Source: Candidatus Rariloculus versatilis
GTDB lineage: Bacteria > Pseudomonadota > Gammaproteobacteria > Steroidobacterales > Rariloculaceae
Length of the DNA stretch: 49,964 bases
Direction of reading: 5' to 3'
Assembly: GCA_028278665.1 (NCBI GenBank)
Contig: JAQAJI010000006.1
Location: 1-49,964 of the forward strand
Below the pieces are notes generated by a model, which was not told the origin of the DNA, ran no database searches, and was given only the letters and a program-made list of their open reading frames with translations. Positions within the stretch are counted from its first letter, which is position 1. Each line of letters starts with the position of its first letter. Shown in pieces: positions 1-49,964 of the stretch. The position numbers and the translations under genes were made by a program.

Positions 1-156
1 CATGGCGAAGCCGTGCTCGGGATCGACGGCGCCGTCCTTGGGCACGAGGTCGCGGACGTGCCCATAGGACGCAAGGACCGCGAAGTCCCGACCGAGATAC
101 TTCTCGATCGTGCGTGCTTTGGCAGGGGACTCGACGATGACCAGGTTCTTGCTCAC
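1..156 (-). CDS. topA: DNA topoisomerase I, N-terminal part (cut by window edge)
   Basis: Type IA topoisomerase that relaxes negatively supercoiled DNA. Only the first 52 codons lie in the window. The peptide begins [20 protein letters not shown], the classic start of the TOPRIM domain, and continues with SYGHVRDL, also typical of TopA. The start is the GTG at 154-156. No strong Shine-Dalgarno is visible. It lies downstream of smg on the same strand, an order common in gammaproteobacteria, and may be the last gene of a dprA-smg-topA unit. The ORF track missed it because it runs off the edge. Confidence 0.93.
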
Positions 157-327
157 GGCTCGCTCAGGAAGTCAGTGCGGACCGAAACGCCGGCCCTGTG
201 GTCGATCGGTGCCCGGGCGGGCGAACGGACGGCCGCTCCGTGTCCGGTCGCAGCGACTGGGTGCATTGCAAACCGCAAGCCATGGGTCAGCCTGATGGGA
301 TCGTCATGCCGCCGGAATGACGCTGAA

Positions 328-801
328 TCAGTGAACCCAACCCGGATCGTCAGCGAACACGAGATCCTCCATCTGGGCGTACGCCTGCTCGTGGCCGGGC
401 TGACTGAACAGGACCATCATGACAACCCACTTGATGTGCTCGATATCGACTTCCTCGGTATCCAGTGCGAGCAGCCGGTCAATTGCGAGTTCGCGATACG
501 GCGGCGCGAGAATCCCTATCTGTTCCAGATGCAGCAGGTAACCCCTGGAGGCGGGGTCGAGCCGGGTCTGCTCGAAACGGTCGTAGATGCGGATCGCAGC
601 AGCGCGAGACATGTCGCCCGGCGCGACTTCAACCGAGTTCAGTTCGTCGAGCCAGTCGAGCGCCCGCTCGATCTCGCGGGCGCCGAAACCCGCGCGCTCC
701 AGTTCGTCCCTGAGCTCATTGCGATCCGGTTCGAACTCGTCTTCGCTGTCGACGAACGCTTCGAAGAGGTACATGAGAACGTCGAGCACCGTTTCCTTCA
801 T
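328..801 (-). CDS. smg: Smg family protein (DUF494)
   Basis: 157-residue acidic protein beginning MKETVLDVLMYLFEAF, typical of the Smg/DUF494 family, whose members are about 155-160 residues and consistently sit next to dprA and topA. Its molecular role is not established. The start ATG overlaps the dprA stop as TGATG (799-803), so translation of the two genes is probably coupled. No signal peptide or membrane segment is seen. Assignment rests on the N-terminal sequence, the length and the gene order. Confidence 0.93.
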   Translation of the reverse strand: MKETVLDVLMYLFEAFVDSEDEFEPDRNELRDELERAGFGAREIERALDWLDELNSVEVAPGDMSRAAAIRIYDRFEQTRLDPASRGYLLHLEQIGILAPPYRELAIDRLLALDTEEVDIEHIKWVVMMVLFSQPGHEQAYAQMEDLVFADDPGWVH

Positions 802-1910
802 CAGTTCCTTTTCACGAGGCGGCAGTAACGTGCACCGGGCAACGCCTCGACGACCCCACCCATTTCCAGCAGCAGGAGCATGGAGGAAAGCTCTGCCGCC
901 GTCAATCCGGCCGCTTCAAGCAGGTCTGCGGCGCGTACGGGCTCGAAACCGAGCAAGTCCAGGAGCTTGGCATAGGCCGGATCGTCGGTCAGCGGGTCCT
1001 TCGAAGACATCGTTGAATCCGGCTGGCCGAAATCGGCGGCGACAAGCTGGGGCGCGAGTTCAGCAAGGATTTCGTCCCCTTCCTCGGCGATGCCTGCGCC
1101 GTCGCGAATCAGCTTGTGGCAGCCTTTCGCGAGCGGATTGTGTATGGAGCCCGGGATCGCGAACACTTCGCGGCCGTAGTCCGCCGCAAGCCGCGCGGTG
1201 ATCAGCGAGCCGCTGCGCCGCGTTGCTTCAACAACGAGTGTGCCGAGCGAGAGTCCGGCAATGATGCGATTACGCTGAGGGAACTGGAACGGGCGCACCG
1301 GCGTGCCTGGCGGGTACTCCGATACGATGAGTCCGCACTCCGCGATGCGAGCCGCGAGCTTGCGGTTGCGGCGCGGATACACGCTGTCGATACCACAGCC
1401 GAGCACTGCGATCGTGCTGCCGTTTCCGGCGAGCGCCCCGCGGTGGCTCGCGCTGTCGATGCCTGTAGCGAGGCCGCTCGTGATCGTCAGACCGCTGCGG
1501 CTCAGATGCTCCGCAAAGTACTCGGCGTTGGCCCGGCCGCCCGACGTCGGATTGCGGCTGCCGACGATCGCGAGCTGCGCTGCGGCCAGCAGCGCCGTGT
1601 CCGTGCCGTCGACCCACAGCGCGAGCGGAGCGTCCGGAATTTCCCTGAGACGCGCGGGATACGTCGGATCGTCGAGCGCGATCAGGGCATGGCCGCGCTC
1701 GTCGAGCCAGCGGAGCCAGCGGGCGAGCAGTTCCCGGTCCGGTTCGCGCAGCCGCGCGGCGGACTCCGGCGCGATGCCGCCGGACACAAGTTCGCGGACC
1801 GGTGTCGCGAGCAGCGCGTCGGCCGAACCGGCCCGCTGCAGCGCCCGGCGCCACGCTGCCGTGGCCGACGGCTGGGTCTGCAGCAGGACCAGCCAGGCCT
1901 CAGGCGCCAT
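801..1910 (-). CDS. dprA: DNA-processing protein DprA/Smf
   Basis: Single-stranded DNA-binding protein that loads RecA on incoming DNA during natural transformation. The extended Rossmann core is clear: GSRNPTSGGRANAEYF, SGLATGIDSASHRGAL, VLGCGIDSVYP, SEYPPGTPVRPFQFPQRNR and a GSLITARLAADYGR segment. A C-terminal winged-helix (DML1-like) region follows. The ORF track starts at 2036, but the first 42 codons of that reading lie mostly inside the repeat element at 1922-2111 and do not look like DprA. The ATG at 1910 (MAPEAWLVLL) gives a normal-sized 369-residue protein. It ends in a TGATG overlap with smg. Confidence 0.94.
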   Translation of the reverse strand: MAPEAWLVLLQTQPSATAAWRRALQRAGSADALLATPVRELVSGGIAPESAARLREPDRELLARWLRWLDERGHALIALDDPTYPARLREIPDAPLALWVDGTDTALLAAAQLAIVGSRNPTSGGRANAEYFAEHLSRSGLTITSGLATGIDSASHRGALAGNGSTIAVLGCGIDSVYPRRNRKLAARIAECGLIVSEYPPGTPVRPFQFPQRNRIIAGLSLGTLVVEATRRSGSLITARLAADYGREVFAIPGSIHNPLAKGCHKLIRDGAGIAEEGDEILAELAPQLVAADFGQPDSTMSSKDPLTDDPAYAKLLDLLGFEPVRAADLLEAAGLTAAELSSMLLLLEMGGVVEALPGARYCRLVKRN

Positions 1911-1921
1911 CGATGAGCCTG

Positions 1922-2111
1922 GGAGCCTGCGCCGCAGGAAGTCGCGAATCGCCGTCTTCGGCGAGGCGTTTCGCCCCAAGCGAAAATTCGCTATCGCCGT
2001 CTGCACATTCAATCGATTGAGAAGAGTATGAGCCATATTTGACGAAATCGATCGGGCGAAAGGGCGGATGAGCGCGGATTTGCAGCCGCGAAATCCTGTG
2101 GCGCAGGCTCC
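1922..2111. repeat. MITE-like inverted-repeat element, copy A
   Basis: A roughly 190-bp element with imperfect terminal inverted repeats. The left end GGAGCCTGCGCCGCAGGA matches the reverse complement of the right end at 17 of 18 positions. The inner segment CATATTTGACGAAATCGATC and the following GCGGATTTGCAGCCG recur in copy B at 28367-28527. It has no coding content; ORFs through it are spurious. It sits in the divergent dprA/def intergenic region. The internal arms are less well matched than in copy B. Confidence 0.8.
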
Positions 2112-2311
2112 TGATGTTGCTTTCGCTGCAAATGGCGAGACGTGTGGGCCACATCGCTCGTGCGCGTTGGCTCCCTGACGATTGCATGGCTCATCCGATC
2201 GAACCTGGGCTCACGATCTTCGGTGCCGGGCGACTCGTCCGGCAAGCGCACTTTCTCGGCAAAAGGCCGCCGATTGACAGTATTTCGGGCGAATCGGGCA
2301 GTCGGGCTTGC

Positions 2312-2320
2312 TGCTATACT
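2312..2320 (+). promoter_or_regulatory. Possible extended -10 promoter for def
   Basis: TGCTATACT matches an extended -10 box (TGnTATACT) about 50 bases before the def ATG. No good -35 lies 16-18 bases upstream; a TTGACA at 2274-2279 is far too distant. The position would drive the def-fmt-rsmB-ntrYX run. This is a pattern match only. Confidence 0.4.
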
Positions 2321-2369
2321 GCGCCGCAACGCCCCGCTGCGGACCGCCCCGCGACCCGCTCCCACGACC

Positions 2370-2915
2370 ATGGCACGACTCGAGATTCTCGAATACCCCG
2401 ACAAGCGGCTCCGCCTCAGGGCCGAGCCGGTCGAGAAGGTCGATGACACAGTCCGGACCCTCGTGTCGGACATGCTCGACACCATGTATGCGGCGGCCGG
2501 GATCGGTCTTGCCGCGACCCAGGTCAACGTCCGCAAGCGTGTGCTCGTGATCGACGTTTCCGAGACGCGTAACGAGCCGCACGTCCTGATCAACCCGGAA
2601 ATCGTCCATGCCGAAGGCAAGCTCAGTTCGGAGGAAGGCTGCCTCTCCGTTCCGGACGTCTTCGACTACGTCGAGCGTGCCGAGCGAATCAAGGCCACCT
2701 ACCTCGACCGCGATGGCCAGCCCGCGCAACTGGAGGCCGAGGACCTGCTCGCCGTCTGCGTTCAGCATGAGATCGATCATCTCGACGGCAAGCTCTTCGT
2801 CGATTACCTCTCCGAACTGAAGCGGCAGCGGCTGAAGAAGAAGGCGTTCAAGAAGGTCAGGCGCAGCGCGAATGAAGTGCCGCCGCGGCAATCGATCTCC
2901 GCACGGCTGATCTGA
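2370..2915 (+). CDS. def: Peptide deformylase
   Basis: Fe(II)/Zn metalloenzyme that removes the formyl group from the N-terminal methionine of nascent proteins. All three family motifs are present: [17 protein letters not shown] (metal-ligand Cys) and QHEIDHLDG (two metal-ligand His and the catalytic Glu). The ATG at 2370 gives [15 protein letters not shown], the usual N-terminus, and 181 residues; the longer track ORF is a read-through of the upstream region. It is followed 15 bases later by fmt, which makes the opposite reaction possible (formylation of Met-tRNA), the standard pairing. Confidence 0.97.
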
Positions 2916-2930
2916 CGGCTGCGGGCGCCG

Positions 2931-3872
2931 TTGAGCGAACCAGCACGAATCGCGTTCGCCGGGACGCCCGAATTCGCGGTTCCCGTGCTCGAGCAGCTCG
3001 CCGCTTGCAGAGCGGCGATCCCGCTCGTGCTTACGCAACCGGATCGCCGCGCCGGCCGCGGCCGGAAACTCACCCCGTCACCAGTCAAGCGCACGGCGCA
3101 ACAACTGGGCCTGGGGGTTCAGCAGCCGGCGGCGCTCGGCGATCCGGGGCTGGCCGAATCCTGGGGACCGCCGCCCGATGTGCTGGTCGTCGCCGCTTAC
3201 GGGCTGCTGCTGCCGCGCTGGCTGCTCCAATGGCCGCGTTGCGCGTGCATCAATGTTCACGCTTCGTTGCTGCCGCGCTGGCGCGGCGCTGCGCCGATCC
3301 AGCGCGCGATCCTTGCCGGGGATGCCGAGACCGGAATCAGCATCATGCGGATGGAGGAGGGACTCGACACGGGTCCGGTCTATGCAAGCCGCGCCGTGCG
3401 TATCGACCCCGGCATGACGGCCGGCCGGCTGCACGACGCGCTGGCTCAACTTGGCGCGGCGCTGCTTGGCGAGGTATTGCCCGACATCCTCGCCGGCCGC
3501 ATTGTCCCTCGCCCCCAGGACGACGCGGCGGCGACGTACGCCGGCAAGATCGCCAAGTCCGACGCACGCCTCGATCTGGCCCTGAGTGCCGTGGAACTCG
3601 AACGGCAGGTGAGGGCATTCAATCCCTGGCCCGTGGCGGAAGCGGAGCTGACTGACGGTCGACGGCTCAGGATCTGGCAGGCGGCGGCGGTCGACGCCGA
3701 TGTGGCGGCGTCACCCGGGACGATCCTGGCGGCCGGTGCTTCGGGCATCGACGTTTCAAGCGGCAATGGACTGCTCCGGCTCGAGCGGGTACAGGCGCCG
3801 GCCTCCGCTGCGATGGATGCCCGCGCCTGGCTCGCGGCCCACAGCCTGGAGGGCGTTTCGTTTGTCTGCTGA
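2931..3872 (+). CDS. fmt: Methionyl-tRNA formyltransferase
   Basis: Transfers a formyl group from 10-formyl-THF to initiator Met-tRNA. It starts at a TTG (SEPARIAFAGTPEFAVPVLEQL). The formyl-THF site motif NVHASLLPRWRGAAPIQ and the LDTGPVY segment mark the hydrolase-like catalytic domain, and a C-terminal OB-like domain follows. At 313 residues it is normal for the family. The end overlaps the rsmB start by 11 bases, and def is immediately upstream, so the three are probably one transcript. Confidence 0.96.
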   Translation: MSEPARIAFAGTPEFAVPVLEQLAACRAAIPLVLTQPDRRAGRGRKLTPSPVKRTAQQLGLGVQQPAALGDPGLAESWGPPPDVLVVAAYGLLLPRWLLQWPRCACINVHASLLPRWRGAAPIQRAILAGDAETGISIMRMEEGLDTGPVYASRAVRIDPGMTAGRLHDALAQLGAALLGEVLPDILAGRIVPRPQDDAAATYAGKIAKSDARLDLALSAVELERQVRAFNPWPVAEAELTDGRRLRIWQAAAVDADVAASPGTILAAGASGIDVSSGNGLLRLERVQAPASAAMDARAWLAAHSLEGVSFVC

Positions 3873-5208
3873 ACGTGGCGCCGTCGGCGCCCGTGTCCGC
3901 GCCACGGCCGCGAAGCTCAACGCGGCGATCGTGCGCGACGGGCGGACGCTCGACAGCACGCTGACGGAGCCGGCCTCGCTACCGGAGCGGGACCTGTCGC
4001 TGCTCAGGGCCTTGCTCTATGGTTCGATTCGCTGGCATCACCGGCTTGCCTGGCAGCTAGAGCGACTGCTGACCGGCAAGCTCGGGCGCGGGCGCCGGGA
4101 TGCCGAACTCGCGGCGCTGCTTCGGCTCGGACTTTTTCAGTTGCAGTGGCTCAGGATTCCCGACCATGCGGCGGTCTCGGCGACCGTGGACGCGGCAGCG
4201 CTCATCGGCGCCGCCCGGCGGCGCGGTCTCGTCAACGCCGTGCTCAGGCGTTTCAGGCGCGACGAGCAGCAGCTCGATGCCGAAATGGGCGGCGCGCCGG
4301 AGGCGCTCTGGAGCCACCCGCCCTGGCTCATCGAAGCGCTCGCGAATGACTGGGAGGGGCGCGCCGAGACGATTCTGACAGCCAATAACGGGCAACCGCC
4401 GATGTGGCTGCGTGTGAACACGCTTCGCGTCAGTGTCGACGACTACGCTGCAACGCTGGCTCGATCCGGCCACACTTGCCGGCGCCTCGAAACCGCGCCG
4501 GCCGCGCTGCTGCTCGACAAACCCGTGTCCACGGCGAACCTGCCGGGCTACGCGGAAGGGCTCGTCTCGGTGCAGGATGCCGCCGCGCAACTCGCCGCGT
4601 CCTGTCTGGAACTCAGGCCGGGCCAGCGGGTCCTCGATGCCTGCGCCGCACCCGGCGGCAAGACGGCGCACATGCTCGAGGCCTGCCCGGACCTCGCCGA
4701 GGTCGTGGCTCTGGATCGCGACCAGGACCGACTCGGGGTCGCCGCAGACAACCTCGCGCGGCTCGGGCTGTCCGCGACCTTGGTGGCGGGCGACGCGGCG
4801 GACACGGATGCGTGGTGGGACGGACGCCTGTTCGACCGAATCCTCGTCGATGCGCCGTGCAGCGCGATCGGCGTCGTACGGCGCCACCCCGACATCAAGG
4901 TGTTGCGGCGCGAGAGCGATCGCGATTGTGTCGCCAGGCTGCAGGCGCGGTTGCTCGAGCGGCTCTGGCCGTTGCTCAGCCGTGGTGGCAGGCTGGTTTA
5001 CGCGACCTGCACGGTGCTCAGGCAGGAGAATCACGCACAGATCGAACGATTCCTCGGGTCGGCGGCGGACGCATCGCTTGCCGGCGGCCCTCAGCAAGGC
5101 CACCGGCAGATCCTCCCCGGGGAGGCGAACATGGATGGGTTCTATTATGCTTGCCTGAGAAAGCACGACGCTCGGCAAGATTCCCGTGCATCATCCCCGC
5201 AACAATGA
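3862..5208 (+). CDS. rsmB: 16S rRNA (cytosine-967-C5)-methyltransferase RsmB
   Basis: SAM-dependent m5C methyltransferase for 16S rRNA position 967. An N-terminal NusB-like RNA-binding domain (about residues 5-140) precedes the Fmu/Sun methyltransferase domain. Motifs seen are the SAM-binding CAAPGGKTAHMLE, DAPCSAIGVVRRHPDIK and YATCTVLRQEN; the last two carry the paired cysteines of this class. The TTG at 3862 overlaps the fmt stop by 11 bases and gives 448 residues, close to the usual length; the track start at 3700 would run deep into fmt. The C-terminus DGFYYACLRK is typical. Confidence 0.95.
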   Translation: MSAERGAVGARVRATAAKLNAAIVRDGRTLDSTLTEPASLPERDLSLLRALLYGSIRWHHRLAWQLERLLTGKLGRGRRDAELAALLRLGLFQLQWLRIPDHAAVSATVDAAALIGAARRRGLVNAVLRRFRRDEQQLDAEMGGAPEALWSHPPWLIEALANDWEGRAETILTANNGQPPMWLRVNTLRVSVDDYAATLARSGHTCRRLETAPAALLLDKPVSTANLPGYAEGLVSVQDAAAQLAASCLELRPGQRVLDACAAPGGKTAHMLEACPDLAEVVALDRDQDRLGVAADNLARLGLSATLVAGDAADTDAWWDGRLFDRILVDAPCSAIGVVRRHPDIKVLRRESDRDCVARLQARLLERLWPLLSRGGRLVYATCTVLRQENHAQIERFLGSAADASLAGGPQQGHRQILPGEANMDGFYYACLRKHDARQDSRASSPQQ

Positions 5209-5233
5209 TCAGGGTACAGGGCCGCCCGCTCGC

Positions 5234-5809
5234 GTGAGCCGGCTCGTCGCGGTTTGTGTCGCACTCGTGCTGGTGCCCGGTGCCGCTGCCGACGCACAGG
5301 AGGATCCCGGCCGCTTCGAGGTGCGCTCCGCGAGCGCCGGGCTCGAGTCTGGCACCGACGTCTATTTTCTCGACGCCCGGCTGGAACTCAGGCTCTCGAC
5401 CGAGGCTCGCCAAGCCCTCGAGTCCGGTGTGCCCCTCAGCATTCGCGTTGAGGTCGAGATCATCCACGTGCGGCGCTTTCTGCTCGACCGGGAGAGTGCC
5501 GAGCTGACCCAGCTCTATGAGCTTCAATATCATCCGTTGCTCGAGCGCTACACCGTGCGCAACGTCAACAGCGGTACGCTCGATACTTTTTCATCGCTGT
5601 TTGCCGCGCTCAACTCTCTTGGCCGGATCGACCGACTGCCGCTGATCGACCAGGCGTTGCTCGACCCCGAGCGGATTTACGATGTCCGGTTGCGCGTCCT
5701 GCTCGACACCGAACAATTGCCGGGTCCGTTGCGCCTGCTGGCCTTCTGGCGGCGCGACTGGTCGCTCGGCAGCGAGTGGTACAGATGGAGCCTCGAAGAA
5801 GTCGAATAA
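5234..5809 (+). CDS. DUF4390 exported protein
   Basis: About 191 residues starting at a GTG (VSRLVAVCVALVLV) with a signal-peptide-like hydrophobic stretch and an AAADAQ cleavage region; an alternative ATG lies at 5186. The body (FEVRSASAGLESGTDVYFLD, then VEVEIIHVRRF) matches the DUF4390 family, which sits between rsmB and ntrY in many proteobacteria. Function is unknown. The position suggests a periplasmic partner of the NtrY sensor, but that is inference. The 3' end overlaps the start of ntrY by about 25 bases. Confidence 0.85.
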   Translation: MSRLVAVCVALVLVPGAAADAQEDPGRFEVRSASAGLESGTDVYFLDARLELRLSTEARQALESGVPLSIRVEVEIIHVRRFLLDRESAELTQLYELQYHPLLERYTVRNVNSGTLDTFSSLFAALNSLGRIDRLPLIDQALLDPERIYDVRLRVLLDTEQLPGPLRLLAFWRRDWSLGSEWYRWSLEEVE

Positions 5810-6408
5810 GGAACGTGCTCTACGGTGTGCTGCTGATCGCGGCGGCGCTGCTGTGGATCGTCGGCCTGCTGTTGTTCAGCCAGGTGACGGAAAACTCCGA
5901 CGATTTCGCCCGCTGGACGAACTGGATCTTCCTGATCAACGCGGTCGGCATCGCGGTACTCGCGACGCTGATCGCCGGCAATCTGATTCGCCTGATACGC
6001 GACCATCGACGCCAGGTTCCGGGCTCGCGCCTGGAAACGCGCGTGGTGACACTGCTCGTCGTCCTCGCGATCGCACCACTGGTGGTCGTCTACGGCTTCT
6101 CGGTCGAGTTCATCAACCGCGGTATCGACGAGTGGTTCAATGTCGACGTCGAGCAGGGCCTCGGCAACGCCCTCGAACTCAGCCAGACCGCGCTCGATCT
6201 TGAGACCCGTGACAGCGTCGCCGCGCTCCAGGCCATGGCTCGCGAGCTGGACTCGCCCGAGGCGCGGGCCGACCTCGCGACGCAGGTGGGCCGGCTGCAG
6301 CGCGAACGCGGCGCCCGGGAACTCACGATCTTCGGGCCGAACAACCAGATCATCGCGACGAGTGCCGAGGATCCCGAAGCAGCCGTGCCGCCTCAGCCGA
6401 GCGAGTAA
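5785..6408 (+). pseudogene. NtrY-type sensor kinase, N-terminal half (cut by in-frame TAA)
   Basis: N-terminal portion of an NtrY-family sensor histidine kinase: three hydrophobic helices (about residues 12-30, 43-66 and 85-105), then the first part of a periplasmic domain. It ends at TAA 6406-6408. The next ORF begins with ATG at 6409 in exactly the same frame and continues the same protein, so the full kinase would be about 767 residues with a single nonsense codon. The start is ATG 5785 (MEPRRSRIRN); a GTG at 5776 is possible. The stop may be a real mutation, a sequencing error, or a point of termination-reinitiation. Confidence 0.85.
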
Positions 6409-8088
6409 ATGCTGCTGCGATTCAGACCTGCCCAGATCGATTCGAACCTCGGCGGCGGCGTGGCGCGCCAGCCGAGCGACGATATCGTTCTTACACAGCG
6501 CTTGGACGAGCCGTACGTCAACGTCGAGCCCACGGCCGACGGCCGCTTTCAGATCACGACGGCCATCGCATTGAGCCCGCAACTTCAGACGGGCGAAACG
6601 CAGATCCTGCGAGCAGTCTTCCCGGTGCCTGTGCGCTTCAGCGAGCTAGCCAACTCCGTGGAGGGGAGCTTCAATCAGTTTACCGGGCTCGACTTCCAGC
6701 GAACTGCGCTCAAGTACGGGTTCACGTTAACGCTGAGTCTCGTACTGCTCATTGCGCTGCTCGCTTCCGTTTACGGTGCGTTCTTTTCCGCGCGGCGGCT
6801 GATCGGTCCCATCCAGCAGCTCATGCAGGGGACGCAAGCGGTTGCGCGCGGCGACCTCGACACGCGACTGACTGCGCCGGCTCACGACGAGATCGGCTTT
6901 CTTGTCAATTCCTTCAATGACATGACGCAACGCCTCGGGCGTGCACGCCAGGAGGCCAGAATCAGCGAGCAGCTCGTCGAGAGCGAGCGACGGAAGCTCG
7001 CGGTCATTCTCGCGCGGCTCTCGACGGGCGTGGTGTCGCTTGAACCGGACATGCGCATCCGCACGGCGAACGGCGCTGCGAGCGCAATTTTCGGTGCCGA
7101 TCTCGAATCGCATATCGGCGAATCGCTCGAGGAGCTGTCGGAAACGAGACCGCAACTCGCGCAGTTCCTGAACGTCGCGCGTGCGCACACGGAGCGCCAC
7201 GAAACCGAATGGCGCGAACAGATCGTGCTCAGGGGCGAAGCGCGACGCCGGGTGCTCATGTGCACCTGCACGGAGCTGCCCGCGGAGGAGAACGCCCCGG
7301 GTGGATTCGTCATGGTTTTCGACGACATTACGGACTTGCTGCAGGCCCAGCGCAGCGCTGCCTGGGGCGAGGTCGCGCGGCGGCTCGCGCACGAGATCAA
7401 GAACCCGCTGACCCCGATCCAGCTCTCGGCCGAGCGACTCAGACGGCGCTATCTGGACGCCGACTCGAAGGAACTGGATCTGCTGGACCGTTCCACGTAC
7501 ACGATCATTCAGCAGGTCGAAGCGATGAAGGACATGGTCAACGCGTTCAGCGAGTATGCGCGCGCGCCCGTCATGGAACCCAGCGTTGTCGACATCAACG
7601 AACTGATCGCCGAGGTGGCGGAACTCTACCGGCACCAGGAGACTGCCGTCGCCATCGAACTCGCATCGGACGGGGAGCTGCCGCGCATCGAAGTCGACAT
7701 CGGGCGAATGCGACAGGTGTTGCACAACCTGATGCGCAACGCGCTGGAGGCGACCGAGAGTCGCGAGGGTGCGCGCGTCAACATCGCGACACGCTACGTC
7801 GAAGCCAAAGCACGGGAGTTCGTGGAGGTTCTCGTTACCGACAACGGCCCGGGATTCTCCCCGGACATCATCGATCAGGCATTCGAGCCGTACGTGACGA
7901 GCAAGGCCAAGGGTACGGGCCTCGGGCTTGCGATCGTGAAGAAACTCATCGAGGAACACGGCGGCCAGATACGCGCCGGAAATGCCGAACACGGCGGGGC
8001 GCGGATCGTTATACTTCTACCTGCATCGCTGGCAAGCGGGGCCGTTCAGGTGGCTGGCGGCAATGAGCAACGGAGGGAACTGGCGTGA
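6409..8088 (+). pseudogene. NtrY-type sensor kinase, C-terminal half (HAMP-PAS-HisKA-HATPase)
   Basis: 559 codons in frame with the upstream half. Order: rest of the periplasmic domain (1-100), a membrane helix (about 104-126), HAMP, a PAS domain (about 195-300), HisKA with the phosphoacceptor His near 328 in RRLAHEIKNPLTPIQ, then an ATPase domain with N box LMRNALEATES, DNGPGF and KGTGLGLAIVKK. The kinase core looks intact. If translated alone from ATG 6409 it would need to export about 100 residues without a signal peptide, which argues against function as a separate protein. It overlaps ntrX by 4 bases (ATGA-type GTGA). Confidence 0.85.
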
Positions 8089-9425
8089 ACGATGCCCGGA
8101 TCCTGGTCGTGGATGACGAATCGAACATCAGAGAGCTGCTGGACGAGATCCTGCGCGAGGAAGGCTACGACGTAACGACTGCCGCGGACGCCGAGCACGC
8201 CCGTGCGGCGCGCAAGGAACGCAGCTACGACCTCACGCTGCTCGATATCTGGATGCCCGACACTGATGGGATCACGCTGCTCAAGGAGTGGGCCGAAGGC
8301 GGATCGCTCGGTCCGGTCGTGATGATGTCGGGACACGGCACGGTCGATACTGCCGTCGAAGCGACGCGCCTCGGCGCGCTCGATTTCATCGAGAAGCCGA
8401 TTTCCCTGACGAAGCTGCTGCGCACTGTCGAGAAGGCGCTCGCGCTTCGCCGTGGCCGCGAGTCGCGCCGTACGCTGGTTATGCCGGTGCCCCGCCCCGT
8501 GGGCAAGAGCGCCCTCATGACCGAGTTGCGCAACGAGGTCGAGAGGATCGCCGGCCACTCCACGGCAGTCGTATTTGCCGGTGAATCCGGCAGCGGCCGG
8601 GAACGCTGCGCGCGTTTCCTCGCCGATCGCGGCATCAGGTCGCGTGGGGCATTTGTCAAGGTAGTCGGCGCCGGGCTCGGCGACGAGGAATGCCGGCGCA
8701 TCCTGCTCGGCGAAAGCGGCGAGCCCGGGGCGCTGGAAAAAGCGCGTGGGGGCGTGCTGTTCATGCGCGGCATCGATGAAATGCCGGTCGCCGCACAACG
8801 TGCATTGCTCGAAGTCATCGTTCGGGTCAGCGACGGATCAGGGGCTACGGCAGCCGAACAGAATCTCGATGTGCAGATCGTTGCGGGTGCAAAGCCGGGA
8901 ATCGAGAACGACGAGTCCTTCTGCGAGGAGTTGTACACGCGGCTAAATCCGGTCGTCGTGCGCGTACCGCCGCTCAGGGAGCACGCCGAGGACGTACCGG
9001 AGTTGCTGCGTTTCTACGTCGACGTTCTCGTCGATGCCGAGAATGTGCCGTTTCGCCGCTTCAGCATCGCCGCCCAGAATCGCCTGCGCAACTATCCGTG
9101 GCCCGGCAACGTCCGCGAACTGAAGGACGTCGTCAAGCGTCTGCTCATTCTCGGAGGCGGCGAAGAGATCGGTCTGGCGGAGGTCGAGGCGCAACTGCAA
9201 TCCGAAACCACGGGCGTCGAACCGCTCATCGAACAGGATTTGCTCGCGATGCCGCTGCGCGAGGCGCGAAAACGCTTCGAGCGCGCATACCTTCAGCAGC
9301 AGTTGATTCTCTGCGACGGCAAGGTCGGCAGGCTCGCCAAGCGAGTCGGCATGGAAAGAACGCATCTTTACCGCATGCTCCGATCGCTCGACATCGATTT
9401 CAGGCGTCGGCCGAACAAACAGTAG
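8085..9425 (+). CDS. ntrX: NtrX-like response regulator with degenerate AAA+ domain
   Basis: 446 residues: receiver domain (1-120, phosphoacceptor Asp54 in LTLLDIWMP), an AAA+ region of the NtrC class (about 140-375) and a C-terminal Fis-type helix-turn-helix. The AAA+ part is eroded. The Walker A reads GESGSGRE with Arg for the essential Lys, the Walker B reads GGVLFMRGI instead of the usual LFLDEI, and the GAFTGA sigma-54 loop is absent. The later NYPWPGNVRELK segment is conserved. Likely a DNA-binding regulator that no longer activates sigma-54 by ATP hydrolysis. It follows ntrY with overlapping codons, the usual two-component arrangement. Confidence 0.88.
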   Translation: MNDARILVVDDESNIRELLDEILREEGYDVTTAADAEHARAARKERSYDLTLLDIWMPDTDGITLLKEWAEGGSLGPVVMMSGHGTVDTAVEATRLGALDFIEKPISLTKLLRTVEKALALRRGRESRRTLVMPVPRPVGKSALMTELRNEVERIAGHSTAVVFAGESGSGRERCARFLADRGIRSRGAFVKVVGAGLGDEECRRILLGESGEPGALEKARGGVLFMRGIDEMPVAAQRALLEVIVRVSDGSGATAAEQNLDVQIVAGAKPGIENDESFCEELYTRLNPVVVRVPPLREHAEDVPELLRFYVDVLVDAENVPFRRFSIAAQNRLRNYPWPGNVRELKDVVKRLLILGGGEEIGLAEVEAQLQSETTGVEPLIEQDLLAMPLREARKRFERAYLQQQLILCDGKVGRLAKRVGMERTHLYRMLRSLDIDFRRRPNKQ

Positions 9426-9487
9426 TCGGCCGCGGCAGCGTTACGCGGCGGTGAACCTGTACCGGGCCGCGAACGGGCCGCGAAGAG

Positions 9488-10051
9488 CTACGGCACCCTG
9501 ATCAGCAGCGTCTCGATCTGATTGCCACGGAGCGTCGCCCGCGCGCGGTTGAGCTGCTCGAGATCGTTCATCGGGCCGATCCGGACCCGGTGATAGACGT
9601 CGTTGTCGATCGTCACGCGCTGGATGCGCGATTCGATTCCAAGCAGCGCGAGACTCCCCTTCCTGCTGTCGGCGTCGGCAAACTGCCGGAACGACCCGGC
9701 CTGAAGCACGTAGGCGCCGGGCGATTCGACCGCAGCCGGGGTGGTATCGGCCCGCGCCTGGCTCTCGACTTCGGGGATCACGACCTCGAACCTCGGCAGC
9801 ATCTCGTAGAAGTCGAACGTCGCTTCGGGCGTCCGGCCCGGTTCGGGGACCGGCGCTGGCTCCGGAGTGACGGCTGCGGCGGGCTCGGCCTGCGGTACCG
9901 GCACGTCAACCGGCAAATCGGGCGCCGGAAGCCCACCGCCACGCACGTAGACGATCAACGCCACGAGCAGCCCCATACTCAGTCCCGACAGCATCCACAG
10001 CCAGCCGGGGGCCTGCTTTTTCGTCGTTCGCTTTCGGGCTTGGCGCGCCAC
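9488..10051 (-). CDS. SPOR-domain protein
   Basis: About 187 residues from the GTG at 10051, ten bases after the argS stop. A short basic cytoplasmic tail (RQARKRTTKKQ) leads into one membrane helix (WLWMLSGLSMGLLVALIVYV), then a Pro/Ala/Glu-rich linker and a C-terminal SPOR domain starting GAYVLQAGSFRQFADA, which in the family binds denuded septal peptidoglycan. argS-SPOR adjacency is conserved in gammaproteobacteria. In several relatives hslVU follows; here the next gene is the convergent ntrX, so the block is interrupted. The track start at 10129 lies inside argS. Confidence 0.88.
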   Translation of the reverse strand: MARQARKRTTKKQAPGWLWMLSGLSMGLLVALIVYVRGGGLPAPDLPVDVPVPQAEPAAAVTPEPAPVPEPGRTPEATFDFYEMLPRFEVVIPEVESQARADTTPAAVESPGAYVLQAGSFRQFADADSRKGSLALLGIESRIQRVTIDNDVYHRVRIGPMNDLEQLNRARATLRGNQIETLLIRVP

Positions 10052-10061
10052 GCGGCTATTG

Positions 10062-11864
10062 TTACATACTCTCGGGCGCTGAAACGCCCACCAGACGGAG
10101 CGCGTTGCGGATGACGCAGCGAACGGCAAGCGCGAGCGTCACGCGCGCGTCCCGTACGGCAGCATCGTCGACGAGAATGCGCTGCGCGTTGTACCAGGCA
10201 TGAAACTCCGCGGCGATTGCGCGCACGTAATGAACGACGTGGTGCGGCGCCCGGTTGTCGGCTGCCAGCCGCACAAGCTCGGGAAACCGGCCGAGCGCGA
10301 CCATGAGCGCCCGTTCTTCGGGTTGCTCGAGCGCGCCAAGGTCGACACTGGCGGCGTCCGGACGGCTCAGGCCGTCTTCCGCCAGACGCCGCAGCATGCT
10401 CGCGATGCGTGCGTGGGCGTACTGCACGTAGTAGACGGGGTTGTCGATCGATTGCGACTTCGCAAGCTCGAGATCGAAGTCCAGATGCTGGTCGTTCGAC
10501 CGCGACACATAGATGAACCGCGCGGCGTCGTTGCCGACTTCCTCACGCAGCGCGCGCAGGGTCACGAACTCGCCCGAGCGTGTCGACATCTGAGCCTTGA
10601 CATCGCCGCGGTAGAGCACGACGAACTGCACGAGCCGCGCCTCGAGGCGCTCGCCATGGCCGGTCAGCGCCTCGACGGCGGCCTTGAGCCGGGCGAGGTA
10701 GCCGTGGTGATCGGAACCGAGGACGTTGAGCATGACGTCGTAACCGCGCTCGCACTTGTCCAGGTGATACGCGATGTCACTTGCAAGGTAGGTCGTTGCG
10801 CCGTTCTCTCGAACGACGACTCGGTCCTTGTCGTCGCCGAGCGCCGTCGAGCGAAACCAGGTCGCGCCGTCGTTCTCGTACAGATGACCGTCGGCAGCAA
10901 GTGTCTTGAGGGCGCGCTCGACCGCGCCGCCGCCGGTCAGGCTGCGTTCGGAAAACCAGTGGTCGAAGCGGACCGAGAACGCTTCAAGATCGTCGCGGAT
11001 GTCGGCCAGAATGTCGGTGAGCGCAGCGTCGAGAACTGTATTGAAAGCGTCTTCGCCGGCCGAGCGCCTGATCGCGGCGATCAAGCGGTCCATGCGCTCG
11101 TCGGTGTCTTCGCCGGAGTCGGCGTTGGCGGCATCGGTCTCGCCGAGACTCTCCTTTCCGCCGTCTGTCGCGGGTCCGAGAACCGCGGCTACCGGGCCAA
11201 GGTCGCTGCAGAGCGCAGCGCCTTCAAGCTCGACGAGCCGTGCGGCGATGTCGCGTACGTAGCCGCCCTGGTAGGCGTTCTCGGGGAAGGGCAGTGCGTT
11301 GCCCAGTGCTTCGACGTAGCGCAGCCAGACGCTCGCGGCCAGGATGTCGATCTGGCGGCCCGCATCGTTGACGTAGTACTCCTCGTCGACGGTGTGGCCC
11401 GTGGTGCGCAGCAGGTTCGCAAGCGACGCGCCGTAGGCCGCATTGCGTCCGTGTCCGACATGCAACGGGCCGGTCGGGTTCGTCGATACATACTCCACCA
11501 GCACGCGGCGGCCGCCGCCGGCGTCGCTGCTGCCGTAGGACTCGCCTTCGGCGAGCATGCGCCTGATTTCCCGGTGGATGGCCTCGGCCGAGAGCCTGAG
11601 GTTCACGAAACCCGGTCCCGCGACTTCGACGCTCTCGACGAGTTCGGAGGCGGCGAGGCGGCCCTTGAGGGCTTCGGCGAACTCGCGCGGCTTCTGCCCG
11701 TGGCGTTTTGCGACGCGCAGGGCGACATTGCTCGTGAAGTCGCCGTGGCGCGGGTCGCGGCTGCGTTCGAGTTCGGGGCTGGTTTCGGCGAGCCCGGTCC
11801 AGCCTTCGCTGTCCTCGAGCGAGTGCAGGGCATCGCGGAGCAGGCTGTCCAGTATCTGGCGCAC
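10062..11864 (-). CDS. argS: Arginyl-tRNA synthetase
   Basis: Class I aminoacyl-tRNA synthetase charging tRNA-Arg. The N-terminal additional domain is followed by the HIGH-type motif in NPTGPLHVGHGRNAAYG, the YVNDAGRQID segment and a degenerate KMSKS region (QMSTRSGEFVTL) as is common in ArgS. A C-terminal anticodon-binding DALR domain contains YVQYAHARI. The GTG at 11864 (VRQILDSLLRDAL) gives 600 residues; the track start 21 codons upstream adds sequence unlike the family. It lies between priA and a SPOR gene, a conserved arrangement. Confidence 0.95.
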   Translation of the reverse strand: MRQILDSLLRDALHSLEDSEGWTGLAETSPELERSRDPRHGDFTSNVALRVAKRHGQKPREFAEALKGRLAASELVESVEVAGPGFVNLRLSAEAIHREIRRMLAEGESYGSSDAGGGRRVLVEYVSTNPTGPLHVGHGRNAAYGASLANLLRTTGHTVDEEYYVNDAGRQIDILAASVWLRYVEALGNALPFPENAYQGGYVRDIAARLVELEGAALCSDLGPVAAVLGPATDGGKESLGETDAANADSGEDTDERMDRLIAAIRRSAGEDAFNTVLDAALTDILADIRDDLEAFSVRFDHWFSERSLTGGGAVERALKTLAADGHLYENDGATWFRSTALGDDKDRVVVRENGATTYLASDIAYHLDKCERGYDVMLNVLGSDHHGYLARLKAAVEALTGHGERLEARLVQFVVLYRGDVKAQMSTRSGEFVTLRALREEVGNDAARFIYVSRSNDQHLDFDLELAKSQSIDNPVYYVQYAHARIASMLRRLAEDGLSRPDAASVDLGALEQPEERALMVALGRFPELVRLAADNRAPHHVVHYVRAIAAEFHAWYNAQRILVDDAAVRDARVTLALAVRCVIRNALRLVGVSAPESM

Positions 11865-12032
11865 GTGACGTCGGCCTTCGGGTCGGAGCGGCGCATTTTG
11901 CCACGGCCCGCCGGCCGATGCGCACACGGCACGGACGCCGGGCGCACGGTGATGTCCTGGCGTCGGTGCGCCAAACGGGCCGGGAGGCGCCGGGCAGCGG
12001 CTGCGACGGTACGGTCGAGCTTTGTTTCCCGG

Positions 12033-14348
12033 CTACAGTCCGTTCGGATCGACGTCGATTGCCCAGCGGACGCGGCGAGTCTCCGGCCATGTCCGCGACG
12101 CACCGGAAACCTGGCCAACGAGGCGGTGCAGCGGTGCGCGTGTGGCCGACTGCAGCAGAAGCTGCGCCCGGTAGCGGCCGGCCATGCGTTCCATGGGTGC
12201 CGCGGCCGGTCCGAGTACCTGGACATCCCCGGCATTCTCGCGGGCCCTGGCGCCGATGCGCCGCAGGAAGCGGTACACGGCGTCGCGGTCGTGCGCTTCG
12301 GCCCGCCAGACGGCCACATGCGAATAGGGCGGCCAGTCCGCAAGCCTGCGTTCGGCGAGCGCGAGCTTCGCGAACGTCGAGTAGTCCTGGTCGACGAGCG
12401 CGGCGAGCAACGGGTGCCGCGGGTAATGCGTCTGGATCACGACTTCGCCCGGCCGATCCCTGCGTCCGGCCCGGCCGGCCACCTGAACGATCGTTTGGGC
12501 GAGTCGCTCCTCGCTCCTGAAGTCCGTTCCGAGCAGCCCCTGGTCGGCGTTGACGACGCCGACGAGCGTGACGCGCGGGAAGTCGTGCCCTTTCGTGAGC
12601 ATCTGCGTGCCGACGATGATGTCGGTCTCGCCGCGCTCGACTTCGCCAAGTACACTGGCGAGCGCGCCGCGGGTTCGCGAGACGTCCCGGTCGAGCCGCG
12701 AGATGCGTTTTTCGGGAAACAGTTCCTTGAGTGCGTCGCTCACGCGCTGCGTGCCGGCGCCCACGGCGAGGCGTTCGTTGCCGCAGGTCGGGCAGGTCCA
12801 GTGCAGCATGGCCTCGCGACCGCAGTGATGGCAACGCAGGCGGCCCGATCCGGCATGCACGGTCATGCGCGCGTCGCAGCGCCCGCATTCCTCGGTGAGC
12901 GCGCATTCCGCGCAGAAGAGCACCGGCGCAAATCCGCGCCGATTGAGGAACAACAGCACCTGCTCGCCGCGTTCGAGGTGGCGGTCGATCAGCGAGACGA
13001 GCGGTGTGGAGAGTCCGTGGCGGCTCGCGTGCCGGTTGAGGTCGATGGTTCGGACCGTCGGCACACCTGCCGCGCCGATCCGCTTCGGCATCGTCAAGAG
13101 GTGGTAACGTCGATCGAGCGCGTTGCGGTAGCTCTCGAGCGACGGCGTCGCCGAAGCGAGCACGACAGGCACCGCTAGGCGGCGCGCCCGGACAACCGCG
13201 AGGTCGCGCGCCGAATAGCGAAAACCGCGTTCCTGCTTGAAGGCGGGGTCGTGCTCCTCGTCGACGATGATAAGTCCTGCCGCGGGCAGCGGCGCGAAGA
13301 CGGCCGAACGTGTGCCGACGACGAGCCGTGCCTGTTGCCGGTAGGCGCGCCGCCAGGCGTCATGGCGGTCGCGGTCCGTGAGCCCGGAGTGAAGGATCGC
13401 AAGTTCTTCGCCGAAGCGGCGGCTGAGCCGCTGGACGAGTTGGGGTGTGAGGCTGATCTCGGGCACGAGCAGCAGCGTTTGCCGACCGGCGTCGAGTTGC
13501 GCGCGGATCAGGCGCAGGAAAATCTCGGTCTTGCCGCTTGCCGTTACACCGTGCAGCAGAAAGGCGTTGAAGCCCGGTCCCATTGCCCGGATCTCGTCGA
13601 GCGCGCGGGTCTGGTCCGGCGTGAGGGTGGGAAGAGGTTCCGCGGCCTTGGCAGAAGCTTGCGTTGCTGCCGTTTCGCTTGTCGTGGAATCGGACGACGG
13701 TTTGCCTCCGCGACCGGACCGCACTGCCGCCTGAGCGCCAGGCACATTGCTGCCGTCATTGCCCGCATCCGGCGCGCACGGTTCGATCCAGCCCTTCGCC
13801 GCGAGCCGGCTGACGACGGCTGCACTCAGGCCTGAGCGCCTGAGTTCGGATTCGGCGGCGTGCGGCTGCTGCCGCAGGAGACTCAGGCAACGCGCCTGTT
13901 GCCGAGCGCGTCGGGCCACCTGGTCCGGCGATTGCGCTTCGCCTTCGGCCGTGAGCCGCCACGCGCGCTCGACGGGTCCCTCGAGCGATCGTCCCCTGCG
14001 AAGCAGCGTCGGCAAGGCGTGACTCAGGACTTCGCCGATCGGGTGGTGGTAGTAGTCCGAAGCCCAGCGCAACGTGGCGAGCAATTCGTCGCCGATGACG
14101 GGTCGACGGTCTATGGCCCTGAGCACGGATTTGAGCTTCTCCGCCGGCAGCGTCGTCGCCGCCGGGTGTTCGAGCACGATGCCGACGCGCTCGCCCCTGC
14201 CGAACGGCACCTGCACCCGCACACCGGCCGGCGGCGGCACTTCGTCCGCAGACCACAGGTAGTCGAAGCCGTCAGCCAGCGGAACGGGAAGCGCGACACG
14301 AACCAGTGGCTTGTGCGCGGGCTGCGTTGGATCGGCGGAATCGGGCAA
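12033..14348 (-). CDS. priA: Primosomal protein N' (replication restart helicase PriA)
   Basis: 3'-5' DNA helicase that reloads the replisome at stalled forks. 771 residues, slightly longer than usual because of a low-complexity linker near residues 195-240. An N-terminal DNA-binding domain (VALPVPLADGFDYLW) comes first. Walker A is GVTASGKTEIF and the DEAH-type box is VDEEHDPAFKQE. Two zinc-binding cysteine sets follow (CAECALTEECGRCD and CHHCGREAMLHWTCPTCG). Helicase motifs continue with GTQMLTKGHDFP and QVAGRAGR. The start ATG at 14348 fits the family. Confidence 0.96.
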   Translation of the reverse strand: MPDSADPTQPAHKPLVRVALPVPLADGFDYLWSADEVPPPAGVRVQVPFGRGERVGIVLEHPAATTLPAEKLKSVLRAIDRRPVIGDELLATLRWASDYYHHPIGEVLSHALPTLLRRGRSLEGPVERAWRLTAEGEAQSPDQVARRARQQARCLSLLRQQPHAAESELRRSGLSAAVVSRLAAKGWIEPCAPDAGNDGSNVPGAQAAVRSGRGGKPSSDSTTSETAATQASAKAAEPLPTLTPDQTRALDEIRAMGPGFNAFLLHGVTASGKTEIFLRLIRAQLDAGRQTLLLVPEISLTPQLVQRLSRRFGEELAILHSGLTDRDRHDAWRRAYRQQARLVVGTRSAVFAPLPAAGLIIVDEEHDPAFKQERGFRYSARDLAVVRARRLAVPVVLASATPSLESYRNALDRRYHLLTMPKRIGAAGVPTVRTIDLNRHASRHGLSTPLVSLIDRHLERGEQVLLFLNRRGFAPVLFCAECALTEECGRCDARMTVHAGSGRLRCHHCGREAMLHWTCPTCGNERLAVGAGTQRVSDALKELFPEKRISRLDRDVSRTRGALASVLGEVERGETDIIVGTQMLTKGHDFPRVTLVGVVNADQGLLGTDFRSEERLAQTIVQVAGRAGRRDRPGEVVIQTHYPRHPLLAALVDQDYSTFAKLALAERRLADWPPYSHVAVWRAEAHDRDAVYRFLRRIGARARENAGDVQVLGPAAAPMERMAGRYRAQLLLQSATRAPLHRLVGQVSGASRTWPETRRVRWAIDVDPNGL

Positions 14349-14722
14349 GGCTGTGGACCGGAAAAAAGGCGCCGCAAGGAGGATGCTCGGGAGCAGATAT
14401 GGTAATCGCCCAGGCGCCCGACCGCCGACAGGTCCGAGACGGCGACGCGGCTTTTCGCCGCAGAAATGTCACGAACGGCTCGCACGGCCGTCGGCACCCG
14501 CAACAGGAGTGGTTGTTCAATGCTGCTCGAGCCGTTCGGGAACCCGGTCGTTAAAGCGATCAACGGGGCGGAAACATCATCCGTGCCCGGTACCGCAACC
14601 GCTCCGTTGTCGGGGGATCGCTCCGGCCCGATCGTGCTTGTATCTAAACCGCAACGTAACAGGACCGGTTGATAATTCCGGCAGTCTCGGTAAAACTTGC
14701 GTCGCGACACAGGTAGCGAACG
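14349..14722. other. Intergenic region between priA and the HNH gene
   Basis: About 370 bases between divergently transcribed genes, so both promoters should lie here. A TGATAAT at 14670-14676 resembles a -10 box for the HNH gene but has no credible -35 at the right distance. No RNA gene, repeat or terminator could be recognised. Confidence 0.5.
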
Positions 14723-15355
14723 ATGGACTTCCAGACTCACATTTTCTCCCAGGAAGTGTTGCGTACCGACATCGCCGGTATGCCGCTCGAATGGATCGAT
14801 TACCGGGCCGCCGCATCGCTCTACCATGGCGGCCAGGTGGCCTACTGCTGCGGGTCCCCGATCTACCGCGTCCACGGCGGCTACAACGCGCTCACGGGAT
14901 TGCGCAGCGTCATCGAGGTCAGCTCGATCGTGGCTACGCGCGGCGATACGCGCAAGGTCGACAGCAATCGCAGCCGCTACACGCCGCCTCTGAACAACCG
15001 CACGCTCTTCAAGCGCGACGCGAACATCTGCATGTATTGCGCGACGCGATTCCCGACGTCGGAGCTGACCAGAGATCACGTGACCCCGCTGAGCCTTGGC
15101 GGCAGCGACACCTGGCCGAACGTCGTGGCAGCCTGCCGGCGCTGCAACAACCACAAGGGCGGCCGCTCTCCCGAGGCAGCGGGCATGCAACTCGTGGCTG
15201 TGCCGTTCACGCCGACCTACGCCGAGTACATCTTTCTCAAGGGCCGCCGGATTCTCGCCGATCAGATGGAGTATCTGCTCAATCACTTCCCGCGGACCAG
15301 CCCGCTGCATGCCCGCCTGAACGGCGACCTTGCGTGGGCCGGCGCCGCCCGCTGA
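14723..15355 (+). CDS. HNH endonuclease family protein
   Basis: 210 residues with a C-terminal HNH nuclease fold: zinc cysteines in CMYCATRF, catalytic RDHVTPLSLGG, and the closing CRRCNNHKGGRSPEAAGM. This matches the standalone HNH proteins common as single chromosomal genes in proteobacteria and cyanobacteria. The N-terminal 90 residues are not assigned to a domain. The in vivo substrate is unknown. No phage or restriction genes are adjacent, so a housekeeping DNA role is as likely as defence. The ATG at 14723 is preceded by only a weak ribosome-binding site. Confidence 0.88.
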   Translation: MDFQTHIFSQEVLRTDIAGMPLEWIDYRAAASLYHGGQVAYCCGSPIYRVHGGYNALTGLRSVIEVSSIVATRGDTRKVDSNRSRYTPPLNNRTLFKRDANICMYCATRFPTSELTRDHVTPLSLGGSDTWPNVVAACRRCNNHKGGRSPEAAGMQLVAVPFTPTYAEYIFLKGRRILADQMEYLLNHFPRTSPLHARLNGDLAWAGAAR

Positions 15356-15379
15356 GCCGCGCGCTTGCGTCACGAGCGC

Positions 15380-16249
15380 ATGGCGCTCGATCAGGTTCTC
15401 GACGACCTCGAACGCGAAGCCGGCATCGCTTGCACGGCTGAGGTACGTGCCGTCGGCTGCGGCAGCATAAACCGGGCGTACAGGGTCGAAAGCGGCGCCG
15501 GGCCGGTATTCCTCAAGGTCAACACGATCGAGGGCGCTGCCATGTTCGCGGGAGAGGCGGCCGGACTCGAGGCGATTCGTGAAGCGCGGGCCGTGGAGAC
15601 GCCAGCCGTGGTGGCGCTCGGCGAAACCGACGATTTCGCCTGGCTCGCGCTCGAGTGGATCGAGTTCAGAGCGGACCCGCAGCCCGCGGCGGAGCGCCTC
15701 GGACGCGAACTCGCCGCGATGCACGCTCACACGGGCAGTTACTTCGGCTGGCACCGCGACAACACGATCGGCTCGACGCCGCAGCCGAACACCCCCACGG
15801 AGGAGTGGATCGATTTCTGGCGCGATCGCCGGCTCGGTTTTCAGCTCGAGCTCGCCGTGCGCAACGGCCTGCCGCACGAGTGCGAACGGCGGGTGAGGGA
15901 GGTGATCGGCGGGGTTGAGCGGTACTTTGGCGATTACCGGCCGGAACCCTCGCTATTGCACGGCGACCTCTGGGGCGGCAACTGGGGCGCGACCCGAAAC
16001 GGCGTGCCGTACACATTCGATCCGGCCGTCTACTTCGGCGACCGCGAGGCGGACCTCGCGATGACGCGGCTATTCGGTGGGTTCGGCGAGCCGTTCTACA
16101 AGGGCTATCAGGCGGCGTGGCCGCTGGCGCCGGGCTGGAAGCGCCGGGTGGCGCTCTACAATTTGTATCAACTGCTCAACCATTTCAATCTGTTCGGAAG
16201 CGGGTATCTGGGACGGATCAGGGAAGTGCTGGGGCTACTTGACCGGTAG
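15380..16249 (+). CDS. Fructosamine kinase family protein
   Basis: 289 residues from ATG 15380 (track start is a TTG five codons earlier). It has the kinase-like fold of the fructosamine/ketosamine-3-kinase family: nucleotide-binding VFLKVNTIEGAAMFAGEA, a hinge ALEWIEF, the substrate-loop GWHRDNTIGSTPQPN, the catalytic LLHGDLWGGNWG and a metal-binding DPAVYFGDREADLAM. Members phosphorylate ketoamines and ribulosamines, leading to removal of glycation adducts from proteins. It begins 24 bases after the HNH gene on the same strand and may share its transcript. Confidence 0.92.
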   Translation: MALDQVLDDLEREAGIACTAEVRAVGCGSINRAYRVESGAGPVFLKVNTIEGAAMFAGEAAGLEAIREARAVETPAVVALGETDDFAWLALEWIEFRADPQPAAERLGRELAAMHAHTGSYFGWHRDNTIGSTPQPNTPTEEWIDFWRDRRLGFQLELAVRNGLPHECERRVREVIGGVERYFGDYRPEPSLLHGDLWGGNWGATRNGVPYTFDPAVYFGDREADLAMTRLFGGFGEPFYKGYQAAWPLAPGWKRRVALYNLYQLLNHFNLFGSGYLGRIREVLGLLDR

Positions 16250-16302
16250 TCTGAACAGTCCGCGTCACGAGCCAACTCTGGACTCCAGCCGCAATTGATC
16301 AA

Positions 16303-16800
16303 TCATCGTTTGATCTCCTGACCGGTGATCGCCAGAAAGAAATACCCGTTACTCATGGCTGCCTCGATGGTATGGCCATTTCGTTCAAGGGATAGCGAAT
16401 CATCGGCGGTGCCCTGCGCCATGCATTGCATCGTTCGGGTCAGCCATTCCTCCCGGTTGTCCCATTCCGGGAATACGGCATTTGGAATCCAAAGGCTTAT
16501 GTAGCCCTGCCAATAGGCATCGTTCTCGTTGGTGGACGGGAGTGTAATGAACTCAATGGTGTTCAGCCCGCTGTCCGGCCCAAACATCATGATGCCGATA
16601 AACGGGCTGAACAGGAGCAACTCGTTGACAGGATCGCCCTCGTAGTCCGGATACTTTTTGGTGGTGGGGTTCAGGCCCTCTTGGGACAGCATTGCCTGTA
16701 CTTGAGCGCGGATAACCCCCAAGCTGGCGTATTCGGCGATTGCAGGGACAGCAAGGGTCAAAAGTGCAGAGATAGCCAGCAGTCTGGCGGTGATCGTCAT
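16303..16800 (-). CDS. Secreted protein of unknown function
   Basis: 165 residues from ATG 16800, chosen because a GGAGG lies six bases upstream and the peptide then begins with a clean signal peptide (MTITARLLAISALLTLAVPAIA). The track ORF beginning at 17049 includes a non-homologous extension. The mature part is acidic and tryptophan/aromatic rich (YWQGYISLWIPNAVFPEWDN) and ends in ITGQEIKR. I do not recognise the family. It opens the lower-GC accessory stretch and converges on the fructosamine-kinase gene. Confidence 0.65.
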   Translation of the reverse strand: MTITARLLAISALLTLAVPAIAEYASLGVIRAQVQAMLSQEGLNPTTKKYPDYEGDPVNELLLFSPFIGIMMFGPDSGLNTIEFITLPSTNENDAYWQGYISLWIPNAVFPEWDNREEWLTRTMQCMAQGTADDSLSLERNGHTIEAAMSNGYFFLAITGQEIKR

Positions 16801-17036
16801 CAGTTGCCTCCACGCATCGAACGGACGCCCGGGTATTGCATCAACAAGGCGGCAAGGACTTGCATGGAAGTACTTCCTTCCCTCAGCGTCAGTGCGCCGT
16901 TTGCCGGGGCGAACACTCCCAAAAACTGATTCGTAGCTGGCACTGTTCATACAGATAAAGGTCTGCTCTTCGTGGTCGGTGTATGCATTCCACGGAGCGG
17001 TGCCCACGTGAACTCGGGGCGTCAGGATAGCAAGAG

Positions 17037-17369
17037 TTGGCAGGGTCACGAGAGTTGGTTGAAGGGCTTCGACAATCTGCGTTACCGCCTGGCCAGCCGA
17101 GAACCGTGGTGCTGGGCGACTCTAACCACCGGATTCCGAGGGCGCAGCAGCTCAAACGAATTTTCGGTCTCTTGAGCAGCGCGTTCGGGGGTTTCATGTT
17201 TGTGACTCGCGGACAGCTTTCGGGAGCGCCGGGCCAAGCCATCGATCACATTGCGTATACGCCAGATATCGCGCTGGTCTTTGACGTGGGAGTTTGGCTG
17301 CGGCGAGGCCAACAGGATGAACTGCTTTCCGATCACTTCGGAATATGGGGTGGTTTGAACCTGTCGTAA
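17037..17369 (+). pseudogene. Truncated endonuclease/exonuclease/phosphatase family remnant
   Basis: A 110-codon ORF carrying the C-terminal half of an EEP-fold hydrolase: VVLGDSNHR in place of the GDFN motif, AIDHIAYTPDI for the DHI motif, and LSDHFGIWGGL for the terminal SDH motif. The N-terminal half with the metal-binding Asn and Glu is missing; the frame is closed by a stop at 17028-17030 and no matching segment was seen in other frames upstream. This is most simply a decaying gene fragment. The 16801-17036 stretch before it holds nothing I can assign. Confidence 0.6.
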
Positions 17370-17390
17370 GCGAGTCGACGGCGAACTGCC

Positions 17391-17951
17391 TCACGCCGGT
17401 AAGGTCTTCGATAGTAACTTGACCCGGGAAACGGTTGCTTCCGAACCGTCCCCACGAGGTAACGATCCATCGGCGAGATATCGAAGCCGATTCGCGACCT
17501 CGTCGCGCGGCAGGTACACGGCACCATCGCTTCGCCACGTTTCCAACGCCCTCACCAGCAGCGAGGTCGAGCAGGCTTCAACCTCGTGTAGTCGATCAAT
17601 AACCCACAAGACACCGTGCACGCGTAGACCACTACGCGTAGCGACGCGACGCAGCAAGGAGTCGCCTGTTAGAAGAATGCCGCGCCGGGAACGCGCGGTG
17701 ACAAAGCAGAAACAGTCATTCGCAGACAGTGCGGGATGTTGCGCCATTACGCTGAACGCCTCTCGCACTTCGCCTGGTGTGAGGTCATAAGTCCGTACGC
17801 CAGCCAAGTCGAGCGTCTTGTTCAGCATCTCGGATTCTCGGACGGGGAGGCGCACGACAAGCCGGTACGGCAAAGAACCGAGGACGCCAAGCAACTTCCC
17901 TTTCTGGAGGTCTATCAGACAGGAAGCATCATTGACGATGACGCACGTCAC
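17391..17951 (-). CDS. PIN-like domain protein, putative toxin of a TA pair
   Basis: 186 residues starting at GTG 17951, overlapping the stop of the upstream XRE gene by four bases (GTGA). PIN-fold signals: first acidic cluster IVNDASCLID, a mid-domain Glu in VRESEML, SANDCFCFVTARS and LLTGDSLLRRVA with the later conserved acids. PIN proteins of this kind are usually RNases that act as toxins. A C-terminal extension of about 50 residues beyond the core is basic. The coupling to an XRE/metallopeptidase gene suggests a toxin-antitoxin-like pair; activity is inferred only. Confidence 0.75.
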   Translation of the reverse strand: MTCVIVNDASCLIDLQKGKLLGVLGSLPYRLVVRLPVRESEMLNKTLDLAGVRTYDLTPGEVREAFSVMAQHPALSANDCFCFVTARSRRGILLTGDSLLRRVATRSGLRVHGVLWVIDRLHEVEACSTSLLVRALETWRSDGAVYLPRDEVANRLRYLADGSLPRGDGSEATVSRVKLLSKTLPA

Positions 17952-19027
17952 TGAGTGCCGGGACCGCTGATTCTCTGTTCGATGCTCTTGAGGGGCTGAT
18001 CGAGAAGTTCAGCAGCCCGAACTGGAGAGATGAGCTGTTCGCCGATGGCTCGCCAGACGAGTTGTTCGAAGCGGCGGGGCTTTTCGAAGGCGGCGAATCC
18101 GCTGTCGCCGGTAATCGGTTCCGGTTCGCTTTTGCGCCAGGAGCGTGCGTATGTGGTGAAGGCGTAGCGGACAGTTTCGGGCCGAAGTATCCCGACTTGC
18201 CCCAGGCGCATGAGCATGGCGGCAGCGGAAACGCCGTAAACGTGCTTAAGGCGGATGATCTCGAAATATGTAGTTCGATGCCGGTCAGGCCCTGCCTTCC
18301 CAAGGAGACTTTCTTTCGGGACGAGAAAGGCGCCAGCGAACCGGTTCATGGCGGATTCAAGCTTGATGGCTGCGTTGCCGGTGGAGAGGATGACTCTGTG
18401 AGCAAGTTCGTGGGCGAGGTTGAAGCGCTTGCGCTCCACGTTGGTTCGATTCGAAACGACGATTGCGTCGGCGACGGGTTCCCCACCACGCAGGACATGA
18501 CATGCGAGACCGCTGATCCGTTCCGGCAGGTCGTCCTCGACCACCTTAATTCCTTTCTCTTCGAGAAGCGCGCACATACTGGGGATCGGGTCCACGCCCA
18601 GGTGCCAGGAGTCGCGGAGTTCATCGGCCTTGGTGTCGATGTCGTCGTCGCTGAGGACGCTATCGCAACGCAGTCCTTCAAACCAGTCCACATTCGGCTC
18701 GATACCGAGGATTTCCTCGATGGTGAGATACCGTTCAAGGTTGTCGACGACAATGGCTTCGGCCTTCGCGCGGTCGCCGGCGGAGGTGCCGGAACGCTTG
18801 CGGAACTCCAGACCGTCCAGCATCTCGACCTGCGAACTCATGAGAAAATCGAGCGAAACGTCGAGCGCTTTGGCCAAACCGATTAGCACAGCGGACGACG
18901 GCAACATCTTGCCGGTTTCATACTTGCTGATCGCCTGAGCGGTAACCGGAGGATGTACTCGCGCGGCCAGTGATCGCATGGATAGGCCCGCACGCTTGCG
19001 AGCGAGCCGAAGTCGTCGTCCAAACAT
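17948..19027 (-). CDS. XRE-family regulator with ImmA/IrrE (M78) metallopeptidase domain
   Basis: 359 residues from ATG 19027 (MFGRRLRLARKRAGLS), the start of a Cro/CI-type helix-turn-helix (1-65, with QAISKYETGKMLPS). A linker precedes a COG2856 zincin domain with the metal motif HELAH near residue 205 in RFNLAHELAHRVI and a downstream MNRFAGAFLVP. The track start 74 codons upstream is unlikely: a GGAG sits eight bases before this ATG. The C-terminal part resembles other XRE-M78 proteins. As the first gene of a pair with the PIN gene it probably represses its own promoter and neutralises or is proteolytically linked to the partner. Confidence 0.85.
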   Translation of the reverse strand: MFGRRLRLARKRAGLSMRSLAARVHPPVTAQAISKYETGKMLPSSAVLIGLAKALDVSLDFLMSSQVEMLDGLEFRKRSGTSAGDRAKAEAIVVDNLERYLTIEEILGIEPNVDWFEGLRCDSVLSDDDIDTKADELRDSWHLGVDPIPSMCALLEEKGIKVVEDDLPERISGLACHVLRGGEPVADAIVVSNRTNVERKRFNLAHELAHRVILSTGNAAIKLESAMNRFAGAFLVPKESLLGKAGPDRHRTTYFEIIRLKHVYGVSAAAMLMRLGQVGILRPETVRYAFTTYARSWRKSEPEPITGDSGFAAFEKPRRFEQLVWRAIGEQLISPVRAAELLDQPLKSIEQRISGPGTQ

Positions 19028-19060
19028 GTCCTGCTCCCAATTCTCGCCGATACCAATGGT

Positions 19061-19093
19061 TGACAAATTATTGTCAGAATATGGTATTGTAAA
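19061..19093. promoter_or_regulatory. Divergent promoter/operator between XRE-M78 gene and small basic gene
   Basis: TGACAA-ATTA-TTGTCA (19061-19076) is a perfect 6-4-6 inverted repeat. For the minus strand, TTTACA (complement of 19088-19093) lies 16-17 bases before an AT-rich -10 that overlaps this palindrome. For the plus strand TTGACA is at 19060-19065 with TATTGT at 19085-19090, a wide 19-base spacing. The layout fits an autoregulatory site for the XRE protein. It is one of the most AT-rich spots in the window. Pattern inference only. Confidence 0.5.
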
Positions 19094-19149
19094 CCTACTG
19101 GCGATAGCAGTAAATTGGAGTTTTGGGGAAACCAGTTTGGAGGAAAGGC

Positions 19150-19482
19150 ATGGCCGAATCACGTTCTCATTGTCGAGCCAAGAGAAGGGCTGCAGGTCGG
19201 CACGGAAACACCGAAGTGCGACTGAGCGGTGGGCGGCGCCTCGATGCACTCAGTCGTGGCGGCAAGCGCGCCACCGAAGTCGAACGAAGCGGATCAAGCG
19301 CGCGACTGGACGCCGCGGCACGCCGTCTGCGAGCCAGCAGGGCCAGCCAGAAGGTACTGCAGGTGCCGCAGAAGGACATGCCCGCTGCTGCCAGAGCGAT
19401 GCGAAAAGCGGGTACGACCGGGACGGTGAAAAATATGGGTGGTACAAAGCGAAGACGTGTGCGGCGCCCTTCGCGATGGTGA
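19150..19482 (+). CDS. Small basic protein of unknown function
   Basis: 110 residues, very Arg/Ala rich. ATG 19150 is preceded by GGAGGAAAGGC, a strong ribosome-binding site, which favours it over the track start at 19123. The sequence SGGRRLDALSRGG, then SQKVLQVPQKDM and TGTVKNMGGTKRRRV, has the evenly spread charged and hydrophobic pattern of a real folded protein, but I do not recognise the family. No signal peptide or membrane helix. It is divergent from the XRE-M78 gene and shares its control region, and a GNAT gene follows 105 bases later. Confidence 0.6.
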   Translation: MAESRSHCRAKRRAAGRHGNTEVRLSGGRRLDALSRGGKRATEVERSGSSARLDAAARRLRASRASQKVLQVPQKDMPAAARAMRKAGTTGTVKNMGGTKRRRVRRPSRW

Positions 19483-19587
19483 CGGCGTGTCGCTGCGAGT
19501 TGCATGTTCTTGCGCCGACCGCGACCCTGGTGTGTAGTCTTGATCGAACCCGGCAAGAGTCCAAGTGGATTGGTAGTTGCCATCACA

Positions 19588-20070
19588 ATGGTTTTTACAA
19601 CCCGGCGAGCGATGACTTCCGATGCGGCGGCGGCATGCGATGTCGTGCGGCGCTCCATCATCGAGCTTTGCGCGGAGGACCACCGCGACGATCCGGGCAT
19701 TCTCCAGTGGTGGCTTGAAAACAAGACGGCCGCCAACTTCGAGCTGTGGATCGCCTCCCAACGCAACGTGGCGCTGGTTGTCGAGCGGGAGGGTCAGATC
19801 GTTGGATTCGGACTCATGGACCTGAAGGGCGTCATCGCGCTGATGTACGTATCTCCGGATGCCCGATTCTGCGGTGTCAGCAAGGCGCTCCTGTCGGCAC
19901 TGGAGGACGCAGCGCTTGCCGCCGGAGTTCGGGAAATGAAGCTTGAGAGCTCCAATACCGCGCTGCGCTTCTACAGGAGTGCAGGCTATATCCCTGACGG
20001 TGAGCCCAGGCATGAGTACTGTGGGACGTTCTGCCACCCCATGTCTCGACAGATTGGCCGCAGCGCCTGA
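19588..20070 (+). CDS. GNAT family N-acetyltransferase
   Basis: 160 residues from ATG 19588 (MVFTTRRAMTSDAAAACDVV). GNAT landmarks: an N-terminal beta strand plus helix, the central NVALVVEREGQIVGFGLMDL, the acetyl-CoA-binding region YVSPDARFCGVSKALLSAL, and the closing LESSNTALRFYRSAGY. The pyrophosphate loop RFCGVSKAL is a slightly unusual version of the Q/RxxGxG/A motif. The substrate is unknown. Longer in-frame upstream starts exist (19504) but look non-homologous. It is probably transcribed with or just after the small basic gene. Confidence 0.85.
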   Translation: MVFTTRRAMTSDAAAACDVVRRSIIELCAEDHRDDPGILQWWLENKTAANFELWIASQRNVALVVEREGQIVGFGLMDLKGVIALMYVSPDARFCGVSKALLSALEDAALAAGVREMKLESSNTALRFYRSAGYIPDGEPRHEYCGTFCHPMSRQIGRSA

Positions 20071-20140
20071 CTGCAGATCCTGGTCCGGGATCCGAACGAC
20101 GAAACCCCCGGGTGTCGCCGCCCGGCCGCCAGGCCGCCCG

Positions 20141-20166
20141 GACAAGCCTTGCCGACAAGGCTTGTC
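20141..20166. terminator. Stem-loop between convergent GNAT and class II aldolase genes
   Basis: GACAAGCCTTG-CCGA-CAAGGCTTGTC forms a perfect 11-bp stem with a four-base loop. It lies between two convergent genes, fitting a bidirectional terminator, though no clear U-tract follows (only scattered T in TACCTTGTTTGTC). It could also be an extragenic palindrome. Confidence 0.55.
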
Positions 20167-20254
20167 GTACCTTGTTTGTCGTGGAATGCGCGCCGGCACA
20201 CGAATTGCGCTTATCGCCCGGATGGTTGAACGCTCGCCGCCGCGCCCAACACGC

Positions 20255-21016
20255 TCAGCCGCGCCAGGACGGATCCTCCCGGTCGAGGATCTCCTGAAGC
20301 TCGCGGAAGTGATCCTCGCTCAGGTTCTGATAGTCGCGCCATTGTTGGGCCGTCTTCGCGGCCACCTCGTCTGAAACGATGCGCAGTTCCTGGCCGGTCT
20401 GGAGCGCCGCTACGTAGGTCGAGCAGGCGCGCTCGAAGTAGTAGAGATCGTCGAACGTCCGGGCGACCGTCTCACCGAGCGCCATCACGCCGTGGTTGCG
20501 CATCAGGACAATCGGGTTATCGCCCACCAGCCCGGCGATACGTTCGGCCTCATCGTCAAGGGCCATGCCGTGAAAACCGTCGTCGATACTCACGCGTCCC
20601 CGGAATCGCATCGCGTTGATGTCGATGGGCGGTAGCGTAGGCTCGGCGAGGCAGGCGAGCACCGACGCGTTCCTCGAGTGGACGTGTAGCACGCACCGCG
20701 CATGCGGGACGCGCCGGTGGATGCTGCCGTGCAGTGCCCATGCCGTGGGATCCGGGGCATCCGGCCGCTGCATGGTCTGCTCGTCTTCGGCATTGAGAAG
20801 TACGAGTTCGCTGGCCTTTATGCGGGAGAAATGCCGACCCCTCGGATTCATCAGGAACCGCGTCCCGCCTTCGTCGACGGCAAGGCTGAAGTGGTTGGCG
20901 ACCGATTCGTGCATGTCCAGGCGGGCCGCCCAGCGAAACGCACAGGCAAGGTCGGTGCGCTGGCGTTCGAAGTCCATTCGGGGCCGGCCGAGCGCGACGG
21001 GCTTGGTACGAGCCAT
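20255..21016 (-). CDS. Class II aldolase/adducin family protein
   Basis: 253 residues. Zinc-binding class II aldolase fold with the metal-ligand pattern HVHSRNASVLAC and the later LMRNHGVMALGET; FSRIKASELVLLN and the N-terminal NHFSLAVDEGGTRFLMNP are also typical. Members include sugar-phosphate aldolases and decarboxylases; many environmental paralogues such as this have no known substrate. It is the downstream end of a minus-strand run, separated from the SRPBCC gene by about 135 bases, so co-transcription is possible but not certain. Confidence 0.88.
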   Translation of the reverse strand: MARTKPVALGRPRMDFERQRTDLACAFRWAARLDMHESVANHFSLAVDEGGTRFLMNPRGRHFSRIKASELVLLNAEDEQTMQRPDAPDPTAWALHGSIHRRVPHARCVLHVHSRNASVLACLAEPTLPPIDINAMRFRGRVSIDDGFHGMALDDEAERIAGLVGDNPIVLMRNHGVMALGETVARTFDDLYYFERACSTYVAALQTGQELRIVSDEVAAKTAQQWRDYQNLSEDHFRELQEILDREDPSWRG

Positions 21017-21152
21017 GGCGTTCCCCTGATCGAGTCTCCGGCTCGTTACGGTAGCCGTCTTGCGGGCTTTCTGTCCATCATGGCGGGGCCGTCCCGGCCC
21101 GCCCCCCCTTGGCCCGCAAATCTCTACCGAAGCCGCGCAAGATCCGGCGCGA

Positions 21153-21599
21153 TCATCTCGGCCCTTGCTGAGATCTGCGGGCCAGAGCCACCGCCATCGC
21201 GTTGAAGCCGCGCCGTATGGCGCCGCCCCAAACCAGCGCGACCGGTGGGGTCAGCAGGCCGTGGAAGGCGTCGGTGGTGACATAGCGGCAGCGCGACTCA
21301 TCCAACGGTTCCAGGCGCTGTTCGCGGTGGGCGCTCAGAAGCCCGGCGGCGCCCATGGTCATGCTCCAGGCCAGCAGCGTCGGTGGTTCGATGGTCTGGA
21401 TGCGTACCGTCTGCCTGAGCCGGAACGGCCCAAGCTTCACATGGAGCACGACCGGCGCGCCGACCTTGAGACTCGCGTCCACCCTGGGCGTGAAGGGGTT
21501 CCACTCGCCGTATCGTTCGAAGTCCGTCAGGACTTCCCACGCGCGCTCGACCGGCGCATCGATGCCCACCGCGTCGGACCTAATCACATGGCGGAACAC
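21153..21599 (-). CDS. SRPBCC-fold (START/polyketide-cyclase-like) protein
   Basis: 148 residues from GTG 21599, six bases after the stop of the SDR gene. It begins with the family signature for a hydrophobic-ligand-binding fold: VGIDAPVERAWEVLTDFERYGEWNPFTPRV, then WSMTMG and a C-terminal helix. SRPBCC proteins bind lipids, sterols or polyketides in a deep pocket. The track ORF from 21977 is a shadow of the SDR gene upstream of this point. The setting next to SDR, sulfotransferase and sterol-reductase-like sequence fits a hydrophobic ligand. Confidence 0.82.
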   Translation of the reverse strand: MFRHVIRSDAVGIDAPVERAWEVLTDFERYGEWNPFTPRVDASLKVGAPVVLHVKLGPFRLRQTVRIQTIEPPTLLAWSMTMGAAGLLSAHREQRLEPLDESRCRYVTTDAFHGLLTPPVALVWGGAIRRGFNAMAVALARRSQQGPR

Positions 21600-21604
21600 G
21601 CAAG

Positions 21605-22630
21605 CTACCCCTGCTCGATGCCCATCGAGCCGCCCGTGGCCTGCTTGTCGATCATCGACTCGCTCAGTTCCCACAGCCGCTTGCCCGCAGTTTCGTCCCG
21701 GGCGAGCGGGGAAGCGGGTTTTTCGCTGAATACATGCAGGTAGACGCCGGTACGTTCGCCCATCGCCTCGGCGCAGCACAGGTAGATGACCGGGCGGGCG
21801 GCCTTGTCCGGCGGCGTGAAAAACAGTTTGGCAAGGGCTTGGGTCAGGAGTCGCAGGAACACCGGAGCGTCGCGCACGATTCCCGAACGGACGGGTCCGG
21901 GGCAGAGCGAGTTCACGGCGACTCGAGTCTCCCCTTCGGAATTGAGCCGGCGCGACAGTTCCTGGGCGTAGGTGCAAAGGCTCAGCTTGCTCGCGGCGTA
22001 GTGCTTGAGGCTGTCCCTCAGGCCATAGTCGGTAAACGCGCCGAAGGTCTGAAAGTCGATGGGTCCGGCGGATCGGTGCGATTCGGAGCCGACGATCACG
22101 ATGCGCGGCCGTTGCTTCGGATCGGTGGATGGTTGAATCAGCCCATCGGACAACAGCCGGTCGATCAGGGCGCGGTTGGCAAGGAAGTGCACCGCGAACA
22201 TCATTTCGTAGCCCTGCGGGGTCCTGCGGGCACTGCGCGGTATGAGGCCCGCGTTCAGAACGATGATGTCGAGCCGCCGGCCCTGCTGTCTGAGCGTGTC
22301 GCCGAGCTCGTGCACGGAATGCAGATCGGCGAGGTCGACCTTGAGCATTTCCACGAGGTTCGAGCCCGACTCGCGGCTGACGTCTTTCCCGGCTTGCGGG
22401 TGGCCGCTGCGGCAGGCCATGAGGACGCGGCCGCCGCGCCTGGCGAGGTCGACCGCCACCGCCTTGCCGAGCCCGCTGTTGGCGCCGGTGACGAGGCAGA
22501 CCTTGCCGTCGATACGGAAACTGTCAGGCAACGGTCCGGTTCGGTCCTTGCGCGCGAATACATCCGCGAAGGCGCCATATACGGCACCGCCCAACGTAGT
22601 GTAGTCACCGGATTGAGTATCGGTCTGCAT
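21605..22630 (-). CDS. Short-chain dehydrogenase/reductase (retinol dehydrogenase-like)
   Basis: 341 residues. NAD(P)-binding TGANSGLGKAVAVDLARRG near residue 48, an NAG motif in IIVLNAGLIP, a catalytic Ser in IVGSESHRS and the YAASK catalytic Tyr-Lys. An N-terminal extension of about 40 residues and a long C-terminal tail resemble the retinol/protochlorophyllide-dehydrogenase-like SDRs. It oxidises or reduces a hydroxyl/keto group on a substrate that cannot be named. It belongs to a tight cluster with the SRPBCC, sulfotransferase and DUF1214 genes. Confidence 0.9.
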   Translation of the reverse strand: MQTDTQSGDYTTLGGAVYGAFADVFARKDRTGPLPDSFRIDGKVCLVTGANSGLGKAVAVDLARRGGRVLMACRSGHPQAGKDVSRESGSNLVEMLKVDLADLHSVHELGDTLRQQGRRLDIIVLNAGLIPRSARRTPQGYEMMFAVHFLANRALIDRLLSDGLIQPSTDPKQRPRIVIVGSESHRSAGPIDFQTFGAFTDYGLRDSLKHYAASKLSLCTYAQELSRRLNSEGETRVAVNSLCPGPVRSGIVRDAPVFLRLLTQALAKLFFTPPDKAARPVIYLCCAEAMGERTGVYLHVFSEKPASPLARDETAGKRLWELSESMIDKQATGGSMGIEQG

Positions 22631-22685
22631 GGTTTTCTGCTCTTTCTGATTTGCGTTTCAGGTCGCTGTGGCGCGCGAAACCCGG

Positions 22686-23984
22686 TCAAGCGTTCGCCAG
22701 TCCGGTTGCTTCATCCGGAATCCGGTAGACCCGCGTGTAAAACTCGAAGTCCCGGTCGATGCGATCGGCGTCGAGTCCGAAATCGTCGAGGGAATAGACG
22801 TGTACGCCATGGCGATACTGGACGTTGGCGTTTAGCGCTTCGCTTGCAGCGCGCTCGGATGTTTCGTCGAACTCGATCGCGGCGCAGCGATAGACTCGTT
22901 GCAACTCGTCGATCGGGCGCTTCAGGAGATCGTAGTAGGACACGTCGATGCAAGCGCCTGCGGTTCCGGAGTATCGAACCCCGATGGAGCGTTCGAGCAC
23001 GCGGCGCATCTTCGGCACCCAGTGCGCTGCGATCTCGCGCGCATCCACTCGGTCGCTCAGGATGCCCCGGCCATGCGCGACCATGCTGCAGAACGAGGCG
23101 AGCGCCTGCTTCGGATCGCGGTGGGTCTGAACGACCGAGGTCCGCGGCAGCACGCGCAGCGCCACGTCGAGGTGTTCGAGATGATTGGGTGTCTTGAGGA
23201 CCCAGTTCCTGCCCGGCCGCTGCCACTGCAGCACCTTGAGCATCGTGAGCAGATACTCGTAGCTCCTCGTGTGATCCTGCTGCTCGAGCCATTCGGAGTA
23301 GCTCGGCACATGCATCATCGCTTCCGGAGACTGGCTCATGAACGAGAGGTCGAGCAGGAACACGTCCTCTTCCGGCGCGTCGTGGGCGAGCGGATGAATG
23401 GCGGTGAATTCCGGTGCGAGCCAGCTCATCGCCTTCTCGGCGCGCCTGGCCGCCTCGAGTCGCGCTTCGGGTTTGCCCTGTGTCTCGCGGGGGAACGGTA
23501 CCGGGTTGAGCGCCTCCCAGGTCTTCAGCGCCCGGATAGCCGGATCCGCAGCGATCAGCCGGTGCAAGCTGGTCGTTGCGGTCCGCTGCAGACCCGTGAT
23601 GAGAACGATCCTGCCGAGTTCGAGGTCGACGATCTCCGGGTGCCCGCCGATCAGCCGCTCGGCGAGGAGTCGCGTCGCGAGGACCGACACGATTCTCGAC
23701 CGCTGTACGGCGTAGCCCACCGTGGTGAGATTCGCTTCCTCGTTGATCGACTTCACCAGGACGGCCAACGGTTCAAGAAACCACTCGTCGCCGAAGTCCG
23801 ACAGCCCCGTCTTCTTTCGGGCGGCGTCGATGAGCCTGTCGACATCGAGACCGCCGCCGAAGCCGGCCTTGCGCGCCAAGCGGCCCGCCCGGTTGGCGAC
23901 GGCGACGCGAAACGGGCGATACGGCCTCGTGTAGTCGGTCGACGTCTGCCGGGGTTTCGCTTCCTGCGGGGACATCCGTGACAA
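22686..23984 (-). CDS. Sulfotransferase family protein
   Basis: 432 residues. The 5' phosphosulfate-binding motif is ITGLQRTATTSLHRLIAADP and the 3' phosphate region is VQTHRDPKQALASFCSM. WVLKTPNHLEHLDVAL is the third landmark of this bacterial family (Sulfotransfer_3 type). It would transfer sulfate from PAPS to a hydroxyl or amine; members of this type occur near steroid and lipid genes in environmental proteobacteria. Five bases separate its start from the DUF1214 stop, so it is likely in the same operon. Confidence 0.9.
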   Translation of the reverse strand: MSRMSPQEAKPRQTSTDYTRPYRPFRVAVANRAGRLARKAGFGGGLDVDRLIDAARKKTGLSDFGDEWFLEPLAVLVKSINEEANLTTVGYAVQRSRIVSVLATRLLAERLIGGHPEIVDLELGRIVLITGLQRTATTSLHRLIAADPAIRALKTWEALNPVPFPRETQGKPEARLEAARRAEKAMSWLAPEFTAIHPLAHDAPEEDVFLLDLSFMSQSPEAMMHVPSYSEWLEQQDHTRSYEYLLTMLKVLQWQRPGRNWVLKTPNHLEHLDVALRVLPRTSVVQTHRDPKQALASFCSMVAHGRGILSDRVDAREIAAHWVPKMRRVLERSIGVRYSGTAGACIDVSYYDLLKRPIDELQRVYRCAAIEFDETSERAASEALNANVQYRHGVHVYSLDDFGLDADRIDRDFEFYTRVYRIPDEATGLANA

Positions 23985-23989
23985 GGCCT

Positions 23990-25201
23990 CTACGCGCCGC
24001 GAGCCCGGCGATTCCTCAAGGCTTCAAGCTCCGCCAGACTGACGACCCGGGTACGGGGCTCGGGATGTTCGCTCGCCTTGATCCAGCGAAAGCACATCGT
24101 CCCGGACGTGTGACCCGCGGTTTCGAGCCAGTTCGGGAGTCCCGGATCGCGGTGGGCCACGACGAGACGAACGGAGCCGTCGTCCTCGTAACGGGCGAGC
24201 TTCCTGTTCGTGTGAATCGTGTGATAACGGTAGTCCAGCGATTCCATCCAGTAGTTATTTACCTGAAAGTTCCAATGTTCGCACTCAGGCGGCATGACTT
24301 CGATGAGCAGCGCCTCGTCCTCGGCCAACTCCCAGTGGCTGTGATGGTAGACGATGTTGGGGTCGCCGCCCGCTCTGAGCGAGACATCGGGGTCGAACAT
24401 GGGAAGCCGGTTGCTGTGCCTGCTGAAGCCGCGTGCCCAGTTGGCGAACAGCATCGCGGCGCCCGCCACGAGCGTGCCTGCGGACCTGAGCCCCTCGTCG
24501 AGTTGTTCGGGCGTGAGCGGTGCGGGCCGTTTCTCCTCCTCGCTGCAGTTGATGCGCTCGATCGTGAGCTCGGCCGGGACTTCTGCCGTTCGGTCGAGGA
24601 AGGTCTGACGCACGATCAGCGTGCGGCTTTCCGGTGTCATGGGCAGCCAGTTGCCCTCGTGGCGCTTGCTGCTCACGAGCAGTTCGAAGTAGCCGTCCTC
24701 GCCGATCGCAAGTTCCCCGGCTTCGACGTAGCCGGTCGGGGGCATCCCGCCGCCCTGCCCGTAGTGCCCGGCCTGCGTGCCGAAACCGAGATACCTGACC
24801 GTGTTGCGCGCGCCGCTGATGCGGTAATCGTAGTCGCCGTGGATGGCGGCCGTCTGGTAGTGGTTGTCGGGGTTGTCCGAGCCGAGCTTGACCGTCTCAT
24901 GGGCAACGCGGTGCAGCACGGGCGCCCGTGGGTCCGCGTATTCCACGAAGGCCATGAGTCCGCCCCGGAGCAGGCGGCTCAGGTAACGGTATCCTTCGGC
25001 CTGGTTGAACGGGTCCCGGGGCGCGCCCGGGTAGTTGAGCGCGGCGCCCGCGGCCTTGAGCGTGTCGCAGAACTCGTCCCAGGTCCGGCCGCTGACCACG
25101 CGCTCCTCGGCGACATCGGCGCTCGTCTTCCCGCGCAGCCTGTGCAGGAGCAGCGATATGCGCCGGAAGAGCTGAAGCAGGCCGATCAGCAATCGTCTCA
25201 T
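23990..25201 (-). CDS. DUF1214 domain protein
   Basis: 403 residues with the C-terminal DUF1214 signature (NNYWMESLDYRYHTIHTNRKLA, then VVAHRDPGLPNWLETAGH). The first 20 residues are hydrophobic and basic and could be a membrane anchor. The central part includes HGDYDYRISGARNTVRYLGF. Function is unknown; the family is abundant in bacteria that degrade or modify steroids and other lipids. It sits ten bases downstream of the chimeric SDR gene and just before the sulfotransferase. Confidence 0.88.
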   Translation of the reverse strand: MRRLLIGLLQLFRRISLLLHRLRGKTSADVAEERVVSGRTWDEFCDTLKAAGAALNYPGAPRDPFNQAEGYRYLSRLLRGGLMAFVEYADPRAPVLHRVAHETVKLGSDNPDNHYQTAAIHGDYDYRISGARNTVRYLGFGTQAGHYGQGGGMPPTGYVEAGELAIGEDGYFELLVSSKRHEGNWLPMTPESRTLIVRQTFLDRTAEVPAELTIERINCSEEEKRPAPLTPEQLDEGLRSAGTLVAGAAMLFANWARGFSRHSNRLPMFDPDVSLRAGGDPNIVYHHSHWELAEDEALLIEVMPPECEHWNFQVNNYWMESLDYRYHTIHTNRKLARYEDDGSVRLVVAHRDPGLPNWLETAGHTSGTMCFRWIKASEHPEPRTRVVSLAELEALRNRRARGA

Positions 25202-25210
25202 CGCAGGCGC

Positions 25211-25729
25211 CTAGTAGATACGCGGCACGATTCGCCAGGGCACGCTTGCGCGGTATTGCTCCCAGAGGGGCCCGTATTTTTCGGCGCAGCGGCGATCGTC
25301 ATCGCGCTCCCGGGGCAGCAGCAGGGCGACATAGTAGAGCGGGTAGAGCCAGGGGCCGAGCAGCAGCGGTCCACGCACGTTGACGCTGACGACCTGTTCG
25401 AGCACGTCCTCGTCCATGTCGAGGAAACCGCCGATGGGAATGCGAGCCGCGTTGTAGATGACGATGCCGAGGTCGATGTCCCGAACGGCATCGGCGAGCG
25501 TCGCGGCAACGTCGGCCGACGCCAGGTCGAGCGTCACGCAACGGACGTCGACTTCATGGTCGGCATGCAGGCGGCCGGCGACATCCTCCAGCACATCTCC
25601 GCGGCGCGCCAAGAGCACGACACTCATGCCCCGCTTCGCCAGTTCCTCGGCGAACGCGGCACCCAGGCCCCGCGAAGCCCCCGCCACGACGGCCCACCGC
25701 CCGTATCGGGCGGGCAAGGATCTCTTCAT
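25211..25729 (-). pseudogene. Chimera: SDR N-terminus joined to sterol-reductase-like C-terminus
   Basis: 172 codons from ATG 25729. The first about 120 residues are a normal SDR start: VVAGASRGLGAAFAEELAKRG, ARRGDVLEDVAG, then IVIYNAARIPIG and VSVNVRGPLLL. At that point the sequence switches to WLYPLYYVALLLPRERDDDR and KYGPLWEQYRASVPWRIVPRIY, which looks like the C-terminus of an ERG4/ERG24-type membrane sterol reductase. The SDR catalytic Ser and YxxxK are absent and the reductase lacks its core. The simplest reading is an in-frame deletion that fused two adjacent genes; a non-functional product is likely. Confidence 0.72.
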
Positions 25730-25935
25730 CGACTTCGCAGTACCGCCACAAGGTACACCTGCTGTCACGCTTGCGTAACGATCGCGGAAAATAGCACGCC
25801 ACGCGAAAAACCGAGATACTCCGCGCCATGAGCCACACTCTGCCGTCTCATTCGGGCTCGCCTGACGGCCGGCTGTTGCCGGCTCGCACCGAGCCTTGCC
25901 ACGTCCAGGACACCTGAACTTACGGACGTCGCAAG

Positions 25936-26823
25936 GTGATCGGACAACTTTCGGGCATTCTGCTGCCGGTGCTGGCGCTTGCGAGCATCGGTTACGCGTG
26001 GCGCCGGTTCGGCTTTCCGTTCGAGCGCGAGTTTGTCACGCGCTTGATCATGAACGTGTGCGGTCCCTGCCTGATCATCGACAGCTTCGCCGGGCTCACG
26101 CTTCCGATCGCCGATATCGTCAACATGTTCCTGGCGTCCCTCGCGATGTTCGCGGTGACGATTGCGTGTGCATGGGCTGTGCTCGGAGTTTCGGGATTGC
26201 CGGTTCGGTCCTTTTTGCCGGTGCTTTCGATCGGCAATCACGGCAACATGGGGTTGCCGCTTTGCGTGTTCGCATTCGGCGAAACGGGTCTCGCGCTCGG
26301 TGTTGCGGTTTTCGTGACGACCTCGGTCTGCCAGGTGACCCTGACGCCGATGCTGCAGTCAGAGGCTTCGCCTCTGCGGACACTTGCAACGACGCCCGTA
26401 ATCTACGGGGCGGTGATCGGAGCGGTCGTGTTCGCGGGCGATGTGCACTTGCCCGAGTGGACCGCAGCGACGATTGGCTTGCTCGGCGACGTCACCATGC
26501 CGCTCATGCTGCTCGCCCTCGGCAACACGCTCGGCGGGCTGCGCGCAAGGCGCCTGCCGCTGGCGCTGTTGCTCGGAGCCACGCGGCTCGTCATCGGTTT
26601 CGCCGTTGCGCTCGGCGTCGCAGAGTTCTTCGGACTGGAAGGAATAGCTAGAAGCGTGCTGATACTGCAGGGGGCAATGCCGGCGGCGGTCTTCAATTAT
26701 CTCTTCGCGGCACGCTACGATCGCGACCCAAACGATGTGGCGAGCATCGTGCTCACCTCGACGTTGCTGAGCGCTGCAACGCTGCCGCTTCTCGTGAGCT
26801 ACGCGCTGGCGATCGCCGGCTGA
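25936..26823 (+). CDS. AEC family transporter (auxin-efflux-carrier-like permease)
   Basis: 295 residues from GTG 25936, almost entirely hydrophobic with about ten predicted membrane helices in two halves. Conserved landmarks are RLIMNVCGPCLIIDSF, the SIGNHGNMGLPL motif with flexible asparagines/glycines, and NYLFAARYDRDPNDVASIVLTSTLLS near the end. The family exports or takes up organic anions such as malate and malonate; the substrate here is unknown. It is divergent from the SDR chimera cluster and convergent with the thiolase. Confidence 0.92.
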   Translation: MIGQLSGILLPVLALASIGYAWRRFGFPFEREFVTRLIMNVCGPCLIIDSFAGLTLPIADIVNMFLASLAMFAVTIACAWAVLGVSGLPVRSFLPVLSIGNHGNMGLPLCVFAFGETGLALGVAVFVTTSVCQVTLTPMLQSEASPLRTLATTPVIYGAVIGAVVFAGDVHLPEWTAATIGLLGDVTMPLMLLALGNTLGGLRARRLPLALLLGATRLVIGFAVALGVAEFFGLEGIARSVLILQGAMPAAVFNYLFAARYDRDPNDVASIVLTSTLLSAATLPLLVSYALAIAG

Positions 26824-26945
26824 GCGACCGTCAGCGGACCCTTCCCGGCCAGGGATCTGCGCGATCGACCGGCGTCGGCAGCCCACCGCAGAACCGCACG
26901 TCGCACCGAGACCGGCGCCCTTGCCACCGGCTGCCGCGCAGGCGG

Positions 26946-28238
26946 TCAGCCGCTGCCGGCAGCCTCGAGGATCGCCGTCACGCCCATGCCCCCGGCCGTG
27001 CAGGCCGTGATCAGCCCACGGCCGGTGCCGCGTTCGTGGAGGAGTTTCGCGAGCGTTCCGAGCAGCCGCGCGCCGGTCGCGGCGAAGGGGTGGCCGATTG
27101 CGACGCTGCCGCCCCGAACGTTGAGCTTCGAGCGATCGATGGAGCCCAGCGGTTCCCTGCGACCCAGACGGTCGCGGCAGAATTCCGGAGATTCCCACGC
27201 GGCGAGCGTCGCGAGCGCCTGCGCCGCGAACGCTTCGTGAATCTCGTAGAAGTCAAAGTCCTGCAGTGCAAGGTCGGCCTGCTCGAGCATCTCGGACACG
27301 GCATACGCCGGCGCCATGAGCAGGCCTTCGTCGTCGACGAAATTGACGGCGGCTTCCTTCCCGTGAGTCAGGTAGGCCAGGACCGGCAGGTCTCGCTCCG
27401 CCGCCCACTGCTCCGAACTCATGAGCACTGCCGACGCGCCGTCGGTCAACGGCGTGCTGTTGCCGGCCGTCAGCGTGCCGGAACTGCTTCTGTCGAACAC
27501 GGGTTTGAGCTTTGCGAGTTGTTCGAGATTCGAGTCCGCGCGTATGTTGTTGTCCCTGCGCACGCCCTTGAACTCGACGACGAGATCGTCGTAGAAACCG
27601 TCGCGATACGCGCGCTCGGCCCTCGCGTGACTCGCAAGCGCAAGTTCATCCTGCGCTTCGCGGGAGATGCCCCACTGCTTGACGGTGATTTCCATGCTCT
27701 GGCCCATCGACAGGCCCGTGCGCGGCTCGACGACGTTCGGCAGCACCGGCTTGAAGTGCCGCGGTCTGAGTCCGAGCCAGGGCTTGAGCCGCTGTCCCAG
27801 CGTCTTGCCGCCTGCGCTTGCGAACAACAGGCGCCGGTAGGCGTCCGGGTAGACCACGGGAACGTCGCTGATGCTGTCGGTGCCGCCCGCTATACCGGAA
27901 TCGATCATGCCGACAGCGATCTTGCTCGCAATGGCGGTCGCGGCGGACAGGCTCGTGCCGCAGGCGCGTTGAATGTCGAATGCCGGCGTTTCGGCCGCGA
28001 GTCCCGAGGACAATGTCGACTCGCGCGCAAGGTTCCAGTCGCGCGAATGCTTGACGACCGCGCCGAGCGACACGTCGCCGAGGCGCTGGCCCTCAAGGCC
28101 GTAACGGTCGACGAGCCCACGCAGTGCCGCCGTCATCATTTCCATGTTCGAGCACGTGCGGTAGCTCGTATAGGCGCGGCAGAACGGAATCCTGACGGCT
28201 CCGACTATCGCGACGCGCCGCGCGGACTGGTTCTGCAT
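26946..28238 (-). CDS. fadI: Acetyl-CoA acyltransferase (thiolase, FadI-type)
   Basis: 430 residues, the length of the FadI class. It catalyses the thiolytic last step of beta-oxidation. Nucleophile Cys in QRACGTSLSAATAIASKI, the base His in HEAFAAQALATL, the second Cys in TACTAGGMGV and GHPFAATGAR are all present. Usually fadI follows a fadJ partner; none is adjacent here, so it may act with a distant multifunctional enzyme, or be an independent acetyl-CoA acetyltransferase. The gene symbol is by family only. Confidence 0.85.
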   Translation of the reverse strand: MQNQSARRVAIVGAVRIPFCRAYTSYRTCSNMEMMTAALRGLVDRYGLEGQRLGDVSLGAVVKHSRDWNLARESTLSSGLAAETPAFDIQRACGTSLSAATAIASKIAVGMIDSGIAGGTDSISDVPVVYPDAYRRLLFASAGGKTLGQRLKPWLGLRPRHFKPVLPNVVEPRTGLSMGQSMEITVKQWGISREAQDELALASHARAERAYRDGFYDDLVVEFKGVRRDNNIRADSNLEQLAKLKPVFDRSSSGTLTAGNSTPLTDGASAVLMSSEQWAAERDLPVLAYLTHGKEAAVNFVDDEGLLMAPAYAVSEMLEQADLALQDFDFYEIHEAFAAQALATLAAWESPEFCRDRLGRREPLGSIDRSKLNVRGGSVAIGHPFAATGARLLGTLAKLLHERGTGRGLITACTAGGMGVTAILEAAGSG

Positions 28239-28548
28239 GGGCTTTTCTCCCCGACTCGCCGAGTTCGTGATCCTCGCGCGTCACAATACAATGGACTTCG
28301 CGATAGAGGAATCCGGATTTTCAGGATGATGCAGACATTGCGCTCTGCCGGGGCCGCCGCGCGCCAGGAGCCTGCGCTGTAGGAAGTCGCGAATGCGAAA
28401 ATCCGATATCGTCGCCCCTTCGGCCGATCCATTGAGGATAATATCGAGTCATATTTGACGAAATGGATCGGCCGAAGGGGTGGATGAGAGCGGATTTGCA
28501 GCCGTGAATTCCTGCGGTGCAGGCTACTAGGCGCGCAGTCGCCACGCG
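28239..28548. other. Divergent intergenic region with repeat copy B
   Basis: About 310 bases between the thiolase (minus) and the PdsS-like kinase (plus). Repeat copy B occupies 28367-28527, ending only 21 bases before the kinase ATG, so it probably lies inside the kinase's 5' untranslated region or promoter. No other promoter can be named. Confidence 0.5.
28367..28527. repeat. MITE-like inverted-repeat element, copy B
   Basis: About 161 bp with terminal inverted repeats (GGAGCCTGCGCTGTAGGA against the reverse complement of the right end, 14 of 18 matches). Inside it is a perfect 19-bp inverted repeat, CCCCTTCGGCCGATCCATT (28415-28433) with its complement at 28462-28480 around a 28-base loop. 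The right half is strongly similar to copy A, including CATATTTGACGAAAT and GCGGATTTGCAGCCG. Non-coding and lacking a transposase, it would need one supplied in trans. Confidence 0.82.
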
Positions 28549-30612
28549 ATGTCGCTGCGCGCCCAGCTTCTCGGCTTCGGTCTGCTGACACTCGTGCTGC
28601 CGTGGGCCGGGATGCGCTTCGTTGAGGAGATGGAGGGAGCGCTGCGCCGCGGTCTTGAGGCCTCGCTACTCGCGAGCGCGGGAACTGTCGCTGCCGCGCT
28701 TGACGACGAGCCCGCGCTGATTCGTCCCGTGGGCGAACGTGCGAACGAGCTGGCTGGCGTTGCCGCGACAATCTACGCCGAGCCGCTGCGCCGCGAACTC
28801 ACGGTCGACGGTTTTGACAACGATTGGGATCCCGGCAACGCGACGGTGCGATCGCTGCCGGGCGGCCACGCGTACCGGACCGGCGTTTACCGACGCTACG
28901 CTTACCTCTTTGTCACCGTCGCAGACCCGGACATCGTCCAGCAGGGTTCCCCCGGACAGACCCCGTACGGCGACCGCCTGCTGCTCATGCTCGAACCCGA
29001 AGCCGGTGCATCGAATCCGCTGCTGCTCATGACCCGCGCGCCGGGCCGGTTTCGGGCGCAACGGACGATGCCGCCCGCGTTCGCACCGAGCGGCAGTTTC
29101 GAGGACCGTGTACTGAGCGCGTGGCGGACCACGGCCGATGGCTACAGCGTCGAGGCCCGGGTACCGCTCGACCTGATTGGCGCGTCGCTTGGATTTGCCG
29201 TTATCGATGTCGATCCGGCAGGCGCATCGAACTACTCCGTCGAACTGAACTCGACCTGGGAAGGCGGGCAGGCCAGGGCCTCGCACTTCATCCACCAGCT
29301 TCCGCAATTGCAGGAGTTCGTGAACCAGTTCAACCGCGCGGGAGACCGTTTCCGCGTCGTGAACCGCGACGGCTGGGTGCTTTCGGATGCCGGCAGTGTC
29401 GAGTCCGGCGCCCTGGCGGCCGATACAGGCGCAACGGCGCTTGCCGAGCGCATGTTCCGCTCGCTGTTACGCCGCGACGATCCTGACTACGAAACGCTCG
29501 AGGAACCGTTCGGGCGCCTGGGTGACGAGGCGCTCAGGACTGCACTGGACGGGGAACCCGCGATGGCGTGGTTCCGCAGGGGGCCCGACGACAGCGCCAT
29601 AGTCGCGGCCGCCGCACCGATTCGCGGCCCGGACGGCGTGCTCGGCGCCGTGCTGCTCGAGCAGGCCAGCGATCCGATCCTGACGCTCACAAACCAGGCA
29701 TTGATGCGGCTCATGACGTTCACGCTGCTTGCGAGCGTGCTCGCCGCCGCCGGGCTCCTCGGCTACGCGACATTTCTCTCGCTCAGAGTCAGAAGGCTCG
29801 CACACGCCGCGGAAACGGCGCTCGGACCGAAGGGCGAGATTCAGGTTGACGTGCCCGGCCGGCGTGCGAGCGACGAACTTGGCGATCTCGCGCGCAGCTT
29901 TGCGGACCTGCTCCGACGTCTTCGGGAGCACACGGACTATCTGCGCACGCTTGCAAGCAAGCTCTCGCACGAACTTCGAACGCCGCTGGCGGTCGTCTCG
30001 ACCTCGCTCGACAACCTCGAGCAGGAGGCTGACAGGGACGCGGCGCAGGTCTACCTGCAGCGCTTGCGCGGCGGCACCGCCCGTCTGGATTCGATACTTG
30101 CGGCAATGAGCGAAGCCACACGGATGGAGCACGCGATCGAGGAGACGACGCCGGAGGTATTCGATCTCGCTGCGGTCGTCGAGGTCTGCGGCAAGGCGTA
30201 TGGCGACGTCTACGCAGATCGGAGTTTCGCCTGCGATCTGCGGACGGACGGGCCGGCCACGGTCAGCGGTTCGGGGGACCTGGTCGCGCAGCTCATGGAC
30301 AAGCTCGTCGACAATGCGGTCGGATTCAGCCCGGCCGGCAGCCGCATCGGGATCGATCTGCTCGGCGCGCCCTTGGAGTTTGTCCTGTCCGTCAGCAATA
30401 CGGGTTCGGAGCTGCCCGAATCGATGCGCGAGCAACTGTTCGATTCACTGGTGTCGATTCGCAAGCGCGGCGACGACCGGCCGCACCTCGGACTCGGGCT
30501 TTACATCGTCGCGCTGATCGCGAAGTTCCACGGCGGGCGCGTGGGGGCGGACAATCTGCCCGATGGAGACGGCGTCGTCTTTAGCGTCTACTTCCCGCGC
30601 CACGCGGAGTAA
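28549..30612 (+). CDS. Sensor histidine kinase, PdsS-like (dedicated sortase system type)
   Basis: 687 residues. A first membrane helix (about 5-22), a long periplasmic region with a carbohydrate-binding-like segment (DGFDNDWDPGNATVRSLPGG, then GYSVEARVPLDLIGASLGFA), a second helix (about 385-408), HAMP, HisKA with His near 474 in SKLSHELRTPLAVVST, and an ATPase domain with DKLVDNAVGFSP and HLGLGLYIVALI. The combination of HK with the CBM9-like periplasmic segment resembles the histidine kinase of the proteobacterial dedicated sortase system (TIGR03785). No sortase or response regulator is adjacent; a PdsR-like regulator lies at 37987-38685. Confidence 0.75.
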   Translation: MSLRAQLLGFGLLTLVLPWAGMRFVEEMEGALRRGLEASLLASAGTVAAALDDEPALIRPVGERANELAGVAATIYAEPLRRELTVDGFDNDWDPGNATVRSLPGGHAYRTGVYRRYAYLFVTVADPDIVQQGSPGQTPYGDRLLLMLEPEAGASNPLLLMTRAPGRFRAQRTMPPAFAPSGSFEDRVLSAWRTTADGYSVEARVPLDLIGASLGFAVIDVDPAGASNYSVELNSTWEGGQARASHFIHQLPQLQEFVNQFNRAGDRFRVVNRDGWVLSDAGSVESGALAADTGATALAERMFRSLLRRDDPDYETLEEPFGRLGDEALRTALDGEPAMAWFRRGPDDSAIVAAAAPIRGPDGVLGAVLLEQASDPILTLTNQALMRLMTFTLLASVLAAAGLLGYATFLSLRVRRLAHAAETALGPKGEIQVDVPGRRASDELGDLARSFADLLRRLREHTDYLRTLASKLSHELRTPLAVVSTSLDNLEQEADRDAAQVYLQRLRGGTARLDSILAAMSEATRMEHAIEETTPEVFDLAAVVEVCGKAYGDVYADRSFACDLRTDGPATVSGSGDLVAQLMDKLVDNAVGFSPAGSRIGIDLLGAPLEFVLSVSNTGSELPESMREQLFDSLVSIRKRGDDRPHLGLGLYIVALIAKFHGGRVGADNLPDGDGVVFSVYFPRHAE

Positions 30613-30794
30613 CGCCAGCCGGCGGTCTGCGGGTCTTGAAGAATCAGTGCGCCCGAAGCTCGAGGTTCACAAGCGGTCGCAAGCAAGAATCTGCAACTTT
30701 GCACACCTGCTGAGCGATCGAGCCAGAGATCGAACCACATTCGACAAACTCGATCACAAGTTGCGCACGCGAGCAAATGTGCTACCGAGAGTTG

Positions 30795-31442
30795 CTACGC
30801 CGCAGGATGCCCGGTGTCGCAGCGCACGCCCGTACCGCCGATACCGCAATATCCGGCCGGGTTTCTGGCCAGATACTGCTGGTGGTACTCCTCCGCGTAG
30901 TAGAACTCGGGCGCCGCGCGGATCTCGGTCGTGATCGCGCCGTAGCCCGCCTCGGTGAGTCTGCTCTGGTAGCGCTCGCGGCTTCGCTCGGCCGCGGCGC
31001 GCTGCGCCTCGCCGTGGGCGTAGATCGCCGAGCGGTACTGGGTCCCGATGTCGGCGCCTTGCCGCATGCCCTGCGTCGGATCGTGCGACTCCCAGAAAAT
31101 CGTGAGCAACTCCTCGTAGCTCACGGCCGCGGGATCGTGCACAGCGAGCACGACCTCGGTGTGGCCGGTCCGTCCCGAGCAAACTTCCTCGTAGGTCGCG
31201 TTCGGCGTGTAGCCTCCTGCGTAACCGACTGCAGTCGTGTACACGCCGTCGGCGAGCCAGAAGCGCCGTTCTGCGCCCCAGAAGCAGCCCATCGCGAACA
31301 CGGCGCGCTCGAGGCCTTCCGGGAACGGCGGCTTGATCGGTCGGCCGAGGACGAAATGCCTGTCAGCGACGGGGAGCGCTTGCGCGCGTCCCGCGAGTGC
31401 GCGTTCGGCGCTGACCAGGGCAGGTTCCCTGAAGGCAAACAT
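30795..31442 (-). CDS. msrA: Peptide-methionine (S)-S-oxide reductase
   Basis: 215 residues. The catalytic [12 protein letters not shown] motif with the nucleophilic Cys is clear, as are [29 protein letters not shown] and the C-terminal resolving-cysteine tail ([16 protein letters not shown]). It reduces S-epimer methionine sulfoxide in proteins and protects against oxidative damage. The long N-terminal extension and C-terminal Cys tail follow the E. coli MsrA layout. Eleven bases separate it from the upstream gltD stop, so it probably forms the end of a gltB-gltD-msrA transcript. Confidence 0.96.
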
Positions 31443-31453
31443 GCGGGCGACGC

Positions 31454-32947
<1,494 letters not shown>

Positions 32948-33062
32948 GGTTCTGGCCTTCCGTTCAGCAAGCAGTGCCGGATTCGGCGCAACCGGGCCAG
33001 GTCGTCGGCAAGGCTCGCTGCGCGGGGAACCACAGGACCATTTCGAAGCGCCGCAACACCGC

Positions 33063-36000
33063 CTATCTGCCGGCGGCTGCGACAGCCGGTGCGGCCTGTT
33101 CGCTTGCAGCGGCGGCGAGTCCCCGGTCGCGCTTCGTGCCGTCGGCGCGCGAGCGCTCCTCAGCCTCGCGCTCGGCGAGTACGCGCTTGTAGTCTGTCGG
33201 CATGACCTTGACGAACTGTGTGAGCACGTTCGACCAGTCCTCGAGTACCCGTGCGGCGACCTTCGACCCGGTGTACTTCAGGTGCAGCTCGATCAGTTCG
33301 CGAAGCTCCGCAATGTCTGCATCGATTTCGACGGCCTCAAGTTCCACCAGCTCCATGTTGCACATCTCAGCGAAGTCGCCGTCGGCATCGAGCACATAGG
33401 CGACGCCGCCGGACATGCCCGCCGCGAAATTGCGTCCGGTGCGGCCGAGCACGACGGCCCGCCCGCCGGTCATGTACTCGCAGGCATGATCGCCCACGCC
33501 CTCGATCACGGCCCGCGCGCCGCTGTTGCGCACACAGAACCGTTCGGCGCACTGGCCGCGGAAGAACGCCTGCCCGCCCGTGGCTCCGTAGAGCGCGACG
33601 TTGCCGATCAGGACGTTGTCTGCCGCAACAAACGTGCTCTCGCGCGGCGGATAGACGATCAGGTCGCCGCCGGAGAGGCCCTTGCCGACGTAGTCGTTGC
33701 CGTCGCCCTCGAGCTCGAGCGTGACTCCGCGGGCAAGGAAGGCGCCGAAGCTCTGCCCCGCCGAACCGGTGAGCTTGATGTGGATCGTGTCGCCAGGCAG
33801 TCCGCGCTCGCCCCACTTCTTGACGAGTTCGTGGCTCAGTATCGTGCCCACGGTACGGTTCGTGTTGACGATCGGGAGATCGATCCGGGTCTTGCAGCCG
33901 TTGGCGAGCGACTCTGCGGCAAGCTCGATCAGGCGGTTGTCGAGCGCGCGGTCCAGGCCGTGATCCTGTGCCATCGTGCAGTAGACGCCGACTGCGTCGT
34001 GGGGCTTGACCGCGGGCGCGAGAATCGGTGAGAGATCCAGGCCGTCGGCTTTCCAGTGGTCGATGGCCCGGCGCGTGCGCAGGGCATCGGTCCGGCCGAT
34101 CATGTCGACGAAGCGGCGAAAACCGAGTCCGGCCATGACCTCGCGCGCTTCTTCGGCGACCATGAAAAGATAGTTGACGACGTGCTCCGGCTGGCCCGTG
34201 AACTTCTTTCTGAGTTCGGGGTCCTGGGTGGCGATGCCGACCGGACAGGTGTTCAGGTGGCATTTGCGCATCATGATGCAGCCGAGCGCGACGAGCGGCG
34301 CGGTCGAGAAGCCCATTTCCTCGGCGCCGAGCAACGCCGCGATGACGACATCGCGGCCGGTCTTGAGCCCGCCGTCGGTCTGCAGAACCGTGCGGCTGCG
34401 AAGATCGTTGAGCACGAGCGTCTGGTGCGTCTCGGCGATGCCGAGTTCCCAGGGCAGCCCCGCGTGCTTGATGCTCGTCAGCGGCGAGGCGCCCGTGCCT
34501 CCCGAATCGCCGGAGATCAGGACGTGGTCGGCGTGCGCCTTGACGACGCCCGCCGCGATCGTGCCGACGCCAACCTCCGAGACGAGCTTGACGCTGACCC
34601 GGGCCGAAGGGTTGGAGTTCTTCAGATCGTGGATCAGTTGCGCGAGGTCCTCAATCGAATAGATGTCGTGGTGCGGCGGCGGGCTGATCAGGCCGACGCC
34701 GGGGGTCGAGTAGCGGATTCGAGCGATGTTCTCGTCGACCTTGCGCCCCGGCAATTCGCCGCCCTCGCCGGGCTTGGCGCCCTGCGCCATCTTGATCTGC
34801 AGTTCGTCTGAGTTCGTCAGGTACCAGATCGTCACGCCGAATCGGCCCGAGGCGACCTGCTTGATTGCCGAACGCCGTGAGTCGCCGTTCGGCAGCGGCA
34901 CGAAGCGCTCCGGGTCCTCGCCGCCCTCGCCCGTGTTGCTTCGGCCGCCCAGGCGATTAAGCGCGACGGCGAGCGCCTCATGCGATTCCGCCGAAATCGA
35001 GCCGAAGCTCATGGCTCCCGTACAGAAACGCTTGACGATCTCGCTCGCGGGCTCGACCTCGTCGAGCGGTACGGGCCCGCCCGCGGCATCGGGCTCGAAC
35101 TCGAGCAGCCCGCGCAGCGTCGCGGCGTGGCGCGCCTCGGCGTTGGCCTGTTCGGCAAACTGGCGATAGGCATTGCGGTCGTCGCGGCGCGCGGCAACCT
35201 GCAGGGAGAAGATCGTGGTCGGATCCCACTCGTGCTGCTCGCCGGCGCTGCGCCAGTGGAAGTCGCCCGGGTTCGGCAGCGATTCGGAGCGGTCGTCCTC
35301 GTTCTCGGGGTAAGCGAGCGCGTGCCGGCGCGCGGACTCGCGTTCCAGCACCTCGAAGCCGACGCCCTGCAGCCTGCTCGGCGTGCCGGCGAAAGCCTTG
35401 TCGATGACCTCGTCGGCGAGGCCGAGGGCCTCGAAGATCTGCGCACCCTTGTAGGATTGCAGCGTCGAGATGCCCATCTTGGCCATAACCTTGAGCATCC
35501 CCTTCGCGACGCCCTTCCGGTAGGCTTCGACGAGTTTCGTATCCGCGCGAATCAGGCCGTCCTCGCGCGCCTGCCACAGGGCTTCGAAAGCGAGATAGGG
35601 ATTGATCGCGTCGGCGCCGTAGCCGATCAAAAGGCAATGTTGATGGACCTCGCGCGCTTCGCCGCTTTCGACGATGATGCCAATGCGCGTGCGCTTCTCG
35701 CGCCTGACGAGATGGTGGTGCACGGCGCCGCAGGCAAGGAGCGTACTCAGCGGAATGCGGTCCGGGCCGATGCGCCGGTCGGAGAGCACCACGATGCTGT
35801 AGCCTTCGTCGATCGCCTGTTCGGCTTCCTGGCTGATCCGGTCGAGCGCGGCGACGAGACCGCCGGAAATCCCGGTGCGGTCGTAGGTGATGTCGATGGT
35901 CTTCGACCGCCAGCCGTGGTGGTCCATGGCCTTGATCGCCGCCACGTCCTCGTTGGAGAGGATCGGGTGGCGCAGCCTGAGCCGGTGCGCGTGCCCTTCG

Positions 36001-37673
36001 CTCGGGTCCAGCAGATTGCCCTCCGGGCCGATATAGCACTCCAGCGACATGATGATCTCTTCGCGGATCGAATCGATCGGCGGGTTCGTCACCTGCGCGA
36101 ACAACTGCTTGAAATAGTCGTAGAGCATCCGCGAGCGGTCGCTGAGACAGGCAAGCGCGCTGTCGTTGCCCATCGAGCCCACGGGGTCGCGCAACTGCTC
36201 GATGAGCGGTTGCAGCATGAACTGCATGGTCTCCGTCGTGTAGCCGAAGGCCTGCATGCGCGCGAGCAGCGTGTGCTGATCGAAGCGCCGCGGCGCCGCT
36301 TCGCTCTCGAGTTCGCTGAGCGTAAGCCGCTGCGCCTGGAGCCACTGACCGTAGGGGTGGCGTCGTGCGAACTCGTCCTTGAGTTCCTCGTCGGGAACGA
36401 GCCGGCCCTGCTCGAAGTCGATGAGGAACATGCGGCCGGGTTCCAGCCGGCCCTTGGCCTTGACGTTGCCCGGGGCGATCGGCACGACTCCGACCTCGCT
36501 CGCCATGACCACGCGGTCGTCGTGAGTCAGATAGTAGCGGCTCGGTCGCAGGCCGTTGCGATCGAGCACGGCGCCGATGTACTGGCCGTCAGTGAAGGCG
36601 ATCGAAGCCGGGCCGTCCCACGGTTCCATGATGCAGGACTGGTACTCGTAGAACGCGCGCTTCGTCCGAGACATGAGCTCGTTCTTCTGCCAGGCCTCCG
36701 GGATCATCATCATCACCGATTCCTGCAGTGTCCGGCCCGTCATGAGCAGGAACTCAAGCACGTTGTCGAAGACGCCTGAGTCGGAGCAATCGGGCTCCAC
36801 GATGGGGAAAAGTTCGCGCAGCGAGTCGCCGAAGAGCGCGCTCTGCATGACGCCTTCGCGGGCTTTCATCCAGTTCTCGTTGCCGCGCAGCGTGTTGATC
36901 TCGCCGTTGTGGCACATGAAGCGGTTGGGCTGGGCGCGGTCCCAGCTCGGGAAGGTGTTCGTCGAGAACCGCGAGTGCACCATCGCCAGATGGCTCTTGT
37001 AGTCGGGATCGTTGAGGTCGTCGAAGAAGTCGGGCAACTGGCTCGGCGTCAGCATGCCCTTGTAGATCAGCACCTTCGTCGAGAGACTGCAGATGTAGAA
37101 GGACTTGCCCTCGGCAAGCGAGCTGTCGCCCCTGAGCCTGTGGCTTGCGCGCTTGCGGATCAGGTAGAGCTTGCGCTCGAACGCGTCGCCTTCGAGGTCG
37201 TCGCCGGCCGCGATCACGAGCTGCTCGATGCGCGGTGCTGCGGCGAGCGCCGAATCGCCGAGATCGGCCCGGTCCGGACTCACCGGGACGCGGCGCCAGC
37301 CTACGAGTTCCTGGCCCTCCGCTGCGCAGATTTCCGCGACCACGGCCTTGCAGTGGTCGCGTTCGGCGAGGTCCGTCGGCAGAAACGTGACGCCGGCCGC
37401 GAACCGGCCGGGTGCCGGAAGTTCGGCGCCGAGATCCTCGCGAACGACCCTGCGCAGGAATTCGTGGGGCAGTGCGGTGAGGATGCCGGCGCCGTCGCCG
37501 GTATTGGGCTCGGCGCCGCGGGCGCCGCGGTGATCCATGCGGCAAAGCAGATGATCGGCATCGCGGATGATCTGGTGGCTGCGTTCGCCCTTGACGTGGG
37601 CGACGAAGCCGACGCCGCAGCTGTCGTGCTCGTACTCCGGCCGGTAAAGGCCTTGCGGCCCGGGTGCGGTCAT
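33063..37673 (-). CDS. gltB: Glutamate synthase (NADPH) large subunit
   Basis: 1536 residues from ATG 37673. The mature N-terminal Cys of the class II glutamine amidotransferase is in [15 protein letters not shown] after a short propeptide. The central FMN-binding TIM barrel includes [14 protein letters not shown] and the 3Fe-4S cysteines in [19 protein letters not shown]. The C-terminal beta-helix follows ([38 protein letters not shown]). It makes glutamate from 2-oxoglutarate and glutamine. The track start at 37745 adds 24 unlikely residues. Confidence 0.96.
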
Positions 37674-37986
37674 GATGCGGGCGTTGCTCACGAGCCTGTT
37701 GCCCGGCGGATCGCCCTGAGTTGGGGAATGGCCGCAAACAGGCACGCACCCGGAGTCGCCCCCGTGCGCTGAGTCCCGTTGTCGAACCGTGAAGTCATGG
37801 CTTCCCCGTGCGGAGTCGGCGCTCGCTCCGCTTGTTTAACCGAAATGTGCAGGCTGGGGGAATACGCGCAGGCAAGGAGCCTGCGCAGTGCCGTTCCGTG
37901 GTCAGATCTCAGCGGTTTCGGCTCCTGTTACCGGCCCCAGCAAACGTTTGCCGACCGACAACTATAAGAAACGGCGGAACCTTGCG
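37674..37986. other. Intergenic region upstream of gltB
   Basis: About 310 bases between the gltB start and the downstream end of the response-regulator gene, both on the minus strand; the gltB promoter should be here. I see no confident -35/-10 pair. AAGGAGCCTGCGCAGT at 37875-37890 resembles the left end of the MITE-like repeat but no matching right end is present. Confidence 0.4.
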
Positions 37987-38685
37987 TCAATCGGCTTCCC
38001 AGCGGTAGCCCATACCATACACGGTGCCGATCGCGGCAAAATCGGGGTCGAGCGCGGCGAATTTCGCCCGGATCCGCTTGATCTGCGAGGTGACCGTGCT
38101 GTCGTCGAGAACGACGTTCGCCGCCGCCATGAGCTGTTCGCGGTTGCGCACGTGTCCGGGCCTTCGGGCGAGCGCGTGGACCACCCAGAATTCGGTGACC
38201 GTGAGCGGCACGGCTTGCCCGCACCAGGTCGCCGACATCCGGTCGCGGTCGAGCGCTAGCGAGCCCTTTTCGATCCGCTCGCCGTCGCGCGAATTGGAAC
38301 TCAGCGCGTCGGTGCGCCGAAACAGCGCGGCGACGCGTGCGAGCAGGTGCTCGATGCTGATGTTCTTCGTCAGGTAATCGTCGGCGCCGAGCCGCAGGCC
38401 GGATACGACGTCAAGTTCGCTCTCGCGCGCGGTGAGAAAAATGATCGGTAATTGCGCCGATCGCGCCCTGAGTTCCCGGCAGAGTTCGAAGCCGCCTTCG
38501 ATCTCGTCGCCGAGGTTGATGTCGATGATGACGAGGTCCGGCAGGCGGCTTGCGAATCCCGCCAGTGCCTCGCGGCGCGTGCCGTAGCCTGCCACGCGAT
38601 AGCCTTCCCGGCGCAGGCGCTCGGCGTAGTTGTCCCTGATCGCCGCTTCGTCCTCGACGATGGCGACGATCTTGCGTGACGACAC
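37987..38685 (-). CDS. OmpR-family response regulator, PdsR-like
   Basis: 232 residues from GTG 38685, chosen because GGAG lies about ten bases upstream and the protein then begins VSSRKIVAIVEDEAAIRDNYAERL. Receiver domain with phosphoacceptor Asp in LVIIDINLGDEIEGGFELCRELR and TARESELDVVSGLRLGADDYLTK; C-terminal winged helix (LTVTEFWVVHALARRPGHVRNREQL). The receiver text closely resembles the response regulator of the proteobacterial dedicated sortase system (TIGR03787). The likely kinase partner, at 28549-30612, is 7.4 kb away and convergent with it. Resemblance is by memory, not search. Confidence 0.75.
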   Translation of the reverse strand: MSSRKIVAIVEDEAAIRDNYAERLRREGYRVAGYGTRREALAGFASRLPDLVIIDINLGDEIEGGFELCRELRARSAQLPIIFLTARESELDVVSGLRLGADDYLTKNISIEHLLARVAALFRRTDALSSNSRDGERIEKGSLALDRDRMSATWCGQAVPLTVTEFWVVHALARRPGHVRNREQLMAAANVVLDDSTVTSQIKRIRAKFAALDPDFAAIGTVYGMGYRWEAD

Positions 38686-38710
38686 GTTGAGCGCTCCGGC
38701 CGCGGCCAAG

Positions 38711-39178
38711 TCAGTACGGGATGTGCAGGCGCCGGTAGACTGCCGCGAGCAGCCACAGCGGGCCGATCATCAGGTATTGCAGGTCCTTGAAGAACGAGGG
38801 CGGCTTGCCTTCGATCCGGTGGCCGATGAACTGCCCGAGCCAGCCCAGCGCGAACGCTATGGCGGAAGTGAGCCAGAGCGGCGTCGCGAGCCCGTCGGCC
38901 CAGGACACGATGACGACGACGAGAACCAGGAACGGCAGGATACCGAATGCGAGGCTCAGCGACATGATGAAGTAATAGACGACGGACGCCATGATGAAGA
39001 GCGTCCCCCAGTTCAGCACGGGCGAGGACTCGCTGAACGCCTCGGGAACGGGCAGCGACCACAGCAGCCCGATCAGGCTTGTCACGATCAGCGGGACGCA
39101 GACCCAGTGCAGCGCCTTGTTGGCGGCATGGTCGTGGTCCTTGCCGTATTCCTTGAGCCACGGGTCGGCTGTGGACAT
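38711..39178 (-). CDS. Mpo1-like protein (DUF962)
   Basis: 155 residues with four hydrophobic segments. The N-terminal WLKEYGKDHDHAANKALHWVCVPL and the C-terminal QFIGHRIEGKPPSFFKDLQYLMIGPLWLL match the DUF962/Mpo1 family. The conserved histidines would bind iron; the yeast member is a dioxygenase that degrades 2-hydroxy fatty acids, and bacterial members are largely untested. Twenty-five bases separate its stop from the GTG of the downstream response regulator, so the two may be co-transcribed. Confidence 0.92.
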   Translation of the reverse strand: MSTADPWLKEYGKDHDHAANKALHWVCVPLIVTSLIGLLWSLPVPEAFSESSPVLNWGTLFIMASVVYYFIMSLSLAFGILPFLVLVVVIVSWADGLATPLWLTSAIAFALGWLGQFIGHRIEGKPPSFFKDLQYLMIGPLWLLAAVYRRLHIPY

Positions 39179-39425
39179 GCGCTTGCCACCTGTCTTGATT
39201 CCGGCGTCGACGGCGAGCCGTCAGTTGGCCGGGGCCTCAGATCCCGGCGCCGGTGGGCATGATACCGCGAGTGCGTTCGCTGAGGAGTCAGGCTGCGTGG
39301 CGCCGCGCCGGAACAAAGTCGCAGCTTGAGCGCAAGCCGGCGTCAGGCTTGCAGCCGATGGTCAAGGTCCTGCTGCACGAGGCGGGCGCTTCGCGGCCCG
39401 TGTGAGACGCGGGATTCCCCGGGCG

Positions 39426-40310
39426 CTAGGTCACCGCCGCAATGCCGCCCGTGTCGGGCGGCATGAGGGCCTTGAGCTTGCGCATCGCGTTCGCTTCGAT
39501 TTGACGGATCCGCTCGGCCGAAACCTCGTACTCGGCCGCCAGCTCGTGCAGCGTGGACTTCGACTCGCCGAGCCAGCGGCGCGCGACGATGTCGCGGCTG
39601 CGGTCATCGAGCTGATCGAGCGCCTGATGGAGATGGGCGTGCGTGGAGTCGGTCCAGTCCTGCTTCTCGACGGCGCTCGCGGGATCGTCGTCGAGGCTCG
39701 GCAGATAGGCGGACGGCGAATACTCGTCGTCTTCGCCCGGGCCCGGGTCGTAGCTCATGTCGCGGCCGCTGAGCCGGCTTTCCATCTCGGTGACTTCGCG
39801 TGGGCTGACTCCGAGATCCCTGGCGATGGCCTCGGTCTCTTCCTGGTTCAACCAGCCAAGGTGCGACTTGGACTTGCGCAGATTGAAGAACAGTTTCCGT
39901 TGGGCTTTCGTCGTCGCGACCTTGACGAGCCGCCAGTTGCGCAGGACGAATTCGTGAATCTCGGCGCGAATCCAGTGCACCGCGAAGGAGACCAGACGGA
40001 TGCCGACCTCGGGATCGAAACGCTTGACGGCCTTCATGAGGCCGACGTTGCCTTCCTGGATCAGGTCGCCGAGCTGCAGGCCGTAACCGGAATAGCCGCG
40101 TGCAATGTGCACGACGAAGCGCAGATGCGCGAGCACGAGGGCGCGGGCGGCATCGAGGTCGCCATGCTGCTGCAGGCGCGTTGCAAGCTCGCGTTCCTCT
40201 TCGGCACTGAGCACCGGAATGCTGTTGACGGCCTGGGTGTACTGATCCAGGCTGCCGAGCGGGCCGCTCAGCACGAGATCTTCGGGTCGTCGAACCAGCG
40301 CAGCAGTCAC
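39426..40310 (-). CDS. rpoH: RNA polymerase sigma-32 (heat-shock sigma factor)
   Basis: 294 residues from GTG 40310. Region 2 includes [20 protein letters not shown] and [20 protein letters not shown]; the RpoH box QRKLFFNLR is present just after, distinguishing it from other group 2-3 sigma factors. Region 4 has the helix-turn-helix [20 protein letters not shown]. It directs RNA polymerase to heat-shock promoters. The gene is the last of the ftsY-ftsE-ftsX-rpoH block, with 143 bases of spacer that hold a CIRCE element, so it likely has its own HrcA-regulated promoter. Confidence 0.96.
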
Positions 40311-40352
40311 GGCGGTCTTGCCTCCAGTGTGAATTATCGCGGGCAGCGAATG

Positions 40353-40379
40353 TTAGCACTCACCGCGTTAGAGTGCTAA
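40353..40379. promoter_or_regulatory. CIRCE operator (HrcA site) upstream of rpoH
   Basis: TTAGCACTC-ACCGCGTTA-GAGTGCTAA is an exact match to the CIRCE consensus (TTAGCACTC-N9-GAGTGCTAA), and even the flanking bases G/C are paired. It lies 43-69 bases upstream of the rpoH GTG. CIRCE is the binding site of the heat-shock repressor HrcA, normally found before groESL or dnaK operons. Its placement would put the activating sigma factor under the control of a repressor. Confidence 0.93.
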
Positions 40380-40453
40380 CAACCTGATTGGTTCCTGGTC
40401 GGGCATGTGCGCAAAGGCGGATTGGAGAGTTCGTACGAACTCCTCTTGCGTGG

Positions 40454-41374
40454 TCAGGTGGGTTCGATCGCACGCAGATGGCGTGCGGCGGCGATCCAGG
40501 CGCCAGCCCAGCCGAGCGCGGCTCCACCGCCGACGAGAATGACGGTGTCGCGCCAGCCGAGTCCCATGAGCGTGTAGACGCTTGCGTAGAGTTCGGCGAG
40601 TGCTCTTGCGGGCGCCTCGAGCAACGCGAGTGCGGCTGCGACGAGCAGTGCCGCGATGAGAGCGCCGGCCAGACCGTAGCAGAAGCCGAGATAGAGGAAG
40701 GGCCTGCGAATGAAGCCGTCGCTGCCGCCGACGAGCTTCATGACCTCGATCTCGGTGCTGCGATTGTTGATCTCGAGCCTGATCGTGTTGCCGATCACGA
40801 GGACGACCGCGAGCGCGACCAGCGCCGACACGATGTCGACGGTGCGTTCGACGAGCTCGAGCATGGCCCTGAGTCGTGCGACCCACTCCGTGTCGAGCTG
40901 TACCTGCGCCGTTTCCTCCAGAGCGTCGAGCGATTCGGCCAGCGCTTGCATCTCGTCAACGGCGGTTTGCTCGGGCCTTACGACGAGCGTGTGCGGCAGC
41001 GGGTTGTCCTCGAGCGCGTCGAGCGCTTCGCCGAAGCCCGATTGCGCCCTGAAGTCCTCCAGCGCATCCGCGCGGCTGATGAATTCAACCTGATCGACAT
41101 CGGCTCGGGCATCGATTTCGCTCGCGAGCTCGCGAGCGCGCTCCTCGGTCACGGCGTCGTCGAGATACACGGTGAAGTCCGCGGCGCCCTCCCAGGAACC
41201 GCTGAGCGCACCGACATTGGTCAGGAACACTCGCATTCCCGCCGGCAGCGCGAGGGCGATCGCGATCACGAGCACGGTCAGCAGGCTGCCGAGCGGGTGG
41301 CGCAGAAGCCTGCCGAGAGCGCCGCTGAGGTTCTGCGCGTGCAGGCGGAAGTAGCGTGTCGTGGCCTCAATCAC
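40454..41374 (-). CDS. ftsX: Cell-division protein FtsX
   Basis: 306 residues from GTG 41374, which overlaps the ftsE stop by eight bases; the track start 35 codons upstream lies inside ftsE. First membrane helix (LLTVLVIAIALALPAGM), a large periplasmic loop (about 60-160) that in the family contacts EnvC/peptidoglycan hydrolase regulators, then three further helices (including VDIVSALVALAVVLVIGNTI and the final VILVGGGAALGWAGAWIAAAR). With FtsE it forms the complex that controls amidases at the septum. Confidence 0.94.
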   Translation of the reverse strand: MIEATTRYFRLHAQNLSGALGRLLRHPLGSLLTVLVIAIALALPAGMRVFLTNVGALSGSWEGAADFTVYLDDAVTEERARELASEIDARADVDQVEFISRADALEDFRAQSGFGEALDALEDNPLPHTLVVRPEQTAVDEMQALAESLDALEETAQVQLDTEWVARLRAMLELVERTVDIVSALVALAVVLVIGNTIRLEINNRSTEIEVMKLVGGSDGFIRRPFLYLGFCYGLAGALIAALLVAAALALLEAPARALAELYASVYTLMGLGWRDTVILVGGGAALGWAGAWIAAARHLRAIEPT

Positions 41375-42110
41375 GGTATCGGGACCCGTGGCGGTCGGGG
41401 GAGGTCGAGTGAGGCGTTGTCGGCCGATGGGGTTGCGAACCACCCGGCGCAAGGCCGTCCGCGGCGATCTCTCCGGCAACGAGCCTGATCGTTCGGTGCC
41501 CGAGGTGTTCGACGAGCTTCAGGTCGTGCGTCGCGATCAACAGCGTCACGCCGACCTCGTTGAAGCGCTCGAGCAGGCGCATGATTTCGAGCGAGAGTTC
41601 CGGGTCGAGGTTGCCGGTCGGCTCGTCGGCGATGACGACGTCGGGGCGGCTTGCGACCGCCCGCGCGATGCCGACGCGCTGCTGCTCGCCCGTGGACAGC
41701 GTGATCGGTGCGTCCCGCTCGCGGCCGCGCAGTCCCACCTGGTCGAGCGCGGCGCGCACGCGCCGGCCCGTCTCGCGCGGACCGAAGCCCGCGATCACGA
41801 GCGGCAGGGCGACGTTGTCGAAAACCGTGCGGTCGTGAAGCAGCTTGTGATCCTGAAAGACGACCCCGATGCGGCGGCGGAAGCCGGGAACGCTCCGGCG
41901 CGAAACCCCGGCGGTGTTGCGGCGGTTTACGATCACGGCGCCGCGAGTCGGCCGCTCGATCAGGGCGATGAGCTTCAGAAGCGTGCTCTTGCCCGCGCCC
42001 GACGGCCCGGTCAGGAACGCCATTTCCCCGCGTTCGAGAGCGAAGCTGATGCCGCCAAGCGCCTCTCGCCCGTTCGGGTATCGCTTGTAGACGTCCTCGA
42101 AGCGAATCAC
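41367..42110 (-). CDS. ftsE: Cell-division ATP-binding protein FtsE
   Basis: 247 residues from GTG 42110, sharing a GTGA overlap with the ftsY stop. ABC ATPase motifs: Walker A GPSGAGKSTLLKLI, Q-loop VVFQDHKLLHDRTVFDNVALPL, signature LSTGEQQRVGIARAV, Walker B PDVVIADEPTGNLD and H-loop in IATHD. The last 35 residues are longer than the usual FtsE and form a Pro/Arg-rich tail. It powers FtsX to activate periplasmic amidases. Confidence 0.95.
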   Translation of the reverse strand: MIRFEDVYKRYPNGREALGGISFALERGEMAFLTGPSGAGKSTLLKLIALIERPTRGAVIVNRRNTAGVSRRSVPGFRRRIGVVFQDHKLLHDRTVFDNVALPLVIAGFGPRETGRRVRAALDQVGLRGRERDAPITLSTGEQQRVGIARAVASRPDVVIADEPTGNLDPELSLEIMRLLERFNEVGVTLLIATHDLKLVEHLGHRTIRLVAGEIAADGLAPGGSQPHRPTTPHSTSPDRHGSRYRD

Positions 42111-43027
42111 GCGGCGCGCTCTCCGATCAGTGCATCTGCAAACTCGCGAGCGCTGAAGACCGCGAAATCCTCGATGGCTTCACCGACCGCGACGAAGCGG
42201 ATCGGCAAGGCGAGCTTGCGGGCGATCGCGATCACGATGCCGCCTTTGGCCGTGCCGTCGAGCTTCGTGATCGCAAGCCCCGTGACCCCGAGCCTGGCGT
42301 TGAACCGTTCGGCCTGCACGAGAGCGTTTTGTCCCTGGCTTGCGTCAATCACGAGCAGGGTCTCGTGCGGCGCGTACGGATCGAAGCGCGCGATCACGCG
42401 GCGAATCTTCGCAAGTTCGTCCATGAGTCCGGCATCGGTATACAGGCGGCCGGCGGTGTCGGCGATGACGATGTCGGCGTGCCGCGCCCCGGCGGCCGCT
42501 AGCGCATCGTGGACGACGGCCGCGGGGTCGGCGCGGTCGGCCTGGCTCACGACCGTGGCGCCGGCGCGCCGGCCCCACTCGGCGAGCTGCTCGACCGCGG
42601 CCGCGCGAAACGTGTCGGCCGCTGCGATCACGACCGAGCGCCCTTCAGCGGCGAAGCGGTGTGCGAGCTTGCCTACGGTGGTCGTCTTTCCGGTTCCGTT
42701 GACTCCGACGGCGAGAATGACGAAGGGCCTTGCGCCGGTCGGAATGGCGAGCGGCTGCGCGAGCGGGTCGAGCAGCTCGACGATCGTGGTGCGCAGCGCT
42801 TCGACCCCATCGCTGCCGTTTCTGGCGGAGCGCTCAACGGCATCGATCAGCGAGCGCGTCGCCTCGACGCCGACATCGGCGAGCAGCAGTTCGGTCTCGA
42901 GCGCTTCAAGCGTGTCGTCGTCGATCGCGCCGGAAAAGAGCGTCGGCAAGTCGCCGGACAGCCAGGCCCTGCCCCGGTTGATGCGGGACTTGAGCCTGCC
43001 GAAGAAGCCGCTGTCGTCTGGAGACAT
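42107..43027 (-). CDS. ftsY: Signal recognition particle receptor FtsY
   Basis: 306 residues from ATG 43027 (MSPDDSGFFGRLKSRI). N domain (about 15-95), then the GTPase G domain with GVNGTGKTTTVGKLAHRF, DTFRAAAVEQL, VIADTAGRLYTDAGL and TKLDGTAKGG. The usual acidic N-terminal A domain is nearly absent, as in many non-enteric bacteria. It docks SRP-ribosome complexes at the membrane. First gene of the overlapping ftsY-ftsE-ftsX block. The track start at 43087 would place the beginning in the upstream repeats. Confidence 0.95.
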   Translation of the reverse strand: MSPDDSGFFGRLKSRINRGRAWLSGDLPTLFSGAIDDDTLEALETELLLADVGVEATRSLIDAVERSARNGSDGVEALRTTIVELLDPLAQPLAIPTGARPFVILAVGVNGTGKTTTVGKLAHRFAAEGRSVVIAAADTFRAAAVEQLAEWGRRAGATVVSQADRADPAAVVHDALAAAGARHADIVIADTAGRLYTDAGLMDELAKIRRVIARFDPYAPHETLLVIDASQGQNALVQAERFNARLGVTGLAITKLDGTAKGGIVIAIARKLALPIRFVAVGEAIEDFAVFSAREFADALIGERAA

Positions 43028-43163
43028 CGAGCCGCTGACCACCAAAACGACCTTGACGATGTGGGGGGCGCACGCGCCGGCCGTCATGCGCCGGCCAGGT
43101 CGATTATACGTCCGGCGGGATGGCCCTTGCCCGCCACGCGCGCCGCCGGCAGTGGTTCCCTAT

Positions 43164-43315
43164 GTCGCCGTTTGCGTGCGTGTGGAGGTCGGCCGAGGAT
43201 CGGCGACCGCAGCTCACGTTTACCTCGCCGATGGCGTACGTGTGCGGGGCGGGCCTGAAAACCGGGGACCAAGCTACGTAACGATGCGCCGTCCGCGTGC
43301 GTGTGGGGGTCGGGC
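43164..43315. repeat. Degenerate direct repeats, about 60-bp period
   Basis: Three imperfect copies begin with GTCGCCGTTTGCGTGCGTGTGGAGGTCGG (43164), CTCGCCGATGGCGTACGTGTGCGGGG (43224) and ATGCGCCGTCCGCGTGCGTGTGGGGGTCGG (43284), a period of 60-61 bases. The first and third cores are nearly identical. The intervening parts share CGG-GACC-AGCT-ACGT fragments. They lie in the roughly 290-base region between ftsY and the downstream end of the next gene upstream. No ORF is supported there. Confidence 0.6.
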
Positions 43316-44704
43316 TCACTCGAAGCTGAATATGTCCTCTTCCTCCGGACGCTGCATACCCTCCTCGTGATGCCGTTCCCAGATCTGCGCCCAGGGACGG
43401 CCGAACGTATCCGGCAACGTGTACTGAAAAGTCTGGCCCGGTGCGATCGGCGTCGCGACCCCTTCGACCGGGAAGATCTGCGGTACGCATTCCATGAACA
43501 GGAACGGATCGCCTTCGTTGAGCTCGAACTGCTTGTCGAGGTAATGGACGATGCGCACGGGCTCCACGAAGACTTCCTCGTCATACAGCACGATTTCGTG
43601 CCGCAAGCCGATGAATTCCCCGTTCCCGTTCTCGCGCGGCGTGTAGACTTCGATCGTCTGCAGCGCGTTGCTGAACTCGTGTTGGCCGTGGGAGATCCAG
43701 CCCTGGATGTTGGACGTCCAGGCAATGAGTGCGGCGCCGTCCCAGAACCCGATCGTGTCGCCAAGCCACTGCGGCACGTCCGCGCCGAGCCGCGGGACGA
43801 CGCCGGATTCGTCGAACTCGCGGCCGATGTGGATCTGCGTGACGAGCGTCTTTGCGGCATTTCGAATGTCGAGAATGAGTTCCGGAGTCATCACGATGCT
43901 GGACTGGCCTCCGCCATACTGGGAAATGCGGCGCATGTAGCCTTCGGGCCAGCAATACGCACCCGGCCACTGCGCGGAGTTATTGCCCGAGTAGTGGTAC
44001 ATCTGTTGGACGAGGCGCCGCTGGTACTCCGGCGTGAGCAGCGACAGATAGGTGGGGATCTGCAGGACGGCGCCGTAGATCCAGCTTGCGTTCTTCTCGC
44101 GCTGGCGCAGGTAGCGGCCGTTGAAGTCGGGCAGAGTTGCCTGCGTGTATTGCGTCGGGCCGCCGCGCTCGCGCGCTTCGGCGAGCAGCGCCCGGTAGTG
44201 CTCGGGGGCCGTTGCAAACCCGTAGGGGCTAACGATCTCCTCACGCGGATAGTCGCGATCGCAATAGCCCCAGGCCGCCGATGCCGGCGGATCGTCACCG
44301 ATCAGGGGAACCTCATACGCGCCCCAGATCTGTTCGAGACCGACCGTGGAGTTGCAGCGGTAATAGCGCGGGTCGGACCAGAGCGCCTCATCGAGATAGA
44401 AGTCGTCGGTTGTGAAGATGTCGATCGGCAGCGGTTCGATGCCGGGCGGCGTCGCGCCGTCCCTGGCGGCGTAGATGGGCATGTTGTCTTCGGGCACGCC
44501 CGGACCGATTTCGTAGCCCTTGCCTTCGGAGCCGACAATATCGTCCCCCCGAAGAGGGTCCGGCGCGCCCCGCCCGATGCTGGTCTGGGACCAGCCGTTC
44601 GCCATTGCCATCAGGCACGCGAAGGCAGAAAGGCCGGCGACCCATTCGGTGCGGCGGCGTGCGCTCTCCACGCGCCAGTGCTTCAGTTTCCTGTTGTTGG
44701 ACAT
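43316..44704 (-). CDS. Secreted protein of unknown function (IGFWDG family)
   Basis: 462 residues. An uncleaved or signal-type hydrophobic helix (WVAGLSAFACLMAMANGW) follows a basic N-terminus, indicating export. A central block, RYLRQREKNASWIYGAVLQI to YCWPEGYMRRISQYGGGQ, precedes a C-terminal part with GADVPQWLGDTIGFWDGAALIAWTSNIQGW. That C-terminal motif recurs in a large family of exported proteins in Acidobacteria and proteobacteria whose members carry a similar GxWxGDTLVV pattern; the function is unknown. Substitution at several usually conserved positions (IGFWDGAALIAWT) suggests a divergent member. Confidence 0.78.
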   Translation of the reverse strand: MSNNRKLKHWRVESARRRTEWVAGLSAFACLMAMANGWSQTSIGRGAPDPLRGDDIVGSEGKGYEIGPGVPEDNMPIYAARDGATPPGIEPLPIDIFTTDDFYLDEALWSDPRYYRCNSTVGLEQIWGAYEVPLIGDDPPASAAWGYCDRDYPREEIVSPYGFATAPEHYRALLAEARERGGPTQYTQATLPDFNGRYLRQREKNASWIYGAVLQIPTYLSLLTPEYQRRLVQQMYHYSGNNSAQWPGAYCWPEGYMRRISQYGGGQSSIVMTPELILDIRNAAKTLVTQIHIGREFDESGVVPRLGADVPQWLGDTIGFWDGAALIAWTSNIQGWISHGQHEFSNALQTIEVYTPRENGNGEFIGLRHEIVLYDEEVFVEPVRIVHYLDKQFELNEGDPFLFMECVPQIFPVEGVATPIAPGQTFQYTLPDTFGRPWAQIWERHHEEGMQRPEEEDIFSFE

Positions 44705-44789
44705 GACACCCTCCCGACGAGATTCGCGCCTGAGTCCGGGCTTTATCGAGACTTTGAAAACCGTCAGGCAATAGTAAGCCCGAATTCCG

Positions 44790-45515
44790 TCACAGCGGCA
44801 GGAAAACGAAGTTGTTGATGTAGTCTGCCCTGACTGCCGGTTGACGGTGACGGGATTTCGGGTCGAACGCTTCTATCCCGACGAGCGAACCCTTGTCGAC
44901 AAAATGCGCGGAGTAAGCGAACGCGGCGACCTCGGCGATACACTGCTCTATCGACCGTCCGGTATGGCGTTCTTCCAGTTCGATCTGCAGTATCGGCCTG
45001 CAGCGGGCGATCGTGGCGCGCGCGCCTTGAAGGACCTGAGCCTCGGCGCCCTCGACATCGATCTTGATGAACCCCACGTCCTGAAGGCCAAGGGAGTCGA
45101 GCATGCGAACGGCTACGCGTACTTTGCCGTGCGGGATGTTGGCCTTACGAGGATGAAGCGACCCACCGGAGCGGGACAACTTGCGGCCGCGCCTGGGAAG
45201 GAACAACTCCGCCTGACCATCCCGGTCCGAAAGAGCGATCGCGTGGGGAGTGACGTTGCCGGGCAGTGCCCGCTTGAGCCACGCGAAGGCCACCGGGTTT
45301 GGCTCGAAGGCGTGAACGTGGGACGCGAGCCCCGACAGCACGCGTGCATACACGCCCTTGTGGGCGCCGACATCCACGGCAACGCGACCGGCGGGCACGA
45401 TGTCGGCCAGGACACGCAACTCCGCCTCGCCCCGGTTCATGTGCTTGTTCACCAGATAGCGCGCGTAGAGTTCGGCGGGGATCAGCCGGAACTTGAGCCA
45501 CTCGCCGACCGTCAT
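44790..45515 (-). CDS. FkbM family methyltransferase
   Basis: 241 residues from ATG 45515 (MTVGEWLKFRLIPAELY). SAM-binding motif I is VAVDVGAHKGVYARVL, the acidic loop is HVHAFEPNPVAFAWL, and the FkbM hallmark IKIDVEGAEAQVLQGA is present. The family methylates hydroxyl groups on sugars and polyketides; the acceptor is unknown. It starts four bases after the srkA stop. The track start at 45581 lies within srkA. Confidence 0.9.
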   Translation of the reverse strand: MTVGEWLKFRLIPAELYARYLVNKHMNRGEAELRVLADIVPAGRVAVDVGAHKGVYARVLSGLASHVHAFEPNPVAFAWLKRALPGNVTPHAIALSDRDGQAELFLPRRGRKLSRSGGSLHPRKANIPHGKVRVAVRMLDSLGLQDVGFIKIDVEGAEAQVLQGARATIARCRPILQIELEERHTGRSIEQCIAEVAAFAYSAHFVDKGSLVGIEAFDPKSRHRQPAVRADYINNFVFLPL

Positions 45516-45519
45516 CGCC

Positions 45520-47985
<2,466 letters not shown>

Positions 47986-48084
47986 AGGCAGACTCGGGCA
48001 GCCGAACAGCATCTCGGAAGCATCGGCGCGTGGATTCTCCAGGGCGTTGCTCCTGATGAATGCAGCTTCGGACGACGCAGGGAA

Positions 48085-49827
48085 ATGACCACACGAATAC
48101 ATCACGCGGCGCTTCTGGCCATTTCGCTTGCGGTCATCCTTTCCTGGCTCAGCGGTGCGGGTGCAGCGGAGCCGGTACGAGCGACCGAGCGGATGGTCGT
48201 TGCAGCGAATCCGCATGCCGCAGCAGCAGGGGTCCGCATCCTGCATGCCGGCGGCAGCGCAGTCGATGCGGCCATCGCGGTGCAGCTCGTGCTGTCGCTC
48301 GTGGAACCGCAGTCGTCGGGAGTCGGCGGCGGTGCGTTCATGCTCGTGCACGACATGCGCGACGACTCGGGCGAGCCCGCCGAAATTGTCGCGTATGAGG
48401 GCCGTGAGACGGCGCCCGCCGCGGCAACGCCCGACATGTTCCTCGACAGCAACGGCCGGGAGGCGTCGTTCCCTTCCGTCGCCGCCGGCGGCCTCGCGGT
48501 GGGGGTGCCGGGCGCCATGCGCATGCTTGAGCGTGCGCATCGGGATCACGGCAGGCTGCCATGGGCGGAGCTCTTCGTACCTGCGATGGAGCTCGCCGAG
48601 GGCGGTTTCGAGATCTCGCCGCGACTGTATTTCCTGCTCGACCGGTTTCGGGGTTTCGCGCAGGCTGAACGGTTCCTGGCATATTTCTACGACGAGGACG
48701 GCGAGCCTCGCAAGACCGGTTTCCGGCTGGTCAATACGGAATACGCGGGGACGCTGCGCCTGCTTGCCGCGCAGGGCGCCGACGCGATGTATACGGGGGA
48801 ACTCGCCGGGCGGATCGTCGAGGCCGTCACGAACAATACGGTTCGTCCGGGTGGCATGACCCTCGACGATCTCGCGGCCTACGAAGCTCGAACCACGACG
48901 GCGCTGTGTTCGCCCTACCGGCAGTGGCAGGTTTGCGGGCCGCGCCCGCCATCCTCGGGCGGTATCGCCGTTCAGCAGATTCTCGGGATCCTCGAGGCCT
49001 ACGATGACACCGGTCTGACGGGCGATCCCGTGCAGTCCATTCACCTGGTCGCCGAGGCGAGCCGGCTCGCCTTCGCCGACCGCAATCTCTACCTGGGGGA
49101 TCCGGATTTCGTCGATGTGCCTGTCGCGGCGCTGCTGAACCCCGGGTATCTCGGCAGTCGCGCGGCGCTGATCGACCCGGGCCAAGCGCTGCAGAACGTT
49201 TCCGCCGGTTCGCCGCAGCCCGACCTTGCGTGGAGCTTCGCGCCGGGCATGCCGACGGAGGTCGAGTCAACGAGCCATTTCTCGATCGTTGACCGCTTCG
49301 GCGACGCCGTGTCGATGACGACGACCGTGCAGAGCGCTTTCGGCAGCCAGCTCATGGTCGGCGGATTCATCCTCAACAACCAGCTTACGGACTTCTCCTT
49401 CGTGCCGGAAGTCGATGGCAGGCCCGTTGCGAACCGGCCCGAACCCGGCAAGCGGCCGCTGAGCAGCATGTCGCCGAGCCTCGTTTACGACGCGGACGGG
49501 CGGCTGCGCCTTCTGATCGGCTCCCCCGGAGGCACACGGATCATCAACTATGTAGCCCAGGCCATCGTCGCCGTGCTCGACAATGGGCTCAATATCCAGG
49601 ATGCCGTGGCCGAGCCGCACTTCGTGGCGCAGGATCGCTTGCTCGAACTTGAGCGAGAGACTGCCGTGCTCGAACATGCGGACGCGCTGCGGGCACTTGG
49701 CCACAACGTGGCGCCACGCACGCTGAACAGCGGGCTGCACGGCATCGCGATCGATTACAGCGAGGACGGGCGGGCGATCTTTGGCGGTGCGGACCCGCGC
49801 CGCGAAGGTGTGGCGATCGGCGACTGA
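48085..49827 (+). CDS. ggt: Gamma-glutamyltransferase precursor
   Basis: 580 residues with a signal peptide (IHHAALLAISLAVILSWLSGAGA). A self-processing Ntn hydrolase: large-subunit landmarks ANPHAAAAGVRILHAGGSAVDAAIAVQLVLSLVEPQSSGVGGGAF and RPPSSGGIAVQQIL; the small subunit begins at the nucleophilic Thr in EVESTSHFSIVDRFGDAVSMT; GSPGGTRIINYV follows. It cleaves the gamma-glutamyl bond of glutathione and related peptides in the periplasm. About 100 bases separate it from coaD. Confidence 0.95.
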   Translation: MTTRIHHAALLAISLAVILSWLSGAGAAEPVRATERMVVAANPHAAAAGVRILHAGGSAVDAAIAVQLVLSLVEPQSSGVGGGAFMLVHDMRDDSGEPAEIVAYEGRETAPAAATPDMFLDSNGREASFPSVAAGGLAVGVPGAMRMLERAHRDHGRLPWAELFVPAMELAEGGFEISPRLYFLLDRFRGFAQAERFLAYFYDEDGEPRKTGFRLVNTEYAGTLRLLAAQGADAMYTGELAGRIVEAVTNNTVRPGGMTLDDLAAYEARTTTALCSPYRQWQVCGPRPPSSGGIAVQQILGILEAYDDTGLTGDPVQSIHLVAEASRLAFADRNLYLGDPDFVDVPVAALLNPGYLGSRAALIDPGQALQNVSAGSPQPDLAWSFAPGMPTEVESTSHFSIVDRFGDAVSMTTTVQSAFGSQLMVGGFILNNQLTDFSFVPEVDGRPVANRPEPGKRPLSSMSPSLVYDADGRLRLLIGSPGGTRIINYVAQAIVAVLDNGLNIQDAVAEPHFVAQDRLLELERETAVLEHADALRALGHNVAPRTLNSGLHGIAIDYSEDGRAIFGGADPRREGVAIGD

Positions 49828-49964
49828 CGGTCCGCGCGCCGGCGTGCGCCTGCACGCAAGAGACAAGCGAGGGTTTCGCAGGCTCCTAGCCCGGATCCGT
49901 CACCGATTGTGCCGCTGGACGGGATTTGACGTTGGAGGCGGTTGTTCCGGGGAGCCGGCCGTCG
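49828..49964. other. Window tail after ggt, non-coding
   Basis: 137 bases with no supported gene. TCGCAGGCTCCTAG at 49877-49890 resembles the right end of the MITE-like repeat, but the rest of an element is not visible here. Confidence 0.35.

Follow-up and report, generated by a model that had tools for sequence, protein, structure and literature searches.

A CIRCE operator overlapping putative sigma-E-type and sigma-70-type promoter elements upstream of rpoH in Candidatus Rariloculus versatilis and other Gammaproteobacteria

Analysis of a 49,964-nucleotide stretch of the Candidatus Rariloculus versatilis genome (the window) indicated that the CIRCE element at 40353-40379 is probably a genuine HrcA operator that coincides with the core promoters of rpoH, the gene for sigma-32, and HrcA repression of rpoH through this element is well supported by sequence comparison. 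The element TTAGCACTCACCGCGTTAGAGTGCTAA is an exact TTAGCACTC-N9-GAGTGCTAA that matches CIRCE at 18/18 positions, and it is the only match in the window at ≤3 mismatches, where 0.01 is expected from shuffled sequence. The first-pass annotation had placed an exact CIRCE 43-69 bases upstream of the sigma-32 gene, and both the element and the distance were confirmed, the latter because the rpoH GTG start lies behind a GGAGG. The features of the locus are as follows.

39426-40310, minus strand: rpoH, sigma-32; GTG start, 294 aa; TIGR02392 409 bits (cut-off 323), NF005143 425 bits
40321-40325, minus strand: Shine-Dalgarno GGAGG of rpoH, from the sequence
40350-40358, minus strand: putative sigma-70-type extended -10 TGCTAACAT; CIRCE positions 22-30, the right arm plus CAT
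40353-40379, minus strand: CIRCE operator, putative HrcA site; TTAGCACTC-TAACGCGGT-GAGTGCTAA read toward rpoH; 18/18, conserved in 30/30 loci
40368-40372, minus strand: putative sigma-E -10 TCTAA; CIRCE positions 8-12, the final TC of the left arm plus the first TAA of the spacer
40389-40395, minus strand: putative sigma-E -35 GGAACCA (consensus GGAACTT); CIRCE offset -16 to -10, 16 bp before the -10
40454-41377, minus strand: ftsX, upstream neighbour of rpoH; TIGR00439 344 bits
41367-42110, minus strand: ftsE, beyond ftsX; TIGR02673 276 bits
42107-43087, minus strand: ftsY, beyond ftsE; TIGR00064 308 bits

The gene order ftsY-ftsE-ftsX-rpoH is carried on one strand, and rpoH of E. coli likewise follows ftsX. 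Neither a canonical sigma-70 promoter, in a simple -35/-10 consensus scan, nor a terminator was called in the ftsX-rpoH interval. A perfect 16-bp palindrome, GAGTTCGTACGAACTC, lies at 40427-40442 between the ftsX stop and the putative rpoH sigma-E -35; it is unique in the window, missing in the close relative G002, and not a canonical terminator as it has no T-run.

The own assembly (2.9 Mb, 92% complete) contains the hrcA gene that the first-pass annotation had predicted, as an intact frame without stops (PF01628, 212 bits) that precedes grpE. A genome-wide scan at ≤3 mismatches, which the same annotation had proposed, recovered one CIRCE besides that of rpoH, just upstream of groES, and none at hrcA itself. 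The groESL copy (L002 1501-1527; G000:C32:13153-13179) has 1 mismatch and directly follows CTTGAAA-N13-CCCTATC, a good, near-consensus match to a sigma-32 promoter that ends immediately before it. Sigma-32 control of hrcA or of rpoH was also considered and set aside, as no convincing promoter match was found at either gene. The genome further encodes rpoE (TIGR02939, 300 bits, cut-off 236) and, directly after it on contig C68, the anti-sigma gene rseA (PF03872, 31.5 bits, cut-off 24); rpoE is itself preceded by CGAACTT-N17-TCTAC.

The relatives, which the first-pass annotation had also suggested checking, showed CIRCE with 0-1 mismatches before rpoH in 30/30 loci from the own genome and members of the same genus, family and order. 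The class sample comprised 149 genomes, almost every one of a different gammaproteobacterial family, and 139 rpoH loci were examined in it; 99 carried CIRCE at ≤3 mismatches and the remaining 40 all had at least 6. This distribution was clearly bimodal (0-3 or at least 6 mismatches), and scrambled-pattern controls never gave fewer than 5. Named genomes with the element included Woeseiaceae, Steroidobacteraceae, Competibacteraceae, Chromatiaceae, Haliea, Silanimonas and Pleionea, with 2 mismatches in Pseudoxanthomonas; among the named genomes no rpoH CIRCE was found in Pseudomonas, Halomonas, Kushneria, Methylophaga, Nitrococcus or Salinisphaera.

Presence of the element followed that of the repressor, with CIRCE at 94/103 rpoH loci of hrcA-bearing genomes vs 5/36 of hrcA-less genomes (Fisher p=8e-18). 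Among 27 path-disjoint pairs differing in hrcA, CIRCE was concordant in 20 and opposite in 0, a count taken from a rough, weakly supported tree of partial RpoH sequences and made irrespective of branch support. An independence test confined to supported (starred) branches of this tree was abandoned, as only 2 pairs fell on such branches. The exceptions, namely nine loci of hrcA-bearing genomes without CIRCE and five of hrcA-less genomes with it (within loci L115-L252), may reflect gaps in the assemblies, a second copy of rpoH or a recent loss. Among 60 rpoH upstream regions from Pseudomonadota outside the class, only 3 had CIRCE, despite the presence of hrcA in most of the genomes concerned. 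These three CIRCE-like sites (L358, L369, L345; 1-3 mismatches) come from one family (f169) of small genomes.

A CIRCE before rpoH is the usual, and apparently an old, state in hrcA-bearing gammaproteobacteria. The reading that HrcA represses rpoH, put forward in the first-pass annotation, was strengthened by the presence of hrcA, the groESL CIRCE, the conservation of the site and its tracking of hrcA. Its premise of an exceptional link did not hold, since the arrangement occurs in most hrcA-bearing gammaproteobacteria sampled and was also reported for Geobacter sulfurreducens (Rodionov et al. 2004, PMC545781).

The anatomy of the site was examined by anchoring the 99 class-wide rpoH sites on CIRCE, with 29 groES CIRCEs as the comparison set, and conservation at rpoH was found to extend into the flanks and to some positions of the N9 spacer. 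The consensus at CIRCE positions -16 to -10 is GGAACTT, and GGAACTT-like sequences (≥5/7) occurred near -16 in 67/99 sites vs 7.7 in shuffles (maximum 16), starting at exactly -16 in 54/99. Spacer positions 10-12 prefer T-A/C-A at rpoH sites (T10 in 68/99, A12 in 75/99) and not at groES sites, and A12 was present in 61/67 sites with the -35 vs 14/32 without it (p=8e-7), so that 61/99 sites carry both elements. These class-wide GGAACTT and TCTAA marks fit the canonical sigma-E motifs GGAACTT and TCAAA (PMC4890791) and may represent a sigma-E-type promoter whose -10 is shared with the operator. The window sequence GGAACCA-N16-TCTAA fits the pattern GGAACTT-N15-17-TCnnA used as the promoter criterion, its -35 scoring 5/7 against GGAACTT. 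GGAACC is also present in the nearest relative G002, and GGAAC is kept in most order relatives; the genus relative G001 has TCAACCC in place of the -35. As the -35 scores 5/7 in the window and is lacking in G001, some members may be under weak sigma-E control or none at all.

On the side facing rpoH, N-A-T after the CIRCE right arm yields an extended -10, TGCTAANAT, at the class-wide rpoH sites. T30 was found in 88/99 rpoH sites vs 1/29 groES sites, and A-rich positions (CIRCE positions 37-38) follow 7-8 bases beyond the extended -10, for which the criterion was TGn-TAnnnT with a start about 7 nt downstream. The window has TGCTAACAT at this place, and the simple -35/-10 scan calls no promoter there. 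None of the 29 groES CIRCEs has GGAACTT at -16, and most of them have CCCTATTA just before CIRCE; the marks being absent from groES CIRCEs, they belong to rpoH and not to CIRCE in general. The overlap of the element with a putative sigma-E-type promoter and a putative extended -10 had been missed by the first-pass annotation. In the left arm, A3->G is seen at 29/99 rpoH sites and could suggest selection for a -35 (TTGGCA); this was rejected, as groES CIRCEs share the change (6/29).

In the mechanism that we infer, active HrcA would cover both the sigma-E-type and the sigma-70-type promoter and keep rpoH transcription low. Heat or misfolded protein would inactivate HrcA, by analogy with HrcA and GroEL of other bacteria, after which vegetative polymerase, joined by sigma-E polymerase under envelope stress, would transcribe rpoH. 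HrcA would also repress groESL, and as groESL would stand under HrcA and a sigma-32-like promoter, HrcA, rpoH and groESL would form a coherent feed-forward loop. GroEL supports HrcA in other bacteria, and the same support here would close the loop. Occlusion by HrcA of both types of rpoH initiation, coupled to such a loop with groESL, is considered likely, and HrcA binding, promoter activity, heat induction and feedback at rpoH would all be expected to follow this scheme.

Other explanations of the site differ in how much of this scheme they retain. HrcA might repress rpoH through CIRCE at a solely vegetative promoter, the local GGAACC/TCTAA being a decayed relic or a coincidence. The imperfect local -35, its lack in G001 and the third or so of class-wide sites that fall below 5/7 for GGAACTT would all agree with this, but the position-locked GGAACTT in 67/99 sites with its co-occurring -10, the GGAAC of most order relatives and the rpoE and rseA genes of the genome speak against it, and we regard it as possible yet doubtful. 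We consider it unlikely that CIRCE is real but rpoH is transcribed mainly by readthrough from ftsYEX, with HrcA at most a roadblock and sigma-32 under the translational and proteolytic control known from E. coli. In favour of readthrough, rpoH follows ftsYEX in the same direction and no terminator was called ahead of it, and strong pairing is predicted for the rpoH start region here (accessibility 0.18, as against 0.32 in E. coli); against it stands the conservation over the class of the promoter marks at CIRCE. Leader pairing did not differ between CIRCE-bearing and CIRCE-less rpoH (p=0.57) and thus argues neither for nor against readthrough; the same comparison of start-region accessibility lent no support to loss of an mRNA thermosensor in CIRCE-bearing lineages, and it speaks neither for nor against an E. 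coli-type thermosensor, in which downstream coding RNA sequesters the start region. Inverted repeats can also be terminators or hairpins, but that this palindrome is a chance CIRCE match or serves such another role is hardly credible, with about 0.01 matches expected per window even at 3 mismatches, no terminator called and a palindrome that tracks hrcA.

The E. coli rpoH upstream region has TGAACTT-N16-TCTGA, and its P3 is the founding sigma-E-dependent promoter (PMC8103513). In the class sample, TGCTA[AG]NAT was kept in 9/40 CIRCE-less rpoH upstream regions vs 0.2 expected, and GGAACTT occurs without the palindrome in Nitrococcus mobilis, together with AATGCTAAAAT, and in several Pseudomonas, together with AGTGCTAGACT. 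Enrichment of GGAACTT in the CIRCE-less set was modest (12/40 vs 7.5 expected), and retention of the sigma-E part therefore depends on the lineage. Some relatives without HrcA appear to retain promoter pieces as the palindrome erodes, and the order of events would be loss of the operator with the promoter kept. On balance, an HrcA palindrome built from a sigma-E -10 and a sigma-70 extended -10 plausibly represents an old gammaproteobacterial sigma-32 switch, with E. coli P3 and the sigma-E-like site of Pseudomonas as remnants after hrcA loss. Such a switch would make any rise of sigma-32 through envelope stress or housekeeping polymerase conditional on HrcA being off.

The closest known systems are the HrcA/CIRCE circuits of groESL and hrcA-grpE-dnaK-dnaJ, which use the same operator and repressor family and of which the own groESL CIRCE is an example. 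At the rpoH site, by contrast, it is the gene of the heat-shock sigma factor that is targeted, and CIRCE lies on putative promoter elements; at groES it stands just downstream of the -10 (CCCTATTA-CIRCE). E. coli rpoH P3 has the elements and spacing of the CIRCE-interleaved promoter described here, but its rpoH has no CIRCE, P3 is free of this operator and no hrcA match was found for E. coli in the control-genome set. The alphaproteobacterial arrangement, exemplified by Agrobacterium tumefaciens with HrcA on groESL and RpoH regulated separately (as cited in PMC11764788), likewise combines HrcA and RpoH but differs in that CIRCE is rare at rpoH in Pseudomonadota outside the class, at the 3/60 given above. 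Geobacter sulfurreducens has CIRCE before rpoH at -51 (Rodionov et al. 2004, PMC545781), the same operator at the same gene and nearly the same place as in the window; the available text of that report concerns one site in one species and does not discuss promoter overlap, and the species belongs to a phylum outside our class sample.

In the literature searched, no description was found of a class-wide linkage of CIRCE to rpoH or of its overlap with a sigma-E promoter, which argues only weakly for novelty. The beta-, gamma- and epsilon-proteobacteria had reportedly been surveyed before by Permina and Gelfand, whose list may already include some gamma- or betaproteobacterial rpoH CIRCEs. The new part is the anatomy, that is, conserved promoter-like marks placed on CIRCE at rpoH and not at groES. 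Textbook control of sigma-32, through translation, proteolysis and the sigma-E-dependent P3, derives from E. coli, which has no HrcA. If the proposed scheme is correct, most gammaproteobacteria that keep HrcA would set this repressor atop rpoH transcription, the HrcA, sigma-E and sigma-32 stress circuits would meet at one 60-bp site, and E. coli would represent a lineage in which the repressor was lost and the promoter kept. The model can be tested directly in any cultivable hrcA-bearing gammaproteobacterium.

Two further genes of the window, both on the plus strand, were recorded in passing. In the 459-aa frame at 46606-47985, the match to phosphopantetheine adenylyltransferase (CoaD) is confined to residues 305-457; the first 300 residues of the frame have no Pfam or NCBIfam family match, and the true start may therefore be internal or the protein a fusion. 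The gene at 28549-30612 encodes a histidine kinase that resembles the kinase of the proteobacterial dedicated sortase system (TIGR03785, 522 bits, under the cut-off of 612).
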